From Mucilaginibacter rigui (GTDB lineage: Bacteria; Bacteroidota; Bacteroidia; Sphingobacteriales; Sphingobacteriaceae), in NCBI RefSeq assembly GCF_014773275.1, contig NZ_JACWMW010000001.1, positions 868,001 to 932,000 on the forward strand: a stretch of 64,000 bases of DNA. The letters run 5' to 3'. Of this stretch, positions 1 through 64,000 are shown piece after piece. The position numbers and the translations under genes were made by a program. A model generated the notes under the pieces. That model was given only the letters and a program-made list of their open reading frames with translations, had not been told where the DNA came from and ran no database searches. The first letter of the stretch is position 1. Each line of letters starts with the position of its first letter.

Positions 1-2234
1 CGGTTACCCAGGTAATAAACCGATGCGCCAACTTTAAAGCCCTTAAGGCTGCCATCATAAAAATTATAGAAGGCGCTTGCATTGGCTGTGTGCTTTGGCA
101 CGTTAAGCAACGGCTCGCCGGCTATGTTCCTGCCGGGTATGGCAGGGTTTACATAACGTGCGTTGGTATAGCTGTAACCCGCCAACAGGTCAAGGCCCTT
201 AACGGGGTGGCCCGCAATATCAAGCTCTATACCATCGCTTTTAGTTTTGCCCGCCAGCGTTTTAATATTGCTATTGGTATTAGGCGTTACACCATCGGGG
301 CCAAAAGGTGCCTTTTGCGCAAGGTTATTATTAATGATGCGGTATGCAGTAACGTTTACAGATAAATTACCATTCAGGAAATCGTTTTTAACACCCGCCT
401 CAAACTGATCTATCAATGAAGGATCGAGCGGGTTGTTGTTAACATCGGTACCGGTATTAACAACAAACGAGTTTGAATAGCTGGCAAATAAAGCGGTGTT
501 GGCAAGCGGTTTGTAAACGATACCTACCCGTGGCGAGAATGCCTTATCTTCCTTACCTTTTGCCTGCGCAGTTAAGGCCGTGCTGTAATAATTGGTAACG
601 GTAGTAGGCGATATGTATTGGTATGACCAGCGTATGCCCGCTAACACCTTCACTTTCTCTGATAAGCTGATCAGGTCATTAAAGTACGCGCCAAAACGGT
701 TGGTTGGGGTAAGCACATTGTAAAAAGGGTTCATGTTAGGCTTATCTGTACGTTGCGTGTATTTGTCCAGGTCAAATATGTTGATGGTATCATAAATACC
801 CGATTGCAATGCGCCGTTTTGATCAAGGTAACTTGATGCACCGCCTACGGTAGCCACGTAAGTATAGTTGGTATTGCGGTACCAGTCGGCATCAACGCCT
901 GCTAAAATATTATGTTTAACAGCGCCGGTGTTAAACTCTCCGTTAACGTTAAACTGGCCTGTGAAATAATCCTCAAGTGTTTTAGTGCGGTTAAGGTTAC
1001 GTTTCCAGTCGCCAACGTTATCGGGCTGTATGCGCTCTGTAGTTTGGTACTGGCGGTCAAAATGCTGGTATGATAAACCTCCGCTCAGTTTCCACAGGTT
1101 ATTTATCTGGTGGTTAATGGTAGCTGTAGCAGTGGTTTGCTTTGTATTACCGGTTGACCATAAAGCACCTAAGTACCTGTTGCGCGGAACATTGGCTATG
1201 ATGTTATTAACCTGCCCGGTACCAAAATCGGGCGTAAAGTCATAATTCAGATAATCGCCTTCAACAATAATGTTTGTTTTATCGCTTATTTTATAAAGTA
1301 ACGATGGGTTAATATAAAACCTTTCAGATTTTACGTTGTCGCGGTAGCTGTTTGCTTTTTCATAGGTGCCATTTAAGCGGTAAGCTAATTTGGATGATAT
1401 AGGGCCGTAAACATCAAACGCAGGTTTATACAGGTCATAGCTGCCATAAGTCATAGATACCCGGCCTCCCTGCTCAAACTGAGGTTTTTTAGTAACCAGG
1501 TTTAATATACCACCCGGTGCAACGTTACCGTAAAGCATGGCTGCGCTTCCTTTTAAAATTTCAACACGTTCTAATGAACTTATCTCTGGCATTACGCCCG
1601 AATTAACCCTAAAGCCGTTCTTGAACATATTGGTACTTGAAAAGTTATAGCCACGTGCAGCAAAGGTTTCCTGCGTGTTGCCGCGGGCGCTGTACAGGTA
1701 AACGCCATTTACATTTTTAATAACATCACTAAGGCGCAGGGATTGCTGCTGATCAAGCACATCGCGGCCAATAACCGACACGCTTTGCGGCAGATCAATA
1801 GGGGCAACGCTCATTTTGCCAATGCTCAGGTTTTTGCGGTTGATAGTTTTGGTAGATGATATTACAACCTCATTTAAGGCTGTTGAGGTTTCTGAAAGTA
1901 CAAATTCAATGTTAACAGTTTGGCCTTCGGAAACGGTTGCCGTTTTTTCTTCACTTTTTGTGCCTGTGTACGATGCTTTTATAGTGTAAGTGCCGGGCTT
2001 TACGCTGTTGATGGTAAAAGCCCCGTTATCGTTAGTTATTGTTCCTTTGCTTGTACCTACTATCCCAATGTTTACAAATGCTGCGGGTTTACCATCGCTT
2101 GTTTTTACATGCCCGGTAATTTTACCATTTTTAATATCATCATCATCAGAATTGGCTTTTACAATAGTTGTTAGAAAAAGGGTAAGCAATAGCGAAAAAA
2201 ACAGTTTGGTAAGGTTAAGGATATGTTTCGACAT
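1..2234 (-). CDS. TonB-dependent siderophore receptor, 5' part (C-terminus beyond window)
   Basis: Outer-membrane receptor that would import ferric siderophores or similar ligands using TonB energy. The frame is open from an ATG at 2234 to the window edge, about 744 codons. It begins with a signal peptide (MSKHILNLTKLFFSLLLTLF), then a carboxypeptidase-regulatory-like beta-sandwich (KITGHVKTSDGKPAAFVNIG), then a plug domain with DLPQSVSVIGRDVLDQQQ, RGNTQETFAARGYNF and LERVEILKGSAAMLYGNVAP. These are hallmarks of the FhuA/FpvA-like siderophore branch. Beta-barrel strands follow (for example ALFASYSNSFVVNTGTDVN) and the visible end reads YDGSLKGFKVGASVYYLGNR. The remaining barrel strands are missing only because the window starts here. 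No SusD partner or FecI/FecR regulator is visible on this side. The ligand is inferred from family only. Confidence 0.93.
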   Translation of the reverse strand, partial: MSKHILNLTKLFFSLLLTLFLTTIVKANSDDDDIKNGKITGHVKTSDGKPAAFVNIGIVGTSKGTITNDNGAFTINSVKPGTYTIKASYTGTKSEEKTATVSEGQTVNIEFVLSETSTALNEVVISSTKTINRKNLSIGKMSVAPIDLPQSVSVIGRDVLDQQQSLRLSDVIKNVNGVYLYSARGNTQETFAARGYNFSSTNMFKNGFRVNSGVMPEISSLERVEILKGSAAMLYGNVAPGGILNLVTKKPQFEQGGRVSMTYGSYDLYKPAFDVYGPISSKLAYRLNGTYEKANSYRDNVKSERFYINPSLLYKISDKTNIIVEGDYLNYDFTPDFGTGQVNNIIANVPRNRYLGALWSTGNTKQTTATATINHQINNLWKLSGGLSYQHFDRQYQTTERIQPDNVGDWKRNLNRTKTLEDYFTGQFNVNGEFNTGAVKHNILAGVDADWYRNTNYTYVATVGGASSYLDQNGALQSGIYDTINIFDLDKYTQRTDKPNMNPFYNVLTPTNRFGAYFNDLISLSEKVKVLAGIRWSYQYISPTTVTNYYSTALTAQAKGKEDKAFSPRVGIVYKPLANTALFASYSNSFVVNTGTDVNNNPLDPSLIDQFEAGVKNDFLNGNLSVNVTAYRIINNNLAQKAPFGPDGVTPNTNSNIKTLAGKTKSDGIELDIAGHPVKGLDLLAGYSYTNARYVNPAIPGRNIAGEPLLNVPKHTANASAFYNFYDGSLKGFKVGASVYYLGN

Positions 2235-2597
2235 TTTATTTAGATTAATTCCAATTAAGCGCAAAAATATGTAAGCTATTTATAATTCCAAACTTTATTT
2301 AGAATAAGTTTAAATAAGCTTAGTGTCGGCTAATTATTGGTCATTATTTTGAGGTGACACGGCAGTCTTAAAATTTTGAATCCTGCTGTGAATGGTATTA
2401 AATGAGACTTACAGTAAAAAAATACCCTGTTTATCTATACCGTTATTTGGTGCCGGTTATTCTTGTCGGCGCATCCGGAGTTTTTACAAATAGCTTTGCC
2501 TAATACCCGGGTAAAGCTTAAACTTTAGTTTGCTGGGCTAAAAACAATGTTTAAACTTATTAAGTTTACCTAGTTTAGCCGTAATAAGGAATTTTAA
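2235..2597. other. Divergent intergenic region between TonB receptor and first kinase
   Basis: A 363-base AT-rich gap between divergently transcribed genes; no ORF with coding character was seen. It contains TTTAAACTTAT in both orientations, reversed at about 2303-2313 and forward inside 2548-2560. A direct near-repeat beginning TTTATTTAGA occurs at about 2236 and 2296. Promoters for both flanking genes must lie here, but no clean TTTG-N19-TAnnTTTG pair is evident and no Fur box could be recognised. Confidence 0.5.
2548..2560 (+). promoter_or_regulatory. Shared 13-mer TGTTTAAACTTAT upstream of kinase 1
   Basis: The 13-mer TGTTTAAACTTAT, with palindromic core GTTTAAAC, lies 38 bases before the first kinase gene. 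It recurs exactly 82 bases before its paralog at 4582-4594. It may be a common regulatory site or a remnant of the duplication; function is unproven. Confidence 0.35.
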
Positions 2598-4559
2598 ATG
2601 AATCACACTTCTACCCGTTTAAGTAACAATGATTTACTGGATATTTTGTCCCTGTCAGAAAACGCCACGGCTATATATACCGGCGAAGATGTGATCATTG
2701 AAAACGCAAACGAAGCTATGCTTCAGTTTTGGGGCAAGAATAAAAGCATCATCGGCATGCCGTTTGAAGACGCTGTGCCCGTGTTAAAGGGCCAGCCATT
2801 TATAGCAATGTTGCAAAATGTATGGCGCACCGGTAATACGGTAGAAGGTATTGACGCACCTGCAGAGTTAGAGATAGATGGCGAGTTGAGAACCTCTTAT
2901 TTCGATTTTTTGTACCGGGCCATCTTAAACCCCGATGGTACCACCCGTTGTATTTTGCATACCGCTACTGATGTTACCGACAGGTTTTTAAGCCAGAAAC
3001 GTATTGCCGAGATGAACGAGCAGGTTGCAACCATCAATAAAGAATTATCAGATGCTAACCGGCAGTTAACAATATCTAATCATGACCTGGCCGAATCGGA
3101 AGAAACGCTGATACAACTGAACAATAACCTTACAGAAAGCGAAACACAATTGCAGTTTGCTATTGATGCCGCCAGCCTGGGTACCTGGGACCTTGACCCT
3201 AAAACCAACAAATTTTCGGGAAACGACAGGCTAAAATCATGGTTCGGGTTAAGGCCCGAACAGGAAATTCCGCTTGAAAAAGCTACGGATATAATATTGG
3301 AAACCGACCGCCTGAGGGTAATTGCCGCCATACAGCAGGCCATGTCCTATTCATCCGGAGGTGGATATGATATTGAATATACTATCGTTAACCCCGAAAA
3401 CCCTGTGCCGCGTATTGTAAAAGCAAAAGGCAAGGCGCTTTTTAATATAGATAACCAGGTGATCCGCTTTAGCGGCACTTTGCAGGATATTACCGAAGAG
3501 CGCCGCGCCAGCGAAGCGCTTACAGAAATGAACCAGCGTTTAGAGATAGCGCTGGATGCAGGTAACCTTGGCTCATACGAGCTTGACCTGGAGACCGGCA
3601 AGATGGTGACTACCGATCAGTATAAGCTTAATTTGGGCTGGCCTTTAAATAAGCCCCTAAGCCTTGCCGATGTAACAGAGATTATTAAACCCGAATACCG
3701 TAAGTATGTTGATAAACAATGGAAAAATGCGATAGACCATAATATGGTTTATAATGCCGAATATGAGATAGTACTACCCGATGGTACAGAACGCTGGATC
3801 AGCGCTGCCGCAAAGCCACGCTACAACAAAAATGGCAGGGCCACCAAAATGGTAGGTGTTACCTATGATATTACCGAAAGCAAAACAAACGAGCGCCGTA
3901 AGGACGATTTTATAACCATTGCCAGCCATGAGCTTAAAACACCAATTACTACGCTCAAATCATCGCTGCAACTGCTTAACCGCATGAAAGATGACCCATC
4001 GCCCAAAATGCTGCCAAAGCTAATAGAGCAGGCCAACCGCAGTATGGAGAAGATCAGTACCCTGGTAGAAGACCTGCTTAACGTAAGCCGCATGAACGAG
4101 GGGCAGCTGCATCTCAGTAAATCAAAATTTACCATTGCAGATATGCTTAACCAATGCTGCAACCACGTTAGGGTTGCCGGCAAGCACGATCTTATTTTTG
4201 AGGGAGACACAGGATTGCAGGTTTTTGCAGATGAACATAGGATAGACCAGGTAGTGATAAACCTGGTGAACAACGCGGTAAAGTACGCACCAAACTCGCA
4301 CGAGATCTACCTTATTGTTGAGAAAGAAGGCAACATGGCCAAAATATCTGTAAAAGATAATGGGCCCGGCATAACACCAGATAAGCTACCGCATTTATTT
4401 ACGCGTTACTACCGGGCAGACTATTCGGGCATCCAGTACTCCGGCCTGGGCCTGGGGCTATACATAAGTTCAGAAATTGTACGTAAGCATGGCGGCAAAA
4501 TAGGCGCTGTAAGTGAATTAGGTAAAGGCAGTACTTTTTGGTTTACCCTGCCTTTATAA
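2598..4559 (+). CDS. Multi-PAS sensor histidine kinase
   Basis: Predicted cytoplasmic two-component sensor kinase, 653 aa, with no transmembrane segment seen. Domain order is PAS at about 12-130, a short coiled coil with repeated NxxLxES motifs at about 130-185, a second PAS at about 185-305, a third PAS/PAC at about 308-430 (ending VGVTYDITESK), HisKA with H-box ASHELKTP (phospho-acceptor His444), and a HATPase domain. The HATPase shows NLVNNAVKYAP (N box), DNGPGI (G1) and GLGLGLYIS (G2). It is followed 116 bases downstream by a paralog that shares the first PAS and the kinase core almost residue for residue. No receiver domain or response-regulator gene is adjacent, so the output partner is unknown. 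The first ATG at 2598 precedes a PAS start matching the paralog. Confidence 0.93.
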   Translation: MNHTSTRLSNNDLLDILSLSENATAIYTGEDVIIENANEAMLQFWGKNKSIIGMPFEDAVPVLKGQPFIAMLQNVWRTGNTVEGIDAPAELEIDGELRTSYFDFLYRAILNPDGTTRCILHTATDVTDRFLSQKRIAEMNEQVATINKELSDANRQLTISNHDLAESEETLIQLNNNLTESETQLQFAIDAASLGTWDLDPKTNKFSGNDRLKSWFGLRPEQEIPLEKATDIILETDRLRVIAAIQQAMSYSSGGGYDIEYTIVNPENPVPRIVKAKGKALFNIDNQVIRFSGTLQDITEERRASEALTEMNQRLEIALDAGNLGSYELDLETGKMVTTDQYKLNLGWPLNKPLSLADVTEIIKPEYRKYVDKQWKNAIDHNMVYNAEYEIVLPDGTERWISAAAKPRYNKNGRATKMVGVTYDITESKTNERRKDDFITIASHELKTPITTLKSSLQLLNRMKDDPSPKMLPKLIEQANRSMEKISTLVEDLLNVSRMNEGQLHLSKSKFTIADMLNQCCNHVRVAGKHDLIFEGDTGLQVFADEHRIDQVVINLVNNAVKYAPNSHEIYLIVEKEGNMAKISVKDNGPGITPDKLPHLFTRYYRADYSGIQYSGLGLGLYISSEIVRKHGGKIGAVSELGKGSTFWFTLPL

Positions 4560-4581
4560 TAACATACAGATTTGAAATAAT

Positions 4582-4594
4582 TGTTTAAACTTAT
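4582..4594 (+). promoter_or_regulatory. Shared 13-mer TGTTTAAACTTAT upstream of kinase 2
   Basis: Exact second copy of the motif at 2548-2560. Both copies have a TAAAAA/TTTTTA plus GGC/GCC block nearby but in opposite orientation. Candidate common operator or duplication remnant. Confidence 0.35.
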
Positions 4595-4675
4595 ATTTTT
4601 AGCCCCATTATTAAAACATTATCCTGTTATAAGGGTATTAATAGTTTTAATTAAAACCAACCATTAATCAAATTA

Positions 4676-6724
4676 ATGAGCAATTACCCAAGCCACTTTA
4701 GCAGCGAGTTGTTACTAACGATATTATCACAGGCAACAACCGCTACCGCTATTCATAGTACTGATGAGATGATCATTGAAACAGCTAATGACGCTATGAT
4801 TGCTGTGTGGGGAAAAGATAAAAGCGTAATAGGCAAACCCATAGAAGAAGCCCTGCCCGAATTGAAGGGCCAGCCATTTTTAGGCTTGCTGCAAAGCGTG
4901 CTGCACACCGGCCAAACCATTGCCGGCAGTGATACCCGGGCCGACCTGGTGGTTGATGGGGAGCTTAAGCCTTTTTACTTTGATTTTGAATACCGCGCCA
5001 TAAAAAATGATGAAGGCGAAGTAATATGTATATTGCATACTGCTACCGATGTTACCGCGCGATATTTAAGCCGCCGGCGCGAAATGGAGCTGGAATCTGA
5101 ATTGCAGGCCGCTAACCAAGAGCTTGCGGCAACCAACGAGGAACTGGCTGCCGCAAATGAAGAACTGGCAGCAGCAAACGAAGAGATGAGCTCGTCAAAC
5201 GAGGAACTGGCATCTACCCTGGAACAGTTAACCGTAACCAACGAGGAACTGGCCGAATCGCAGGAGATACTGAAAAAATTAAACTATAGCCTTGCTGAAA
5301 GTGAAGCGCGTTTCAGGGCCGTGGTAACACAGGCCCCGGTAGGTGTTTGTATCATCAGCGCGCATGACCTGATGATACAGGATGTGAACGATGCATACCT
5401 TAAAGTTGTTGGCCGGGAGCGCGCCAGTATGCAGAACCGTACCATTTGGCAGGCTGTACCCGAAGCTGCCGCAGTATACGCACCAATAATGAATAAAGTG
5501 ATTAGCACGGGGGTAGCATTTTCTGCAATAGAGCATGAACTTCAATTGGTGCGTAATGGCTTAACACAATCTGCTTTTGTAAACTTTGTTTACGAGCCAG
5601 TAAGGTTTGAGGATAACAGCGTAAAAGCTATTATGATTGTAGCTGTAGATGTTACCGAACAGGTTGAGGCCCGCCGGCAAATAGAAGCGGCAGAAGAAAT
5701 GCTGCGCCAGGCTATAGATTCGGCAAATATGGGCACCTGGATGGTGGACCTTGCAACCGATAAGCTAACCATTTCTGAACAGGCCGAGAAAATACACGGT
5801 GTTACACAAGGTGCAGAGATGACATTTACAGCGGCGTTAAATTTAGTAGCGCCAGAGCACACACAGAAAGTGAGCAATGCCATTGAACAGGCCATAAAAA
5901 CCAAAAACAGCTTTGAAACAGAATATATCATAAACCCGCTGGATGGTTCGAGACCGCGATGGTTAAAGACTACGGGCAGAGCCTATTACGACGATCAGGA
6001 TAAGCCGGTAAGTGTATCGGGCACTATGATAGATATTACCGAAAGCAAGGCTTATGACCAGCAAAAGGATGATTTTATAAGTATAGCCAGCCATGAGCTA
6101 AAAACGCCCGTAACAAGTTTAAAGGCAGCATTACAGCTATTGGATAGGATGAAGGCTAACCCATCGCCTCAGGTATTGCCAAAACTGATAGAGCAGAGTA
6201 ACCGTAGCATGGATAAAATAAGCACCCTGATAGAAGACCTGCTTAATCTGAGCCGGATGAACGAAGGGCAGCTGAAACTGGATAAAACAAAGTTTACCAT
6301 TGCGCACATGTTAAACCAATGTTGTAACCACGTAAGGGTTGCCGGTAAACACGAGCTTATTTTGCAAGGCGATGAAAAGTTAGAGGTAAAGGCTGATGAA
6401 CATCGTGTAGACCAGGTAATAGTTAACATGGTAAACAATGCTGTTAAGTATGCACCAAATTCAAAACAAATAGTTTTTAACGTAGAAAAGGTAGGTAATA
6501 TGGCAAGGATATCTGTAAAGGATACCGGCCCCGGCATTGCCCCCGATAAAATAGTCCACCTTTTTGAACGTTATTATCGTACAGATGCATCAGGCTATCA
6601 AAATTCGGGTTTAGGGCTGGGTTTATATATAAGTGCCGAGATTATACGCAAACACGGAGGCGAGATAGGGGTTGACAGCGAGTTAGGAAAAGGCAGTACT
6701 TTTTGGTTTACCTTGCCGTTGTAA
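4676..6724 (+). CDS. PAS-domain sensor histidine kinase, tandem paralog of upstream kinase
   Basis: Sensor kinase of 682 aa with no membrane segment. It has an N-terminal PAS (about 12-130), then a long coiled coil (about 135-215) built from repeated seven-residue NEELAAA/NEELAES units, a PAS (about 215-330) differing from that at the same place in the upstream kinase, a PAS/PAC (about 340-460), HisKA with IASHELKTPV (His473), and HATPase motifs NMVNNAVKYAP, DTGPGI and GLGLGLYIS. The terminal kinase core and the last residues (GKGSTFWFTLPL) equal those of the upstream kinase. This suggests tandem duplication followed by change of the middle sensory module. No response regulator lies nearby; shared or separate targets cannot be told from sequence. 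Confidence 0.93.
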   Translation: MSNYPSHFSSELLLTILSQATTATAIHSTDEMIIETANDAMIAVWGKDKSVIGKPIEEALPELKGQPFLGLLQSVLHTGQTIAGSDTRADLVVDGELKPFYFDFEYRAIKNDEGEVICILHTATDVTARYLSRRREMELESELQAANQELAATNEELAAANEELAAANEEMSSSNEELASTLEQLTVTNEELAESQEILKKLNYSLAESEARFRAVVTQAPVGVCIISAHDLMIQDVNDAYLKVVGRERASMQNRTIWQAVPEAAAVYAPIMNKVISTGVAFSAIEHELQLVRNGLTQSAFVNFVYEPVRFEDNSVKAIMIVAVDVTEQVEARRQIEAAEEMLRQAIDSANMGTWMVDLATDKLTISEQAEKIHGVTQGAEMTFTAALNLVAPEHTQKVSNAIEQAIKTKNSFETEYIINPLDGSRPRWLKTTGRAYYDDQDKPVSVSGTMIDITESKAYDQQKDDFISIASHELKTPVTSLKAALQLLDRMKANPSPQVLPKLIEQSNRSMDKISTLIEDLLNLSRMNEGQLKLDKTKFTIAHMLNQCCNHVRVAGKHELILQGDEKLEVKADEHRVDQVIVNMVNNAVKYAPNSKQIVFNVEKVGNMARISVKDTGPGIAPDKIVHLFERYYRTDASGYQNSGLGLGLYISAEIIRKHGGEIGVDSELGKGSTFWFTLPL

Positions 6725-6887
6725 TTGTAATATTGCTGAATTTTTAGCCCGGGCTTATTGAAATATTTGCAAGCTTACAAATGCTTTGGCCGGCTCATTG
6801 TAATGTTTTTAACGTTTGGCAGTAGTAAATAACTTTAGGCTGAATACATGTTAACATCGTGTAAAAACCAAATTTGATTTTACCCCG

Positions 6888-6911
6888 TAATTTAAAAAGC
6901 TTTTTAAATTA
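6888..6911. promoter_or_regulatory. 24-bp perfect palindrome upstream of GAF kinase
   Basis: A perfect 24-bp inverted repeat, half-site TAATTTAAAAAG, centred between 6899 and 6900. It lies 36 bases before the TTG start of the third kinase and 164 bases after the second. Its dyad suits a dimeric regulator, but it could also be a short terminator stem. A weak -7-like TATCTTTA follows at about 6921. Confidence 0.4.
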
Positions 6912-6946
6912 AATAAACTGTATCTTTAATTTATTAATTTAAACTA

Positions 6947-8188
6947 TTGAATACCCCTTTTCCGATCCCTGCTAACGAAAGCGAGCGTTTAGAAGCACTT
7001 GCAGCATATAATATCATAGATACACTGCCCGAAGTTGAATTTGAGGAGCTTACTCTGCTTGCGTCGCAAATTTGCCAAACACCGGTTGCCTTGATTAGTT
7101 TGCTTGACGATAAACGCCAGTGGTTTAAAGCCATCATAGGCGCCGATGTTAAGGAAACCCCAAAAGAACATGCTTTTTGCGCGCATACTATTGCAGCTAC
7201 AGAAGATATCGTGATTGTTAGCGATGCACGTGAAGATGCAAGGTTTGCAGCAAACCCATTGGTTACCGGCAACCCCAATATTGTGTTTTATGCGGGTGTG
7301 CCACTTATTAACCAGGATGGTTATGCGCTGGGGTCGTTATGTGTTTTAGATACAGAACCCAAACAACTAACTACTGAGCAGGTAAAATCCCTCAAAATAT
7401 TGGCCCGGCAGGTTTTAACGCAGATAGAGTTGCGCAAAAAAGTAACCGAGCTGGAAGCATCCAATACCAAACTGCTGGAAACAAACACATTTATACAGAA
7501 ATTTGCTACTACTGCGGCCCATGATATTAAAAACCCTCTAAGCAGTATACTGCTTACGTCGCAGGCGCTGCAAATGCGGCTATCCAATACCGGCGACCAA
7601 AAAAGCCGTAGCCTTGTGGGTTTAACCATCAGCGCCGCTAAGCGCTTGCTTACGCTGGTTGATGAGATGCTTAATTACTCTAATGAACCCGCTTTATTAC
7701 TTTCCGATCAGCGGTGCCTGCAGTTGAACAAGCTGCTTAAAAGTGTAGTTGAGTTGATTGATGTGCCGCATAGTGTTAAAGTTAGTTTTCCGAAGGTTGA
7801 GCATACACTTACCTGCTCGTCGGTAGCGTTAGAGCAAATATTTCTGAACCTGCTTACCAACGCAGTGCGTTATAACGATAAGCAGGAGGGGGTGATTAAT
7901 ATCCAATTCAGGGAAGAAGGCAGCTACTATAAGTTTAAAATATCAGACAACGGCATGGGTATCGCCGAAAAAGATCTGCATAAGATATTTGAGAAAGCGG
8001 TTACTTTAAACGCGTTAGACCGCTTTAATAAAAAGGGTAACGGGATAGGTTTACATACCGTAAAGCTCCTGGTTGAGAAACTGCAGGGTTCTATCCACGC
8101 CGAATCAAATATTGGCGAAGGGACCGTGTTTATATTCTCTGTAAAAAAGAACATACAATTGCCTGCCGAAGGTGCTACTGCCGCTTAA
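6947..8188 (+). CDS. GAF-domain sensor histidine kinase
   Basis: Predicted cytoplasmic sensor kinase, 413 aa. An N-terminal GAF domain (about 25-165) starts with the usual NESERLEALAAYNIIDTLPE and contains ERLEAL and AGVPL motifs. HisKA has TAAHDIKNPLSS (His192), and the HATPase domain has NLLTNAVRYND, DNGMGI and GNGIGLHTVK. The best start is a TTG at 6947, because no in-frame ATG lies before the conserved PIPANESERL segment. The 3' end overlaps the convergent hydrolase gene by 14 bases. H-box and G2 differ from those of the two upstream kinases, so it is not a recent copy of them. No cognate regulator is visible. Confidence 0.9.
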   Translation: MNTPFPIPANESERLEALAAYNIIDTLPEVEFEELTLLASQICQTPVALISLLDDKRQWFKAIIGADVKETPKEHAFCAHTIAATEDIVIVSDAREDARFAANPLVTGNPNIVFYAGVPLINQDGYALGSLCVLDTEPKQLTTEQVKSLKILARQVLTQIELRKKVTELEASNTKLLETNTFIQKFATTAAHDIKNPLSSILLTSQALQMRLSNTGDQKSRSLVGLTISAAKRLLTLVDEMLNYSNEPALLLSDQRCLQLNKLLKSVVELIDVPHSVKVSFPKVEHTLTCSSVALEQIFLNLLTNAVRYNDKQEGVINIQFREEGSYYKFKISDNGMGIAEKDLHKIFEKAVTLNALDRFNKKGNGIGLHTVKLLVEKLQGSIHAESNIGEGTVFIFSVKKNIQLPAEGATAA

Positions 8189-9077
8189 TATCAGCAATTA
8201 CGTTATTCAATTGCCTGTTAAAATCTTCGGGCTTTTCTATCATCGGGAAATGGCCCGTATCGTGCACTATAAATAATTTATAAGGGATGTTCTTTTTTAC
8301 CAGCCCGGTGGTATCATTGGGCACATAATCACTATTTATGAGGTAAAGTTTCTTTTTAAGTTTCATCAGTTCATTGCTTTCACTGAAGTTACTATCCCAG
8401 GCCAGGGCGGCAATAGCAATGGTAGAATCAGCTTGGGCCACATCGTTTAAAATTCTATCCCTGATGCTTTTGGGTGTGGTTTTATAAAACAATTGTTTAT
8501 TAAACCAATCAAATGCTACGGCTTTAAAATTCTTCTTCATGGCGCCTATGGATTCGTCGTATTCCTTCTTATCCTTAACGCTATCCTTAGAGGCTATACC
8601 AACCGATTTAAAGTTGTCTACCCCAACCAGTGCCAGTACGTTTTGGGGCGCATCAACGGCGCCCTGTAAAATAATATCGCCCGCCATAGAATGGCCTACC
8701 AGTATTACGTTCTTTAACTTCAATTGGGCAATCACGTTTTTAATGTCCTGCCCATACGCCGCAGTACTCCAGTCCTTACGGTTCTTACCCGATTTGCCAA
8801 AGCCGGGCAGGTCTATAGTAACTACCCTGTATCTTTTACCGAAGTAGGCCACCTGTTTTTCCCAGTAGGTTTTATTGATGCACCAGCCATGTACAAATAG
8901 GAGGGAGGTATCGCCGCTGCCTGTATCAGTATAGTCAATCCGTACGTTGTTGCTTACCAGGTTTGTGGTGATGGCCTTATCATCATTTACGGCGTTGGTA
9001 TTTTTGGGCTGTGGGTTATTACACGCAAATACAGCCAGGCACAAACAAAAAGCCGCAGAATAATAAAATAGTTTCAT
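8175..9077 (-). CDS. Alpha/beta-hydrolase lipoprotein
   Basis: Predicted envelope-anchored serine hydrolase, 300 aa. The leader MKLFYYSAAFCLCLAVFAC ends in a lipobox-like VFAC (Cys19), suggesting lipidation. The hydrolase fold shows FVHGWCINKTYW (oxyanion region), VTIDLPGFGKS, nucleophile elbow VGHSMAGD (Ser130), a likely Asp in LINSDYVPND and catalytic His in VHDTGHFPMIEKP. Residues 200-220 form a probable lid. The substrate is unknown. It is convergent with, and overlaps by 14 bases, the GAF kinase gene. The ATG at 9077 gives a proper signal sequence. Confidence 0.88.
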   Translation of the reverse strand: MKLFYYSAAFCLCLAVFACNNPQPKNTNAVNDDKAITTNLVSNNVRIDYTDTGSGDTSLLFVHGWCINKTYWEKQVAYFGKRYRVVTIDLPGFGKSGKNRKDWSTAAYGQDIKNVIAQLKLKNVILVGHSMAGDIILQGAVDAPQNVLALVGVDNFKSVGIASKDSVKDKKEYDESIGAMKKNFKAVAFDWFNKQLFYKTTPKSIRDRILNDVAQADSTIAIAALAWDSNFSESNELMKLKKKLYLINSDYVPNDTTGLVKKNIPYKLFIVHDTGHFPMIEKPEDFNRQLNNVIADIKRQ

Positions 9078-9163
9078 GAGATGTGGTGATCTAAGTTTTA
9101 CAATATTACTGCTTTATGCAATACATGCTAACCATTAGGGGCGATTTAACTTAATTTAACAGG

Positions 9164-9388
9164 TTAATCCCACACTATATACCAGGTTCCTTCATCATTT
9201 TTGGCGTAGCTAAGTCCATCACTCATTTGATGAACATCGCGGCCTTCTTTGTCGTTGTAGTAATTTTTACGTTCGTATATACGTATGCCGCCGTTTTCGC
9301 GCTGCAAAAATACCAGCAGGGCGTTCATTGACGGGCCTATCTCATGCAGCCATTGGTTTTCACTTTCTTTTACAAATGCCGAACTCAT
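9164..9388 (-). CDS. Small hypothetical protein, 74 aa
   Basis: Unrecognised soluble protein of 74 aa that starts MSSAFVKESENQWLHEIGPS and ends in aromatic-rich GTWYIVWD. It has no signal peptide or membrane segment. The composition (many N, E, K, Y, W and few rare codons) and an ATG start suggest a real gene. It lies alone between the lipoprotein hydrolase and the divergent AlkB-like gene. No function can be assigned. Confidence 0.6.
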   Translation of the reverse strand: MSSAFVKESENQWLHEIGPSMNALLVFLQRENGGIRIYERKNYYNDKEGRDVHQMSDGLSYAKNDEGTWYIVWD

Positions 9389-9461
9389 AACTTTAATATT
9401 TAGCTACTTATAACATTTTCCGTGCCGAAAGTACGGGCTTTCGTAAACAGCTTAACACATT

Positions 9462-9469
9462 TAAATTTG
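9462..9469 (+). promoter_or_regulatory. -7 box TAAATTTG for alkB-like gene
   Basis: Exact match to the Bacteroidota -7 consensus TAnnTTTG, ending 15 bases before the ATG at 9485. It supports the internal ATG over the longer GTG-initiated frame from 9422, because transcription would begin downstream of that GTG. Confidence 0.5.
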
Positions 9470-9484
9470 TTAATTGTTATTTAC

Positions 9485-10093
9485 ATGATGGAACAATTAC
9501 GCTTTTTTGATAATGCACAGGGCCTTAAACTCCCAACTGAACTAATGGATTACCTGCCCAATACCTTTACCCGCCAGGAAAGTGCAGACCTGATGCAAAA
9601 GCTAAAAGCAACCATACAGTGGAAACAAGAGACCATCCAGATGTATGGTAAGCTGCTAAATACCCCGCGCCTTACCGCCTGGTACGGCGAAAACAGCAAA
9701 ACCTACGCCTTTAGCGGCAAAAAGTATGACCCGCATCCATGGACACCTGAGCTGCTGTTTATTAAACAGCGCATTGAGCAAGCCGCCGGTATGGCATTTA
9801 ACAGCGTTCTGCTGAACGATTATCGTAATGGTAGTGATTCGGTAGCCTGGCATGCCGATGATGAACCTGAGCTTGGTATAAACCCCATAATAGCCTCGGT
9901 AAGCTTTGGGCAGGCCCGTCGTTTTGATGTAAGGCACAAAAAAGATCATAAACTGAAGTATTCAGTTGAGCTGGAGAATGGTTCGCTGCTCATCATGAAA
10001 GGCGACCTGCAGCACCACTGGGAACACCAGGTACCCAAATCGGCCAAAGCCTTAAACGAACGGATAAATTTAACTTTTAGGGTGATAAGCTAA
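9485..10093 (+). CDS. AlkB-like 2-oxoglutarate/Fe(II) dioxygenase
   Basis: Predicted oxidative demethylase of alkylated nucleic-acid bases, 202 aa from the ATG at 9485. The AlkB fold is shown by the PRLTAWYGE and YDPHPWTPEL motifs, the iron-binding H-x-D in WHADDEPELG (His123, Asp125 from this start), the distal His in LQHHWEHQVPK, and 2-oxoglutarate-binding arginines in ERINLTFR. Length and motifs resemble the ALKBH2/3-like branch more than E. coli AlkB. The frame extends upstream to a GTG at 9422, but a -7 box at 9462-9469 argues for the later start. It stands alone with no adaptive-response regulator nearby. Confidence 0.9.
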   Translation: MMEQLRFFDNAQGLKLPTELMDYLPNTFTRQESADLMQKLKATIQWKQETIQMYGKLLNTPRLTAWYGENSKTYAFSGKKYDPHPWTPELLFIKQRIEQAAGMAFNSVLLNDYRNGSDSVAWHADDEPELGINPIIASVSFGQARRFDVRHKKDHKLKYSVELENGSLLIMKGDLQHHWEHQVPKSAKALNERINLTFRVIS

Positions 10094-10194
10094 CTTAACT
10101 TTAAAGAAAATATATTTAATAATCAAATTATTATGTTATTTATATGAATGCTTTGTTTAGTTAAATGCAACGTGTATAAATTAAAATAAAATGT

Positions 10195-10202
10195 TAATTT
10201 TG
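10195..10202 (+). promoter_or_regulatory. -7 box TAATTTTG for DUF4920 gene
   Basis: Exact TAnnTTTG match 27 bases before the ATG at 10230. No TTTG was found at the usual 19-base distance upstream. Confidence 0.45.
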
Positions 10203-10229
10203 TTGATACCATCATCTTAAAAACCTGAC

Positions 10230-10703
10230 ATGAAGAAATTAATCCTGCTGGCAATTTGCCTTTGCTTTAGTGCCATTACCTTTGCACAAAGCACCATTAA
10301 ACCTGCTGATGCAGGTGTTACCTACGGCAAAGAGGTTACTGCCGATAATGCTTTAAACACCGAAGCCCTAAACAAAACCCTGAGTACCGATAGTGTTTAC
10401 AATGGTAAAATTACCGGTACCGTAGTTGAAGTTTGCAAAAAGAAGGGTTGTTTCATGAAGATATCGCAGGCCAATGGCGCCCCAATTATGGTGCAGTTTA
10501 CCGATTATGCTTACTTTATGCCGCAAAATATTGTTGGCAAAACAGTAGTAGTAGAAGGTAAAGCCAAAATAAAGGAAACATCAGTTGAACGCCTGAAACA
10601 TTATGCTGCCGATGCCGGTAAAAGCAAAGAGGAAATAGCCGCCATAAACACGCCTAAGAAAGATATTTCTATTATGGCAGATGGTGTTTTAGTGGTGAAA
10701 TAA
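10230..10703 (+). CDS. DUF4920-domain exported protein
   Basis: Exported protein of 157 aa with a clear signal peptide (MKKLILLAICLCFSAITFAQ). The mature part is a small OB-like beta domain with KITGTVVEVCKKKGCFMKIS, QFTDYAYFMPQNIVGKTVVV and EGKAKIKETSVERLKHYAAD, which I recognise as DUF4920. A CxxxC pair (CKKKGC) is conserved-looking and could bind metal or form a disulfide; this is inference. It is monocistronic, with its own -7 box and a strong downstream terminator. Confidence 0.85.
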   Translation: MKKLILLAICLCFSAITFAQSTIKPADAGVTYGKEVTADNALNTEALNKTLSTDSVYNGKITGTVVEVCKKKGCFMKISQANGAPIMVQFTDYAYFMPQNIVGKTVVVEGKAKIKETSVERLKHYAADAGKSKEEIAAINTPKKDISIMADGVLVVK

Positions 10704-10788
10704 ACATATTCTCACCCTGTTATTTCGATGAGCGTGGTGTAAAAGATTTCTCTCTCTATCGTTCGATGACATTGTTTAAAATATCCAG

Positions 10789-10815
10789 AAGCCTGTAACC
10801 TTACAGGCTTTTTTA
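10789..10815 (+). terminator. Rho-independent terminator after DUF4920 gene
   Basis: Stem AAGCCTGT / ACAGGCTT with a small loop, followed by a run of T, about 85 bases after the stop. Confidence 0.8.
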
Positions 10816-10888
10816 TTTTGTTGGAAGTTATAAACTATAATTCCTAATTTCAATAAATAGTATCTACCTATATACATCCTGAGCATCC

Positions 10889-11932
10889 ATGAGCAATTCA
10901 TTGTTAAAAAACTTTAAAAGCGGCGCTGTACTATCCTTTGGCGAATTGCTGTTACGGATAGCGCCCGATGCAGGCGGCAACTGGTTAAATAACAATATGC
11001 TCGCAAGCTATGTAGGCGGCGCCGAGCTAAACGTGGCAACCGCTCTTGCGTTATGGGGGGTGCCATCCCGGTATTTTACCGCGTTGCCAAATAACGGATT
11101 ATCAGAGCAAATCATAGCCTACCTCAATAAAAAGAACATCGATACATCTTCGGTGTATTACCATGGCGATAGGATAGGCCTCTATTTCCTCACAAAAGGG
11201 AAAGATCTGAAACATGATGCTTTGATATACGATCGTGCTAAATCTGCCTTTGCAGGTTTAATGCCTGGTATGGTAGAGTGGGATAAAGTGCTTGATGGGG
11301 TTAGCTGGTTCCATTTCAGCGCTATTTGCCCGGCCATTAGCCAGCATGTGGCCGATGTGTGTTTAGAAGCACTTGAGGCGGCATCTGCAAGGGGTATCAC
11401 CATATCTGTAGATTTGAACTATCGCTCTAAATTGTGGCAGTATGGCAAACAGCCACAGGATATTATGCCCGGATTGGTAAGGTATTGTGATGTGATAATG
11501 GGCAACATTTGGGCGGCCGAAAAAATGTTGGGTATAGAGGTGTTCGGCAACATTCATGAGTCGGGCCAAAAGAGTATTTACCTGAAAGAGGCGCTATCAT
11601 CATCAGAACGCATTATCGGCCAATTCCCTAAATGCAAAGCCGTGGCCAATACCTTTAGGTTTGATGAGGCCGATGATATAAAATACTACACTGCATTGTT
11701 TATTGACGGAACTTTTAATACCTCGCACGAATATTGTACTACAACAATTGTAGATAAGGTAGGCACCGGCGATTGTTTTATGGCCGGGCTTATTTACGGC
11801 TTTTATAACAACCAACCCGCGCAGCAAACGTTAGATTTTGCAACAGCGGCTGCGTTCAGCAAATTGTTTATAGCAAGCGATGCCACAACAAATAGCGTTG
11901 AAGAAATTATTGGAGCAATAAAGTATGAATAA
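10889..11932 (+). CDS. kdgK: PfkB-family sugar kinase, likely 2-keto-3-deoxygluconate kinase
   Basis: Ribokinase-family kinase, 347 aa, expected to phosphorylate 2-keto-3-deoxygluconate (KDG) to KDPG in the cytosol. N-terminal VLSFGELLLRIAP and YVGGAELNVATALALWGVPS match PfkB signature 1. C-terminal VDKVGTGDCFMAGLIYGFYN matches signature 2 with GTGD in place of the usual GAGD; Asp of that motif is the catalytic base. An internal stretch of about 40 residues between the two lobes (around ISVDLNYRSKLW) is typical of KdgK. The gene overlaps the downstream KDPG-aldolase gene by 8 bases, which is strong evidence for the KDG assignment. Other keto-deoxy sugar acids are possible substrates. Confidence 0.85.
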   Translation: MSNSLLKNFKSGAVLSFGELLLRIAPDAGGNWLNNNMLASYVGGAELNVATALALWGVPSRYFTALPNNGLSEQIIAYLNKKNIDTSSVYYHGDRIGLYFLTKGKDLKHDALIYDRAKSAFAGLMPGMVEWDKVLDGVSWFHFSAICPAISQHVADVCLEALEAASARGITISVDLNYRSKLWQYGKQPQDIMPGLVRYCDVIMGNIWAAEKMLGIEVFGNIHESGQKSIYLKEALSSSERIIGQFPKCKAVANTFRFDEADDIKYYTALFIDGTFNTSHEYCTTTIVDKVGTGDCFMAGLIYGFYNNQPAQQTLDFATAAAFSKLFIASDATTNSVEEIIGAIKYE

Positions 11933-12584
11933 GAAAAATAAAATTGTTGATGCCATTTTATCGCAGGGGATGCTGCCATTGTTTTTTTATGCAGATGCAG
12001 AGGTAAGCCTTGAGGTGATCCGTAGTATGTATAATGCCGGGGTTAGGGTGGTAGAATATACCAACAGGGGGCCTGAAGCGCTGAGTAATTTCTATACTAT
12101 AAAACGAACCGCAGAGAAGGATATGCCTGATCTGTACTTAGGTATAGGCACTATAAAAACCGGTTTAGAAGCAGAAGCTTTTGTAGATGCCGGTGCCGAT
12201 TTTATTGTATCGCCCATTATCGACAGTGAGGTAGCCCTGGTAACCAATAACCATGATATGCTATGGATCCCCGGTTGTATGACACCTACCGAGATCCATG
12301 TTGCGCAGCAGTATAACGCTAAACTGATCAAGATCTTCCCGGCAAACATTCTTGGCCCGGCCTATATATCATCAATCTGGGAGCTTTTCCCCGGGCAGTT
12401 ATTTATACCAACCGGCGGTGTTGAGGTAGAGGCCGCCAATATAGCCGAATGGTTCCGGTCGGGCGTTTGCGCAGTAGGTATGGGCAGTAAACTAATAAGC
12501 CGTAATGTGCTGGATAAAAAGCTCTACCACCAGTTATATAATGATACACTTAAAGCACTTGAACTTGTTCAACTGAGTAAATAG
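11925..12584 (+). CDS. eda: 2-keto-3-deoxy-6-phosphogluconate aldolase
   Basis: Class I aldolase, 219 aa, that cleaves KDPG to pyruvate and glyceraldehyde-3-phosphate. The TIM barrel shows VVEYTNRGPEAL (active-site Glu), GIGTIKTGLEAEAFVDAGAD, IPGCMTPTEI (Thr and Pro of the pocket), the Schiff-base Lys in KLIKIFPANILGP, and the phosphate loop IPTGGVEVEA. Length agrees with the family. Translational coupling with the kinase (ATG inside the kinase end) makes a two-step KDG-to-pyruvate module. The upstream dehydratase or oxidase that would supply KDG is not in this window. Confidence 0.9.
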   Translation: MNKKNKIVDAILSQGMLPLFFYADAEVSLEVIRSMYNAGVRVVEYTNRGPEALSNFYTIKRTAEKDMPDLYLGIGTIKTGLEAEAFVDAGADFIVSPIIDSEVALVTNNHDMLWIPGCMTPTEIHVAQQYNAKLIKIFPANILGPAYISSIWELFPGQLFIPTGGVEVEAANIAEWFRSGVCAVGMGSKLISRNVLDKKLYHQLYNDTLKALELVQLSK

Positions 12585-12586
12585 TT

Positions 12587-12715
12587 TGTGTTAACCACAG
12601 CGTTAACAGAGGGACCTCCCTGTGTAAACAGAGGATTATAGGTTAATAATCCAGACAGCGAAAATCTCAGTGCCCTTTGTGGTTTTCTCTTTGTGTTCAC
12701 TGTGTGGTAAAAATG
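12587..12715. repeat. Imperfect palindromic intergenic repeat
   Basis: The gap after the aldolase gene starts with TTAACCACAG and ends with CTGTGTGGTAAA. The outer roughly 30 bases of each end are imperfect reverse complements rich in ACAGAG/CTCTGT-like units. It looks like a mobile palindromic repeat rather than a coding sequence. It has no long T-run for a simple terminator. Confidence 0.5.
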
Positions 12716-12722
12716 AAATAAT

Positions 12723-12730
12723 TACCTTTA
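12723..12730 (+). promoter_or_regulatory. -7-like box TACCTTTA close to VF530 gene start
   Basis: Seven of eight matches to TAnnTTTG, ending 7 bases before the ATG at 12738. This would give an almost leaderless mRNA. The surrounding sequence closely resembles that before the HAD gene at 53583. Confidence 0.4.
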
Positions 12731-12737
12731 CAACCAC

Positions 12738-12971
12738 ATGGAACAAAAATCAAAAGACCCGCTGCACGGTAAAACATTAGAAGCCATCCTGAATGCTTTA
12801 GTTGCACACCTGGGCTGGGCCGAGATGGGGTATCGCATCCGTATCAATTGCTTTTTGGATACCCCCAGCATTAACTCCAGCCTTAAATTTCTCCGCAAAA
12901 CCCCATGGGCGCGCAAAAAGGTAGAAGACCTGTATATCGAGTTTGATAAGGAAATTCCCGAAAGTAAATAG
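12738..12971 (+). CDS. VF530-type (DUF2132) small DNA-binding-like protein
   Basis: Small protein of 77 aa with the family pattern [40 protein letters not shown] and [21 protein letters not shown] recognise this as the VF530/DUF2132 family, whose founding structure resembles a DNA-binding fold; a role in the cell is not established. The full family length is present with no signal peptide. It is followed at once by a strong terminator, so it is a single-gene unit. Confidence 0.85.
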
Positions 12972-12980
12972 TTTATTAAG

Positions 12981-13005
12981 GAAGCCCCGATGGGGCTATT
13001 TTTTT
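12981..13005 (+). terminator. Rho-independent terminator after VF530 gene
   Basis: Stem AGCCCC / GGGGCT with a three-base loop, followed by ATTTTTTT, 9 bases after the stop codon. Confidence 0.85.
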
Positions 13006-13028
13006 AATGACCTTCTCTATAAACAGGA

Positions 13029-13160
13029 CGCTCCTCTGGAGCAAAAAAGATCTTATGTAGTCGCTCGGCTCTGGCCGAGTGACCTTTATTACACGGCGTC
13101 TCGCCGCAGTTGATGATGACCGGAGGGCTTATAATAATCGTAACCCGGCAGGAGCCGGGC
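13029..13160. repeat. Cluster of palindromes with a copy of the GTCGCTCGGCTC repeat
   Basis: This gap between convergent genes holds four nested or adjacent hairpins: GCTCC/GGAGC at about 13030-13041, GTCGCTCGGCTC...GAGTGAC at 13057-13083, GGCG/CGCC at about 13099, and CCCGGC/GCCGGG at about 13143-13159. The second block also forms the left end of the element at 61959-62076. No coding sequence. Confidence 0.5.
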
Positions 13161-13175
13161 AATTGCGAGAATTAA

Positions 13176-14501
13176 TTACCCGTGCTTTTTCTTCATATTC
13201 ATTTTAGCCTTTGTACCCGAGCTGTAGTTGTACGTTTTTGAGTTCTCGGGTTTCTTTTCGTGGAAGGCTTCGCCCGGTACGTATTGGTTTGGGTCGGCCT
13301 TAACGGGTTTCCTGGCCTTTTCTTTTTCGGCCTCTTTTTGCTTACGGTCTTTCTCTAAAACCAGGTCCTCAGGCAATTCTGCCTTTTGCATTTTTTGCCC
13401 GGTAGTTTGTTCTATACGGCGCACCTGGTCAAGCTCAAGGTCGGTAGCAAAGGTTAAAGCTAAAGTTTCATCCTCCGCATCAACGGCATGGTTTTCAATA
13501 TGTTTTATGTATATTTCTTTTTCAGCAGGCAGGTCAAGATGGATAATGAAAGGGATGTCCGTCAGGTCAAGCTCCATTTCTTCCGTTCCTTCATTGGCAA
13601 TGATCAGCACACGCAGGCTGCTATCGGCCTTAAACTCGCTGATGTTATTAACCTTGTTATACTCAAACGATAGCGGGTTTATCATGGTAACCGCTTTGCG
13701 CAGGCGGTTGGTCAGGTTTTTATAAATGGTTTCGGCGGTAAGGCGCGTGTTGGCAAACACAACCGTTTTGGTGAACATCTCCTCATCGTACAGGAAAAGA
13801 TTCAGCAGATTTAGCTTGGTGCCAAAGTTGGGTACATGGTACAGCATCTGCGGGTGAACGGGTAATTGCTCGTCAGGCAGTTCCTCTACCTCTACGGTTG
13901 CCGGTAGCTGCATAAAAGGCGCTATCATCTTATCAAGCCGCTCGTGCATTACCTCGGTAAATATTAAATGCTGGGCACGGCCAATACTGTTAGCCAGCTC
14001 AACCACAGGTAATTGCAGGCCTTTTTTAATAATAAGCTGCGCATCATCCACAGCAAAAAAATCAACCTTGTTCAGGTTAAGCCCAAGTTTCAGGTAAATA
14101 GCGCGTGCCCTGTCGGGGGTAGCTACCACAATGTCCGATCCTTCGGCAAGGTCATCCATATTCTGCTCGGTTGTTTGCCCGGGATGCAGGCTCACAATGC
14201 GGATGGTTTTATTACGGTTAAGGCGGTCAAACTGCGCCAGTATCTCAAATACCTTTTCCTGGTCGGGGGCTAATATCAGTGCCTTTGGCGTACCATCGGC
14301 GCTATGCTTAAAACGGTTAAGGGTAGCCAATACCAATACTGTGGTTTTACCGCAGCCTTCGGGGCCAATGGCAATAACATCCTGCCCGCCAATAATGCGG
14401 TTAAGTGTTTTTAGCTGCATTTCCTTCGGGTTGGTGAACCCTGCTTCGGTAACTGCTTTTATTAATTGCTTATTCAGCTTAAATTTCTCTGCCCACGCCA
14501 T
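13176..14501 (-). CDS. Degenerate DEAD-box helicase-like protein
   Basis: A 441-aa protein with the two-RecA-domain layout of DEAD-box RNA helicases but with decayed motifs. Q-motif region (GFTNPKEMQLKTLNRIIGGQ) and Walker A GPEGCGKT (46-53) are intact. Motif II is VDDA (151-154) instead of DEAD, and motif III is FTE (181-183) instead of SAT. Motif V around IIANEGTEEMELDL is altered, and motif VI is KHIENHAV (333-340), lacking the arginines of HRIGRTGR. The C-terminal tail is charged and ends KAKMNMKKKHG, a likely RNA-binding tail. The frame is long, uninterrupted and well composed, so it is probably a functional protein with reduced or different ATPase action, not a pseudogene. Confidence 0.85.
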   Translation of the reverse strand: MAWAEKFKLNKQLIKAVTEAGFTNPKEMQLKTLNRIIGGQDVIAIGPEGCGKTTVLVLATLNRFKHSADGTPKALILAPDQEKVFEILAQFDRLNRNKTIRIVSLHPGQTTEQNMDDLAEGSDIVVATPDRARAIYLKLGLNLNKVDFFAVDDAQLIIKKGLQLPVVELANSIGRAQHLIFTEVMHERLDKMIAPFMQLPATVEVEELPDEQLPVHPQMLYHVPNFGTKLNLLNLFLYDEEMFTKTVVFANTRLTAETIYKNLTNRLRKAVTMINPLSFEYNKVNNISEFKADSSLRVLIIANEGTEEMELDLTDIPFIIHLDLPAEKEIYIKHIENHAVDAEDETLALTFATDLELDQVRRIEQTTGQKMQKAELPEDLVLEKDRKQKEAEKEKARKPVKADPNQYVPGEAFHEKKPENSKTYNYSSGTKAKMNMKKKHG

Positions 14502-14885
14502 TTCAAAAATATAAAGAGTGCAAAGATACCAAAACCATCCCGCTTTTAAGATTATCAGATGATTATCCGCAATCTGGCACAGCTAATCTTTCTAATTGCG
14601 TGGTATGTTCGTCATGATGGTTATTAGACTCACCCGGTCTTTGCTTCGCTTGACCGCCCTCTCTTCGCTGCGCGGAAAGAGGGTCAATCAACTTTTCACC
14701 CTTTTTGCGAAGCATAGAGGGTCGCGCACGAAGTGTCGCGGGGTGAGTAAACTTAGCAAGCGGCAAACAAGATGCCTAACTACATCATTAATTTTAACAT
14801 TGTTAGCGCAAAACCCGCATGATGAAGTTCGTGGCTTGGTATTGTAAACAGATATTTACTACTTTTAGCTGTTAAACCTACAATT
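14502..14885. other. Intergenic region with one divergent palindromic repeat
   Basis: A 384-base gap between the divergent helicase-like and GH172 genes. It holds the repeat at 14629-14747 and otherwise no feature. Small ORFs on either strand coincide with the repeat and are not credible genes. Confidence 0.5.
14629..14747. repeat. Single copy of CTCACCC...GGGTGAG palindromic repeat
   Basis: A 119-bp imperfect palindrome starting CTCACCCGGTC and ending GGGGTGAG, with internal CCCTCTCTTCGCTGCGCGG and CTTTTTGCGAAGCATAGAGG blocks. It belongs to the same family as the five tandem copies at 52696-53437, in the opposite orientation and more diverged. Confidence 0.7.
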
Positions 14886-16049
14886 ATGAAAAAGTTTTTC
14901 CTGCTGTCGGTGGTGCTTGGCATCCTGGCTTCATCCGCGTACGCGCAACAAAAGTTTAATGGACTGGATGCCAATATGGGTAACATCTACCGTACATCAG
15001 ATGCGGTGAGCCGCTCTATCAGTCCCGAAAACTTTACCGGCGAAAAAGGCAAAGGCGGCATGGCCACAACGGGTACCGGGGCAGGAGCGTCGCGCGATCT
15101 GGGCCAAACCTGGAAGGTTAGCCCAAGCGTTATCATCAAAAAACATACAACCTTTACAGTGGCCGAAATTGACGGCGAGGGTGCTATACAACACATCTGG
15201 ATGACCCCAACAGGCAACTGGCGCAATTCCATTATCCGTTTTTACTGGGATGATGAGGCCACACCATCTGTTGAAGCACCCGTTGGCGATTTCTTTTGCA
15301 TGGGCTGGGGTAAATATGCCCCCGTAACCTCGCTTGCGGTGGTGGTAAACCCTGGCAGTGCTTTTAATTGCTACTGGCCGATGCCTTTCCGCAAAAAATG
15401 CCGCATCACTATGGAAAATATTGATAATGAAGATATGGTGCTGTATTACCAGGTTGATTATACGCTGACCAAAGTACCTGAAGATGCAGGTTATTTCCAC
15501 GCGCAGTTTCGCAGGATAAACCCGCTGCCCTATAAAAAGGATTACGTTTTGGTGGATAGCATAAAAGGTAAGGGCCAGTATGTGGGTACTTACCTGGCTT
15601 ATGGCTCAAACAAAAACGGCTGGTGGGGCGAAGGTGAGATCAAGTTTTTTATGGACGGCGACACCAAATTTCCAACCATTATAGGTACCGGCACGGAAGA
15701 TTATTTTTGCGGATCGTACAATTTTGAAACACGTAAAAAGAATGCCGACGGCAGTGAAACCCGCGCATACACCGAATTTAGCGGCCCCTATACCGGTTTG
15801 CCGCAAGTAATACGCGGTGATGGCTTATACAATGTTGCCCAGCGCTTTGGCATGTACCGCTGGCATATAACCGACCCGATACGCTTTGAGAAAAACTTGA
15901 AAGTAACTATACAGGCTTTAGGCTGGCGTAGCGGCGGCAGATATATGCCCCTGCAGGATGATATTGCATCGGTAGTGTTTTGGTACCAGACAGGCCAGCA
16001 CGGCCCGTTCCCCAAGCTGCCATCAAAAGATGAACTGGAGGTGAACTGA
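14886..16049 (+). CDS. GH172 family (DUF2961) exported glycosidase
   Basis: Exported protein of 387 aa with signal peptide (MKKFFLLSVVLGILASSAYA). It carries the DUF2961 domain, now glycoside hydrolase family 172. Visible signatures are DGEGAIQHIWMT, RFYWDDEATPSVEAPVGDFF, NCYWPMPFRKKCRITMEN, the acidic GTGTEDYFCGSY block, and a C-terminal FRYH-like RWHITDPIRFEKNLKVTIQA. Known members act on alpha-D-fructofuranosides (difructose anhydride I) or D-arabinofuranosides; which applies here is open. The nearby FucP-type transporter and SDR suggest that the released sugar is taken up and oxidised. Length is typical for a single-domain member. Confidence 0.88.
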   Translation: MKKFFLLSVVLGILASSAYAQQKFNGLDANMGNIYRTSDAVSRSISPENFTGEKGKGGMATTGTGAGASRDLGQTWKVSPSVIIKKHTTFTVAEIDGEGAIQHIWMTPTGNWRNSIIRFYWDDEATPSVEAPVGDFFCMGWGKYAPVTSLAVVVNPGSAFNCYWPMPFRKKCRITMENIDNEDMVLYYQVDYTLTKVPEDAGYFHAQFRRINPLPYKKDYVLVDSIKGKGQYVGTYLAYGSNKNGWWGEGEIKFFMDGDTKFPTIIGTGTEDYFCGSYNFETRKKNADGSETRAYTEFSGPYTGLPQVIRGDGLYNVAQRFGMYRWHITDPIRFEKNLKVTIQALGWRSGGRYMPLQDDIASVVFWYQTGQHGPFPKLPSKDELEVN

Positions 16050-16200
16050 TATTTATGAAATTATGCGAAATGATAAATTAGATGTTGCCGGAACGCCGAA
16101 TCGCAATAATTACCGGGAATTTAACTAAAGGGCATACAAGCTGCGCTTAAATAATTTATCTTGAGCCGACCAATTTTTAAGAGAATTTAAACCTGTATAA

Positions 16201-17478
16201 ATGTCAAAAGACAAAAGTTTTGCTGCCGTAGCGCTTATTACCTCCCTGTTTTTTATCTGGGGCTTTGCACTCAACCTTAACCCGATACTTATTCCGCACC
16301 TTAAAAAGGCCTGCCAGTTAACAGATTTTCAATCATCACTGATAGATTCGGCCTCATACATCGCTTACTTTTTGCTGCCCATCCCTGCGGCGCAATTCAT
16401 GAAAAAATATGGCTATAAAGGTGGTATTATTTTAGGCTTGTTGCTTTTTTCGGCAGGGGCTATGCTGTTTTACCCGGCTGCCGCGGTACGTAACTACGCT
16501 TTCTTTTTGGGGGCGCTGTTTGTGGTATTCTCGGGAATGGCATTTTTAGAAACAGCAGCAAACCCGCTTATTACTTTAATTGGCGACCCAAAGAGCGCTA
16601 CCCAGCGTATAAATTTCGCGCAATCGTTTAACGGTATGGCAGCGGCATTTGCGCCTTATATAGGCGGTACTTTTATTTTATCGGGCACGGTTTTAACAGA
16701 TGCCCAGGAAAAGGCCATGTCGCCCGAAAAACTCAATGCTTATTTAAATCATGAAGCCTCATCAGTACAGCTGCCATTTGTTATTATAAGCATAGCAGTA
16801 TTATTGGTTGCCATATTTGTGTGGCGTACGGCATTCCCGGTTATAAAGGAAGAATCTCCCGAAATGCGTGAAATTGAAAATAAGCCATTATTTGGCCGCA
16901 TTGCAGCATTAACAAAAAATAAGCACCTGATGTCGGGCGTGGTGGCCGAATTTTTTTATGTAGGCGGGCAGGCATGTGTAACCAGCTTTTTTATACGCTA
17001 CAGCGAGCACGTGGCTGGTTTTGGTGAACACCACGCTGCTAAATTATTAAGTATAGCATTGTTGTTGTTTATGTTTGGCAGGCTATCGGGCACAGCTTTA
17101 ATGACGATAATCAATCCTGTTAAACTTTTGGTTACCTATGCTATCATCAACATTGGGCTTATTGCAGCAGCCGTAACCTTACATGGCGAGGTAGTTGTTT
17201 ATATATTGATGGCCGTATTATTCTTCATGTCTATCATGTTCCCAACCATATTTTCGTTAACTATAAAAGGCCTGGGGCCACAAACCAAGCTGGGTTCATC
17301 ACTGGTTATTATGGGCATTGTAGGTGGCGCTATATTGCCGCCGGTAATGGGCCGTATCTCTGATGCATCAAACATACAGGTTGCTTATATTGTACCGGGC
17401 GTTTGTTTTGTTGCAATACTTTGGTTTGCGCTGAAGAACCTCAGGGTTAAGCATGTGGAAATAGTGGCGGGGCATTAA
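16201..17478 (+). CDS. FucP-type sugar:H+ symporter (MFS)
   Basis: Major facilitator of the fucose/galactose/glucose branch, 425 aa with about 12 hydrophobic segments. N-terminal AALITSLFFIWGFALNLNPI and LIDSASYIAYFLLPIPAAQF resemble FucP, including the acidic/polar positions in TM1. FLETAANPLITLIGDP and RINFAQSFNGMAAAFAPYIGG are hallmark motifs of this branch. It lies 16 bases upstream of the SDR gene and downstream of the GH172 gene. Substrate is likely L-fucose or a related hexose; this cannot be fixed from sequence. Confidence 0.88.
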   Translation: MSKDKSFAAVALITSLFFIWGFALNLNPILIPHLKKACQLTDFQSSLIDSASYIAYFLLPIPAAQFMKKYGYKGGIILGLLLFSAGAMLFYPAAAVRNYAFFLGALFVVFSGMAFLETAANPLITLIGDPKSATQRINFAQSFNGMAAAFAPYIGGTFILSGTVLTDAQEKAMSPEKLNAYLNHEASSVQLPFVIISIAVLLVAIFVWRTAFPVIKEESPEMREIENKPLFGRIAALTKNKHLMSGVVAEFFYVGGQACVTSFFIRYSEHVAGFGEHHAAKLLSIALLLFMFGRLSGTALMTIINPVKLLVTYAIINIGLIAAAVTLHGEVVVYILMAVLFFMSIMFPTIFSLTIKGLGPQTKLGSSLVIMGIVGGAILPPVMGRISDASNIQVAYIVPGVCFVAILWFALKNLRVKHVEIVAGH

Positions 17479-17493
17479 TTTACACACTACCTT

Positions 17494-18282
17494 ATGGATC
17501 TGAATTTAAAGAATAAAGTAATTATAGTAACAGGCGGGGCAAAGGGGATAGGTGAGGGCATTGTTAAGGCCCTTGCCGCAGAGGGTGCCATCCCCGTAAT
17601 TATTGGCCGAAGCGAAGAAGATAATAAACAGGTAGTTGCCGATATAACCGCTAACGGCGGCCAGGCAGGTCAGGTTGTTGCCGAGCTTACCCGGCCCGAG
17701 GAATGTGAGCAGGCCGTAAAAGCTGTAGCCAAACAATACGGCCGCATTGATGGCCTGGTGAACAACGCCGGCGTTAATGACGGTGTTAGCCTTGAAGATG
17801 GCAATTATGAGGATTTTATGGCGTCGTTGCATAAAAGTATGGTGCATTATTACCTGATAGCACACCATGCTTTGTCGCTGTTAAAAGAATCAAAAGGGGC
17901 TATACTCAACATCACCTCAAAAACCGCCGATACCGGGCAGGGCAATACATCAGGCTATGCGGCATCAAACGGGGCCCGTAACGCACTTACGCGCGAATGG
18001 GCTGTTGAACTGTTGAAGTACGGTATCCGTGTGAATGCCGTGGTAGTAGCTGAATGCTGGACCCCGCTTTATGAGAACTGGATAAACACGTTGTCAAACC
18101 CTGTTGCAAAACGTAAAGAAATAGAAGCTACTATACCACTCGGCCAGCGTATGACTACCACTGAGGAAATTGCCAACACGGTAGTTTTCCTGTTGTCAGA
18201 TCGTTCAAGCCATACTACCGGGCAAATTATTTATGTTGATGGCGGCTATGTGCATTTAGATAGGGCATTGGCTAACGGGTAG
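17494..18282 (+). CDS. SDR-family oxidoreductase with YxxxN active site
   Basis: NAD(P)-dependent short-chain dehydrogenase fold, 262 aa. It has the cofactor motif TGGAKGIG (13-20), NNAG (90-93) and a Ser in NITSKT. The active-site segment is GYAASNGARNALTREWAVEL, so the usual YxxxK is Y155-xxx-N159, with codon AAC at the lysine place. The C-terminal VVFLLSDRSSHTTGQIIYVD is classical. It follows the FucP-type transporter by 16 bases, in an apparent operon, which suggests sugar oxidation such as L-fucose or D-arabinose dehydrogenase. Loss of the lysine makes the catalytic mode uncertain, though some SDR branches tolerate it. Confidence 0.85.
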   Translation: MDLNLKNKVIIVTGGAKGIGEGIVKALAAEGAIPVIIGRSEEDNKQVVADITANGGQAGQVVAELTRPEECEQAVKAVAKQYGRIDGLVNNAGVNDGVSLEDGNYEDFMASLHKSMVHYYLIAHHALSLLKESKGAILNITSKTADTGQGNTSGYAASNGARNALTREWAVELLKYGIRVNAVVVAECWTPLYENWINTLSNPVAKRKEIEATIPLGQRMTTTEEIANTVVFLLSDRSSHTTGQIIYVDGGYVHLDRALANG

Positions 18283-18629
18283 GTAGTTATACGCTCCAAT
18301 AAGGTAATGTAGCTTTCTCCACCTACGTCAATTGCTTTGTTGTCCGCTTTTCGGAATAACGGCTTGTAGGATGTCAAAGATGTGATACTTTGCGTCTCCT
18401 TGCTTTTGCCAAATAACCCCAAAAACCTTATGTCATTTCGTTCCATTTTACGGAACAAACTGAACAAGATTAAATTAATTATACTATGTAATCAATAGGT
18501 TGATTTGTAACGTTAAAAAGTTTATTTCCGCCTCCCAATATCCCGAAAAGGACGTTCCAAGGCCGGTTAAAGGCGAATTAAAAGTGTTTTATGTCGTGTT
18601 TTTTACTTGTGTTTCGTTTGCCCGTTAAT
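18283..18629. other. Intergenic region between convergent genes, no gene seen
   Basis: About 350 bases between the SDR and the arylesterase gene. No ORF with coding character was found. A short inverted repeat GTTCC/GGAAC (18440-18456) resembles the one at 58561-58589. No T-rich terminator is clear. Confidence 0.4.
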
Positions 18630-19319
18630 TTACAGAATTCCCTTTATCACCTGCCAAACATTAGCTGCCAGTATTTTTGCACCCTCCGCTGTAGGGTGGA
18701 TACCGTCTTTTTGGTTTAAAGCACGTACACCGCCAACCCCCTGTAAGAGGAATGGCACTAGTGTCATGTTGTTTTTTGCAGCCAGTTTTGGGAACAGATT
18801 TTTAAAATCGGTAGAGTAGGTGGCACCCATATTTGGTGGCACCTGCATACCCAGCATCACCAGTTTGGCTTTGGGATATTTTGCTTTTACATGGTCGATA
18901 ATGGTTTGCAGGTTCTGTTCAGTTTCTTCAACCGGGATGCCGCGCAGGCCATCATTAGCGCCAAGTTCAAGTACAAATACATCTACGTGCTGTTTCAATA
19001 GCCAGTCGATACGGCTTTTGCCGCCTGCGGATGTTTCGCCGCTTAGGCCGCCGTTAACAATGGTATAAGGCAGTTTGGCCGAATCTATCCTGGTTTGCAA
19101 TACGCTTGGGTACGATTCTGATTGGTCGTCTAATCCGTAACCTGCGGTTAAGCTATCACCAAAAACCAAAATAGTTTTGTTGGATGAGGTTGTAGCGGCG
19201 GTTTTGGTGCTATCACTTTGTGCCACTGCATTGTTGGGTTTTGATTTGCTGCCGCAACCGGCAATGGTTATGTTTAATACCAGTATAAATACTATTCTTA
19301 ATCTATTTAATGTGCTCAT
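18630..19319 (-). CDS. SGNH-family arylesterase/lysophospholipase lipoprotein (TesA-like)
   Basis: Envelope SGNH hydrolase of 229 aa. The leader ends in lipobox IAGC (Cys22), followed by a Ser/Thr-rich linker. Block I is VFGDSLTAGYGL (Ser56), block III is LGANDGLRG, and block V is DGIHPTAEGAK with the catalytic Asp and His. These match TesA-type esterases/thioesterases. The gene directly follows the FtsX-type permease and the ATPase, which reproduces the tesA/ybbA/ybbP association known from proteobacteria, though all on one strand here. Actual substrate is unknown; lysophospholipids or acyl esters are likely. Confidence 0.88.
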   Translation of the reverse strand: MSTLNRLRIVFILVLNITIAGCGSKSKPNNAVAQSDSTKTAATTSSNKTILVFGDSLTAGYGLDDQSESYPSVLQTRIDSAKLPYTIVNGGLSGETSAGGKSRIDWLLKQHVDVFVLELGANDGLRGIPVEETEQNLQTIIDHVKAKYPKAKLVMLGMQVPPNMGATYSTDFKNLFPKLAAKNNMTLVPFLLQGVGGVRALNQKDGIHPTAEGAKILAANVWQVIKGIL

Positions 19320-19322
19320 ATA

Positions 19323-21890
19323 TTATGCGTTAGACCGCAGTACCTCAAGTGGCGATCTGTTTAAAATACCCCTGCTGTTAAGCAGGCCTATTATTACGGT
19401 TAACAAAGTAATAATAAAAAAGATGGCAACCACCGGTAAAAAATTAACGGCGTAAGGCATATCAAAAGTGTACCGCGCCAATAACCAACTGGAGCCAATA
19501 GCGATCACTATCCCGGTTAATGCGGATAAAGCTCCAAGGAAAAGATATTCTATAGCCGTTATAGCGAAGATCTGTTTACGGCTGCCCCCAAGAGTACGCA
19601 GCAATACACTCTCCTGGATGCGCTGATATTTACTGATGCGAACGGATGAGATCAGTACGATGATGCCGGTAATAATGCTAAACCCAGTCATGAATTTGAC
19701 TACATAACCTATTTTGCCAAGCAGATCATCCAGTACGCTTAGTACCAGCCCCAGGTCGATGATGGAAACATTAGGGTATTGCCTTACCACAGCCTGCTGG
19801 TATTTGGCCGAAACGGCGTTTGATGGCACATGTGTTAGTAATACATGTATCTGTGGGGCATCTTCTAAAGATCCGTTGGGGAACACCACTTGAAAATTGG
19901 TCGAGATCTTGTTCCAGTTTACCTTTCGGATGCTGCTGATGTAAGTATTCATTGGTACACCTTGAACATTAAACACAAGTTTATCGCCAACCTTGGCGTT
20001 GATGCGGCGTGCAAAGCGCTCTTCGGCAGATACAGGGATGTCCTTCCCGGGTTCGGCCTTGCCGATCCAGTTGCCGCTGGTTATAGTTTCTGATGGTGTA
20101 AGCGAATCGCGGTAGGTAACCCGGTATTCATAATTATAAGCGTTTTGTGATATGTTCAGTGTCGAATCTTTTTTTGCATCGGCAGCGGTTTTGCCGTTCA
20201 CTTTCTCCAGTCGCATGGTAACCATGGGTACTTCTGAAAGCACCGGGAGGCCTTCTTTTCGGGTAAGCTCGGCCACGCCTTTTTTCTGTGGGGTTTGGAT
20301 ATCAAACAGTATCATATTTGATTGATTATCGCCGGTTGATAGCGTTACCTGGCTGATAAGCAACTGCTGTATCAAAAATAATGTGGCAATAAATGCTGTA
20401 CTTAAACCGATAGATACTGTAAGGATAATGGTTTGGTTGTTGGGCCGGTACAGGTTAGCAAAGCCCTGGCGCCAGATGTAACTCCAGCCGCTCATTACCA
20501 GTAACCTTGTAAACCTGATCAACAGCCAGGCTATAGCCGTAAGTATCAAAAAAGCGATAATAATACCTGCTGTAAATACTACTGCCGACATCCAGCTATC
20601 CAGTTGCAGGTACGAGAAGGATGCGATGAACAGCAGCATCAACAAATAAACCATCCATCTGAGTGGATCGCGCATAGTGTTGGTATCATCGAACGATAAC
20701 CTTAGCGTATTTAACGGCGAGATATTCCGGATAGAGATAAGCGGTAATAAAGCAAAAAGTATAGATATGATCAATCCCAGTAGGATGCCTTGCCCAATAG
20801 CCATCCAGGAGATGCTTACGGATATGGTTATTGGCAGGAAGTCTTTTAAAACGTAAGGCAGCAAATGCTGGATGCTGGTACCCAAAACAGCCCCTGCAAC
20901 CGAGCCAATAAGCCCAATGCCGGTTATCTGGATCAGGTAAATTAAAAATGCTTCGGATGCTTTTACGCCCATGCAGCGCATAATGGCGATGGACTGGATC
21001 TTCTCGCGGATGTAAATATTAATAGCGCTTGCTACGCCCACACAGCCAAGCAGTAGAGCGATAAACCCAACCAGCGACAGGAACTTAGACAGATCGGCAA
21101 ACGAGCGGCTGGTGCCTTCTTTCTTGCCTTCAACGGTATTGTAGCTAAAGCCAGCTTTGTCCAGTTGTGGGGCCAGCTTTTTGGCCAGTTTTTCTACGTC
21201 GGTTTTGCTGCCAAACTTATAATAGTAACTATAATTAATGCGACTGCCGGTTGTAATGAGCCCGGTTTTATCGAGGTATTGCAGGGGGATGTAAACCACC
21301 GGTGCAATGCCCGATGCTATACCTGTTTGCCCCGGCGCTTTGTTTAAAACACCTGCTATCAAAAAAGTTTCGTTGCCAATTTTTATAGAATCGTTAACCC
21401 TGGCATTGAATTGCAGCATCAGGGTTTTATCAACCAACGCATTTTTACCTGTTTTGAATGAACGGCCGGCCTGAGCAGGTGTAGTTTCCAGTTCGCCGTA
21501 GTAGGGGAAGGCGCCCTGTAAAGCTTTTACCTGCACCAACCTTGTCGACTGGCTTTTAATAAAATACACCATGGATGGGAAACTACGTTCCTGCGAACGG
21601 TCATCGCCAAGGCTATCCAGCAGCTTTTGCATTTTGACATCAGGTTCTTTGTTGCCGCTAATGGTAAGATCTGCACCTATCAGGCTTGCAGCTTGCTGGT
21701 TAACATCATTCTGAATATTATACCTGAACGAATAAATAGCCACCAATGCCCCAATACCAAACACTATCGACGAGATAAACAGCAGCAACCTGCCCCGGTT
21801 ACGGCGGCTATCGCGGATGGCCATTTTAAACAGCCAGCTAAAGTTTATCCTCCTTTTAAAATTTACTGTATCCATGGGAGCGTTATTCAT
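19323..21890 (-). CDS. ABC transporter permease, FtsX/YbbP type
   Basis: Large inner-membrane permease of about 855 aa with an FtsX/MacB-like topology. There is an N-terminal TM (LLLFISSIVFGIGALVAIYS), a periplasmic domain, a first FtsX core (FLSLVGFIALLLGCVGVASA and following), central TMs, a second large periplasmic domain and a C-terminal FtsX core ending LNSRGILNRSPLEVLRSNA. It matches YbbP-like permeases of about 800 aa. The frame runs up to a TTG at 21911, but the ATG at 21890 (8-base overlap with the ATPase gene) or the ATG at 21875 are better starts. It probably works with the ATPase upstream; lipid or lipoprotein handling is a guess based on TesA. Confidence 0.88.
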   Translation of the reverse strand: MNNAPMDTVNFKRRINFSWLFKMAIRDSRRNRGRLLLFISSIVFGIGALVAIYSFRYNIQNDVNQQAASLIGADLTISGNKEPDVKMQKLLDSLGDDRSQERSFPSMVYFIKSQSTRLVQVKALQGAFPYYGELETTPAQAGRSFKTGKNALVDKTLMLQFNARVNDSIKIGNETFLIAGVLNKAPGQTGIASGIAPVVYIPLQYLDKTGLITTGSRINYSYYYKFGSKTDVEKLAKKLAPQLDKAGFSYNTVEGKKEGTSRSFADLSKFLSLVGFIALLLGCVGVASAINIYIREKIQSIAIMRCMGVKASEAFLIYLIQITGIGLIGSVAGAVLGTSIQHLLPYVLKDFLPITISVSISWMAIGQGILLGLIISILFALLPLISIRNISPLNTLRLSFDDTNTMRDPLRWMVYLLMLLFIASFSYLQLDSWMSAVVFTAGIIIAFLILTAIAWLLIRFTRLLVMSGWSYIWRQGFANLYRPNNQTIILTVSIGLSTAFIATLFLIQQLLISQVTLSTGDNQSNMILFDIQTPQKKGVAELTRKEGLPVLSEVPMVTMRLEKVNGKTAADAKKDSTLNISQNAYNYEYRVTYRDSLTPSETITSGNWIGKAEPGKDIPVSAEERFARRINAKVGDKLVFNVQGVPMNTYISSIRKVNWNKISTNFQVVFPNGSLEDAPQIHVLLTHVPSNAVSAKYQQAVVRQYPNVSIIDLGLVLSVLDDLLGKIGYVVKFMTGFSIITGIIVLISSVRISKYQRIQESVLLRTLGGSRKQIFAITAIEYLFLGALSALTGIVIAIGSSWLLARYTFDMPYAVNFLPVVAIFFIITLLTVIIGLLNSRGILNRSPLEVLRSNA

Positions 21891-22572
21891 TACCTGTTTT
21901 ATCATCGGCAATTAATTTGCCGCCCTTTATTTTGATGATGCGGTGGGTTTTAGCCGCCAGCTCCAGATCATGCGTTACTAAAACAAGGGTAGTACCGGCT
22001 TCGCGGTTCAGGTCGAAAATGAGTTTTACCACTTTCTCGCTGGTTTCGGCATCCAGGTTTCCGGTTGGTTCATCGGCAAATAATATTTTTGGCGAGTTAG
22101 AGAACGCCCTTGCCAGAGATACCCGTTGCTGCTCGCCGCCCGATAGCTGGGCAGGGTAATGATGGCCGCGGTCGGCAAGTCCAACTTTATCAAGCAAATC
22201 AAGCGCACGGGCTTTAATGTTCTTTTCGCCCCGCAGCTCCAGTGGCACCATGACGTTTTCGAGTGCGGTAAGCGTTGGTAGTAATTGAAAATTCTGAAAA
22301 ATAAAACCCACATATTGATTACGTACCTCTGCGCGTTTGTCTTCGCTTAAATTACCCAGGTTAATGCCGTTCAGTTCTACAATGCCGGTGCTGGCACTAT
22401 CTAAGCCTGCGCATAGGCCAAGTAAGGTGGTTTTGCCGCTGCCTGATGGACCAACTATAGCATTGGTAGACCCTGTGTTGATGTTGAAATTTATATTATC
22501 TAAAACGGTTAAGGCACGGCCGGCACTTTTATATGTTTTGCCGAGGCTTGCTATGTTAAGTATGGTTTCCAA
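21883..22572 (-). CDS. ABC transporter ATP-binding protein, YbbA/LolD type
   Basis: ATPase subunit of 229 aa for the adjacent FtsX-type permease. Walker A is GPSGSGKTT, the Q-loop lies in GFIFQNFQLLPTLTALENV, the ABC signature is LSGGEQQRVSLARA, Walker B is ILFADEPTGNLD and the H-loop is LVTHD. Motif spacing is that of the MacB/LolD/YbbA group. It overlaps the permease start and is the first gene of the minus-strand unit ATPase-permease-esterase. Confidence 0.92.
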   Translation of the reverse strand: METILNIASLGKTYKSAGRALTVLDNINFNINTGSTNAIVGPSGSGKTTLLGLCAGLDSASTGIVELNGINLGNLSEDKRAEVRNQYVGFIFQNFQLLPTLTALENVMVPLELRGEKNIKARALDLLDKVGLADRGHHYPAQLSGGEQQRVSLARAFSNSPKILFADEPTGNLDAETSEKVVKLIFDLNREAGTTLVLVTHDLELAAKTHRIIKIKGGKLIADDKTGNE

Positions 22573-22689
22573 ATTTATATGTTTGCTGTAAATGGGTAAA
22601 TATCAAATTATTATTGATACGAGCCGGTTAAAATATGTTTACTTACAAAGGCATTACATTGTTATTGTGTTTTTAAAATGCCGATTATT

Positions 22690-22705
22690 TTTTACACTTG
22701 TAAAA
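22690..22705. promoter_or_regulatory. Palindrome TTTTACA-CT-TGTAAAA before Nudix regulator gene
   Basis: Perfect 7+7 inverted repeat with a two-base spacer, 13 bases before the ATG at 22719. Its dyad and position suit autoregulation by the downstream winged-helix Nudix protein, or control of the divergent ABC unit whose start is 118 bases away. The binding protein is inferred only. Confidence 0.45.
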
Positions 22706-22718
22706 TAACACACCCTCT

Positions 22719-23423
22719 ATGCAAGAATATCCCGGGCAACAGCGAATACTGGTTGCTGTAGATTGTATCATATTTGGATTTGATGGCTGGAACATCAAAT
22801 TGTTACTGGTAGAAAGAAGTTTACAACCCGAAGCAGGCAAATGGAGCTTAATGGGCGGATTTATTCATCCTTCGGAAAGCCCTGAAGATGCAGCCAACCG
22901 CGTACTGGAAGAACGTACGGGCCTTAAAAATGTGTACATGGAACAATTTAGGGTGTTTGGCAAGCCAGACCGCGACCCTGTGGAGCGTACCCTATCAGTA
23001 GCTTATTTTGCACTGATTGATATTCAACAGTACGAAACACAGATAAGTACCGAAAATCATCCGGAATGGTTTTTGCTTGATGAAATGCCCGAAATGGTAT
23101 TTGACCATGCCGAAATGGTGAAGCTTGCCAAAAAGCAACTGCGCTATAAAGCCGCCCTTCATCCTATATTATTCCAGTTACTGCCCGAGCGTTTTACTAT
23201 CCCGCAACTGCAAGCCCTTTACGAGGGGGTATATCAAACCGAGTTTGATGACCGTAATTTTAGCCGTAAACTGTTATCTACAGGCTTATTGGTTAAGCTT
23301 GCCGAAAAGGATAAGCAATCATCAAAAAAAGGGGCGTTCTATTACCAGCTTGATCAATCTAACTACGAGAAAAAATTTGAAAAGTTCCTGAACCTGGTAC
23401 CCAACCCCGATAAATTTTTTTAA
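22719..23423 (+). CDS. Nudix-type transcriptional regulator (NrtR/AraR-like)
   Basis: A 234-aa protein with an N-terminal Nudix fold (about 8-145) and a C-terminal winged-helix region (about 155-225) containing RFTIPQLQALYEGVYQTEFD and NFSRKLLSTGLLVKL. This is the layout of NrtR and of AraR-type regulators of Bacteroidota. The Nudix box (46-69) keeps Gly47, Glu53, Arg61, Glu65 and Gly68, but the other two glutamates are Val62 and Arg66, so hydrolase activity is probably lost and the domain likely senses a ligand. The target regulon is unknown; no sugar genes adjoin. A palindrome at 22690-22705 may be its own operator. Confidence 0.87.
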   Translation: MQEYPGQQRILVAVDCIIFGFDGWNIKLLLVERSLQPEAGKWSLMGGFIHPSESPEDAANRVLEERTGLKNVYMEQFRVFGKPDRDPVERTLSVAYFALIDIQQYETQISTENHPEWFLLDEMPEMVFDHAEMVKLAKKQLRYKAALHPILFQLLPERFTIPQLQALYEGVYQTEFDDRNFSRKLLSTGLLVKLAEKDKQSSKKGAFYYQLDQSNYEKKFEKFLNLVPNPDKFF

Positions 23424-23554
23424 GCCTTACGCTATCAACCTTGTTACAAAGATAAGCGGGGCTGTATTTTGCTTTACAATAAATCTGTTTACATTTAATA
23501 CTTTAATATCAATGCACTGCATGTGATATAGCAAGAAATAAACCAGTTATTAAA

Positions 23555-26266
23555 TTGAATAGGGAAAAGGCTTTACGTGTTTTAATAGCATGCGTTTTAG
23601 TTTGTTGCAGCTATCTAAGCTTCGCCCAGGGGACCTCAAGCCAGGGCAAGGAGTTCTGGACGGCCTATATGTCGCATGTGGAAGACAATGGGGAAAGTGA
23701 AATGGCATTATATATTACTGCCGACCACAATACATCCGGCGTGGTAGAAATTGCTGATGGCAGCTTTGATCCAATCCCGTTTAATGTTACAGCAAGGCAA
23801 ATTACAACTATATCAATCCCAAGGGCTGCATTTTTAATTGATGAGAATAAAGTGCTAAAGGGGCTGCATATTACGGCGGTGGATAATATTGCGGTTTATG
23901 CTCATATTTTTTCTAAAAGTGTATCGGGTGCTACACTTTTATTACCGGTTAATGTGTTAGGTAAAAGTTATTATTCTATTAATTACACACAGGAATCAAA
24001 CGCCAATAAAAAAACGTATTCAGTTTTTAATATTGTAGCAACAGAAGATAATACCACCATTGAAATTACACCCTCAAATAGCTTAATTGATGGCCACAAT
24101 AAAGGCGTGCCATTTACAATAGTGTTAAGTAAAGGAGAAGTTTACCAGGGCCTATCAACAAGAGACCTTACAAATACTAAAATACGCAGCATTAGTTCGG
24201 CCAGCGGAGCATGTAAAAAAATAGCGGTTTTTTCTGGCAGTACCAAAATAGGCATTGGGTGCAGGGATAATAATTTCACATCAGATAATCTTTTTCAACA
24301 GGTTTATCCTACTGCAGCGTGGGGAAAAGACTACATAACTGTACCATTAAAAAGGAGAAATTATGATATTTACAGAGTGATTTTGAGCGACCCGAATACG
24401 TTGCTTAAAATAAATGGTGTAACCATTCCTGCATCAAACTTTCAGAACACTAATTACTACGAGTTCAGTTCAACACAGCCTAATCATATTATAGGTGATA
24501 AACCTATACAGGTGGTTCAGTATGCTGTTAGTCAGGGTAAAATTGAAAACAGTTGTAATTTTGATACAGGTGATCTGGGCGATCCAGAAATGATATACCT
24601 TAACCCCGTTGAACAAACACTTGACCATGTTACATTATATTCAACAAGTGCATTCTTAATTTCGAATCACTATGTAAATATTGTTATAAAAGCCAATATG
24701 GCTTCAACATTTAAGCTTGACGGTGCACCCTATACTGATTTTGCCGAATTGCCTGATGGATCGGGTTATGCCTATGCCCAAATACGTGTTCAGGCTGGCA
24801 CACATTACATTAGTGCTGCTGGTGGCTTTAATGCAATAGCCTATGGCTTTGGCGCTAACGAGTCATACGGGTATTCAGCAGGTGCAAATCTTAAAAATCT
24901 GAATGAATATGTTAGTTTGGTTGATCCTGTAACAAATACAGACCAGGTAAGTGGCTGTAGTGGTTTAAATTATAAATTGCAGCTTGTGTTACCGTATCAA
25001 ACAACCCAAATAAAATGGCATTTTGATAATGCTTCAGCACAAATATTTAATAACCCTGTTGGTGTACCTTTTACAAAAGATGGTATAACACTTTACAGGT
25101 ATGATTATCCGGGGGTTAATACCTATCTGAAAGGAAATCATAATGTTACTGCTACTGTAATTCCCAATTCTTTAACAGACGACTGCGGAACAAGCAAAGA
25201 TATTGAGTTGAATTTTAATATCGCCGATTTTGCAACAGCAGCCTTTACAACTACAGGGAATTTGTGTAGTGCCAACGAGATAACTTTGCATGATGAATCG
25301 ATAGCGGATGAAGGTAGTGTTACTAAAATTAAAATTTATTGGGACTACCTTAATCATCCGGATGTATTTGATGTGTTTAATAGCGGCGATATGCCTGTAG
25401 ATAAGAATTATAAGCATACATATGATTATTCTGCTACATCTACTCCTTATACAATAAAAATGATTGTTTACACAGGTGAAAATGGTTTATGCGACAATGG
25501 GATTGAACATGAAGTTATTATTAAGGGAAGCCCGTCTGTAGCTATAAATAATATTGGCCCTATGTGCCAAACAGATGGCCCGGTGCAGTTTGTAGCTGAT
25601 AATAAAGGTTTTGCGGGTGTTGGCGTTTTTAGTGGTACTGGTGTTAATTCAGCAGGGGTATTTAACCCTGCGGTTTCGGGAGCGGGAACTTTTACTGTAA
25701 CCTATCATTTTATTGCATCAAACGGGTGTGACGCCACCGTAACCCAGGATGTTATTGTTAATGCCTTACCTGCCATAAACTTAGGTGATGATTTTACTTT
25801 GCTTGAAGGGGAAAGTGTTGTACTGCCGGGTACAGCAAGCGGCGGTGGCCTTACGTATCAATGGCAACCTATTAGGGGTTTAGATAATCCTAATGTGTTA
25901 AATCCGGTTTGTTCTGTAGCAGAAGATACCCGATATAAACTTACCGTTACAACTGCTGCCGGCTGCACCGCATACGATGATATTTTTGTTAAAGTGCTAA
26001 AAAAACCAGTTGTGGTAAATGCCTTTACACCTAACGGTGATGGGATAAATGATACGTGGACAATAAAATATTTAGATACTTACCCGGGAAATACAGTTGA
26101 CATATACAACAGACAGGGAGAAAAGGTATATTCGTCTGTTGGTTATGCCTCACCATGGGATGGAAGGTTCAACGGTAATGTGTTGCCCACAGGTACATAT
26201 TATTACATAATAAACCCTAAAAACGGGCGGAAGGTTATTTCCGGCAACGTAACTATTATTAAATAA
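23555..26266 (+). CDS. T9SS type-B sorted cell-surface protein with IgGFc-binding-like N-terminus
   Basis: Large exported protein, 903 aa. It has a signal peptide (MNREKALRVLIACVLVCCSYLSFAQ) and starts with TTG, since no ATG precedes the leader in frame. Residues of about 28-450 resemble the IgGFc-binding-protein N-terminal domain (GKEFWTAYMSHVE, TISIPRAAFL, YSINYTQESNANKKTYSVFN). Then follow Ig/PKD-like beta domains and a C-terminal gliding-motility (CHU_C) domain: VNAFTPNGDGINDTWTIKYL, VDIYNRQGEKVYSS, PTGTYYYIINPKNGRKVISG. That end is the type IX secretion type-B signal. The following PorP/SprF gene, overlapping by one base, is its probable outer-membrane partner. The coding sequence looks more AT-rich than its neighbours. 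Ligand unknown. Confidence 0.9.
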   Translation: MNREKALRVLIACVLVCCSYLSFAQGTSSQGKEFWTAYMSHVEDNGESEMALYITADHNTSGVVEIADGSFDPIPFNVTARQITTISIPRAAFLIDENKVLKGLHITAVDNIAVYAHIFSKSVSGATLLLPVNVLGKSYYSINYTQESNANKKTYSVFNIVATEDNTTIEITPSNSLIDGHNKGVPFTIVLSKGEVYQGLSTRDLTNTKIRSISSASGACKKIAVFSGSTKIGIGCRDNNFTSDNLFQQVYPTAAWGKDYITVPLKRRNYDIYRVILSDPNTLLKINGVTIPASNFQNTNYYEFSSTQPNHIIGDKPIQVVQYAVSQGKIENSCNFDTGDLGDPEMIYLNPVEQTLDHVTLYSTSAFLISNHYVNIVIKANMASTFKLDGAPYTDFAELPDGSGYAYAQIRVQAGTHYISAAGGFNAIAYGFGANESYGYSAGANLKNLNEYVSLVDPVTNTDQVSGCSGLNYKLQLVLPYQTTQIKWHFDNASAQIFNNPVGVPFTKDGITLYRYDYPGVNTYLKGNHNVTATVIPNSLTDDCGTSKDIELNFNIADFATAAFTTTGNLCSANEITLHDESIADEGSVTKIKIYWDYLNHPDVFDVFNSGDMPVDKNYKHTYDYSATSTPYTIKMIVYTGENGLCDNGIEHEVIIKGSPSVAINNIGPMCQTDGPVQFVADNKGFAGVGVFSGTGVNSAGVFNPAVSGAGTFTVTYHFIASNGCDATVTQDVIVNALPAINLGDDFTLLEGESVVLPGTASGGGLTYQWQPIRGLDNPNVLNPVCSVAEDTRYKLTVTTAAGCTAYDDIFVKVLKKPVVVNAFTPNGDGINDTWTIKYLDTYPGNTVDIYNRQGEKVYSSVGYASPWDGRFNGNVLPTGTYYYIINPKNGRKVISGNVTIIK

Positions 26267-27282
26267 TGCTGAAGAAAGTTTTACCTATTGTTATCATATT
26301 TTTTTGCACAACGGGCGTTTACGCACAGCAAAAGCCACAATACACTCAATATATTTTTAACAACTATCTGTTAAACCCGGCCGTTGCGGGTATAGAAAAC
26401 TATACGGATGTGAAACTTGGTTATCGTAGCCAGTGGACAGGCCTTGAAGGCGCACCAGTTACCGCTTATTTTAGTATAAATGCTCCGCTTGGTAGCAATT
26501 TTACCGAAGGCGATGCAACAGCATTCCCATCATCAGGCGGAGAGAACCCTTACAGCAGGATGTATACCCGCGATTACCAGGCCGCCGAACCCCACCACGG
26601 TATCGGCTTTATGCTGGTTACTGATAAAGCAGGGCCTATTGACCAAACCAATATGGCCGCAACCTATGCTTACCACCTTGGCCTTGCCCCAAGGCTAAAT
26701 TTAGCCGTAGGGGTATCTGCCGGTTTCAATCATTTGCATTTAAATACATCGCTTATAACTCTGGAGAATCAGGACGATCCGGTACTGAGGGATATCAATA
26801 ATAATCAATGGAAACCCGATGCAAGTGTAGGCGTTTGGTTATATTCTGCAGATTATTATGTTGGGATATCGGCTCAGCAAATAATACCGCAAAACCAGTA
26901 CATCACAACCGGGAATAATTCAAACCTAAGTAAAACGGTGCCGCATTATTTTGCAACGGTTGGGTATAAACTCTACTTAACGGACGATGTAAGCCTGTTA
27001 CCATCGGCACTGATAAAATTTATACAACCCGCGCCAACAACATTTGATATTAACATGAAGCTTTCCTTTCGTGACAGGTTCTGGTTTGGCGGCTCGTATC
27101 GTAAGGATGATTCTTTCGGAATACTGGCGGGTTTTAACCTAAGCTCGTTTGTTAACGTAAGCTATTCTTATGATGCCACTACTTCAGCATTACGCACGGT
27201 TAGTAACGGATCGCATGAAATTGTATTGGGTATCATGCTGAATAACCGATATAAATTGACCAGTCCGCAGCACGGATGGTAG
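26266..27282 (+). CDS. PorP/SprF family type IX secretion membrane protein
   Basis: Outer-membrane beta-barrel protein, 338 aa, with signal peptide (MLKKVLPIVIIFFCTTGVYAQ). The start QKPQYTQYIFNNYLLNPAVA, then YRSQWTGLEGAPVT, and the C-terminal FGILAGFNLSSFVNVSYSYD are diagnostic of PorP/SprF. Members help attach or secrete type-B T9SS cargo such as SprB. Its ATG overlaps the stop of the 903-aa cargo gene, so the two are co-transcribed and probably work as a pair. Confidence 0.92.
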   Translation: MLKKVLPIVIIFFCTTGVYAQQKPQYTQYIFNNYLLNPAVAGIENYTDVKLGYRSQWTGLEGAPVTAYFSINAPLGSNFTEGDATAFPSSGGENPYSRMYTRDYQAAEPHHGIGFMLVTDKAGPIDQTNMAATYAYHLGLAPRLNLAVGVSAGFNHLHLNTSLITLENQDDPVLRDINNNQWKPDASVGVWLYSADYYVGISAQQIIPQNQYITTGNNSNLSKTVPHYFATVGYKLYLTDDVSLLPSALIKFIQPAPTTFDINMKLSFRDRFWFGGSYRKDDSFGILAGFNLSSFVNVSYSYDATTSALRTVSNGSHEIVLGIMLNNRYKLTSPQHGW

Positions 27283-27329
27283 AGGATAAAATCAAGATTT
27301 GAGAATCGAGAACCAAGATAAGAAATAGC

Positions 27330-27363
27330 AAAAAGCCCTTTAATGAACTTAAAGGGCTTTTCT
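27330..27363. terminator. Bidirectional terminator between PorP/SprF gene and rpoN
   Basis: Stem AAAAGCCCTTTAA / TTAAAGGGCTTTT with A-run and T-run on the two sides, serving both convergent genes. It is embedded in a larger imperfect palindrome of the CAAGA/TCTTG family, with arms at about 27293-27325 and 27366-27395. Confidence 0.8.
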
Positions 27364-27395
27364 ATGTCTTAACTCAATAGTCTTGAATCTTTATC

Positions 27396-28871
27396 CTAAA
27401 GTTCTTTCCTTAGCCTTGCCACCGGTATATTCATTTGCTCGCGGTATTTGGCAACGGTACGGCGGGCAATGTTATAACCAGCATCTTTTAATATATCGGT
27501 TAGTTTTTCGTCTGCAAGGGGGTGGCGCTTGTCTTCTTTGCCAATATGTTCTTCCAGGATTTTCTTAACCTCTTTGTTTGATACTTCCTCACCGCTTTCG
27601 GTTTGGATAGCTTCGCTGAAGAATGATTTTAACAGGAAGGTACCAAACTCTGTTTGTACATATTTAGAGTTTGCCACGCGCGATACAGTAGATATATCCA
27701 TCCCAATCCGGTCGGCAATATCCTTCAGGATCATCGGTTTCAAATTCTTATCATCGCCGGTTAAAAAGAAATCGTACTGGTATTGCATTATGGCGTTCAT
27801 GGTTTTCAGCAAGGTTTGCTGGCGCTGTTTAATAGCATCAATAAACCACTTGGCCGAATCAAGCTTTTGCTTTACAAACTGCACTGCTTCTTTTAGCTTT
27901 TTATCTTTTTGCGATGCCTTATCATAATGCTGAAACATCTCCTGGTAGGAGCGGCTCACCTTTAGCTCGGGGGCGTTTTTAGAGTTTAGGGTAAGTATGA
28001 GTACGCCATCATTGTTTTTGATATGGAAATCGGGTATCACCTGCATTTGCTTGGTGCTTACCTCGTTGCTGTCGCCTGGTTTGGGGTTAAGTTTTAATAT
28101 CTCGTTAACAACACCACGCAGCTCAATCGAAGTCATGTTTAATGATTTCTCCAGCTTATCGTAATGCTTTCGTGTAAACTCATCGAGGTAATTTTCAACC
28201 ACCAGGATAGCCTTCTTTATAATCAGATCGTTGGGGTCTTTACGTTTAAGCTGTATCAGCAGGCATTCTTGTAAACTGCGCGCGCCAACACCCGGGGGGT
28301 CAAAGCTTTGTATTACCTTAAGCATATCCTCCACCTCTTCATCATCGGCTATAACATTCTGCGAGAAGGCCAAATCATCAGTAAGCGACATGATAGGCCT
28401 GCGCAGATACCCATCATCATCAAGGCTGCCTATAATTTGCTTTCCTATGCTAAAATCCTTGTCAGACAAGGGGAGTAGGTCAAGTTGTGCCTGCAGGCTC
28501 TCAAAAAATGAGCTTTGTACAGCAATAGGGATTTCCTTCCGCTCATCCTCGTCATCGCCATTCTGGTCATAACGCGTGCCGTAATCGTTTACGTTGTCGT
28601 CTTGCAGGTAATCGTCAATATTAAACTCATCCATTGGGCCCTGATCTTCGTCACCGTTATAAGTGTCTTCGTCAGGGTCGCGGTCGGGGTATTGTTCCTC
28701 AGGTTCGTTCAGGTTAGTTAAGCTTAAGTCTTCAAGCGCTGGGTTTTCTTCCAATTCTTCTTTAATACGGGTATCAAGAGATACAGTAGGCACCTGCAGC
28801 AATTTTATAAATTGAATTTGCTGAGGCGAAAGTTTTTGTAAGAGTTTTTGTTGAAGATTTTGTTTAAGCAT
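27396..28871 (-). CDS. rpoN: RNA polymerase sigma-54 factor
   Basis: Alternative sigma factor that directs RNA polymerase to -24/-12 promoters and needs an AAA+ activator. Length is about 491 aa from the ATG at 28871 (a TTG at 28889 is a less likely start). Region I is Gln/Leu-rich (LKQNLQQKLLQKLSPQQIQF), region II is strongly acidic (PDRDPDEDTYNGDED and following, about 60-100), and then come the core-binding domain, the HTH (MDISTVSRVANSKYVQTEFG) and the RpoN box near the C-terminus (ARRTVAKYREQMNIP). All expected parts are present. No sigma-54 activator is encoded in the window. Confidence 0.95.
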   Translation of the reverse strand: MLKQNLQQKLLQKLSPQQIQFIKLLQVPTVSLDTRIKEELEENPALEDLSLTNLNEPEEQYPDRDPDEDTYNGDEDQGPMDEFNIDDYLQDDNVNDYGTRYDQNGDDEDERKEIPIAVQSSFFESLQAQLDLLPLSDKDFSIGKQIIGSLDDDGYLRRPIMSLTDDLAFSQNVIADDEEVEDMLKVIQSFDPPGVGARSLQECLLIQLKRKDPNDLIIKKAILVVENYLDEFTRKHYDKLEKSLNMTSIELRGVVNEILKLNPKPGDSNEVSTKQMQVIPDFHIKNNDGVLILTLNSKNAPELKVSRSYQEMFQHYDKASQKDKKLKEAVQFVKQKLDSAKWFIDAIKQRQQTLLKTMNAIMQYQYDFFLTGDDKNLKPMILKDIADRIGMDISTVSRVANSKYVQTEFGTFLLKSFFSEAIQTESGEEVSNKEVKKILEEHIGKEDKRHPLADEKLTDILKDAGYNIARRTVAKYREQMNIPVARLRKEL

Positions 28872-28951
28872 AATTATAGACGAGGCCAAAAATACACCAA
28901 TTACCTTAAAGTTTAAAAATTACTTGTAAGTGGTTTATTTAGGGTTTAAAA

Positions 28952-28959
28952 TACTTTTG
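28952..28959 (+). promoter_or_regulatory. -7 box TACTTTTG before mscL
   Basis: Exact TAnnTTTG match 69 bases before the mscL ATG, in the divergent rpoN-mscL gap. A TTG occurs 25 bases upstream, somewhat far for the -33 element. Confidence 0.45.
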
Positions 28960-29028
28960 CACGGATTTTGTTTGGACGTAGAATAAATTTATTGCTAACT
29001 TTAATTACACACACAACACATCAACATT

Positions 29029-29418
29029 ATGGGATTTATAAAAGAGTTTAAAGAGTTTGCTGTTAAGGGTAATGTATTGGATCTGGCTGTAGCTGTAGTG
29101 ATAGGTGCAGCCTTTAGCGGAATTGTTAAATCACTTGTTGATGATATTATTACCCCGGCAGTGCTAACCCCGGCATTAAAGGCAGCTAATTTGAGTAACT
29201 TAAGTCAGCTGGTTATCCCAGGCACGGCTATAAAATATGGTAACTTTATATCGCAGGTAATTTCATTTATAATTATTGCTCTATCTCTTTTTGTTATTAT
29301 AACAGTTATTAACAAGTTTAAGAAAAACGAAGAAGCAACACCTTCAGCGCCACCTGCACCAACTAAAGAAGAGATCTTACTTACAGAGATACGCGATATA
29401 TTGGCGAAAAAGGCTTAA
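29029..29418 (+). CDS. mscL: Large-conductance mechanosensitive channel MscL
   Basis: Inner-membrane channel of 129 aa that opens on membrane tension to release solutes in hypo-osmotic shock. The N-terminal amphipathic helix (GFIKEFKEFAVKGNVLDLAV) and TM1 (VAVVIGAAFSGIVKSLVDDI, with the pore-lining Gly/Ala pattern) are followed by an ITPAV segment, a periplasmic loop and TM2 (FIIIALSLFVIITVINKFKK). A proline-rich linker leads to the C-terminal helix KEEILLTEIRDILAKK. Complete and of normal length. Own promoter region; monocistronic. Confidence 0.95.
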   Translation: MGFIKEFKEFAVKGNVLDLAVAVVIGAAFSGIVKSLVDDIITPAVLTPALKAANLSNLSQLVIPGTAIKYGNFISQVISFIIIALSLFVIITVINKFKKNEEATPSAPPAPTKEEILLTEIRDILAKKA

Positions 29419-29470
29419 TAAACGGTTAGTTGTTATAATACATTATATTTTACACAAGCTTTTTGTGGGT

Positions 29471-29812
29471 ATGATAGATATTGAAACCCTGCGCGGTATT
29501 GCCCTATCATTACCTCAAGCTACCGAGGGGCCACATGCCGATAAAACAGGTTTCCGGATCGGTAAAAAGCTGTTTGCTACTGTGAATATCAAAGAAAGTC
29601 GTGCAACGGTTAAACTCTCGCCAGCCAATCAGGATATCTTCTGCACGTTTGATAGTACTGTTATTTATCCCGTTCCCAACAAATGGGGCAAACAGGGTTG
29701 GACGCATGTAAACCTGCAAGCCGTACACAAAGAAATGCTCACCGAAATTTTAAAAGTCGCCTACTGCGAAGTAGCACCAAAGCGCCTGGCAGAGTTGGTG
29801 GTTTTTGAATAA
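29471..29812 (+). CDS. MmcQ/YjbR family protein
   Basis: Small protein of 113 aa from the ATG at 29471; an in-frame GTG at 29465 adds two residues. It shows the family pattern LRGIALSLPQATEGPHADKT, FRIGKKLFATVN, KLSPANQDIF, and C-terminal WTHVNLQAVHKEMLTEILKV. The fold resembles CyaY and members are annotated as DNA-binding, but the physiological role is not established. It lies 52 bases after mscL and could be co-transcribed. Confidence 0.87.
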   Translation: MIDIETLRGIALSLPQATEGPHADKTGFRIGKKLFATVNIKESRATVKLSPANQDIFCTFDSTVIYPVPNKWGKQGWTHVNLQAVHKEMLTEILKVAYCEVAPKRLAELVVFE

Positions 29813-29847
29813 GCTACCCGAAAATTATCACCCCAATTGACCAATGA

Positions 29848-30726
29848 CTAAAAAGTCTTGGCCAGTTTGGGGTTGGTTAAAATAACATAATCGCCCAGTT
29901 TGGCGAATTTGCTCCAGTCGGGGTTGTCAAAGCTTTCATCGGCATAAGCCTGTATATTGATGATGCGCACTTTAGGTAGATATTTTTTTAGCTGCGCTGC
30001 TGTGCCCATCTTCTCCTCACTATGAAAACCTCCATTCACCTGGAATACCTTATACCCTTGATGCGACTTCAAAAATTGGGCTATATTCCAGCCCATGGTA
30101 GCATCCCACAGGTTTTGCGATTGGTAGATCTTTAGGTTACCCATTGCGCTATGCCCGCCCATAATTGTTACAAATTTCTCGTAATAAGGCCCTGTAGCGG
30201 TATCAATAGGTAATGGTGCTAACCAACCTTTTGCAGTGGCGTCCAGCTTTTGCAGGTCGGTTAAACCAACGCGGGTAACCATGTTTGTATAACGGGTAGG
30301 GGCATTGGCGGCTATAACGGGTAAGTGCGCGGCTTTGGCCGTTTCTACCATAGGCCGGTAGTCTTTATAGTTTTTCCAGGTGCGGCCTTCGGCTATCAAA
30401 TTTTTCTCACGAATAAAATCGGCCAGGTACTCATTCAACACGGTCTGGCAATCTGTCTGGAACATCTCCATAGACAGGGCCGATTTAGCCGGGTACTTCT
30501 CGGCTATTTTTTTAAAGATAAGGCTCTCCAAATAATGGCCTGTGCTATCGTTGTGCTCTTCGCCAAAAAACAATACATCAGCTTTGCTTAAGTCGTTTAC
30601 AATATCATCAACAGTAGCCATGCTGCCCTTTGCGGTGTTATAGATTTTGTAATTTTGCGCGATTGGCTCCTGGCAAAAGGCAAATAATGGCAGCAAAAAT
30701 AGTATGGATAAGGTGGTAAATTTCAT
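29848..30726 (-). CDS. ChaN-like iron/heme-related exported protein
   Basis: Exported protein of 292 aa from the ATG at 30726, which places the signal peptide MKFTTLSILFLLPLFAFCQ at the N-terminus; the frame runs 37 codons further upstream without a better start. The ChaN/DUF399 fold is shown by DVLFFGEEHNDSTGHYLESL, ALSMEMFQTDCQTVLNEYLA, HLPVIAANAPTRYTNMVTRV and VFQVNGGFHSEEKMG. Proteobacterial ChaN binds heme and is often a lipoprotein; here the leader looks like signal peptidase I. Substrate or partner is unknown. Confidence 0.87.
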   Translation of the reverse strand: MKFTTLSILFLLPLFAFCQEPIAQNYKIYNTAKGSMATVDDIVNDLSKADVLFFGEEHNDSTGHYLESLIFKKIAEKYPAKSALSMEMFQTDCQTVLNEYLADFIREKNLIAEGRTWKNYKDYRPMVETAKAAHLPVIAANAPTRYTNMVTRVGLTDLQKLDATAKGWLAPLPIDTATGPYYEKFVTIMGGHSAMGNLKIYQSQNLWDATMGWNIAQFLKSHQGYKVFQVNGGFHSEEKMGTAAQLKKYLPKVRIINIQAYADESFDNPDWSKFAKLGDYVILTNPKLAKTF

Positions 30727-30786
30727 ATATTGCTTGGGTATGTTAATAAGTTGATAAATATCGATTATCAAATTACCACATTTGTA

Positions 30787-30817
30787 TTTGAAAAAACTAA
30801 AAAAAAGGCTACATTTG
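30787..30817 (+). promoter_or_regulatory. Consensus promoter of the rpmH-rnpA-yidD operon
   Basis: TTTG (30787-30790), exactly 19 bases, then TACATTTG (30810-30817): a full match to the Bacteroidota consensus TTTG-N19-TAnnTTTG. It is located 51 bases before the rpmH ATG. Confidence 0.8.
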
Positions 30818-30868
30818 CGCTCTTGTTTTAAAAACACAGACGTATAGAATAAAGAATAAAATATAGTT

Positions 30869-31027
30869 ATGAAAAGAACGTTTCAGCCCTCACAAAGGAA
30901 AAGAAGAAATAAACACGGTTTCCGTGAGCGCATGTCAACTGCTAATGGCAGAAGGATCCTTGCAGCAAGAAGAGCTAAAGGCAGAAAAAGGTTAACTGTT
31001 TCTGACGAACGCAGCCACAAAGCATAA
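30869..31027 (+). CDS. rpmH: 50S ribosomal protein L34
   Basis: Ribosomal protein of 52 aa: starts [20 protein letters not shown], continues with [20 protein letters not shown] and ends [11 protein letters not shown]. It is complete and highly basic, as expected for L34. It is the first gene of the conserved rpmH-rnpA-yidD order, 74 bases before rnpA, with a consensus promoter upstream. Confidence 0.97.
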
Positions 31028-31101
31028 TTCTGGTTGTTTACTCCTTGTAAAAGGAGCTGACCCGGTTATGTAAACATGTTTTCGGTTCAGCATCAACAAC
31101 T

Positions 31102-31485
31102 ATGTATACTTTTAAAAAAGAAGAACGGTTATGTAATAAAAAGCTTATTGACGGGCTTTTTCATAACGGCTCTTCTTTTTTGTGTTACCCCTATAAGGCT
31201 TCTTGGATGTTTACTGATGGTGAGCAGCAATCCCCTGTGCAGATAGTATTTTCTGTTGCCAAGAAGCGCTACAAGCGTGCTGTAGACCGTAACCTGGTTA
31301 AACGCCGCATGCGCGAAGCCTACAGGCTTAATAAACAAGCGCAATTATATGATGTATTGAGTGGTGCCGGTAAAAAAATGGTGCTATCTATCAGTTACAT
31401 TGGCAAAGAAATTTCCCCTTATGACTTTTTTGAAAAAAGGATGCTTAAGCTTTTAATACAGCTTGCGGGGGAAGCCAGTAAATGA
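31102..31485 (+). CDS. rnpA: Ribonuclease P protein component
   Basis: Protein subunit of RNase P, 127 aa, that helps the catalytic RNA mature tRNA 5' ends. The family motif [20 protein letters not shown] is present, as are the N-terminal [17 protein letters not shown] and the beta-strand [15 protein letters not shown]. It lies in the canonical order after rpmH and overlaps yidD by 4 bases (ATGA). Confidence 0.96.
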
Positions 31486-31724
31486 ATTTTTTAATAAAAG
31501 GGATAAAAAGAGTTATTGGTGCTTTTTTTTTATTGCTGATAAAAGCATACCAGTATCTTATTTCGCCTGTATTACCTAATGCGTGCAGGTATACGCCTAC
31601 CTGTTCCCAATACGGTGTTGAGGCCATTAAAAAATACGGCCCTTTTAAAGGTGGTTGGCTCACGCTAAAGCGTATAGCACGCTGCAACCCGTGGGGCGGG
31701 CACGGGCACGATCCGGTACCTTAG
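31482..31724 (+). CDS. yidD: Membrane protein insertion efficiency factor YidD
   Basis: Small protein of 80 aa with an N-terminal amphipathic/hydrophobic helix ([20 protein letters not shown]) and the family cysteine motifs [38 protein letters not shown] and HDPVP. It assists YidC-dependent insertion. It overlaps rnpA by 4 bases. yidC itself is not in the window. Confidence 0.95.
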
Positions 31725-31818
31725 CCGGCAAGTTAAATTCATAAGTGAAAAGTCAAAACCTTGTATAGGTATATCGCTTTCACTTTTTAATTTTAACTTT
31801 TAATTTTGACTTTACAGA

Positions 31819-32502
31819 ATGATACTACAAATAGAAACAGCAACAACATCGTGCTCGGTAGCTTTGGCAAATAATGGTAAGGTATTGGCTTTTAAAGAAA
31901 TAAACGCCCGTAACATACATGCCGAGGTCATTACTGTTTATATTGATGAATTGATGGCGCAAACGGATAGTACTTATGCCGATCTGGACGCTATTGCAGT
32001 GAGCTGTGGCCCCGGCTCATATACTGGCCTGCGCATTGGGGTATCAACTGCTAAAGGCTTGTGCTTTGCTTTAGATAAACCACTAATAGCTGTACCAACA
32101 TTGGCAGCTATGGCTAAAGGAGCAGTACAAAATTATACTACGGATAAGGATACGTTATTGTGCCCGATGATAGATGCCCGCCGCATGGAAGTTTACACTG
32201 CTATATATAATGCAGCAGGCGAGGTTATAAAGCCTGTAGCGGCCGAAATTATTGATGCGGATAGCTTTAGTGACATCCTTGCCGAAAATAAAGTATTGTT
32301 TTTTGGCGATGGTGCCGATAAATGTCGACAGGCATTAAGCCATAACCCAAACGCGACCTTTTTAGCTGGGTTTGAAAACTCTGCTAAGCACCTTACCCAA
32401 ATTGCTGCCGATAAGTTTGCACTTGCCGATTATGAGGATGTTGCTTATTTTGAACCTTACTATCTTAAGGATTTTATTGCCGGAAAAAAGGCAGATAGCT
32501 AA
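31819..32502 (+). CDS. tsaB: tRNA threonylcarbamoyladenosine biosynthesis protein TsaB
   Basis: Pseudo-peptidase partner of TsaD, 227 aa, in making t6A37 of ANN-decoding tRNAs. The ASKHA fold shows LQIETATTSCSVALANNGK, HAEVITVYIDELM, the family motif GPGSYTGLRIGVSTAKGLCF and PMIDARRMEVYTAIY. It is complete, 94 bases after yidD, with a short low-complexity inverted repeat in the gap (about 31750-31812). Confidence 0.94.
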   Translation: MILQIETATTSCSVALANNGKVLAFKEINARNIHAEVITVYIDELMAQTDSTYADLDAIAVSCGPGSYTGLRIGVSTAKGLCFALDKPLIAVPTLAAMAKGAVQNYTTDKDTLLCPMIDARRMEVYTAIYNAAGEVIKPVAAEIIDADSFSDILAENKVLFFGDGADKCRQALSHNPNATFLAGFENSAKHLTQIAADKFALADYEDVAYFEPYYLKDFIAGKKADS

Positions 32503-32505
32503 TTA

Positions 32506-33945
32506 TCAATCGTTCCTGTCTTTATGGAAAATGCTGTTCCATAAGCGGGTTATAAAACCCGGCCTGTCGCCCAATGGAATGTGGCTGCTATTCAGCGGGT
32601 GTTCTATTACATTCCCAAATTTTATTGAAAAACCCATAAACAAATCGGCGCCTGTGTAGGATGCACTCTTATTGATCTGTGTTTCACTTTTATTTGCGGC
32701 AGCAGCAAAGCTAACCGATTGCATAATGCGATCGCTGCCGATGAAAAACTCAATATTTGGTGTTTTTACCATGAATTGCAAGCCGGCGCTAAAAATACCG
32801 TAATTGCTATATGATGTGGTTAATGTGCCTACCAGGTTATTATACTGAAAGGGATTTACAAGAGCGGCAGTATAACCATCGTAAAATACTTCTTTTTGTA
32901 ATATAAGCGTTGGCGAGTATTTAAAACGCCTGTCGTAATCAAACCAGTACGATTTATTTGCACTAATCTCGGCTACACCATTAGTAGCTGTTGTAAAAGA
33001 TTGTTGCTTATCTGCCGAGCGGATGATGCTATACGTTGTGGCGTACAAATTATCCTCTCTACGGTTAGTACTAATGTCAGGAGCGGTGCGGGTGGTATTA
33101 AATTCGCTTACAATTGAGCTTTTGTACCAGTGTATAAAACCTATATTTTTTACATTGAACTGGATGTTAAAATTATCTCTGGTACGGATAGCCGTACCAA
33201 TACTTATTGAGGCACCCGGGTTTCTTAAGGTGGGGAGCAGATCGTGTTTGCTGAATTCTCCAGGCGTGTAGCTTATCCGGTACCTGCCCTGCAGGCTAAT
33301 ATCGGCTGCATCGCTTGCCCTGTCAAAAGTTACGTGCGATTGATCTATTTGTAACTGCTGATACTGTATACCTAATAATGCGCTCAATTTAAAACCGAAA
33401 GCAAAGTTTTTATTAACCTTTTCCCTATAGTTGAAGCTTATTTGATGATAAGTTTGTTCGGTATAATTATTATTGAAAAGGTTAGTATAATCATCGGCGG
33501 GGAAGCTGTTAGGGCCATTTAGCAGCAACAAACTTTCGTCTGTAAACAGCCCGCGGCCTTCTGCACGTGTTTGGGTAGATATACCTATCTCCTGGTTGCC
33601 ATCTAAACTGGTAAAGGCTTTAAACATTAAGCTATAAATGTTTGCATTTGCATTTGCCCGGCTAAAGCGGCCATTGCCTATAGTAAGGGCAGTGTTGGCA
33701 TATTTGCCGTTAAATGCGCGGCTTTTAAGCGGTACCTGGCCGTTACCCGTAACGTACAGGTTGCTGTTAAAGTTGGGGATGAAAAAGTTGAACGCAAGTT
33801 TGCGGCTGGTATCGGGCACGAAGGCCGCCTGTGCCGGGTTCTCAAAAGAGTCATACAAAGTGCCGGTATTGTATTGGGAAAATTGCTGGCCAAAAGTTTC
33901 AACTGAGATAAACAAAAAACAAACAGCCAATAGAAAATTCTTCAT
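32506..33945 (-). CDS. DUF5723-family outer-membrane-like protein
   Basis: Exported protein of about 479 aa from the ATG at 33945, which begins the signal peptide MKNFLLAVCFLFISVETFGQ; an ATG five codons earlier is an alternative. The mature part is rich in alternating aromatic/polar strands typical of a beta-barrel. Features include SQYNTGTLYDSFENPAQAAF, KLAFNFFIPNFNSNLYVTGN and the C-terminal GADLFMGFSIKFGNVIEHPL. I recognise the DUF5723 pattern; function is unknown. Its stop lies 3 bases from the convergent tsaB stop. The neighbouring minus-strand gene also encodes an envelope protein. Confidence 0.8.
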   Translation of the reverse strand: MKNFLLAVCFLFISVETFGQQFSQYNTGTLYDSFENPAQAAFVPDTSRKLAFNFFIPNFNSNLYVTGNGQVPLKSRAFNGKYANTALTIGNGRFSRANANANIYSLMFKAFTSLDGNQEIGISTQTRAEGRGLFTDESLLLLNGPNSFPADDYTNLFNNNYTEQTYHQISFNYREKVNKNFAFGFKLSALLGIQYQQLQIDQSHVTFDRASDAADISLQGRYRISYTPGEFSKHDLLPTLRNPGASISIGTAIRTRDNFNIQFNVKNIGFIHWYKSSIVSEFNTTRTAPDISTNRREDNLYATTYSIIRSADKQQSFTTATNGVAEISANKSYWFDYDRRFKYSPTLILQKEVFYDGYTAALVNPFQYNNLVGTLTTSYSNYGIFSAGLQFMVKTPNIEFFIGSDRIMQSVSFAAAANKSETQINKSASYTGADLFMGFSIKFGNVIEHPLNSSHIPLGDRPGFITRLWNSIFHKDRND

Positions 33946-34062
33946 ACACACATTCGCCATACCTGATGTTTACAGGCGCATAAATAAATTGCTTTAAAAC
34001 TTATCAACTAATATACGCTCCATTTTACGTAATTGTGGGCTTTTGGTTGTGTTTTGTCAATT

Positions 34063-35661
34063 TTAGTCTGTTTTTTTACTAACAGTAGTATCGGGCATGT
34101 TTTGTAATAAGCAAAAATTTGTGTAGAAATTTTTATCAGTTGCGGCAAACTGAAAAGATGCCCCGTAAAAGTTCTTCCAGGATAATGAATTGTTTTTATA
34201 GGCAAAATAAAAATCATCTTTTAAACCGTCCCTTAAAATCTGCTGCGCGTTTTTAAAGTGGATAAAAAAGGCAACGTTCCCTCTTTCGGCAAGTAAGTTA
34301 TCAAACTTTATGTACTGTTCAGTCTTGTTTAAAAACTTGCGGTTCATATAAGTATCGTTATAACTTTCCAGTTCTTTTACGCTGTTGGCCAGCACCAGGT
34401 AGTTATCAATTATGCGGAAGTATGGCCTTTTAAACGCGTTAAAAGCGTCGCCCAGTAAAAAGAAGGGCAGCTTGGTATAATTAAACTGGCCAACGTCATC
34501 GGTTATCATGCCGCTTATATTGGCCATAAATGGGCGTAGTTTTGAGCCATTCTTTACGTTAATAATCGCTATTTTTTCCTGGTAACGAGTAGTAACGACA
34601 GCAAATTCATTGCCCAATAATTGGGTAAACTCATGTATCAGGTTAATGCCTGTTTCTGCTTTTATTTTGGCAAACAGCGCGTCTTTTTCGGTTTTTAAAC
34701 CTGCCCTTGTTTGAAAGTCGGTAAGGTCTGTAGTAAAACCTGCGGGGTTTGATACAGCCATGCTTAAAGCATAAGCGGTTGTAGAGGGGAATAGGTCTTT
34801 AAGTATATTTGTTACCGGCTGTTGGTTGGTAAATACATTCAAATAGGTGCCCCGCTTATCTCGTTGTATATTGGTGTAACCGTTAAACATAACGGCATCA
34901 TTCTTAAAATTAAGGTTTAGGGCTGCCAGGGCGGGTAATATTCTGAAGGGTTTAAATATATCGGTGTTGCTGTTTTTAAATATTTGAGTGAACAACGGCC
35001 CAAGGTGTTCGTAATTAATATACAAATTAGCCAGCGAGTTTGAGTTTTGCTGATCCGGCAGCAGCATAAACGCTTGTTTCTCGCGGTCGGGCTTGTAGTT
35101 GGCGTTTTGGGTGATCAGGTCTTTTGAAAAGCTGCCTGAAAATATATTACCATCAATATTGATCAGGTAAAAACGCTTTTTTAATGAGTTGAAATAAATA
35201 TTATAGCCTTTCTTTTCGCCAATTTGCAGCGGGGTTATTAATAGCCCGGTATTTTTTTGTTTGGCTAATTGGTCAAACTCGGTAAGGTCAACATCCTTTC
35301 CGGCTGATGCTGTAAGCAGTAGTTCAACCTGGTTACTTTGCGATGGATGTATCGAGACAAACACGTTGCGGGCGGTAAAAAATGACAGCAGCGCCGGGTT
35401 GTTGAAAAGTACGTTTCTCACGGTATCCAGGTCGGTTATTACCTGCTCGCCAATAAGGTTAGTAAGCAAGGAATTGCCCGCGTATATATCGTAAAAACTC
35501 TTCTCGTTGGTAAATTCAAACACCACGGCGGCATTATCCGGGATGGTGCGGATAACATTACCCGCATGGGTCCCCGAGGTATTTAAGTTTTTAAAATACT
35601 TAACGGTTATTAATGCCGTTGCGGCAACTAAAACTAAAGTAATAATTATCAGTCGTTTCAT
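34063..35661 (-). CDS. Membrane-anchored hypothetical protein, 532 aa
   Basis: Protein of 532 aa from the ATG at 35661, which precedes the single N-terminal TM anchor MKRLIIITLVLVAATALITV; fourteen extra upstream codons are unlikely to be used. The long extracytoplasmic part starts NVIRTIPDNAAVVFEFTNEK and includes repeated hydrophobic/beta segments and KNNSLSWKNFYGASFQFAAT near the end. The pattern recalls DUF3352-type proteins, but I cannot assign the family firmly. It is transcribed toward the DUF5723 gene with a 117-base gap, so the two may form an envelope pair. Confidence 0.75.
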   Translation of the reverse strand: MKRLIIITLVLVAATALITVKYFKNLNTSGTHAGNVIRTIPDNAAVVFEFTNEKSFYDIYAGNSLLTNLIGEQVITDLDTVRNVLFNNPALLSFFTARNVFVSIHPSQSNQVELLLTASAGKDVDLTEFDQLAKQKNTGLLITPLQIGEKKGYNIYFNSLKKRFYLINIDGNIFSGSFSKDLITQNANYKPDREKQAFMLLPDQQNSNSLANLYINYEHLGPLFTQIFKNSNTDIFKPFRILPALAALNLNFKNDAVMFNGYTNIQRDKRGTYLNVFTNQQPVTNILKDLFPSTTAYALSMAVSNPAGFTTDLTDFQTRAGLKTEKDALFAKIKAETGINLIHEFTQLLGNEFAVVTTRYQEKIAIINVKNGSKLRPFMANISGMITDDVGQFNYTKLPFFLLGDAFNAFKRPYFRIIDNYLVLANSVKELESYNDTYMNRKFLNKTEQYIKFDNLLAERGNVAFFIHFKNAQQILRDGLKDDFYFAYKNNSLSWKNFYGASFQFAATDKNFYTNFCLLQNMPDTTVSKKTD

Positions 35662-35747
35662 TCTGGGTTTGCGTGTGCAATTTAGAATTTTACCGTACCA
35701 CAATAAAGTAATACTTTCATTTGGTTAACTTAGCCTTTTATATCTGC

Positions 35748-36134
35748 ATGAACAAACAAATAATTATTACAGCATCGCTTTTTGGCGCGCTGGCCGTTAT
35801 TGCCGGTGCTTTTGGCGCCCATGCCTTAAAGGCTTCTTTATCTCCTTATCAATTAGAAGTTTGGCAAACAGGTGTGCAATACCAGTTTTACCATGTATTC
35901 GCGCTGTTGTTCCTGTCTACCTTTACCCGCTTTAAAAACAAGGTTATTGTAAGTACTTATTACCTGTTTACCTTTGGTATTGTTTTGTTCTCGGGGTCGC
36001 TTTATTTATTAGCCTGCCGCGATCTGATCAATATGCCGGGTTTAGCAGTACTGGGCCCCGTTACACCAATAGGCGGTTTGCTGTTCATTACAGGATGGAT
36101 ATTTTTAGCTTTTGCTGCTTTCAGAAACAAATAA
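35748..36134 (+). CDS. DUF423 (YgdD-like) small membrane protein
   Basis: Inner-membrane protein of 128 aa from the ATG at 35748; the frame extends nine codons upstream without a better start. It has four hydrophobic segments and the DUF423 signature FGALAVIAGAFGAHALKASL, then QTGVQYQFYHVFALLFL and LFSGSLYLLAC, with GPVTPIGGLLFITGWIFLA. Role is not established. It is 6 bases upstream of priA, so co-transcription is likely. Confidence 0.9.
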   Translation: MNKQIIITASLFGALAVIAGAFGAHALKASLSPYQLEVWQTGVQYQFYHVFALLFLSTFTRFKNKVIVSTYYLFTFGIVLFSGSLYLLACRDLINMPGLAVLGPVTPIGGLLFITGWIFLAFAAFRNK

Positions 36135-36140
36135 ACACGG

Positions 36141-38630
36141 ATGTTAGAATTTACCGAAGGCTCGTCGGCTACGCGTAAAACACTTTTTGTTGAAGTGATA
36201 TTACCGCTGGCTATAAGCCGCAACTACACTTACCGGGTTCCTTACGAACTTAATAATGCCATTGCTGTTGGCAAACGGGTAGTGGTGCAGTTTGGTAAAA
36301 GTAAACTCTATACAGCAGTTGTATCAGTTATAACGGAGCACGCGCCCGAAAAGTACGAAGCCAAATACATCATAGATATACTGGACGAGCAGCCCGTAGT
36401 TACCCAGCGCCAGCTGCAGTTTTGGAAATGGCTGGCCGAGTACTATATGTGTAACGAAGGCGAAGTGATGAACGCCGCCCTGCCATCGGCCCTTAAGCTG
36501 GCCAGCGAAACCAGGGTGATGCTTAATAAGGATTTTGCCTATGATAAGGCAAGCCTTAGCGATAAGGAATACCTGATAACCGAAGCGCTTGATATACAGC
36601 CCGAACTAACCATTAGCGATATAGCCAAGCTGCTTGGGCAAAAAACGGTGATGCCGATTCTTAAATCACTGTTCGAGAAAAATATTGTTACGATATCTGA
36701 AGAAGTGAGCGAGCGTTATAAGCCCCGTAAGCGCACCTTCCTTACACTTAACCCTGCGTATCATAACCAGGATAACCTTCGGGAACTATTCAATATACTT
36801 GAGAAACGCGCTCCAAAACAGGCCGACGCGGTACTGGCCTTTATTAAATTATCGCGCAGGCAAAAGGCTGTTGCCAAAAATGAGTTGATAGAAGAGAGTG
36901 GTTCGGGAGATTCCAGTATCAAGTCCCTTATTGAAAAAGATATTTTTATTGCCGAGGACAGGAATGTTAGTCGCCTGGGTTATGACGAAGACGATGACCA
37001 GTTAAGCAATTTTATACTAAGCGAAGCACAGGAAATTGCACTTTCTGATGTGCAGGCACAATTAAAAGAAAAAGATGTGGTGTTGCTGCATGGGGTAACC
37101 TCGTCCGGCAAAACGCAGATCTATATAAAACTGATAGAAGAGATGGTAGCCACCGGAAGGCAGGTGCTTTACCTGTTGCCCGAGATAGCACTTACTACAC
37201 ATATTATTGAGCGTCTACGTGTTTATTTTGGCGGCACCATTGGTGTTTATCATTCGCGCTTTAATGATAACGAGCGGGTAGAGGTTTGGCAAAAAGTGCT
37301 GAACAACGAATATAAAGTAGTGCTTGGCGCACGCTCGTCGGTATTCTTACCTTTTACCGACCTGGGGCTGATCATTGTAGATGAAGAGCACGAAACATCC
37401 TACAAACAATTTGACCCGGCGCCACGCTATAACGCACGTGACGCGGCTATTTACCTGGCCAATATTTATAAAGGTAAAGTGCTGCTGGGTTCGGCTACAC
37501 CATCGTTCGAGACCTATTATAATGCACGTGTACATAAGTATGGCTTTGTTGAACTAACGGAACGTTACGGCGGTGTGCAATTACCATTAATAGAAGTGGT
37601 AAGCATATCTGAAGAAACCAAACGCAAAACAATGCAATCGCACTTTAGTAGTGTGCTGATGCAGGATATGCAGCTGGCGCTTAATAATAAGGAGCAGATC
37701 ATCCTGTTCCAAAACCGCCGTGGTTATGCCCCCGTGCTAATGTGCAAGGTATGCGCTTATACCCCAAAATGTATTAATTGCGATGTTAGCCTTACTTATC
37801 ACAAACATACCCACAAGCTGCATTGTCATTATTGCGGATATAAAGAAGATTCGCCAACCATTTGCCCGGCCTGTGGCTCAACCCATTTAGAATATAAAGG
37901 TTTTGGTACCGAGAAGGTAGAAGATGAGCTATCCGTACTGTTGCCGGATGTTCGGCTTGCGCGTATGGATCTGGATACTACGCGTTCCCGTAATTCGCTG
38001 CAAACTATCCTGAATAACCTGGAAGAAAAGAAAATAGATATTTTAATAGGCACCCAAATGGTGGCCAAGGGGCTCGATTTTGCCGATGTAACCGTAATAG
38101 GTATCATTAACGCCGATAGCCTTTTAAAATATCCCGATTATCGTGCTAACGAGCGCAGTTACCAGATGCTTGCCCAGGTAAGCGGCAGGGCAGGGCGAAG
38201 GGGTAAACAGGGCAAGGTGGTGATACAAACTTATGACCCTAACCACCGGGTAATAAAACAGGTGATTGAAAATGATTATACCGACCTGTACTTTACCGAA
38301 ATGGAAGAGCGTAAGAGCTTTAAATACCCCCCATACTTCCGCATCATCAGTATGGATGTGAAGCACCGAAACCCTGAGATATTGTATAACCAGGCCGAGT
38401 ACCTTGCCAACGAACTGCGCAAGCATTTCGGCGACCGCGTTATAGGCCCCGAAGCGCCACTTATAAACCGTATCCGCAACTACTACATTAAATCTATCAT
38501 GCTTAAGTTTGAGCGAGATACCATTTCTATCGTAAAGGCAAAAGCTATCATCAGGGATGTGATCACTCAGTTCCAAACAACTAAACTAAGTAAGGGTAGC
38601 ATTATTCAGCCCGATGTTGACCCCTATTAG
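36141..38630 (+). CDS. priA: Primosomal replication-restart helicase PriA
   Basis: 3'-5' DNA helicase, 829 aa, that reloads the replisome at stalled forks. N-terminal DNA-binding domain (RNYTYRVPYELNNAIAVGKR), Walker A GVTSSGKTQ, DEEH box in IIVDEEHETSYKQ, and GSATPSFET (motif III). The zinc-binding insert has the eight-cysteine pattern CKVCAYTPKCINC...CHYCG...CPACGS. C-terminal motifs are GTQMVAKGLDFADVTVIGI and QVSGRAGRRGKQGKVVIQT. It is complete and slightly longer than E. coli PriA, as usual in Bacteroidota. It follows the DUF423 gene by 6 bases. Confidence 0.96.
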   Translation: MLEFTEGSSATRKTLFVEVILPLAISRNYTYRVPYELNNAIAVGKRVVVQFGKSKLYTAVVSVITEHAPEKYEAKYIIDILDEQPVVTQRQLQFWKWLAEYYMCNEGEVMNAALPSALKLASETRVMLNKDFAYDKASLSDKEYLITEALDIQPELTISDIAKLLGQKTVMPILKSLFEKNIVTISEEVSERYKPRKRTFLTLNPAYHNQDNLRELFNILEKRAPKQADAVLAFIKLSRRQKAVAKNELIEESGSGDSSIKSLIEKDIFIAEDRNVSRLGYDEDDDQLSNFILSEAQEIALSDVQAQLKEKDVVLLHGVTSSGKTQIYIKLIEEMVATGRQVLYLLPEIALTTHIIERLRVYFGGTIGVYHSRFNDNERVEVWQKVLNNEYKVVLGARSSVFLPFTDLGLIIVDEEHETSYKQFDPAPRYNARDAAIYLANIYKGKVLLGSATPSFETYYNARVHKYGFVELTERYGGVQLPLIEVVSISEETKRKTMQSHFSSVLMQDMQLALNNKEQIILFQNRRGYAPVLMCKVCAYTPKCINCDVSLTYHKHTHKLHCHYCGYKEDSPTICPACGSTHLEYKGFGTEKVEDELSVLLPDVRLARMDLDTTRSRNSLQTILNNLEEKKIDILIGTQMVAKGLDFADVTVIGIINADSLLKYPDYRANERSYQMLAQVSGRAGRRGKQGKVVIQTYDPNHRVIKQVIENDYTDLYFTEMEERKSFKYPPYFRIISMDVKHRNPEILYNQAEYLANELRKHFGDRVIGPEAPLINRIRNYYIKSIMLKFERDTISIVKAKAIIRDVITQFQTTKLSKGSIIQPDVDPY

Positions 38631-39210
38631 GAATAATTAAGGTGTTTTTACAAAACTACCCGCCGGTAATTCTATTAAGTATTTTTTTTAGGTTGAATAA
38701 TATGTATGAAATATATTGTTTAATAATTATGCAGGGTAACCATAGGTTTCTAAATTCTCTTTACCGTTAAATGTGGTGTGTTGCAGGGTACACAAAAATA
38801 CCCACTTCTGGGTATTTTATGTATTTGAATATACTACGGGAAGTAAATAATTTATATTTATCGCAACTTAAGCCCTTAAATATGAAACTATTGTCGCAGT
38901 TTTTTATGGCTCTTTTCCGGCCGCCATCGTTATCGTGTTTACACATTGCACAACCTCAAAGCAACCGTAAGCAATACATCTTAAAAAGATAATCCGCGCA
39001 TTTATTTATTAATATAAACCAGTTATAAAAACTGTAATAAACAAATATTGCCTGTATTTTTCATATTTATCCGGGTTAAAACACCCTAAATAAACGAGGT
39101 TATAACTCGGGTTGGCAAAATAAATAGCATCTACTTTTAAAGTTGATAATTAACCCAAAATACATAGTTAAACAAACCTGATAAGACACTTAAACTACAC
39201 TCACGACATC
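38631..39210. other. Long AT-rich intergenic region before the five-gene operon
   Basis: A 580-base gap. It contains one hairpin (38795-38818) and otherwise low-complexity AT-rich sequence. Short frames, such as a 36-codon one from 38881, lack coding character. A near -7 box, TACTTTTA, lies at about 39132, 72 bases before the operon's first ATG, and may serve it. Confidence 0.45.
38795..38820 (+). terminator. Hairpin downstream of priA
   Basis: Stem AAAATACCCA / TGGGTATTTT with a four-base loop, 165 bases after the priA stop. It is short of a T-run, so a terminator role is plausible but not certain. Confidence 0.45.
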
Positions 39211-40575
39211 ATGAAACAAACAACTAAACTAACCATTATACTTAACCTGTTTTTAGGTTTAAGTACGGCGGTAAATGCCCAAACACCTGCGGCAACAGAT
39301 CAGCACCCTGAGCTGAAATACCGCAGAAGCTCGTTACACCTCATCCTGCTGGAGTCGGAAGATTTCCCGAGAAAAGAAGTGGTAATGAAAGCTTATCATG
39401 AGGCTCCGTTTCCAGATAAATATAACAACCATAGTATATCTACGATATCTGTCGACCCGTCATCATATGTACTTACAGATGCTGAAAAAGTAGCTGCAGG
39501 GACAAAAAAGAGCGGTATGGGTAACCTTGGAGCAAGCATGTTATCGGGCGTTACGGCGGGCATTGTAGATAAAGACGCTTCAGATATGCCTTTTATAACA
39601 GGCAAAATTGTAAAGGATAAAAAGATAGCGAATCAGCTGGTAGCCAAATGGTTTAACAGGCAGCCCGATGGCAGCTTTGATATGAAGCTTATTGGCGAAC
39701 GCGGTTCGTACGATGCTACCGAAATGCAGGCCAATATAGCCAAAGGCAGCGCAAGGGGCACAGCGTCATTGTCTGACGCTGGTGAAGAACTGATCAAAAA
39801 CACCTTTGTGGTTTTAACCAAACTAAAATTTGTAAGTAATGAGCCTATTGCCGCTGCAATTAGGGAAGTTGCAAAGCTTAAGGCTAATAACTTGCCGGCC
39901 TTATTCCAACCTGCTGCTTACAAGGTACTTGATATTGCCTATAACAAAGCGAAAGAAGGTTATTCGGTATGGACAACCTCATATCTGTATCGGCTGAAAT
40001 GGAACGACTCTATCGCGTCTGTTTTTTATAATGATATGTGGATAGATAAAAGCGCTAAGATCGACAAGAAAAGAAAAGAAGCTTTTGATAATAACAATTT
40101 GTTTGAGTTGGAATATATAGGCAGCGAAAAATCTAGCAGCCTGGTTACTTTTTCGCTTAAAGAGACCCGTACCGAAGACCAGATAGTTGAACTGGCTACT
40201 GTACGTAATGTTGAGCACGTTTTTGCCAAACTGCAAAAGGCCTACGAAGTATTTAAACCAAAAACACCAATCTATTCCGGCGACCCGGTTACCGCTAAAA
40301 TTGGTATGAAGGAAGGCCTGGAAGGCGGCGAGAAATTCGAGGTGCTTGAGCAAACGGTCGACCCCAAAACCGGACTTACCACTTATGTAAAAAAGGGTAC
40401 CGTAACGGTTGATAAAAAACAGATATGGGATAACCGCTTTAACGCCGGCGAAGAAGTATCTGCAAATGATAAAGACGATAAAAAGAAAGATAAGGATAAA
40501 CCAGCAATTGACCGTACTTACTTTAAAGGTGGTGGTAAATTTTACGCAGGTATGCTGTTAAGGCAAGTAAAGTAA
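39211..40575 (+). CDS. Exported protein of unknown function, first gene of five-gene operon
   Basis: A 454-aa protein with signal peptide (MKQTTKLTIILNLFLGLSTAVNAQ). The mature part starts with ELKYRRSSLHLILLESEDFP, has a central Gly/Ala stretch (GNLGASMLSGVTAGIVDKDA), a DMKLIGERGSYDATEMQANI segment, and a lysine/aspartate-rich tail (about 420-435) before the terminal YFKGGGKFYAGMLLRQVK. No family is recognised. It is followed by four more exported-protein genes with gaps of 21, 12, 16 and 23 bases, so it heads a single transcription unit. A periplasmic or outer-membrane location is inferred from the leader. No catalytic motif is seen. Confidence 0.75.
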   Translation: MKQTTKLTIILNLFLGLSTAVNAQTPAATDQHPELKYRRSSLHLILLESEDFPRKEVVMKAYHEAPFPDKYNNHSISTISVDPSSYVLTDAEKVAAGTKKSGMGNLGASMLSGVTAGIVDKDASDMPFITGKIVKDKKIANQLVAKWFNRQPDGSFDMKLIGERGSYDATEMQANIAKGSARGTASLSDAGEELIKNTFVVLTKLKFVSNEPIAAAIREVAKLKANNLPALFQPAAYKVLDIAYNKAKEGYSVWTTSYLYRLKWNDSIASVFYNDMWIDKSAKIDKKRKEAFDNNNLFELEYIGSEKSSSLVTFSLKETRTEDQIVELATVRNVEHVFAKLQKAYEVFKPKTPIYSGDPVTAKIGMKEGLEGGEKFEVLEQTVDPKTGLTTYVKKGTVTVDKKQIWDNRFNAGEEVSANDKDDKKKDKDKPAIDRTYFKGGGKFYAGMLLRQVK

Positions 40576-40596
40576 ACATCAAATTAAATACACATA

Positions 40597-41118
40597 ATGA
40601 AAAAGCATACTACAATTTGGGTAATACTAATGCTGATGATAACGGGTTTTTCATCGGTTGTTAGCGCGCAAACAAATAAAAAGGCAAATGAGGATACCGA
40701 GGCCTGGAGATATGAGCTGGAAGTAGCAGGCACCGGTGTGCAGGGTACTTACCTTTTAAAGGTGTGGTCGTACTCAAAAAAGCCGAATGTGGCTATTGAG
40801 CAGGCTAAAAAGAATGCCGTGCATGGCATCATATTTAAAGGTTTTGCCGGCGATCAGGGTATTTTGGGTAAACCACCGCTAACTACCAACTCAAATTTAG
40901 AGCAGGAGAAGGATGAATGGTTCAAAGATTTTTTTGCCGACGGTGGCAAGTATATGAAGTTTGTATCGCTTGCAAGTGATGGCGCCGTGGCTGCCGAAGA
41001 CCGGATGAAGGTTGGCAAGCAATATAAAATAGGCGTGCTGGTATCTGTTAACGTAGCCCTTCTGCGTAAGGACCTGGAGGATGCCGGGATCATTAAATCA
41101 TTAAACGCGGGCTTTTAA
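40597..41118 (+). CDS. Exported protein of unknown function, LPP20/FlgT-like, second gene of operon
   Basis: A 173-aa protein with signal peptide (about 1-25, ending VVSAQ). The mature part reads WRYELEVAGTGVQGTYLLKV and contains AIEQAKKNAVHGIIFKGFAG, a pattern of the kind seen in LPP20/FlgT-type small envelope domains. It is clearly related to the next gene product: both share the AIE(Q/E)AKK block, a DxFF/RFF block and a final ...L(K/R)...G(I)I...N segment. No lipobox is seen, unlike its neighbour. Function unknown. Confidence 0.72.
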   Translation: MKKHTTIWVILMLMITGFSSVVSAQTNKKANEDTEAWRYELEVAGTGVQGTYLLKVWSYSKKPNVAIEQAKKNAVHGIIFKGFAGDQGILGKPPLTTNSNLEQEKDEWFKDFFADGGKYMKFVSLASDGAVAAEDRMKVGKQYKIGVLVSVNVALLRKDLEDAGIIKSLNAGF

Positions 41119-41130
41119 ACATCAATCATC

Positions 41131-41616
41131 ATGAAGAAAAAATTACTTTATATAAGTTTTGTAGCGGTGGTTATAATTAGCAGCTGCGCCGAGCAAAAGC
41201 AGTTGAACAGTAGCTATACCTATAAAACAGAATGCCTGGGTGTTGAGTTTGATGGGGCGCAAAAAGTAGTTGCCTACTCAGGCAACCGTAACCGCGAGGA
41301 TGCTATTGAAGAAGCCAAAAAGGTTGCCATACGCGAAGTTTTGTTTAATGGCCTGCGCGAAGGCAAACCCGATTGTGATGTTAAACCAATACTGAACGAG
41401 GCTAATGCTTATACCAACCACGAAGAGTATTTTATTCGCTTCTTTAACTCCGAGTATAAAAAATATGCGCTTTATATAGAGGAACGCGCAGGGCAAAAGG
41501 CTAAACAACAGCAAAAGGTTAAAGATGTAGCCCAAAGTACCGGCTACGTGCTGAAAATAAACAGGCCCGGGCTGAAAAATAAAATGATAGCCGACGGCAT
41601 CCTGATAAATCAATAA
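41131..41616 (+). CDS. Lipoprotein of unknown function, LPP20/FlgT-like, third gene of operon
   Basis: A 161-aa probable lipoprotein: leader MKKKLLYISFVAVVIISSCA with lipobox ISSC (Cys19). The mature protein reads YKTECLGVEFDGAQKVVAYS and AIEEAKKVAIREVLFNGLRE, then YKKYALYIEERAGQKAKQQQ. It is a diverged paralog of the preceding gene product and adds membrane anchoring. It lies 12 bases after that gene. Function unknown; a scaffold or sensor of an envelope complex is possible. Confidence 0.75.
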   Translation: MKKKLLYISFVAVVIISSCAEQKQLNSSYTYKTECLGVEFDGAQKVVAYSGNRNREDAIEEAKKVAIREVLFNGLREGKPDCDVKPILNEANAYTNHEEYFIRFFNSEYKKYALYIEERAGQKAKQQQKVKDVAQSTGYVLKINRPGLKNKMIADGILINQ

Positions 41617-41632
41617 CATTCAATCCTAATCA

Positions 41633-42592
41633 ATGAAACGACAGATAATGAAGATAGCTCTTGTATCATTAATGGTACTGGGAGCAATAACAGCAGGGTT
41701 TTCGCAGGCAAAAAAGCCAACCCTAATGGTGGTGCCAAGCGATGTATGGTGTAATACTAATGGTTATATGCAGGTGTATGATGATCAGGGCACCAAGGTA
41801 AAGATCCCCGATTATAAAAGGGCGTTCCAGGAAAATAGCGACCTGCTGGCGGTGATCAGTAAGATAAACGGTATGATGGCCGAGCGTGGTTTCCCGCTAA
41901 AAAATATGGAATCGGTTATTAAAACGCTGGAGTCTGAACGTGCCGAGAATGCTATCCTTACCTCAAAAAGTGGTGCGGGTGTATCAGAAAGCCCAATGGA
42001 TAAGCTTAAGAAAACAGCCAAAGCCGATATCATCATCCAGTTAACCTGGGATGTGTTAAAAACCGGTCCCAAAAAGTCGGTACGTTTTACTATGCAGGGG
42101 ATTGATGCTTATAGTGATAAGGAAGTAGCCACAGCAGGCGGTACAGGTAATCCATCATTTTCGGCAGAGACCGCTGTTTTACTGGAAGAAGCCGTTGCCG
42201 ATAAGGTAGATAACTTTAATGTGGGCCTGCAAAGGCATTTCGACGACTTGTTTGCGAATGGCCGCGAGATCATTATCCGCATCAAAAAGTTCGATTCGTG
42301 GAAAAACGACCTGGAAACAGAGTACGGTGGCAAAGAGCTAAATGTAGTTATTGAAGACTGGGTTCGTGCCAACTCCCTGAAAGGCCGTTTCAGCAATAGC
42401 GATGCGACCGAAAATATGATGTTGTTTGAGCAGGTGCGCATCCCATTGTATGATGCAAACGGTAACGCAATAGATGCGCGGGGATTTGCCCGTGGATTGC
42501 AAAAGTTCCTTGCGGCGGCGCCATACTCTATTGTAAACAAGCTTACAGCTAAAGGCCTTGGCCAGGCGGTGATAGTACTGGGCGAGAAGTAA
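41633..42592 (+). CDS. Exported DUF6175-like protein, fourth gene of operon
   Basis: A 319-aa protein whose leader MKIALVSLMVLGAITAGFSQ starts at an internal ATG at 41648 (residue 6); the 41633 ATG is also possible. The mature part begins KKPTLMVVPSDVWCNTNGYM, which I recall as typical of DUF6175, and includes AKADIIIQLTWDVLKTGPKK, VRFTMQGIDAYSDKEVATAG, and a C-terminal LTAKGLGQAVIVLGEK. The alternating segments resemble the TolB-N/CsgG/LpoB type of fold, which is inference. Family assignment is from memory. Confidence 0.72.
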   Translation: MKRQIMKIALVSLMVLGAITAGFSQAKKPTLMVVPSDVWCNTNGYMQVYDDQGTKVKIPDYKRAFQENSDLLAVISKINGMMAERGFPLKNMESVIKTLESERAENAILTSKSGAGVSESPMDKLKKTAKADIIIQLTWDVLKTGPKKSVRFTMQGIDAYSDKEVATAGGTGNPSFSAETAVLLEEAVADKVDNFNVGLQRHFDDLFANGREIIIRIKKFDSWKNDLETEYGGKELNVVIEDWVRANSLKGRFSNSDATENMMLFEQVRIPLYDANGNAIDARGFARGLQKFLAAAPYSIVNKLTAKGLGQAVIVLGEK

Positions 42593-42615
42593 TAATTAAA
42601 TAAGAGACAACCAAC

Positions 42616-43578
42616 ATGAAAAAAATAATGATAACCTGCATGTCGCTTTTCCTACTGATAGGCGCGTATGCACAAAAAACTACCATTGTAAGGTCGGCGA
42701 ATGGGGGGAATAGCGGCAGGGTTACACTTGCTGCTTACATTCCTGACCAGGTTGATGATTTGCCGGAGGCAGCCCGTAATATGCTGGGCAATAAGCTGAA
42801 CCAGATCATCAGCCAAAATGGTTTTGGTGGCGATGAAGGCCAGCGCTTTATTATCACCGCTAACGTTGTGGTGCTTACCAAAGACATGCTCTCTAACGCA
42901 CCGCCTATGACGGCCCTTACGCTTGATGTTAACCTGTATATCGGCGATGGTTACGAGGGCACAAAGTTTGCCAGTACCTCCATGCCGGTTAAAGGCGTGG
43001 GAGAGAATGTTGCTAAAGCCTACATAAACGCCTTTAAAAACATCAACCTTAACGACCCTAAACTGCAAGCCTTTGTAGAAAAAGGAAAGGCAAAGATCAT
43101 TAGTTATTACAATACCCATTGCGATGTAATTATTAAACAGGCCCAAACCCTGGCTAATACCGGCCGTATGGACGAGGCTATTTATAACCTAACATCGGTA
43201 CCCCAGGCATGTACCAATTGCTATACCCGTTCAATGGCGCAGGTGGCACCTATCTATAAAAAACAGGTAGAGAAAGATTGTGCTACCAAACTTAACCAGG
43301 CTAAAAGCTTGTGGGCTGCTAACCAGGATATAAACGGAGCCAACGCCGCAAGTGAGGTTTTATCGCAGATAGACCCACAGGCAGGTTGTTACAAAGATGT
43401 AAAGGTTTTTGTAGCACAGATAGCCAAACGCGTTAAAGAAATTGATAACCGCGAATGGAGTTTTAAACTGCAGGAACAAAAAAACGATATGGGGATAATT
43501 AAGGCTGCCCGCGACGTAGCTGTAGCTTATGCGGCACAGCCGCGCACCACCGTATATAATGTACATGGTTGGTGGTAA
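42616..43578 (+). CDS. Exported protein of unknown function, CsgG/LpoB-like, last gene of operon
   Basis: A 320-aa protein with signal peptide (MKKIMITCMSLFLLIGAYAQ). The N-terminal half has RVTLAAYIPDQVDDLPEAAR and QRFIITANVVVLTKDMLSNA, then LTLDVNLYIGDGYEGTKFAS, which has the look of a TolB-N/CsgG-like beta sandwich. The C-terminal half is helical (TPR-like: AQTLANTGRMDEAIYNLTSV, AKSLWAANQDINGANAASEV) with CxxC (CTNC). The end NVHGWW is unusual and aromatic. It is the distal gene of the unit and is followed by a strong terminator. Function unknown. Confidence 0.75.
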   Translation: MKKIMITCMSLFLLIGAYAQKTTIVRSANGGNSGRVTLAAYIPDQVDDLPEAARNMLGNKLNQIISQNGFGGDEGQRFIITANVVVLTKDMLSNAPPMTALTLDVNLYIGDGYEGTKFASTSMPVKGVGENVAKAYINAFKNINLNDPKLQAFVEKGKAKIISYYNTHCDVIIKQAQTLANTGRMDEAIYNLTSVPQACTNCYTRSMAQVAPIYKKQVEKDCATKLNQAKSLWAANQDINGANAASEVLSQIDPQAGCYKDVKVFVAQIAKRVKEIDNREWSFKLQEQKNDMGIIKAARDVAVAYAAQPRTTVYNVHGWW

Positions 43579-43660
43579 TGATTCACACATACGAATGTTA
43601 AAAAGATTATTAGTTAACAGCCAAAGCTTTATTGTAAAGCAATAGTATTATACATAAGGA

Positions 43661-43686
43661 GCCGGCAATTTTGCCGGCTTTTTATA
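43661..43686 (+). terminator. Terminator after five-gene operon
   Basis: Stem GCCGGCAA / TTGCCGGC with flanking TTTTTAT, 83 bases after the stop of the last operon gene. The pcm promoter box begins directly after it. Confidence 0.85.
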
Positions 43687-43694
43687 TAACTTTG
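43687..43694 (+). promoter_or_regulatory. -7 box TAACTTTG for pcm, nearly leaderless
   Basis: Exact TAnnTTTG ending 7 bases before the ATG at 43702. Transcription from it would start within a few bases of the start codon. No TTTG at 19 bases; the nearest is 13 bases upstream. Confidence 0.5.
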
Positions 43695-43701
43695 CTATGT
43701 A

Positions 43702-44358
43702 ATGGCGTACAAATTCATTGATAATTACCGCGAGCAGGGGGCAAGGAAACGACTGGTAGAGATACTGAGGAAAAAAGGTATTGAGGATGAAAAGGTGTTG
43801 CATGCCATTGGTAAAGTACCCCGCCATTATTTTTTCGACGAAACATTTTGGAATCAGGCTTATAAGGATATCGCCTTCCCGATAGGGGCCGGGCAAACCA
43901 TTTCGCAGCCCTATACGGTAGCTTACCAAACCGAACTGTTGCATATCCAAAAAGGTGATAAGGTACTGGAGATAGGCACCGGGTGTGGTTACCAGACATG
44001 TATACTGATGGAACTGGGCGCAAAGGTGTTCACCATAGAGCGCCAGGAAAAACTTTACGAGCGCACCATTCAGGTGTTGCCTTACATGGGCTACAAACCC
44101 AAGTTCTTTTTAGGCGATGGCTCGATAGGGATTGCCGAAGACGCGCCATACGACAAGATCATTGTTACTGCAGGTGCACCAACTGTGCCCGAAATATTAT
44201 TGAAACAACTCAAAATTGGAGGCATATTGGTTATTCCGGTAGGTGATGAAAAATCCCAAAAAATGGTAACCGTCCTAAAAACCGCCGAGCATGATTACGA
44301 ACGGCATGTGCTGGATACCTTCAGGTTTGTGCCATTAGTAGGCGATAGGGCGTGGTAG
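43702..44358 (+). CDS. pcm: Protein-L-isoaspartate O-methyltransferase
   Basis: SAM-dependent repair methyltransferase, 218 aa, for isoaspartyl residues in aged proteins. Motif GKVPRHYFF lies at about 33-41, QTISQPYTVAYQTELL is the family substrate segment, SAM motif I is VLEIGTGCGYQTCIL, and IIVTAGAPTVPEILLKQLKI and GGILVIPVGD match the later motifs. Length is normal. The ATG at 43702 is preceded by an ATG-TAA pair at 43697, which cannot encode it. A -7 box ends 7 bases upstream. Confidence 0.95.
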   Translation: MAYKFIDNYREQGARKRLVEILRKKGIEDEKVLHAIGKVPRHYFFDETFWNQAYKDIAFPIGAGQTISQPYTVAYQTELLHIQKGDKVLEIGTGCGYQTCILMELGAKVFTIERQEKLYERTIQVLPYMGYKPKFFLGDGSIGIAEDAPYDKIIVTAGAPTVPEILLKQLKIGGILVIPVGDEKSQKMVTVLKTAEHDYERHVLDTFRFVPLVGDRAW

Positions 44359-44370
44359 GGAAAGAGAATT

Positions 44371-44535
44371 AGGAAGTCAAGCACCAAGAGTCAAGAAAAA
44401 ATAAAAGACGTCATTGCGAGGTGCGAAGCAATCTCCTGATATGCGTATCGGCCATGCAAGCTTTGAGATTGCTTCGTACCTCGCAATGACGCGCGGGTAA
44501 ATATGCAATTGTAGCTGTCTTGAATCTTGTGTCTA
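44371..44535. repeat. Nested palindromic element between pcm and smpB
   Basis: Inner arms of 27 bases at 44409-44435 and 44465-44491 are inverted repeats with one mismatch, starting CGTCATTGCGAGG. Outer arms, at 44371-44396 and 44517-44534, carry the CAAGA/TCTTG family repeat. The whole lies between convergent genes and has no ORF. The 27-base arms with no gene suit a non-autonomous mobile palindromic repeat. Confidence 0.75.
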
Positions 44536-44557
44536 AAATTCTTTATTCCCTTAAAAC

Positions 44558-45007
44558 TTATCGTTTCATCGCCCTGTCCATTTCCACTTTGGTATCGCGT
44601 TCTTTCAGGGTTTCGCGTTTGTCAAAGGTCTTTTTACCCTGGGCCAGGCCAATTTCCAGCTTAGCAAAGCCGCGGTCGCTGATAAATAATGCAAGTGGTA
44701 CAATGGTCAGGCCTTTTTCTTCGCCGCGTGTAAGGAGTTTTTTTAATTCTTTTTTGTTGAGCAGGAGTATGCGGTCGCGTTTAGCTTCATGGTTATAGAA
44801 CGACCCCATGGAATATTCAGAAATATGCAGGTTACGTACATAAAGCTGGTTTCCAATAAAAGTGCAGAAGGCATCGTTTATGTTAGCCTTACCTTCGCGT
44901 ATCGATTTTATTTCGGTACCTAATAGCTGTATACCGGCGGTATATTTATCCAGTATATGGTACTCAAAGTACGCCTTCTTATTCTTGATATATAAATTCT
45001 GCTCCAT
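44558..45007 (-). CDS. smpB: SsrA-binding protein SmpB
   Basis: RNA-binding partner of tmRNA in ribosome rescue, 149 aa. The family pattern is complete: NKKAYFEYHILDKYTAGIQL, TEIKSIREGKANINDAFCTF, YSMGSFYNHEAKRDRILLLN, and the tail KKTFDKRETLKERDTKVEMD. The usual C-terminal basic tail is short. Convergent with pcm. The ssrA gene itself was not found in the window. Confidence 0.95.
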   Translation of the reverse strand: MEQNLYIKNKKAYFEYHILDKYTAGIQLLGTEIKSIREGKANINDAFCTFIGNQLYVRNLHISEYSMGSFYNHEAKRDRILLLNKKELKKLLTRGEEKGLTIVPLALFISDRGFAKLEIGLAQGKKTFDKRETLKERDTKVEMDRAMKR

Positions 45008-45025
45008 TACCCTGCAAATATGCGA

Positions 45026-46924
45026 TTATTTTTTTTGAGGTTTCACAACCAGTACCGGTACATTCACCTTATGGCGTACAGAATCAACAGTGGTGCCAAA
45101 TATCAGGTCTTTTAAAACTTTATGCCCGTGAGATCCCATCACCACAAAATCAATTTTTGATTGATTGATGATCTCGGCAATTGCCGTTGCTGCACCGCCG
45201 TAGCCAATTTTTGCTTCGGCCTTGTAATGTAAGGCGGTTAGGGTGTTCACGTATTTATCCAGGTTGTCTACATCGCTTTGGGTTTCGTTGTCCATCACCT
45301 GCCCGCCATAATAACGTGCACCTGCGGTTTCAACCACATGTATTAAGGTATAATGCGCTTTTTTGCCACCCTGCATTAAGGCATGGCGGATGCAATCCTC
45401 ATCATTCCTTGAAAAATCAATGGTGATGGCTATATTATTATAGGTTACGGCTTCAAGGTTATCTAATTTGGCTGCTATACCGTGCGGTACATATATAGGC
45501 TGACTAATATGTTTATAAAGCAGTGGGCGAAGAAATACATACAATAACAATACTCCAATCCCTACAGCAATAGGTGATATTACAAAATGCACCAGGTTAG
45601 CAGAGCCTGGGCTTGTGGCGGCCCATGTTTCTATTTCTTGTATCACCAGCCTTACGTTAAGGCCAACTATTAATGTAGCAAATACCCAAGCCAATATTTT
45701 TAAAGGTACACTTGTGGCAAAATTGCCCATACGTTTTTTATCTGATGTAAAGTGGATGAGCGGGATAACAGCAAAGCCCAGTTGTAAGCTCAGTACCACC
45801 TGGCTTAATATCAGCAGCTTGCCCAAACCTTCTTCCCCAAAGTGCAGGATGGTAAAGAATGCAGGGATAATTGCGAGTAATCGCGTTAGCAAACGGCGGA
45901 GCCATGGGGCAATGCGCAGATTTAAGTGGCCTTCCATGATGATCTGCCCGGCAAGGGTGCCGGTAACGGTAGAGCTTTGCCCGGCGGCTATCAGCGCTAT
46001 GGCAAACAGGGCAGGGGCCAGCTTGCCAAAAATGTTGGTCAATAGTTTATGGGCGTCCTGGATCTCGGCCACCTGATGAAAGCCACGGCCGTAAAATGCG
46101 CTGGCGGCTAATATTAATATAGCGGCATTTACAAAAAAAGCCAGGTTAAGAGCAATGGTAGTATCCCAAAAGTTATAGCGAATGGCATTTTTTATACCAG
46201 CCTCGCTGCGGTCTATTTTACGGGTTTGTACTAATGATGAATGCAGGTACAGGTTATGCGGCATAACTGTTGCACCAATAATACCAATGGCCAGATAAAG
46301 CGATGTGCTGTTTAACCTGGTAGGGATAAAACCTTTGGCAACATCTATCACATTGGGCTGTACAATAAACATTTGCGCCAAAAAGGCTACACCCACTATA
46401 AATATCAGGGAAATGATAAAGCCCTCCAGTTTACGCATGCCTTTGTTGAGCAAAAACAGAAGTAACAAAGTGTCTAATAAAGTAATGGATACCCCCCATA
46501 TAAGTGGCAGGCCAAAAAGCAGGTTCAAGCCTATGGCCATACCTATTATCTCGGCCAAATCGCAGGCTATAATGGCTATCTGGGCCAGTATGTACAGGCA
46601 AAAGTTTACAAAGCGTGGATAGGTATGCTTTGATGCCTGTGCCAGATCCAGCCCGCGCACAATACCTAAGCGTACAGCAAGGTTCTGTAGCAGTAAAGCT
46701 ATGAGGTTTGATAATAGCAACACCCATATCAGCTTATAACCAAACTGACTACCTGCGGCCAAATCTGTCGCCCAGTTGCCCGGGTCCATATAACCTACGC
46801 TTACCAAATAAGCAGGGCCAAGGAAGGATAGCAGTTTGCGCCAACCGGTCTTATTTTCAGTAGCTACAGTATTGTGTACGTTGCCTAACGAGTGGCTATC
46901 ATGTTGGGTAGTGTTTGATGTCAT
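45026..46924 (-). CDS. mntH: Nramp-type Mn2+/Fe2+ transporter fused to a universal-stress domain
   Basis: Proton-coupled divalent-metal importer, 632 aa. Residues of about 25-475 form the Nramp fold, with the metal-binding DPGNWATDLAAGSQFG motif near the start of TM1, ACDLAEIIGMAIGLNLLFG and the TM6 MPHNLYLHSSL motif. Residues of about 490-632 form a UspA domain: NIAITIDFSRNDEDCIRHAL, then FVVMGSHGHKVLKDLIFG and VRHKVNVPVLVVKP, including the G-x2-G-type nucleotide motif. Ordinary MntH is about 410-440 aa, so the tail is an addition. The start codon overlaps the mntR stop by 4 bases. Mn2+ import with nucleotide-responsive control is inferred. Confidence 0.92.
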   Translation of the reverse strand: MTSNTTQHDSHSLGNVHNTVATENKTGWRKLLSFLGPAYLVSVGYMDPGNWATDLAAGSQFGYKLIWVLLLSNLIALLLQNLAVRLGIVRGLDLAQASKHTYPRFVNFCLYILAQIAIIACDLAEIIGMAIGLNLLFGLPLIWGVSITLLDTLLLLFLLNKGMRKLEGFIISLIFIVGVAFLAQMFIVQPNVIDVAKGFIPTRLNSTSLYLAIGIIGATVMPHNLYLHSSLVQTRKIDRSEAGIKNAIRYNFWDTTIALNLAFFVNAAILILAASAFYGRGFHQVAEIQDAHKLLTNIFGKLAPALFAIALIAAGQSSTVTGTLAGQIIMEGHLNLRIAPWLRRLLTRLLAIIPAFFTILHFGEEGLGKLLILSQVVLSLQLGFAVIPLIHFTSDKKRMGNFATSVPLKILAWVFATLIVGLNVRLVIQEIETWAATSPGSANLVHFVISPIAVGIGVLLLYVFLRPLLYKHISQPIYVPHGIAAKLDNLEAVTYNNIAITIDFSRNDEDCIRHALMQGGKKAHYTLIHVVETAGARYYGGQVMDNETQSDVDNLDKYVNTLTALHYKAEAKIGYGGAATAIAEIINQSKIDFVVMGSHGHKVLKDLIFGTTVDSVRHKVNVPVLVVKPQKK

Positions 46925-47571
46925 AAAGCTATCAATAGGTTAATGGCCACATCGCGGCTTATTTGTATGTCTTTGTTTTCCATTTGCAGTATTACTGCGT
47001 TATCGTAAGTAATTATTTCTTTAACGGTTATCTTTTTTCCGATGATAAGCCCGTGTTTCTCCAGGTATTGTAAAAATGCCGTGGAGTGGTCCTTAACCCC
47101 TGATATAATACCGCATGTGTTAACACCAACAACAGAAATTGGTTTAAGATCGTTCTTTTTAAAATTGCCCTTACTGTCGGGTATAGGGTCGCCATGCGGG
47201 TCGCGGCTGGGGAAACCCATAAATTCATCCAGCCGGTCTATCAGTTCGTTTGATGAAATATGTTCCATTTCTTCGGCCATATCATGCACCTCGTCCCATT
47301 TAAAATGCAGTTTCTCTACCAAAAAATATTCCCAAAGGCGGTGCCTGCGGATGATGTTGATAGCAACCTTCTCGCCGGTTTGTGTTAAACTAACTCCCTG
47401 GTAACGGGTATAATTGATTAAAAGCTTTTCGGCAAGCTTCCGTAGCATGTCCGTCACTGAGGATGCTTTGGTGGCTAACTCGGCTGCTATTTGGTTGGTG
47501 CTCACATTCTCTGTTATCTGCGATAACTTAAAAATGGCCTTTAAATAGTTCTCTTCGGCTAATGTGTACAT
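46921..47571 (-). CDS. mntR: DtxR/MntR-family metal-dependent repressor
   Basis: Metal-responsive transcription repressor, 216 aa. N-terminal winged helix shows YTLAEENYLKAIFKLSQITE, STNQIAAELATKASSVTDML (recognition helix) and YQGVSLTQTGEKVAINIIRR. The dimerisation domain carries metal-ligand candidates in DEVHDMAEEMEHI. The C-terminal FeoA/SH3-like domain starts near PISVVGVNTCG. It overlaps mntH by 4 bases, and a palindrome at 47591-47610 lies just before it, so the unit is probably autoregulated by Mn2+. Long form with the C-terminal domain, like DtxR/IdeR, not like B. subtilis MntR. Confidence 0.92.
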   Translation of the reverse strand: MYTLAEENYLKAIFKLSQITENVSTNQIAAELATKASSVTDMLRKLAEKLLINYTRYQGVSLTQTGEKVAINIIRRHRLWEYFLVEKLHFKWDEVHDMAEEMEHISSNELIDRLDEFMGFPSRDPHGDPIPDSKGNFKKNDLKPISVVGVNTCGIISGVKDHSTAFLQYLEKHGLIIGKKITVKEIITYDNAVILQMENKDIQISRDVAINLLIAL

Positions 47572-47590
47572 TTAAACAAATCTAATAATT

Positions 47591-47610
47591 TTTTTAGTCT
47601 CATCTAAAAA
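47591..47610. promoter_or_regulatory. Candidate MntR operator TTTTTAG-N6-CTAAAAA
   Basis: Perfect 7+7 inverted repeat with a 6-base spacer, 20 bases upstream of the mntR start (minus strand). Its half-site TTTAG/CTAAA agrees with the DtxR/SirR-type consensus TTTAG...CTAAA known from other phyla. Located in the gap shared with the divergent Lrp gene. Confidence 0.6.
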
Positions 47611-47663
47611 TACAAATAAAAAAGTAATATGTTTTGTTGAAATAGTTTTTAAAAAAATATTAT

Positions 47664-47692
47664 TTTGTGAGATATAGAATACTATATATTTG
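47664..47692 (+). promoter_or_regulatory. Promoter for Lrp-like gene, nearly leaderless
   Basis: TTTG (47664-47667), 17-base spacer, TATATTTG (47685-47692). The -7 box ends 8 bases before the ATG at 47701, implying an mRNA with almost no 5' leader. Confidence 0.6.
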
Positions 47693-47700
47693 CACGTACC

Positions 47701-48171
47701 ATGGCAGCAGAATTAGATAAAATAGACCTACAGATACTTAAGATTTTACAGGAAAACGGCCGCATTACCAATTTGCAGCTTTCAAACGAGATCGGCCTTT
47801 CGCCGGCACCTACTTTAGAGCGTGTGCGCAAATTGGAGAATGCAGAATATATAAAAAGTTACCACGCCCTTGTTGATGAAGAAAAACTTGGGTTGGGTAT
47901 CAAAACATTTATACAGATCTCGCTCGATTTTCATCAGAAGAACACCATTCAAACTTTTTTAGATGAGATACAAAACATTAAAGAAGTAACAGAGTGCCAC
48001 CACGTAACCGGCCAGTGCGATTTTTTATTGAAAGTTTACGTGCGTGATATTAAATCATACGAGCAGTTGATCATGGAGAAGATAAGCCGCATTACGGTGG
48101 TTAAAACCTTCCAAACCATGATGATCATGAGCACCAGCAAAAAGGAGCCGATAGTTCCTTTGGAATACTAA
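47701..48171 (+). CDS. Lrp/AsnC-family transcriptional regulator
   Basis: Leucine-responsive-type regulator of 156 aa. N-terminal HTH: LDKIDLQILKILQENGRITN, then LQLSNEIGLSPAPTLERVRK. C-terminal RAM ligand domain (about 70-150): YHALVDEEKLGLGIKTFIQI, VTECHHVTGQCDFLLKVYVR. Length is standard. Effector and targets are unknown. Divergent from mntR, with an apparently leaderless promoter. Confidence 0.93.
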   Translation: MAAELDKIDLQILKILQENGRITNLQLSNEIGLSPAPTLERVRKLENAEYIKSYHALVDEEKLGLGIKTFIQISLDFHQKNTIQTFLDEIQNIKEVTECHHVTGQCDFLLKVYVRDIKSYEQLIMEKISRITVVKTFQTMMIMSTSKKEPIVPLEY

Positions 48172-48182
48172 GAAGAGATTTA

Positions 48183-48257
48183 AGACCTTTAGAGCCAAGA
48201 GCCAAGAATTTAGATGGGTTAATCCTGTCTTGATTCTTGGCTCTTATTTCTTGTGTG
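48183..48257. repeat. CAAGA/TCTTG palindromic repeat after Lrp gene
   Basis: Perfect 13-bp arms AAGAGCCAAGAAT (48197-48209) and ATTCTTGGCTCTT (48233-48245), with looser outer homology. Member of a family also seen at about 27293-27395, 44371-44535, 59491-59542 and, as a half element, at 61836-61862. Confidence 0.6.
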
Positions 48258-48296
48258 TCTTTTAAACTGTAACCATTTGAGTTTTAAGTCGTCTAA

Positions 48297-48938
48297 ATGG
48301 TCATGAAACTTAAAAACCTACCCTGGATTCCATTTGCTTTTTTTGCTATTGTTATAGGCCTTTATCCGTTGCTGTATTTTTTGGTTGATATGCGGTCTAA
48401 CGGGTTATTACACTCAAAACCCAGGGCTATCCTTGACAACGGTATTTGGAATACAGCCTTTTATATCCACATTATCTTTGGCGGGATAGCACTTCTAATC
48501 GGGTGGACGCAGTTTAGCGCCCGTTTGCGTAGTCAGTATTTAAAAACTCACCGGTTTATAGGCAAAATATATGTTATTGCGGTGGCTATGAGCAGTGTGG
48601 CCGGGTTATACATCGCTTTTTTTGCCACAGGTGGTCTGGTTTGTGTATTGGGCTTTGGCTCGTTAGCTATTCTTTGGCTTATCAGTAATATAAAGGCGTA
48701 CAGTACCATCAGGCAGGGCCATGTAAGTCAGCACCAAAACTGGATGATCTGCAATTACGCGCTTACCTTTGCGGCCGTTACGCTGCGTATATGGCTGCCT
48801 TTATTATCAGCCTTTGTGTTTCATGATTTTATCCCGGCCTATCGCGTTGTTTCCTGGTTTTGCTGGGTGCCTAATCTGATCATAGCGGTTATCATCATAA
48901 ATAAAAAGAATAAAGAGCCTATATTTGCCAATCAATAG
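48297..48938 (+). CDS. DUF2306-family membrane protein
   Basis: Inner-membrane protein of 213 aa with about six hydrophobic segments. It shows the DUF2306 features [60 protein letters not shown]. Conserved His residues in the first, third and fifth blocks suggest heme or metal coordination, which is inference. An in-frame ATG at 48303 is an alternative start. The 3' end overlaps the convergent ung gene by 20 bases. Confidence 0.88.
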
Positions 48939-49599
48939 GCTCTTTACCTTGCTTTATTAAAAACTCGTTCGTTTTTGAGAACGGCCTGGATCCAAAGAAC
49001 CCGCCGTGGCTTACCGCCAGGGGCGATGGATGGGTTGATTTGATAACCAAATGGTTGTTATTGGTATTGATGAGCACAGCTTTTGATTGTGCGTAAGTAC
49101 CCCACAGGATGAATACCAAACTTTTTTTCTCGTCTGATAATGTTTTGATGGCTGCATCCGTAAATTTTTCCCACCCCTTTTTTTGGTGCGAGCCTGCCGC
49201 TGCTGCCCTTACTGTTAAGGTGGCATTTAATAATAGTACGCCTTGCTCTGCCCATTTGGTCAGGTCGCCGGTTTGGGGGATAGTAAAGCCGGGGATATCG
49301 GTTGATAGCTCCTTGTATATATTTCGCAGGGATGGTGGCACAGCAACGCCCTTTTGTACCGAGAACGATAAGCCATGCGCCTGGTGAGGGCCATGGTAAG
49401 GGTCTTGCCCCAATATTACCACCTTTACCTCGTCAAACGGGGTGATGTTAAAAGCATTGAATATATCAGCATTTTTTGGGTAAATAGTATGGCCCGCTTC
49501 TTTCTCTGTTTTCAGGAAAGTTTTAAGTTGATGCATGTAGGGTTTTTCAAATTCTGCGCTTAAATGATTTTTCCACGATGGTTCTAATTCTCCGGCCAT
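48919..49599 (-). CDS. ung: Uracil-DNA glycosylase, family 1
   Basis: Base-excision repair enzyme of 226 aa that removes uracil from DNA. The catalytic motif [20 protein letters not shown] includes the water-activating Asp. Other motifs are [37 protein letters not shown], and the DNA-intercalation loop [16 protein letters not shown] (usual HPSPLSA). All family-1 blocks are present. Convergent overlap of 20 bases with the DUF2306 gene. Confidence 0.95.
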
Positions 49600-49674
49600 A
49601 AATATTAAATACTGATGTTTTATTTAGCTTACAAATAACGATATTTGCACTTTGTTTTTATACTAATACAAATT

Positions 49675-50229
49675 ATGTCAAATATAGTTAGGTTAATTAT
49701 TGCTTGTGTTGTAATGGGTGCCGGAGTTACGCTTTGCGCATTCGGTTTTTGGGGATGGGGTATACTGGTATTTATATTAGGTGGTATTACGCTGCTTACC
49801 TTCTTTTTTAATGAAAACATGTTGCTTGCACAATACTACCTGCGTAAGGAAAATTCTGATAAAGCAGAAGCCGTGCTTGTGAAAATAACCGATTACGAAA
49901 AACAATTATATAAAGGCCAACATGGTTATTACAACCTGCTTGTAGGCTTAATAGAATCGCGCAAGGCGCCTTTAAAATCGGAAAAATATTTTAAGAAGGC
50001 ATTGCAGTTAGGGATGGGTATGTCTCATAATACAGCCCTGGCTAAGCTTAGCCTTGCAGGTATATCAATGGCAAAACGTAATAAACGCGAAGCCGAGATG
50101 TATTTAAAAGATGCCGCCAAGGATGACAAGAACAAACTGCTTGCCGATCAGATAAAAATGATGAAAGGCCAGATGGCCCAGATGGATAAGCAGCAGGTAG
50201 TACGCGGCGGTTTCCGTCAAAAATTCTAG
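49675..50229 (+). CDS. Two-TM membrane protein with TPR-like C-terminus
   Basis: A 184-aa protein from the ATG at 49675; the ten preceding codons are less likely. Two adjacent N-terminal TM helices (VRLIIACVVMGAGVTLCAFG and WGILVFILGGITLLTFFFNE) are followed by a cytosolic helical part with a TPR-like rhythm: AQYYLRKENSDKAEAVLVKI, YYNLLVGLIESRKAPLKSEK, ALAKLSLAGISMAKRNKREA. It ends with a Met/Gln-rich tail (KMMKGQMAQMDKQQVVRGGF). No family is recognised with certainty; an assembly or scaffolding role is a guess. Confidence 0.75.
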   Translation: MSNIVRLIIACVVMGAGVTLCAFGFWGWGILVFILGGITLLTFFFNENMLLAQYYLRKENSDKAEAVLVKITDYEKQLYKGQHGYYNLLVGLIESRKAPLKSEKYFKKALQLGMGMSHNTALAKLSLAGISMAKRNKREAEMYLKDAAKDDKNKLLADQIKMMKGQMAQMDKQQVVRGGFRQKF

Positions 50230-50244
50230 GAACAGAACAGGCTT

Positions 50245-50487
50245 TTATTTCTCGTCGAGGTTGCTGAAATAATCAGGCTCTGACGAGTGATTTTGATTTG
50301 GCGCAATATGCCTGTCGGTAATGTGCATGGTAGAATAATCGTAGCTTTCTTCTTCCTGTTTGCTTTTTGCGGGTTTTGATACCTCAACAATTTTTAACAG
50401 GCTACGGATAAATGATAGATCGAAATTGCTCCTGTTTAGTTTTATCAGGTATTCATTCTCGGTTATTTCAAGGATGGAATTTGTCAT
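50245..50487 (-). CDS. Small hypothetical protein, 80 aa
   Basis: Soluble protein of about 80 aa from the ATG at 50487; an in-frame ATG at 50496 adds three residues. It begins MTNSILEITENEYLIKLNRS, then has a polar, disordered-looking middle (KPAKSKQEEESYDYS) and ends EPDYFSNLDEK. No family recognised. It is convergent with the preceding membrane-protein gene and isolated from lysS. The first part looks folded, the tail disordered. Confidence 0.55.
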   Translation of the reverse strand: MTNSILEITENEYLIKLNRSNFDLSFIRSLLKIVEVSKPAKSKQEEESYDYSTMHITDRHIAPNQNHSSEPDYFSNLDEK

Positions 50488-50692
50488 GGTATTCAATTAT
50501 AGTGTGTCTGATATAAAATTCAACATCTACTATTAATTGAAAGTTTTATTCTCTTTATCTTTTTGTTAAGGAATGGAGGCAGGCAGTAAAATAGCCCTGC
50601 TTTTTCTGCTTTTTTAAAGACCAAATTGCTCAGGCCTCAAACGCCCTAAAAACGTCCTTTAAACGTCCTGAATCGACCCTAATGCTTGCTTA

Positions 50693-50718
50693 GTGTTCAC
50701 GTTCACTACCGTGAACAC
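50693..50718. promoter_or_regulatory. Perfect palindrome GTGTTCACG-N8-CGTGAACAC
   Basis: A 9+9 perfect inverted repeat with an 8-base spacer. It is 206 bases upstream (minus-strand sense) of the 80-aa gene start and near the lysS terminator. A regulatory dyad or hairpin; function unassigned. Confidence 0.35.
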
Positions 50719-50810
50719 CTCGTTTTTTCGTATCTGTATGATAATCAGATGTTTGCTGTTTTTGCTATTTGCGAAATCTCAGTATTCATACGCGAAAGTT
50801 TCATAACAAA

Positions 50811-50838
50811 AAGAGCCGCGAAACATCGCGGCTCTTCT
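50811..50838 (-). terminator. Terminator of lysS
   Basis: Stem AAGAGCCGCG / CGCGGCTCTT, 6-base loop, followed on the minus strand by TTTTTG. It lies 24 bases downstream of the lysS stop. Confidence 0.85.
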
Positions 50839-50859
50839 TGTTATAAATAAAAATTCCAT

Positions 50860-52581
50860 TTATTCAAACCACTTCATAACGTCTTCTTTCGACGGCATGG
50901 GGATTTCCAGTTTCATTTTTTTGCGCATCCCGCCAAGGTCATTAAATACCTTGTTTGGGTTACCTGCCTTTAATTCCTCAACGGTGTTGAAGCCCATTTT
51001 ATTTAATACGGGCACCCACTCGGCCTGTACGCCAATATTGATGAAATCGTCGGCTGTAGCTACTTTGGCTTTTTTCTCGGGGCGCATCTGCGGGAAGAAT
51101 AATACTTCCTGAATGGTGCTTTGATTGGTCATCAGCATCACCAAACGGTCGATACCTATACCAAGGCCCGATGTTGGCGGCATACCATATTCAAGGGCAC
51201 GTAAAAAGTCGTCATCCATCGCCATAGCTTCATCATCGCCACGACCGGCCAGTACCAATTGTTCTTCCAAACGTTCACGCTGATCTATAGGGTCGTTCAA
51301 CTCCGAGTACGCATTGGCTATCTCTTTACCGTTTACAAACAGCTCGAAACGCTCTACCAGGCCGTCTTTAGTACGGTGCTTTTTGGCAAGCGGTGTCATT
51401 TCAATAGGGTAATCGGTAATGTAGGTTGGCTGGATCAGGTTATGTTCTACCTTCGCGCTGAATATCTCGTCTATCAGCTTACCTTTGCCCATGCTGGCAT
51501 CAACCTCAATGGCTAAGTCGGCGCATACTTTACGTAATCCTTCCTCATCCATAGCAGATACATCTATACCTGTATATTTCAGGATCGAATCGTACATCGA
51601 CAGCTTTTCGTATGGGCCTGCAAAGTTTATTTCATGCTTACCTACCTGTACTACCGGGATGCCGTGAACGGCTTTCGCAACAGTTTCTAAACACTCCTCA
51701 ACCATGGCCATCATCCATATATAGTCTTTATAGGCTACATAAATTTCCATAGCGGTAAATTCCGGGTTGTGGGTACGGTCCATACCCTCGTTACGGAACA
51801 TTTTACCAAACTCATAAACACCATCAAAGCCAGCCACAATAAGGCGTTTCAGGTAAAGCTCGTTGGCGATACGTAAAAACAGCGGCATATCAAGCGTATT
51901 ATGATGCGTAGCAAACGGGCGGGCTGCTGCACCACCATGCACAGGCTGCAGGATAGGGGTTTCAACCTCCATCCATCCCTGCAGGTTAAAGTAATTACGC
52001 ATAGCGCTGATCACTTTAGAGCGGTTGATGAAGATGTTTTTATACTCCGGGTTAACGGTTAAGTCCACATAACGCTGGCGGTAACGCATTTCGGGGTCAG
52101 TGAAACCATCATGTATGGTACCATCGTCCTCGCGTTTTACCACCGGCAGTGGTTTTAAGGATTTGGCTAATACAATCAACTCTTCTGTATGCACCGAGAT
52201 CTCGCCGGTTTGGGTAAGGAACACGTAACCTTTTATCCCAACGTAATCGCCAATATCTAAAAGCTTTTTAAATACGGTATTGTAAAGTGTTTTATCCTCG
52301 CCGGGGCAAATATCATCGCGTTTAATGTAGATCTGCACACGGCCGGTACTATCCTGGATCTCGGCAAATGATGCGCTACCCATGATACGGCGCGTCATGA
52401 TACGACCCGCAATTACAACCTGTTTATACTTATCTGGGTCGGCTTTAAAATTATCATTAATATCCTGTGCCCACGCGGTCACATCAAAGGCTTCGGCAGG
52501 GTAAGGGTTTATGCCCAGTTCGCGTAAGTCTTTTAATGATTTACGGCGAAAAATTTCCTGTTCAGATAGTGCAATACTCAT
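50860..52581 (-). CDS. lysS: Lysyl-tRNA synthetase, class II
   Basis: Charges tRNA-Lys in the cytosol; 573 aa. N-terminal OB-fold anticodon domain (about 55-165; [20 protein letters not shown]), then class II motifs 1 ([20 protein letters not shown]), 2 ([20 protein letters not shown]) and 3 ([20 protein letters not shown]). A C-terminal extension of about 60 residues after motif 3 ([20 protein letters not shown] and [20 protein letters not shown]) looks helix-hairpin-helix-like and is common in Bacteroidota LysRS, but is absent from E. coli LysRS. Own terminator downstream. Confidence 0.96.
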
Positions 52582-52695
52582 ATTGTAAAAGGGTATTTTA
52601 TTAAGGCTGCAAAAATAGGATTTTTAACTTAGATATAAGATGTTAGATATGAGATTTGAGAGGGAAGATACAATCTTTGCAGGATGATTATTTAA

Positions 52696-53437
52696 CTCAC
52701 CCCGACCTCGCTTCGCTGGTCGACCCTCTCTGCTTCGCAAAGAGGGTGAAGATAAATGCAAAACCCTCTTTCCGCTTGCGGAGAGAGGGTGGTCGAGCGT
52801 AGCGATGACCGGGTGAGTAAAATTACAAACTTGCAGAATGATCAGTTAACTCACCCCGACCCCGCTTCGCTGGTCGACCCTCTCTGCTTCGCAAAGAGGG
52901 TGAAGAGAAAAGCAAAACCCTCTTTCCGCGCAGCGAAGAGAGGGTGGTCGAGCGCAGCGATGACCGGGTGGGTGAAATTGCAAACTTTGCAGGATGATCA
53001 GTTAACTCACCCCGACTCCGCTTCGCTGGTCGACCCTCTCTGCTCCGCAAAGAGGGTTAAAAAAAAGCAAAACCCTCTTTCCGCGCAGCGAAGAGAGGAT
53101 GGTCGAGCACAGCGATGACCGGGTGAGTAAAATTGCGAACTTTGCAGGATGATCAGTTAACTCACCCCGACTCCGCTTCGCTGGTCGACCCTCTCTGCTC
53201 CGCAAAGAGGATGAAAAAAAGCAAAACCTTCTTTCCGCGCAGCGAAGAGAGGGTGGTCGAGCACAGCGATGATCGGGTGAGTAAACTTGCAAACTTTGCA
53301 GAATGATTAGTTAACTCACCCCGACTCCGCTTCGCTGGTCGACCCTCTCTGCTTCGCAAAGAGGGTGAAGAGAAAAGCAAAACCCTCTTTCCGCGCAGCG
53401 AAGAGAGGGTGGTCGAGCGCAGCGATGACCGGGTGAG
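52696..53437. repeat. Five tandem copies of a ~155-bp palindromic repeat
   Basis: Copies start with CTCACCCCGAC at 52696, 52850, 53006, 53161 and 53315 (periods 154, 156, 155, 154). Each has a core of about 122 bp that begins CTCACCC and usually ends GGGTGAG, whose halves are reverse-complementary: left half GCTTCGCTGGTCGACCCTCT, right half CGAAGAGAGGGTGGTCGAGC. The roughly 30-bp spacer between copies (TTGCAGGATGATCAGTTAAC-like) is also conserved. Copies differ by point changes and small indels. A lone relative is at 14629-14747. Not CRISPR: units are too long and spacers are not unique. Confidence 0.9.
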
Positions 53438-53569
53438 TAAAATCACTAAATGATTGTCCGGTTTGTATGTCAGTCTGCGCTTGTCGAAGACTAAACTGCG
53501 CACACCAGCCAAAGTCTGGCGACCAGATAAAAATCACCAGATCGCCAATTCGCTAAATCACTAATTCAT

Positions 53570-53577
53570 TACCTTTG
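53570..53577 (+). promoter_or_regulatory. -7 box TACCTTTG, leaderless-type, for HAD gene
   Basis: Exact TAnnTTTG ending 5 bases before the ATG at 53583; the transcript would start at or next to the start codon. Confidence 0.5.
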
Positions 53578-53582
53578 CAACC

Positions 53583-54266
53583 ATGGATATTAAAGTGATC
53601 GCATTTGATGCTGATGACACCCTTTGGGTTAACGAACCCTATTTCAGGCAAACAGAAGAGCAATTTTGTACCTTGCTGGCATCGTACGCTTCGCAGCACG
53701 AACTGGAACGCGAGTTGCTCAAAATAGAGATAGCCAACCTTGCGCTTTATGGATATGGCATAAAAGGCTTCATCCTGTCGATGATAGAGGCTGCCATGAA
53801 GATAACCCAAAATACATTGAGTATTGAGGTGGTGGCCGAGATAATGGAACTGGGTAAACAAATGCTCAACCAGCCCATAGAGCTGTTGGATGGAGTGGAA
53901 GACGTACTCGAAACGCTTAAAGGCAAATATCGCCTGGTTGTGGCCACCAAAGGCGATCTGCTCGACCAGGAACGCAAGCTGAAAAAATCGGGCCTGAACC
54001 CTTATTTTCACCATATCGAGATCATGAGCGAGAAGGATGATGCTAATTACATGAAACTTATTAAACACCTTGATATAAAGCCCGAAGAACTTTTCATGGT
54101 AGGCAACTCGCTTAAAAGTGATATTATGCCGGTGCTTAATATTGGCGGGCACGCCGTACATGTGCCATACCATATTACCTGGGCACACGAGCAAATTGAA
54201 GATAGTATTGATAACGAACGTTTTAAAAGCGCTGTTACTATTAAAGATATTTTAGCATATCTGTAA
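53583..54266 (+). CDS. HAD-superfamily hydrolase
   Basis: Phosphatase-type HAD protein of 227 aa. Motif I is VIAFDADDTLWVNEPYF (nucleophile Asp), motif II in LVVATKGD (Thr/Lys pattern), and motif III/IV in LFMVGNSLKSDIMPVLNIGG (Asp). The cap, about residues 20-100, is helical, of the C1 type. Substrate unknown; pyrimidine nucleotidase or phosphoglycolate-type is possible. Two bases separate it from the next gene, so both form an operon. Confidence 0.88.
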   Translation: MDIKVIAFDADDTLWVNEPYFRQTEEQFCTLLASYASQHELERELLKIEIANLALYGYGIKGFILSMIEAAMKITQNTLSIEVVAEIMELGKQMLNQPIELLDGVEDVLETLKGKYRLVVATKGDLLDQERKLKKSGLNPYFHHIEIMSEKDDANYMKLIKHLDIKPEELFMVGNSLKSDIMPVLNIGGHAVHVPYHITWAHEQIEDSIDNERFKSAVTIKDILAYL

Positions 54267-54268
54267 GC

Positions 54269-54889
54269 ATGAAAACGAAAATAGACCTGGATACCTGGTA
54301 CCGCAGAAGCCATTTTGAGTTTTTTAATAGTTTTGAAGAACCCTTTTTTGGCATAACGGCAAATGTTGATGTAACTATTGCTTACCAAAAGGCAAAACAA
54401 CAGGGCGTATCTTTCTTTTTATATTACTTGCACTGTATTTTAAAAGCAGCCAATGGTATTGAATGTTTCAGGTACCGCGTTGAAAATGGCGAGATTTTTT
54501 TATATGATGTGGTACACGTGTCGGCTACGATTAACCGGCCTGATACTACTTTTGGCTTTTCGTATATCGATTACAAACCTGATTTTGCCGAATTTGTTAC
54601 CGGTGCACAGCGGGAGATAGAACGAGTGCAAGGCACAACCGGCCTGGAGTTAAGGCCCTTTGTAAATGTTTTACATGTTTCGGCTATTCCCTGGGTAAAT
54701 TTTACCGGCCTAACACATGCCCGTAATTTTAAGTTTGAAGATAGTATGCCCAAAGTATCGTTAGGTAAGATGACCGAAATAGATGGAAAACTGATGATGC
54801 CGGTTTCTGTGACCGTACACCATGGCTTTATAGATGGCCGGCAGGTTGGCGAGTATATAGATATGTTTCAGCAATTGCTAAACGCCTAA
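54269..54889 (+). CDS. Chloramphenicol acetyltransferase-like acyltransferase
   Basis: Protein of 206 aa with the type-A CAT fold. The catalytic segment VTVHHGFIDGRQVGEYIDMF has His184-His185 and Asp189, matching CAT HHAxxDG. Other family motifs are FFGITANVDVTIAYQKAKQQ, the central VHVSATINRPDTTFGFSYID, and PWVNFTGLTHARNF. CAT-like proteins of Bacteroidota often do not confer resistance, so the acceptor may be a cellular metabolite. It lies 2 bases after the HAD gene. Confidence 0.88.
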   Translation: MKTKIDLDTWYRRSHFEFFNSFEEPFFGITANVDVTIAYQKAKQQGVSFFLYYLHCILKAANGIECFRYRVENGEIFLYDVVHVSATINRPDTTFGFSYIDYKPDFAEFVTGAQREIERVQGTTGLELRPFVNVLHVSAIPWVNFTGLTHARNFKFEDSMPKVSLGKMTEIDGKLMMPVSVTVHHGFIDGRQVGEYIDMFQQLLNA

Positions 54890-54986
54890 GCAACTCAACA
54901 GCAATAAATAGCGTATATAATAAGTAAGTAAAGCCATCGGCATTTTAAAATGTAAATGATATATTTACTTATAGCCAATAACCTGT

Positions 54987-55148
54987 ATGCTGTTTAAAAA
55001 AGATAAATGGACCAGGATCATTAATTTACAAGCTGCCTCCCGTTATGATATGGTTAGCTTTGCTATAAACGGCACAGGTTATATAGGTACAGGTAACCCG
55101 GGCCTTTTAAGGGATTTTTGGAAATACACTCCCCGTAAAACCAATTAA
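54987..55148 (+). pseudogene. Kelch-repeat fragment (remnant)
   Basis: A 53-codon frame from ATG 54987 encodes SFAINGTGYIGTGNPGLLRD and FWKYTP, the pattern of a Kelch beta-propeller blade (GYIGTG...DFWKY). Only one blade is left, there is no signal peptide and it ends at the convergent CPBP gene stop (4-base overlap). Most likely a decayed fragment of a larger surface protein rather than a working gene. Confidence 0.5.
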
Positions 55149-55873
55149 TAAATTTTATAGGCCGATTGTATCAGCATAGTGATGCTGTTGATCAAAACAT
55201 GTAAGGCTATGCCCCAAAAAAAGCCATTTTTAAACCTTACATAGGTTAAAAACCAACCCATAAATAGTTGTGGTATTACATATAACGGGTATATAAATAT
55301 AATGCCCCATTGAAAAGGTGCGTAATTGAGCGTATGCAGCAATCCAAAAATTATGATTGACGAAAGTATAAACCCCTTTTGAGCCCTTTTATTGGGTGTA
55401 ATATTTTGCGGCAAACTTTGTAATAAGGCAAAATAACCTAACACAAAGAGTAGCACCCGGGCCAATATGTTTATAGTTAAATTTTGCTGGTTAAGTGTTG
55501 GTAAAGCCTTTGCCAGCAATACTAAGGCGCAACCAAATGCAATAGCAATATGCTTCCGTTTAAATGAAAGCGGCAGCCGGAAGATGATCTCTTCAATCAC
55601 CGGGCCTATAAGGCTTACATATAACACAGTTTTCCAATACCCATACTTAGCCAATAGGCTGTGCATAGATGTTTTATATTGTGCCGCAGGGCTTTTGTAA
55701 TGCAAATAATTTACAATAAACTCCCACAACAGGTATAATGGTGCGCTTAAAAAGTTAAGCAGGAAAACTATTCCATATAATTTTAACAGCAAAATAAGTT
55801 TGCTTTGAAACGTGCTATCGTTTTTTAGCGAGGGGTACTTGCCAATGGCGTAAATTTCCTCAAGCATTAGCAA
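55145..55873 (-). CDS. CPBP-family intramembrane glutamic protease
   Basis: Membrane protease (ABI/CPBP, Rce1-like), 242 aa with several TM segments. The catalytic EExxxR motif lies in VIEEIIFRLPLSFKRKHIAI. The second motif has His in FGLLHTLNYAPFQWG, and a third HVLINS motif is near the C-terminus. Substrate unknown; bacterial members are often maturation or immunity proteins of peptide systems, but no such peptide gene is nearby. It lies 9 bases after the acyl-CoA ligase gene, probably co-transcribed. Confidence 0.9.
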   Translation of the reverse strand: MLMLEEIYAIGKYPSLKNDSTFQSKLILLLKLYGIVFLLNFLSAPLYLLWEFIVNYLHYKSPAAQYKTSMHSLLAKYGYWKTVLYVSLIGPVIEEIIFRLPLSFKRKHIAIAFGCALVLLAKALPTLNQQNLTINILARVLLFVLGYFALLQSLPQNITPNKRAQKGFILSSIIIFGLLHTLNYAPFQWGIIFIYPLYVIPQLFMGWFLTYVRFKNGFFWGIALHVLINSITMLIQSAYKIY

Positions 55874-55882
55874 GCTGGTTGA

Positions 55883-57796
55883 TTATTCAGCATCATCTTC
55901 CCATGTATACAATTCATCGATAGCGTCTGCGTACTTTTTCTCAATTACCTTACGTTTGGCTTTCAGGGTGGGTGTTATTTCGCCGGCTTCCATGCTAAAT
56001 GGTACGCGTTTGATCTTAAAGTTTTTGATGCGCTCGAATTTTGCCAGTTCGTTAGATAGCTTTTTAACATCCTGGTTTATCCAGTCGATTATTTCTTTAT
56101 TATCTATAAAAGTCTCAGGGTTCTCAAAAAAGTCGTCGCTCAGTTTAAAAGTTTCCTGCAACAACTCACGGCCCGGAACCAGTATGGCGGTAATAAAGTC
56201 GCGCTTATCGCCAATTAAAAATACCTGTTCAATTTTAGGGCTTTTTAAATAGGTGTTCTCTACCGGGGTAGGGTAAATGTTTTTGCCATAGGCGTTTACC
56301 AGCATGTTTTTAAGCCTGTCGGTAATTTGCAGGTTGCCCCGGTAAAAACGGCCTATATCGCCGGTATGCAACCACCCTTCCGGGTCAATAACAGCTGCGG
56401 TTTCCTCGGGCTTTTTCCAGTAGCCTTTCATTACACAATGCCCGCGTACAATGATCTCGCCCTCTTCCGACTCGAAATTCGGGTTGAAGTTATCGTGGGT
56501 TTGCACTGTCAATATTTTTTTGGTGTCAACATTCTGGATACCCACCTCAATACCCGGGATGATACGGCCAACGGTGCCATAAATGATGCGGTCGTTTTCG
56601 GTAACAGACATTACCGGTGATGTTTCTGTAAGGCCGAAACCTTCCAGTAATTTGATATCTATATCGCCAAAAAACTCTCCAACGTTTTTAGGCAATGCGC
56701 CCCCGCCGGATAACAGTACTTTTAAGCGCCCGCCTGTTTTTTCTTTTATTTTACTGAATACCAGTTTATTGGCCAGCTTTTGTTCGGCACTAAGGATGAT
56801 GCCCGGTTTTTTACCCGCCTCATGCACCAAACGGTATTGGCGGCCTATTTTCAAAGCCCAGGTAAATATCTTGGTTTTCATCCCTCCGGCGGCAAGGCCA
56901 TTCTTCATAGCCCTGTCGTGGATGCGCTCAAGTAATCGCGGTACGCAGCACATTACGGTGGGTTTTACCTCGGCCATGTTGCGGGCCAGCAGATCAAGGC
57001 TTTGCGCGAATGCGATAGTACAACCCTTGTTCATGCAGATGTAGTACGTAGCAGTGCGTTCAAACACGTGCGATAACGGCAGAAAAGACAGAAACATATC
57101 CGTTTTTTCGATAATAGGGATCTGGTACAGGCTTACTTTGCAGTTTTCGGTAAGGTTATGGTGCGTAAGCATTACACCCTTAGGTGTGCCTGTAGTGCCT
57201 GATGTATAGATTAGGCAAGACAGATCAGACGGGAGGATAGCCTCGCGCGCGGCGTTTATGGCCGGGCGGTAACTGTCAACAAGTGCCAGGCCCTCTTTAA
57301 TCACATTCTCAAAGCTAACTACCCCCGCATTCAGGCTGAGCTTATCACTATATTTTTCAAACTCATCGCAAGCCGGTATCAGCCTGATCAATGCCGGGCA
57401 GTTATTGGCTATCTTTAAAACTTTACGAAACAGGAACGGGTTGCCAATAAGAATGGTACGCGCTTCAGAATCGTTGAGGATGTACTCTATCTCGGTTTCG
57501 GACAGGGTGGGGTAAATAGAGGTATTTACTGCGCCAATTTGCTGAAGTGCCTGGTCATAATAAATGTAGTCGGGGCCGTTTTCTATGATAAGAGCTAACC
57601 GGTCACCTTTTTTGATGCCAATTTCCAGGAACCATGCCGATATGGCGTCAATCTTTTCGAGTGCTTGTTTATAGGAAATTTCTACCCAGGTATCTTTTAC
57701 CTTGTGGATCAGAAACGTATGGTCTTCGGGATGTATGTTCGCAACAATATTACGGATAAGCTCCGGTATGGTCGATTGCTCAGCAACAATGTTCAT
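55883..57796 (-). CDS. Long-chain fatty acid-CoA ligase (AMP-forming)
   Basis: Activates fatty acids to acyl-CoA; 637 aa. AMP-binding signature YTSGTTGTPKGVMLTH, linker and later motifs LLEGFGLTETSPVMSV, GWLHTGDIGRFYRGNLQITD, RLKNMLVNAYGKNIYPTPVE. No signal peptide. It is the first gene of a unit with the CPBP protease on the minus strand. Chain-length preference cannot be read from sequence. Confidence 0.94.
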   Translation of the reverse strand: MNIVAEQSTIPELIRNIVANIHPEDHTFLIHKVKDTWVEISYKQALEKIDAISAWFLEIGIKKGDRLALIIENGPDYIYYDQALQQIGAVNTSIYPTLSETEIEYILNDSEARTILIGNPFLFRKVLKIANNCPALIRLIPACDEFEKYSDKLSLNAGVVSFENVIKEGLALVDSYRPAINAAREAILPSDLSCLIYTSGTTGTPKGVMLTHHNLTENCKVSLYQIPIIEKTDMFLSFLPLSHVFERTATYYICMNKGCTIAFAQSLDLLARNMAEVKPTVMCCVPRLLERIHDRAMKNGLAAGGMKTKIFTWALKIGRQYRLVHEAGKKPGIILSAEQKLANKLVFSKIKEKTGGRLKVLLSGGGALPKNVGEFFGDIDIKLLEGFGLTETSPVMSVTENDRIIYGTVGRIIPGIEVGIQNVDTKKILTVQTHDNFNPNFESEEGEIIVRGHCVMKGYWKKPEETAAVIDPEGWLHTGDIGRFYRGNLQITDRLKNMLVNAYGKNIYPTPVENTYLKSPKIEQVFLIGDKRDFITAILVPGRELLQETFKLSDDFFENPETFIDNKEIIDWINQDVKKLSNELAKFERIKNFKIKRVPFSMEAGEITPTLKAKRKVIEKKYADAIDELYTWEDDAE

Positions 57797-57964
57797 TAAG
57801 TTTATCTATCAGGTTTATACAATAACAAAGCTAATTATTTTACATTTAATTAAAAACGCCGTAATCATTAACTATCAACATTAATCATGACCAGGTTTTG
57901 ACCATCCGGTTTTAAGACATTGCCTTAAAAATCGCTTACTTTGAGTATCTAAATTTAACAGCTT

Positions 57965-58561
57965 ATGAAAATCATCATCGTTGGTGCCACCGGTACCTTA
58001 GGCAAAAAAGTAACTGCCGCGCTGCAAGGCCAGCACCAAATTATAACTGCAGGCTCAAAAAGCGGCGATTTGCAGGTTGATATCATCTCAACAGAATCGA
58101 TTGAAGCGTTTTATAAAAAAACAGGCAAGTTCGACGCCCTTGTAAGCGTAACCGGTAGCGGCCACTTTGGCCCGCTGAATACTATGACGCCCAACGATTT
58201 TAAAAAAGGCATAGACAGTAAACTAATGGGGCAGGTAAACCTGGTACTTATCGGCCAGCATTACATCAATCCTAAAGGCTCGTTCACGCTTACCTCGGGT
58301 ATTTTATCTAACGACCCTGTACTATACGGGGCAAACCTGAGCACGGTTAACGGCGCGTTAAATTCGTTTGTAATAGCCGCCGCAATAGGGTTGGAGAATG
58401 ATGTGAGGATAAACGCCATCAGCCCGGGCGTGGTAGAAGATTCGCCGGGGTATTTTGATGCCTTCCCGGGGCATATCCCGGTTACAATGGATAGGGTAGT
58501 TGCCGGTTACCTGCGCAGTGTTTTAGGGGCAGGAACAGGGCAGGTTGTAGAGATCTTTTAG
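57965..58561 (+). CDS. Short atypical SDR (Lin1944-like)
   Basis: SDR-fold protein of 198 aa. The cofactor motif IIIVGATGTLGKKV is good, but the active site reads NLSTVNGALNSFVIAAA, with no YxxxK. This resembles the short Lin1944-like SDR branch, which is known to lack the usual tetrad. The family assignment comes from length and motif. It may bind NADP(H) and act atypically. It stands alone with a terminator-like hairpin overlapping its stop. Confidence 0.85.
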   Translation: MKIIIVGATGTLGKKVTAALQGQHQIITAGSKSGDLQVDIISTESIEAFYKKTGKFDALVSVTGSGHFGPLNTMTPNDFKKGIDSKLMGQVNLVLIGQHYINPKGSFTLTSGILSNDPVLYGANLSTVNGALNSFVIAAAIGLENDVRINAISPGVVEDSPGYFDAFPGHIPVTMDRVVAGYLRSVLGAGTGQVVEIF

Positions 58562-58589
58562 TTTGTTCCGTTTTAAAAATGGAACAAAC
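58561..58589. terminator. Hairpin between convergent genes
   Basis: Perfect 9-bp stem GTTTGTTCC / GGAACAAAC with an 11-base loop, starting in the stop codon of the SDR gene. It has no long T-run, so it may be a weak bidirectional terminator. Confidence 0.45.
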
Positions 58590-58608
58590 GGGACAGGAAG
58601 CATCGCCA

Positions 58609-59070
58609 CTAAACATTCCTCGGCTCAGTAGCATAATAGGTACAGCCTTTATACTGTATGCCTAAATAAGCGGCGGTATGTTTAAAGGGTACTTCAAAAC
58701 CATCGGGGATAGTGGGGTCGGCGCCTACGGCTATCATAGATGCCGATTTGCCCCTGAGGCCGCGGCCAAGGTCTTTTTTAATGGTGATGAGGTCGGTAAG
58801 GCGGTCAAAAAACACTTTCATTACGCCGCTCATGCTGTACCAGTAAACCGGGGTGGCAAAAATAATATTATCGTAAGGGAGCGCTTTGCTGATGATGGCC
58901 TCAAATTCATCGTCGGCAGGGTAGTGGCCGTCGTAATTGTAGTGGGCTATTTTATGATCGAGCAGGTCTATCATATCAAACTCGGTTTGCAGCAATGCCT
59001 TACGGGTTATCGACTCGGTAAGGCTATTTTTACGGTTGCTGCCCAGTATTACAAGCGTTTTGTTTCCCAT
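58609..59070 (-). CDS. NAD(P)H-dependent FMN reductase / flavodoxin-fold protein
   Basis: Flavoprotein of 153 aa. FMN loop 1 is VILGSNRKNSLTESITRKAL and loop 2 is FATPVYWYSMSGVMKVFFDR. This is typical of the NADPH-dependent FMN reductase/WrbA-like group. It probably works in quinone or flavin reduction. It is convergent with the SDR gene and downstream of the isc cluster, from which a terminator separates it. Confidence 0.88.
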   Translation of the reverse strand: MGNKTLVILGSNRKNSLTESITRKALLQTEFDMIDLLDHKIAHYNYDGHYPADDEFEAIISKALPYDNIIFATPVYWYSMSGVMKVFFDRLTDLITIKKDLGRGLRGKSASMIAVGADPTIPDGFEVPFKHTAAYLGIQYKGCTYYATEPRNV

Positions 59071-59080
59071 GCCTAAAACA

Positions 59081-59116
59081 AAAAAGGTTGATTACCTAAA
59101 TGTAATCAACCTTTTT
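59081..59116 (-). terminator. Terminator after iscA
   Basis: Long stem AAAAAGGTTGATTAC / GTAATCAACCTTTTT with a 6-base loop. On the minus strand it is followed by T-runs, 26 bases downstream of the iscA stop. Confidence 0.85.
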
Positions 59117-59141
59117 AATATTTTATGTTAATAATAAATTA

Positions 59142-59468
59142 TTAAACCGAGAAACTTTCGCCGCATCCGCAGGTGCGGGTGGCATTGGGGTTATGAAAGT
59201 TAAAACCTTTACCGTTAAGCCCGTCGCTAAAATCAAGCTCAGTGCCGGCCAGGTACAAAAACGATTTCATATCAAGGGCAAAACGTACACCGCGATCTTC
59301 AAAAAACTGGTCGCCTTTTTTCTCCTCGTTATCAAAATCGAGGTTATAAGATAAACCAGAACAGCCGCCGCCCTGTACAGATACACGCAGAAAATAAGAG
59401 GCATCAAGCCCGCTATCCTGCATCAGGCTATCTATTTTCGCTTTCGCTTTATCAGTTACAGTTACCAT
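59142..59468 (-). CDS. iscA: Iron-sulfur cluster carrier protein, IscA/HesB family
   Basis: A-type carrier of 108 aa from the ATG at 59468 (MVTVTDKAKAKIDSL); the frame runs 12 codons further into repeat sequence and is unlikely to be used. Cys ligands: GGGCSGLSYNL and the C-terminal TCGCGESF. It transfers Fe-S clusters made by IscS/IscU and is the last gene of the minus-strand isc unit. Symbol is by context; ErpA or SufA are close relatives. Confidence 0.92.
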   Translation of the reverse strand: MVTVTDKAKAKIDSLMQDSGLDASYFLRVSVQGGGCSGLSYNLDFDNEEKKGDQFFEDRGVRFALDMKSFLYLAGTELDFSDGLNGKGFNFHNPNATRTCGCGESFSV

Positions 59469-59490
59469 AGTAGTAGAGTCAAGATTTTTA

Positions 59491-59542
59491 GAGTCATGAG
59501 TCAAGACAAGGACGAAATTGCTTAAGTCTTGATTCTTGGCTC
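59491..59542. repeat. CAAGA/TCTTG palindromic repeat between iscA and iscU
   Basis: Arms at 59491-59507 and 59526-59542 match as reverse complements at 14 of 17 positions. Same family as 48183-48257. A possible attenuating or stabilising hairpin inside the isc transcript. Confidence 0.5.
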
Positions 59543-59561
59543 TTTATTCTAATATCTGTTA

Positions 59562-59975
59562 TTAGTGATGTGATTTTTCAAGAGCTATTGGCTCCATACC
59601 GTTTTTTACGCGGAAATCATTAATGGCTGCTTTGATAGCATCTTCTGCTAATACCGAACAGTGGATTTTCACCGGTGGAAGAGCAAGCTCTTCAACGATA
59701 TCCATGTTATCTATCTTCATTGCATCGTCAACGCTTTTACCTTTTAACCACTCAGTAGCTAAAGATGAAGAAGCAATTGCCGAACCGCAACCAAAGGTTT
59801 TAAATTTTGCATCGGTGATGATGTTGTTATCATCAACCTGTATCTGCAGGCGCATAACGTCGCCGCACTCAGGCGCACCAACAAGGCCGGTACCAACCTT
59901 GTGGCTGCTCTTATCTAACGTACCCACATTGCGGGGGTTAGTATAATGGTCAATTACTTTATCTGAATAAGCCAT
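59562..59975 (-). CDS. iscU: Fe-S cluster scaffold protein IscU
   Basis: Scaffold of 137 aa on which IscS sulfur and iron form [2Fe-2S]. The three Cys ligands lie in VGAPECGDVMRL, FKTFGCGSAIASSSL and PPVKIHCSVLAEDA, with the family ligand Asp in CGD. IscU-type and complete; a short His-rich end (EKSHH). Follows iscS with a 142-base repeat-rich gap. Confidence 0.95.
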   Translation of the reverse strand: MAYSDKVIDHYTNPRNVGTLDKSSHKVGTGLVGAPECGDVMRLQIQVDDNNIITDAKFKTFGCGSAIASSSLATEWLKGKSVDDAMKIDNMDIVEELALPPVKIHCSVLAEDAIKAAINDFRVKNGMEPIALEKSHH

Positions 59976-59982
59976 AGTATTT

Positions 59983-60116
59983 TAGATTTTAGATCTGAGA
60001 TTTTATATGTGAGACCAAACTCCATTTACTTTCCCAAACCAGGTTTATTTATAAGTCTTTTTTATTTCGACGCCTGATACAAAATCTAAATCTCATATCT
60101 CACGTCTCAAATCTAT
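59983..60116. repeat. TGAGA-type imperfect palindrome between iscU and iscS
   Basis: Left arm begins AGATTTTAGATCTGAGATTT (about 59983) and the right arm is TCTAAATCTCATATCTCACG (about 60084). They are loosely reverse-complementary over about 30 bases. A similar half unit occurs at 52624-52662. It lies inside the iscS-iscU transcript. Confidence 0.45.
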
Positions 60117-60117
60117 A

Positions 60118-61329
60118 TTAGTGTTCTGCCCACTCAATCGAGTCAAGGTCAATGCCTTCTTTAAACATTTCCCAAAGTGGCGACATGTTGCGCAGGTTGG
60201 TAACCGCTGTTTTGGTTACTTCAACAGCATAATCAACTTCCTCTTCGGTAGTAAAGCGGCCAAGGCCAAAACGTATTGATGAGTGTGCCAGGTCATCAGA
60301 TAATCCTAAGCTTTTTAAAACGTAAGATGGCTCTAATGATGCCGATGTACAGGCCGAACCTGATGATACAGCCAAATCTTTCATGGCCATCATCAAACCT
60401 TCGCCCTCAACGTATTTGAATGATATATTTGCAACATGCGGTAAGCGGTGTTCTACATTACCATTCACGTAGCTTTCTTCTAATACGGTTAATGCTTTCT
60501 CCAGTTTATCGCGCAGGGCCGACAAACGGATAGCTTCGCTTTCCATTTCTAAACCTGCAATTTCGCAAGCTTTACCCAGGCCTACAATACCCGGTACGTT
60601 CAACGTGCCCGAGCGCATGCCGCGTTCGTGGCCGCCACCGTCCATTTGCGCGGTAACCTTAACACGCGGGCCTTTACGGCGTACGTATAAAGCACCAACA
60701 CCTTTAGGGCCGTACATTTTATGAGCCGATAAGGCTAAAAGATCAATACCGTCTGCAATTACATTAACTGGTATTTTGCCAACAGCCTGTGTAGCATCAG
60801 TCATGAATAAAGCGCCGTATTTATGTGCTATAGCAGCAATTTCTTTTATAGGTTGTATAACACCGATCTCGTTATTACCATACATGATAGATACCAGGAT
60901 GGTTTCGGGTGTCATAGCAGCTTCAAGTACTTCAAGGTCAACCAGGCCGTCTTCTTTAACGGGAAGGTAGGTAACGCGGCCGCCCAATTTTTCAACGTGC
61001 TTGCAGGCATCCAAAACAGCTTTATGTTCGGTAACGGCTGTAATAATATGATTGCCTTTTTCTTTATACATTTCAAACACGCCTTTAATAGCCAGGTTGT
61101 CAGACTCGGTAGCGCCCGATGTAAAGATGATCTCTTTTTCGGTAGCGCCTATCAGTTTTGCAACCTGCTCACGTGCGTAGTCAACGCCTTCTTCAGCTAC
61201 CCATCCAAACGGATGGTTACGGCTTGCAGCATTACCAAACTTTTCGTTAAAGTAAGGCAGCATAGCCTCCAATACCCTTGGGTCCATGGGTGTTGTAGCG
61301 TTATTATCTAAATAAATTGGGATATTCAT
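60118..61329 (-). CDS. iscS: Cysteine desulfurase IscS
   Basis: PLP-dependent enzyme of 403 aa that supplies sulfur from cysteine. PLP-Lys lies in [20 protein letters not shown], and the active-site Cys loop in [21 protein letters not shown]-terminal [20 protein letters not shown] and the [12 protein letters not shown] motif agree with the IscS/NifS branch rather than SufS. First gene of the iscS-iscU-iscA unit; no iscR upstream. A -7 box lies at 61348-61355 on the minus strand. Confidence 0.95.
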
Positions 61330-61347
61330 GATTAAAAATTAACAATA

Positions 61348-61355
61348 CAAATATA
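61348..61355 (-). promoter_or_regulatory. -7 box TATATTTG for iscS
   Basis: Exact TAnnTTTG on the minus strand; it ends 18 bases before the iscS ATG. No correctly spaced -33 TTTG. Confidence 0.45.
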
Positions 61356-61429
61356 CGCAAAGTTTTACTTTTACATCAGTAACCCGCTATAAATTGCATT
61401 TGGATGCTATTAATTTACAATATTTGGAC

Positions 61430-61834
61430 ATGAATAAGATAGAGCATATAGGTATAGCGGTTAACAGTGTTAAGGATGCCGGCGCTGTATATGAAAAATT
61501 GCTCGGCACATCTGTTTATAAGATAGAGGAAGTAGCTTCTGAAGGGGTTAAAACAGCCTTTTTGCAAACCGGCCCCAATAAAATTGAACTGCTGGAAGCT
61601 ACCAGCCCTGAAAGCCCCATAGCTAAGTTTATTGCAAAACGCGGCGAAGGCATGCATCATATTGCCTTTGAAGTAACCGATATTAAAGCCGAAATGACCC
61701 GCTTAAAAGCCGAAGGATTTATTTTGCTGAATGACGAGCCCAAGCAGGGCGCAGATAACAAACTGGTTTGCTTTGTACACCCAAAGGGGACAAATGGGGT
61801 GTTAATTGAATTGTGCCAAAGTGTTAATAGATAG
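61430..61834 (+). CDS. mce: Methylmalonyl-CoA epimerase
   Basis: Interconverts (R)- and (S)-methylmalonyl-CoA in propionate/succinate metabolism; 134 aa from the ATG at 61430. The vicinal-oxygen-chelate fold has metal ligands His in KIEHIGIAV, HHIAFEV, and Glu in VLIELCQ. The family also shows KIELLEATSPESPIAKFIAK and GKRGEGMH-type loop. The frame extends 12 codons upstream, but the ATG opens the conserved first strand. Divergent from iscS. Mutase genes are not in the window. Confidence 0.93.
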   Translation: MNKIEHIGIAVNSVKDAGAVYEKLLGTSVYKIEEVASEGVKTAFLQTGPNKIELLEATSPESPIAKFIAKRGEGMHHIAFEVTDIKAEMTRLKAEGFILLNDEPKQGADNKLVCFVHPKGTNGVLIELCQSVNR

Positions 61835-61835
61835 A

Positions 61836-61862
61836 GTCAAGAGGAAAGAATCAAGAGTCAGG
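61836..61862. repeat. CAAGA half element after mce
   Basis: AGAGTCAAGAGGAAAGAATC-like sequence after the stop codon, matching one arm of the CAAGA/TCTTG family with no clear opposite arm. Confidence 0.3.
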
Positions 61863-61958
61863 AAGTTTCTTTTTGCAACCTTTAGGATAGTTGTACACTT
61901 TGCATAAACAAATTGCTTAAAGAGTTTGCTTCTCGCAAAGGATTGAAAATTATTTTTT

Positions 61959-62076
61959 GCAGTCGCTCGGCTCCGGCGGAGTGACCATTATTATAAGGCC
62001 TCCGGCCGCATAAGTTAAATTTACGGCGGTAAGAGGCGACCGAATAGACGTCACTCGGCTGGAACTGAGCGACTGC
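61959..62076. repeat. 118-bp element with 27-base terminal inverted repeats
   Basis: Left end 61959-61985 and right end 62050-62076 are reverse complements, starting GCAGTCGCTC and ending GAGCGACTGC, with a few mismatches in the middle. Internal CGGCC/GGCCG hairpins fill the middle. It carries no ORF and looks like a non-autonomous mobile palindrome. Its left end also occurs at 13057-13083. Confidence 0.7.
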
Positions 62077-62087
62077 GGGGAGCAGAA

Positions 62088-62546
62088 ATGAAAAGAGATA
62101 TATACCTATTAATACTATTGGCCTTGTTTTTGGCAAGTTGCCATCCGCTGTTTTGTGTTTGGGAAATGGGGTTCAATAAAGTTGAAAAACTCAATTCGGC
62201 CGATGTGATTGGAAAATATGTCTTGACCCCGCACTCAAAAAAAATGATGCAGTATGAAGGTAAATATCAAAATATAACCAATAATATTTTGGAATTAAAA
62301 GGTGATAAAACTTATAGATTAATTGATGCTCCCGATTGGCTATTGAATGATCTCGGCAATTCAAATATGGCTTATTTTGACAAAACCGGGCGTTGGAGCT
62401 TTGATTGCAATGAACTTGGATGTATTTTAGAATTGGAGGGATTGCAAACGGGAGAGTTATTATTTAAGAAAAATGATAAAATCTTTATTTTGCTTGGTAT
62501 AGGTGATCCGGACAGTTGCCAGGGTATGGTCTATGAAAAAAAGTAG
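62088..62546 (+). CDS. AT-rich hypothetical lipoprotein
   Basis: A 152-aa protein: leader MKRDIYLLILLALFLASC with lipobox LASC (Cys18). The mature part has FNKVEKLNSADVIGKYVLTP, NNILELKGDKTYRLIDAPDW and WSFDCNELGCILELEGLQTG, suggesting a small beta-sandwich domain. No family recognised. Its codons are clearly more AT-rich than those of the neighbours, and it starts 11 bases after a mobile-type repeat, so recent acquisition is possible. Confidence 0.65.
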   Translation: MKRDIYLLILLALFLASCHPLFCVWEMGFNKVEKLNSADVIGKYVLTPHSKKMMQYEGKYQNITNNILELKGDKTYRLIDAPDWLLNDLGNSNMAYFDKTGRWSFDCNELGCILELEGLQTGELLFKKNDKIFILLGIGDPDSCQGMVYEKK

Positions 62547-62850
62547 CTCAACGTTAGGGATTGCAGCAGATACCGGCCTGTGGCTAAGGCCCACTCGTGC
62601 CTGGTAAACGCTTACAGTATACGATGCAAGGTTTCAGCTGCCCTAAATCCACAAGAGGGACGCTTGCGGTAGCGGTTTGTCAGTCTCAGCCCATCGAAGA
62701 CTTAGATATCTTCAAAGCTGCCAAATGGTTCGACAAGCTCATCATGACATCCTTTTTTTTACGCTTGCGGTAGCCGAGGCAACAATAACCCGATAAGTAC
62801 CGTATAATAATTAGTTTTGTAGCATTTAAAGCCTGCTTTGAAATTTATAA
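62547..62850. other. Repeat-containing gap before beta-helix gene
   Basis: About 300 bases without an ORF. A palindromic repeat (about 62677-62755) has arms GTCAGTCTCAGCCCATCGAA and GGTTCGACAAGCTCATCATG, of a REP-like type; a related half occurs at 53466-53492. GCTTGCGGTAGC direct repeats occur at 62653 and 62763. The promoter at 62812-62819 serves the next gene. Confidence 0.45.
62812..62819 (+). promoter_or_regulatory. -7 box TAGTTTTG for beta-helix gene
   Basis: Exact TAnnTTTG match, 31 bases before the ATG at 62851. No -33 TTTG at standard distance. Confidence 0.45.
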
Positions 62851-64000
62851 ATGAAAATTAAAAATTACTTAATGCGCTACCTGGCAGGTATAGTGGTTAT
62901 ATCATCGTTTGTGATGTGTACCAAAACGGTAACGCCTGTTGAAAAACCGGCAAGCCCCAATCCGGATAATATAGCCGAACTTACGGGGAACAATACCGAG
63001 GCCATCACCGGCTGCACCTACACCGTTAAAACTACCGATTGGTTTGTTGACGGAGCTACCATCCCGGCCGGTTCTGTAATATGTATCCCCGCAGGTACAC
63101 GGGGTGCTTTGCTGCTCAAAAATTTAAAAGGTACGGCAGCAAAACCCATTGTCATAATCAATAAAGGCGGTAAAGTAACTTTTACTACAGCTGCAACCGC
63201 ATCATACGCGTTTAAAACGCAAAACTGCCAGTATTTTAAAATATTAGGCAACGGCACGCCGGGCGTAACCTACGGGATTGATATAAATGGCGGCAACATC
63301 GGGATGACGATGGATGACCTGAGTTCGGATTTCGAGATCTCGAACGTGGAGGTGCGTAATAGCGGCTTTGCCGGTATTATGGCAAAAACAGACCCAACCT
63401 GCGATGTGGCAACCCAGCGCGGTCATTTTACTATGCGGAACGTAAGTCTGCATAACAACTACGTCCACAAAACAGGTGGCGAAGGATTTTATGTCGGGAA
63501 CTCTTTTTATGCAGGTGGTAGCTCGTTATCATGCGGTAAGGTTTTACCTCATGATGTGATTGATGTTAAGATATATAATAACCTTATCGATTCAGCAGGT
63601 TGCGAAGGTATCCAGGTAGGCAGCGCTATTGCAGGCTGCGAGGTTTACAACAACACGGTTACATCGCCCGGCTTGTCGCCTTTTGCAAACGGGCAAAACA
63701 ACGGCATACAGATTGGGGAAGGCGCCGGGGGTAAATGCTATAACAACCTCATTAAAAATGCACCCGGAAACGGCATTATTGTGCTTGGCCTTGGTGATAA
63801 CCAGGTGTTTAATAATTTTATCCTCAATTCGGGCGCTAACGGTATTTTTGCCGATTCGAGGTACACCCCGGGGCCAAATTTCCAATTCATTAACAACACC
63901 ATTATCGCTTCTGCTGCCGATGGCATAAAAATGAACTCCGAAACCATCCCGATGAATACGGTTATTAATAATGTGATTGTAAAGTCGGGCTCGGGCGTGG
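62851..64000 (+). CDS. Right-handed beta-helix exported protein, 5' part
   Basis: Open frame from ATG 62851 to the window edge, 383 codons. A signal/lipoprotein leader includes RYLAGIVVISSFVMC (possible lipobox FVMC). The mature part has ADWFVDGATIPAGSVICIPA-like strands and then the periodic beta-helix pattern of turns of about 22-25 residues: YFKILGNGTPGVTYGIDING, VEVRNSGFAGIMAKTDPTCD, GCEGIQVGSAIAGCEVYNNT, GNGIIVLGLGDNQVFNNFIL, GANGIFADSRY. Such proteins are often polysaccharide lyases or hydrolases; no catalytic site can be fixed. The C-terminus is outside the window. Confidence 0.85.
   Translation, partial: MKIKNYLMRYLAGIVVISSFVMCTKTVTPVEKPASPNPDNIAELTGNNTEAITGCTYTVKTTDWFVDGATIPAGSVICIPAGTRGALLLKNLKGTAAKPIVIINKGGKVTFTTAATASYAFKTQNCQYFKILGNGTPGVTYGIDINGGNIGMTMDDLSSDFEISNVEVRNSGFAGIMAKTDPTCDVATQRGHFTMRNVSLHNNYVHKTGGEGFYVGNSFYAGGSSLSCGKVLPHDVIDVKIYNNLIDSAGCEGIQVGSAIAGCEVYNNTVTSPGLSPFANGQNNGIQIGEGAGGKCYNNLIKNAPGNGIIVLGLGDNQVFNNFILNSGANGIFADSRYTPGPNFQFINNTIIASAADGIKMNSETIPMNTVINNVIVKSGSGV

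Follow-up and report, generated by a model that had tools for sequence, protein, structure and literature searches.

The 64,000-nt stretch of Mucilaginibacter rigui DNA analyzed here (the window) contains five consecutive ORFs that all encode exported proteins, and the question is whether these act together at the cell envelope and, if so, in what capacity. The ORFs, labelled g1 to g5 in 5' to 3' order (window 39211-43578), and the terminator that closes the array are the following:

39211-40575, plus strand: g1, an exported 454 amino acid protein with a FlgT-like predicted fold and no Pfam family
40597-41118, plus strand: g2, an exported 173 amino acid protein, paralogue of g3, with no Pfam family above cut-off
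41131-41616, plus strand: g3, a 161 amino acid lipoprotein (lipobox ISSC), paralogue of g2
41633-42592, plus strand: g4, an exported 319 amino acid DUF6175 protein (PF19672) with a CsgG/GNA1162/PelC-like predicted fold, the most conserved of the five
42616-43578, plus strand: g5, an exported 320 amino acid protein with invariant cysteines and a C-terminal GWW
43660-43682, plus strand: intrinsic terminator, a G+C-rich hairpin and then TTTTT

This layout agrees with an earlier note made from the sequence, which had described five consecutive plus-strand genes separated by gaps of 21, 12, 16 and 23 bases, signal peptides on all products, a lipoprotein as the third product and a strong terminator closing the operon. 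Each of the five proteins has a basic/hydrophobic N-terminus and a signal-peptidase-like site, and g3 carries the lipobox within VVIISSC. The terminator (GGAGCCGGCAATTTTGCCGGCTTTTT) has a folding energy of -25.1 kcal/mol (z = -6.0 versus shuffles); a simple consensus scan reported the hairpin on the minus strand only. The set is flanked in the window by priA upstream and pcm downstream (Pfam); both are housekeeping genes and offer no clue to function. Further along the window, on the minus strand, lie genes for a 632 amino acid Nramp metal transporter with a universal stress protein domain at its C-terminus (45026-46924) and for an iron-dependent-repressor family regulator (46921-47571), which overlap by a few bases.

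Our comparative analysis showed that the five genes are one conserved unit that travels together across Bacteroidota. Searching genome contigs with g4 as the query yielded 51 named loci, all from Bacteroidota. A lack of joint conservation in relatives would have refuted the earlier note, and this did not occur. The order g1-g2-g3-g4-g5 was found to be kept in 38 of the 51 loci, and g3 was not found in another eight. The remaining loci are one at a contig end, some with duplications, one with a split g4 and one in which g1 has moved. All set genes share a single strand in every locus (51/51), and the intergenic gaps are mostly of 5-30 bases. Among 395 Bacteroidia genomes, g5 was detected in 34, g4 in 33, g2 in 31 and g1 in 23. 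All genomes with g4 (33/33) have g5 on the same contig, at 100 bases or less from the matched stretch in 27 and at 530 bases or less in all; the odds of such an overlap by random draw are about 10^-47, although the genomes are not independent. The co-occurrence counts and the loci therefore identify g2-g4-g5 as the core, g1 as a usual member and g3 as the most dispensable one. A unit kept in order over several Bacteroidota families must have some specific task at the cell envelope.

The window belongs to a 4.7-Mb genome, and g4 is present in two of the 36 other genomes sampled from the same genus. The g4 of one locus (L034) is 97% identical to that of the window, the nearest named relatives are Mucilaginibacter species, g4 identity outside the genus is 55-72%, and one member of the set is 55-73% identical between distant groups. 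In the named Mucilaginibacter carriers, pcm is downstream of the set in five of five and priA is upstream in all four in which the contig reaches that far. The non-carrier G004 has priA and pcm adjacent, with about 100 bases between them, and the non-carrier G028 has a PD-(D/E)XK (PDDEXK_3) gene between them instead (L237, 1004-1417). In Mucilaginibacter the set is therefore gained or lost whole, behaving as an all-or-none cassette at the priA-pcm site. Families are intermixed in the g4 tree, in which some MAG names may be wrong, so that horizontal transfer of the set is possible. No plasmid in the collection searched carries the set. Phage carriage was considered and rejected, as the sole match is an unannotated scaffold from stool (L175; MT836698.1), deposited as "Bacteriophage sp." and probably mislabelled bacterial DNA, which encodes a full-length DUF6175 relative of 52% identity. 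A role in anti-phage defence was likewise discarded, given that PADLOC returned no match for any of the five.

g4 is a full-length member of DUF6175 (PF19672; E = 1.9e-121, 405.2 bits versus a cut-off of 23, positions 1-293 of 293). This family is a name only, and no paper on it was found among the open-licence papers searched. Structure prediction covered g4 and g1. The model of g4 (pLDDT 86.4) matches GNA1162 (E = 5.3e-4), CsgG (E = 1.2e-3), FlgT (E = 8e-3) and PelC (E = 1.8e-2) in the PDB; GNA1162 is the best match (prob 1.00, TM by target 0.49-0.57), and the CsgG structure matched is the pre-pore form. A CsgG/TolB-N-like character had been proposed for protein 4, and the best fold matches of the model (GNA1162, CsgG, PelC) support it; it is likely, but not proven, that g4 shares the CsgG/TolB-N-like alpha/beta fold superfamily. 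The CsgG family (PF03783) has no match at E<=1 in any of g1-g5 and none in the window's genome, hhalign gives about 1% or less for CsgG-family alignments with each of the five proteins, and g4 has no lipobox.

The predicted model of g1 (pLDDT 77.4) matches the LPHT ring of Vibrio (E = 1.6e-4) and FlgT (E = 3.0e-4) with probabilities of 0.99-1.00, the next best match having E = 0.44. FlgT-like domains had been expected in the set, and a FlgT fold resemblance is indeed predicted, although in g1, which the earlier note had left unassigned, and not in proteins 2 and 3, to which that note had assigned it. Superposition of g1 on the LPHT ring and FlgT is poor (TM 0.16-0.21), and whole-chain TM by query length is 0.16-0.30 for the fold matches; because these global scores are low, the likeness of both g1 and g4 is one at the level of domains. 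g1 has no Pfam family, neither it nor its relatives have a FlgT hit in Pfam, and FlgT_C is absent from the window's genome. A profile match of g1 to the plant ribosomal protein eL14 (E = 5e-4) was rejected as improbable for an exported protein, and the fold search did not echo it. In a group of loci (L140-L144), extra g1 homologues lie outside the operon, several of them with N-terminal UVR-type repeats, and these copies adjoin a barrel-like protein with similar repeats.

Profile comparison identifies g2 as a paralogue of g3 (hhalign 99.9%, E = 1.3e-35). A simple lipobox-like pattern is present in 38 of 60 g3 homologues, whereas each of the other four proteins shows it in 5-7 of 70-85 homologues. 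Neither g2 nor g3 has a Pfam match above cut-off, and LPP20 (PF02169) matches neither of them nor anything else in the window's genome. The LPP20 likeness once suggested for proteins 2 and 3 is not supported by sequence profiles: the initial hhalign values of 78-88% came from the signal peptides and dropped to 0.8-2.3% once these were removed. By eye, both proteins run from a strand through an AIEQAKKNAV helix and a long insert to a further strand and a C-terminal helix, an order that recalls the topology of FlgP (PMC12222027), in whose family ring formation accompanies an insert after the SHS2 helix (PMC12222027); the missing Pfam match and the low hhalign values set them apart from the SHS2-like lipoproteins of the LPP20/FlgP kind. 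A CodY helix-turn-helix match in g2 (35 of 47 members, best E = 4.3e-5, the window protein below cut-off) was regarded as a chance helix similarity, because it spans 27 residues in the C-terminal part of proteins that are exported. A profile match between g2 and g4 (75%) was mostly due to the signal peptide and disappeared after its removal. In g5, four cysteines are invariant (169, 202, 222 and 258), and most homologues end in a C-terminal tryptophan, as does the GWW terminus of the window protein.

Relatives of the set contain several fusions and rearrangements. In three loci, exported g3-like proteins are fused to a caspase-like Peptidase_C14 domain (L046, 2324-3694, E = 1.8e-20; L082, 3200-4606, E = 7.7e-23; and the same long form in L083, 6540-7931). 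These fusions carry both catalytic motifs, GHG and DACFSG, and the nearest solved structures to the fused domain, by sequence, are metacaspases. A fourth locus (L076) has a stand-alone C14 gene about 1.2 kb past g5, while no C14-type protease gene was found in the 64,000-nt window. The statement that no catalytic domain is included is thus true of this operon, but not of the three relatives in which protein 3 is fused to the protease. Searches of the open-licence literature for periplasmic caspases, or for LPP20 with Bacteroidetes or caspase, returned nothing useful. L033 and its kin, which form one clade, encode DUF6175 with a g2-like domain fused to its N-terminus, and this fusion directly links g2-type and DUF6175 proteins. 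Homologues of g1 in two genomes (G362 and L073) have a C-terminal tail of 200-230 amino acids that looks barrel-like by eye, in which Pfam finds no family, and L134 encodes an OMP_b-brl-like protein between g1 and g2 (E = 8.1e-6, just below cut-off). The barrel-like tails, the extra g1 copies beside a barrel-like protein and the OMP_b-brl-like protein all point to the outer membrane, and none of them proves it.

Known envelope systems offer partial parallels. PelC is reported to form a ring of twelve lipoproteins in the periplasm, as part of the PelBC complex for exopolysaccharide export (PMC12141448). The set resembles this system in the fold match of g4 to PelC and in the barrel-like proteins associated in some relatives, whereas genes for PelB, a synthase or polysaccharide do not recur in its vicinity and the lipoprotein here is g3, not the PelC-like g4. 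FlgO, FlgP and FlgT make up the H ring, the loss of which leaves flagella in the periplasm (PMC7990780). With the Vibrio H ring (LPHT ring 8z5n, FlgT 3w1e) the set shares the combination of a lipoprotein with soluble periplasmic components as well as the match to FlgT by predicted fold in g1 and, more weakly, in g4; unlike it, the set has no flagellar genes among its recurrent neighbours and no FlgT_C in its genome, and identity in the fold alignments is 7-10%. CsgG and GNA1162 provide the best fold matches of g4, which differs from them in not being a lipoprotein and in having no CsgG Pfam match, PF03783 being absent from the genome.

We infer a joint complex, a ring form, an outer-membrane location and a role in export or anchoring. 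The operon may encode one outer-membrane-associated periplasmic complex, probably ring-forming, that helps to export or anchor a surface structure, a reading that we favour tentatively and rate somewhat short of even. An outer-membrane-associated machine is probable because g1 and g4 are predicted to fold like outer-membrane ring-forming proteins. The ring would be comparable to those of PelC or CsgG or to the H ring of Vibrio (FlgO/FlgP/FlgT), with g4 (DUF6175) and g1 supplying alpha/beta domains of the CsgG/FlgT type, the lipoprotein g3 and its paralogue g2 holding the assembly at the membrane and g5 serving as a disulfide-stabilised adaptor. Such an assembly would attach to a beta-barrel of the outer membrane and assist in exporting or anchoring a polymer or appendage of the cell surface. 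PelC illustrates the way in which a ring of this sort serves a barrel (PMC12141448), and in the H ring FlgT, FlgP and FlgO aid the passage of a structure through the outer membrane (PMC7990780).

The protease fusions suggest a different reading, namely that the set is a complex that senses envelope stress or responds to damage and whose output, in some lineages, is a caspase-like protease. In this view g3 would be a sensor or adaptor close to the membrane, with the protease as its fused (L046, L082, L083) or separate (L076) effector. However, the fusion occurs in only 3 of the 51 loci, no such protease gene was found in the window and none of the five proteins has a match in PADLOC. In addition, the fused protein has a signal sequence, and its substrates would therefore lie outside the cytoplasm. 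We consider this reading unlikely.

CsgG/TolB-N-like domains are also found in LpoB/Tol-type factors, and the set could instead modulate cell-wall synthesis or outer-membrane integrity as an LpoB/Tol-like bridge that connects the outer membrane with partners in the inner membrane or the wall, which would suit a lipoprotein g3 and a set with no recognisable export channel. Its patchy presence (33 of 395 genomes of the class and two of 36 of the same genus) is nevertheless unlike that of core wall factors, and no wall-synthesis gene recurs beside the set in the clusters inspected, so that a role of this kind seems distinctly unlikely. If g4 formed the pore of a CsgG-type secretion channel that works alone, this would agree with the match of the predicted g4 fold to pre-pore CsgG, but such a channel is very improbable, considering that g4 has neither a lipobox nor a CsgG Pfam match, that the window's genome has no PF03783 and that the best E-value of g4 goes to GNA1162 and not to CsgG.

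The ring-forming outer-membrane complex can also be put in a more specific form, as an undescribed Bacteroidota machine composed of FlgT/CsgG-like parts together with small new paralogues, in which a caspase-like protease carried on the lipoprotein in some lineages would couple assembly to regulated proteolysis; we regard this elaboration as quite doubtful. If the set is a ring-type outer-membrane assembly, the CsgG/PelC/FlgT theme would extend to Bacteroidota, a phylum known more for different routes of export. The caspase fusions offer a concrete handle on what the set responds to. Regarding the cargo, the neighbours across the inspected clusters include no cargo-naming gene conserved beyond clade-level synteny. 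In four related Bacteroidales loci (L061, L063, L066 and L069), an alkaline phosphatase gene is located immediately upstream of the set.

Follow-up and report, generated by a model that had tools for sequence, protein, structure and literature searches.

A five-copy array upstream of lysS in Mucilaginibacter rigui is probably a local tandem expansion of a REPIN-like repeat

Five direct repeats of a palindromic unit lie between two divergently oriented genes of Mucilaginibacter rigui, one encoding lysine--tRNA ligase (lysS) and the other a HAD-family hydrolase. This locus raises the question of how an ordered series of such units came to be assembled in a single intergenic region, and whether the series serves its host. 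We address this question using the window, which is the whole 64,000-nucleotide stretch of DNA that was analysed, together with the remainder of the genome and those of its relatives. An initial annotation of the window had assigned five repeat starts (52696, 52850, 53006, 53161 and 53315), all of which proved right to the base, and had recorded a lone copy at 14629, which is present on the opposite strand. The features in question are as follows.

50860 to 52581, minus strand: lysS (lysine--tRNA ligase), left neighbour of the array; NF001756, 685.6 bits against a cut-off of 468
52671 to 52695, plus strand: left flank of the array, spacer-like
52696 to 52817, plus strand: array copy 1, CTCACCC...GGGTGAG
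52850 to 52972, plus strand: array copy 2, right end GGGTGGG instead of GGGTGAG
53006 to 53127, plus strand: array copy 3, CTCACCC...GGGTGAG
53161 to 53281, plus strand: array copy 4, CTCACCC...GGGTGAG
53315 to 53437, plus strand: array copy 5, which has the best model score and so lies nearest the consensus of the genome
53583 to 54266, plus strand: HAD-family hydrolase, right neighbour of the array; TIGR01549, over cut-off
14629 to 14747, minus strand: lone copy, 119 bp, a variant whose arm reads CGCG...CGCG, flanked by a divergent gene pair

Each copy in the array is 121–123 bp long, and successive copies are separated by conserved spacers of 28, 30, 30 and 30 nt (copy limits set by HMM). 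Tandem Repeats Finder reports one array at 52671–53443, with a period of 154, 5.0 copies, 92% matches and a score of 1301; the runner-up row for the whole window scores just 72. Because the final 25 bp of the left flank look like spacer, the amplified unit consists of the element together with approximately 25 bp of left flank, in agreement with the earlier proposal that the spacers of about 30 bp are conserved and that the whole unit was amplified. The folding of copy 1 (both strands) and copy 5 (one strand) beats 200 of 200 shuffles, with z-scores from -6.7 to -7.9, and dozens more copies exist in the genome, which together place the array far beyond chance.

Adjacent copies differ from one another at 5–9 positions, and a related genome has a differently composed array at the matching place. 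Therefore, nothing obvious marks the array as an assembly artefact, a concern that the initial annotation had raised. ORFs of 120 and 116 amino acids run across the array, but these are most likely frames through the repeat and spurious as genes, which is relevant to the annotation of other arrays of this kind. A search of the window with Rfam gave zero matches, and a scan of positions 52500–53700 found neither a promoter nor a terminator-like site. Just downstream of the HAD-family hydrolase gene, at 54269–54889, is a CatA-like acetyltransferase gene whose NF000491 score (123.7 bits) is below the cut-off of 270.

The notion that the array might have no other copies in the genome does not hold. 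A sequence model gives 125 matches over both strands, the weakest of which may be chance, and when each place is counted once these correspond to about 66 copies, of which 53 are long and 13 are short (85 bp or less). The copies are spread over about 50 sites, eight of which are arrays of two to five copies each, and all eight arrays have a single orientation. Half-copies of the element are also present. We surveyed the gene setting of 40 of the approximately 50 sites (56 of the approximately 66 copies), and all 39 that could be classified lie between ORFs, as judged by a long-ORF rule that ignores ORFs of less than 500 nt overlapping a copy. This intergenic setting fits REP-like DNA, and among the roles first listed for the unit, that of a mobile palindrome is the likeliest for a dispersed palindromic family of this kind. 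At one further locus of M. rigui (L037, 2074–4639; C6:648573–651138), two arrays with related spacers of 85–117 nt flank a ClpP-like gene, and between them are also two small genes that by eye resemble a sigma factor and its partner.

The secondary structure that is maintained among copies was evaluated using an alignment (A3) of 71 copies, mostly from other genomes of the genus, with one copy per locus and both ends intact. These were chosen from 184 copies in selected loci, most of which came from a contig scan that fixed several letters of one arm (at least 115 stretches matched, 80 of them listed). The model that emerged comprises four local hairpins inside an outer frame, and its elements are given here with the coordinates of array copy 5.

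53315 to 53321, plus strand: outer stem CTCACCC, pairs with GGGTGAG at 53431–53437
53322 to 53341, plus strand: hairpin h1 (CGAC...GTCG), covarying
53342 to 53366, plus strand: hairpin h2 (ACCCTCT...AGAGGGT), covarying tip
53382 to 53410, plus strand: hairpin h3 (ACCCTCTTT...AGAGAGGGT), covarying tip
53411 to 53430, plus strand: hairpin h4 (GGTC...GACC), covarying
53431 to 53437, plus strand: outer stem GGGTGAG, pairs with CTCACCC at 53315–53321

Under the four-hairpin model, 91.7% of the cells expected to pair do so across the 71 copies. There are 222 double-changed cells, compared with 62 in shuffles, and 23 pairs with double changes; neither count was equalled in any of 500 shuffles, nor was any of the five measures used, where the shuffles keep relatedness among copies, which could in principle explain part of the covariation. 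Structures slid along the sequence gave at most 68 double-changed cells versus 222. Pairing from arm to arm yielded 26 such cells against 35.5 in shuffles, with 491 of 500 shuffles at least as high, and thus the full-length long hairpin is ruled out as the conserved structure. Minimum-energy folding favours the long hairpin for most single copies, whether as RNA or as DNA. Energy alone therefore goes against the four-hairpin reading, but covariation is the stronger evidence. The original description of an imperfect palindrome giving long hairpins consequently survives in its CTCACCC...GGGTGAG frame and not in its conserved part, which is a set of four local hairpins, two per half. Invariance of the frame itself proves nothing because the frame was used to pick the copies. 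Conservation drops within about 6 bp outside CTCACCC and GGGTGAG, both in the genome's own set of copies and in the set from other genomes, which rules out the spacers as a hidden outer arm for the family, although the arrays of one relative have a common spacer. The element is thus a doublet of two inverted two-hairpin half-units, and in this respect is REPIN-like.

The family is variable within the genus. In a draw of 60 genomes the element occurs in 27, all of them Mucilaginibacter (M. rigui and 26 of 36 relatives), and in none of the genomes from other families of the same class. A family-wide draw of 251 genomes gave 35 with the element, again all Mucilaginibacter (35 of 52); it was detected in none of the 199 genomes that represent 24 other genera. 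No element was found in 17 of the 52 Mucilaginibacter genomes. Absences in this draw as a whole are less sensitive, as only three candidates per genome were scored. As judged from these sequences, the family appears to be confined to Mucilaginibacter as far as searched. Among the matches listed, the named records with the element are mostly Mucilaginibacter; others (L098, L100, L102 and more) are contigs of metagenome-assembled genomes labelled Bacteroidetes only or, in one case, Chitinophagaceae. Such genomes may be either mislabelled Mucilaginibacter or signs of a wider host range.

Copy number also varies at single sites. Among 15 of the 30 available lysS loci, the upstream region carries five copies in M. 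rigui, four (one truncated) in a relative designated G028, one in a second relative (G006) and none in the other 12. In the gap between lysS and the HAD gene of a third relative (G004, L061), which has no element, are two small ORFs that by eye resemble a toxin-antitoxin pair. At the site of the lone copy at 14629, G006 and G004 retain both flanks and the element is missing. Copies within an array are 95.1% identical (42 pairs), compared with 89.4% for copies at different loci of the same genome (1162 pairs), gaps not being counted. The spacers of the M. rigui arrays at lysS and at C7, C8 and C13 are mutually unrelated in the orientation tested, and several resemble the flank beside their own array, which indicates that the element and its local flank were duplicated together.

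G028 exhibits a different pattern. Its arrays at four sites (L246, L247, L248 and L257) have homologous spacers of 34–37 nt, and each of the six pairs beats 500 of 500 shuffles in a test that was run in one orientation, with L249 and one L247 spacer left out. Single copies in G028 have unrelated flanks that lack the common array spacer, and its lysS array has retained its own outer flanks with the common spacer inside. The C8 array of M. rigui has an 11-base likeness to the G028 spacer that no shuffle of 500 reached for L246 or L247, and that is weaker for L248 (p = 0.07) and L257 (p = 0.23). An array of G006 and the C13 array of M. rigui match the junction query at 77–79%. Units at the edge of an array are frequently truncated around the midpoint of the element. 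At L247, the first and third full copies have the same sequence and the one between them differs, which hints at a dimeric repeat. From these sequences, G028 reads as if array units also spread between loci.

We consider it likely that the lysS array arose when a single member of a non-autonomous, REPIN-like family was expanded in tandem on the spot, and that the family spread in the following manner. A trans-acting enzyme that reads single-stranded hairpins would once have dispersed the doublets, and this enzyme would most likely be a Y1/HUH transposase that is either still resident or lost. Arrays could then have grown and become homogenized by unequal recombination or by slippage at the hairpins, and recombination repair between copies might occasionally carry array units, spacer included, to another site. 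SbcCD-type nucleases cleave hairpins. Both the spacer patterns and the truncated edges would follow if array units were copied, through recombination repair, into a single copy that was already in place. No host function is needed to explain the array. A bolder version of these events is that arrays are contagious, with units and their private spacer being copied into pre-existing singles, such that recombination or repair at hairpins, and not transposition alone, drives the spread of a hairpin-doublet family that has no cognate transposase. We hold this version to be rather unlikely.

Several observations stand against the explanation that we favour: no mobiliser is tied to the element, and no target-site duplication, clean empty site or GT[AG]G foot was found. 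Target-site duplications were not visible by eye in 96 end-defined copies. No clean empty site was recovered for the copies at 14629 and C6:519549, where the intergenic regions are too diverged, or for C6:819115, where the element is also present in G028 and G006. The GT[AG]G foot that is typical of REPs is absent from the CTCACCC and GGGTGAG ends and has no constant position in the 71 copies.

The mobiliser was sought by several routes. The M. rigui genome has six matches to PF01797 (Y1), of which three are of the IS200 type and three of the RAYT type, with one of the latter broken into a fragment. Both intact RAYTs pass the cut-off of NCBIfam model NF047646 (REP-associated tyrosine transposase) and carry the signature NH[LIV]H / WQ / YIH[QN]NP that PMC6006769 gives for subclass 2.6, which is exact in one protein and reads YIHHNP in the other. 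It is thus possible, if somewhat doubtful, that the element is a true REPIN whose distant copies are moved in trans by these resident RAYTs (TnpA-REP, subclass 2.6-like). RAYT-type matches occur in 39 of 41 Mucilaginibacter genomes, including all 26 element-bearing relatives, and both relatives that lack a RAYT also lack the element. However, 8 of 10 element-free relatives have such a match as well, and the co-occurrence is weak (26/0 versus 8/2, Fisher p = 0.07; p = 0.015 when the cut was set post hoc; neither value corrects for relatedness). Location likewise argues against mobilization in trans by these proteins. No element lies within 1.5 kb on either side of the two intact M. rigui RAYT genes or the fragment, among 30 RAYT loci, each taken from a different genome of the genus, a single locus has element copies nearby (at a distance of about 0.9 kb), and 1.1 Mb of sequence around element copies, searched alongside a positive control, yielded neither RAYT nor IS200 proteins. 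One M. rigui copy is about 1.6 kb from the RAYT gene of locus L036 (1080–2055; C7, approximately 646.3–647.2 kb). That gene is flanked on both sides by different palindromes, CTGTCGCGAGTTTAGCGCAGCGTAACTCGTGA-like and partly tandem (78 nt at 86-bp spacing), and is a separate REPtron of the subclass 2.6 type. The earlier suggestion of a RAYT-like transposase is hence borne out as regards the existence of RAYT genes, but those found are not flanked by the element.

Other explanations are considerably less probable. The inverted termini, length of about 120 bp and dispersed extragenic copies would suit a MITE, in other words a reduced insertion sequence that is bounded by terminal inverted repeats and depends on a DDE transposase for movement, and a Bacteroidota MITE with an internal minisatellite has been described (PMC4596501). 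Yet four internal hairpins are conserved and not merely the ends, and target duplications were not seen by eye. In addition, a search of the M. rigui genome for the end ACTCACCCSGNC gave 62 matches, nearly all in copies, with no inward-facing pair around a gene. No insertion sequence with these ends is thus visible in that genome, and a MITE is very unlikely. It is equally improbable that the array is retained because its copies serve in RNA as terminators, stabilisers or attenuators. Both strands fold strongly and the hairpins covary, as would be expected of functional RNA, but the classifiable sites include 21 between co-directional genes, 11 between divergent genes and 7 between convergent genes, and hence no surplus exists at gene ends. 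At co-directional sites the copies oriented with and against the genes are near-equal in number, the lysS array itself sits between two divergent genes, and G-T versus A-C mismatches reveal no clear strand bias once two fixed-wobble columns are set aside. Nothing in these settings points to terminators, and the scanned region likewise has no terminator-like site.

A further possibility, which the direct repetition and the conserved ends would suit, is an array that binds proteins or organizes the chromosome, a role suggested for BIMEs; both BIMEs and REPs reportedly serve as binding sites for several proteins (PMC2817692). A copy number that ranges from zero to five at the lysS site among relatives, and the many Mucilaginibacter genomes in which no element was found, speak against this role, to which we assign a slim chance. 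The RNA-structure barrier and the binding array put forward by the initial annotation are accordingly unsupported, with no preference for gene ends or strand.

Local tandem expansion probably accounts for the array. Why REP and REPIN clusters form ordered tandem series is a question raised in the literature, and this genus offers orthologous sites with zero, one, four and five copies. The arrays of G028, with their common spacer, and the orthologous sites make cluster growth and transfer traceable by comparing strains. The element also adds a covarying, genus-specific repeat family in need of a mobiliser. A published Mucilaginibacter repeat of such a kind was not found in the open-licence PMC literature.

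The closest published parallel is provided by the bacterium Pseudomonas fluorescens SBW25, whose REPINs form 16 ordered clusters. In these, nearly identical doublets are repeated in tandem, “including the flanking sequences”, and the clusters are said to indicate “a second mechanism” (PMC3116915). The Mucilaginibacter element resembles these REPINs in being an inverted doublet of a hairpin unit that is dispersed between genes, with singlets as remnants, and in forming clusters that are direct tandem repeats of the doublet and its flanking sequence. It differs in that each half comprises two hairpins and about 60 bp, whereas the half of a REPIN is one short REP. Furthermore, it lacks the GTAG tag, no cluster was seen beside a RAYT gene, and it occupies about 50 sites versus hundreds.

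Parallels also exist with more distant repeats. PMC3733652 describes REPs that recur together with the DNA beside them, as well as CGTC repeats that have no transposase. The CGTC-tagged REPs resemble the element in being palindromic, in having no dedicated transposase and in occurring in some Bacteroidetes, but the element is much longer and double, and CGTC does not form a constant end, being found within 14 nt of either end in 9 of 71 copies. The TIR families of TIRYT transposases (described in parts of PMC3733652, and as subclass 2.1 in PMC6006769) likewise form dimers and clusters. Their motif GGGGWSAS fits GGGGTGAG, the opposite-strand reading of the left end of the element, in 62 of 71 copies, and it fits one end or the other in 68 of them. 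The match is eight bases long, three of its positions are degenerate, and that end was itself used to select the copies. This fit may be taken as an unproven lead; the subclass 2.1 signature is absent from the six Y1 proteins of M. rigui.

From the same phylum come the structures that flank the subclass 2.6 TnpA-REP genes of Bacteroidetes, as far as the relevant passages of PMC6006769 describe them. These too are atypical and have no GT[AG]G, and a transposase of the matching subclass is encoded in M. rigui; compared by description, those structures flank their gene whereas the element does not. Measured against REPs and REPINs in general, the element has an inverted hairpin pair, many dispersed extragenic copies and a RAYT encoded in the genome, and it lacks the GT[AG]G tetranucleotide at the hairpin foot and copies flanking a RAYT gene. 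Because the tag and the RAYT association are two defining REPIN traits, we file the element as a variant and not as a member. By analogy, it works like a REPIN.
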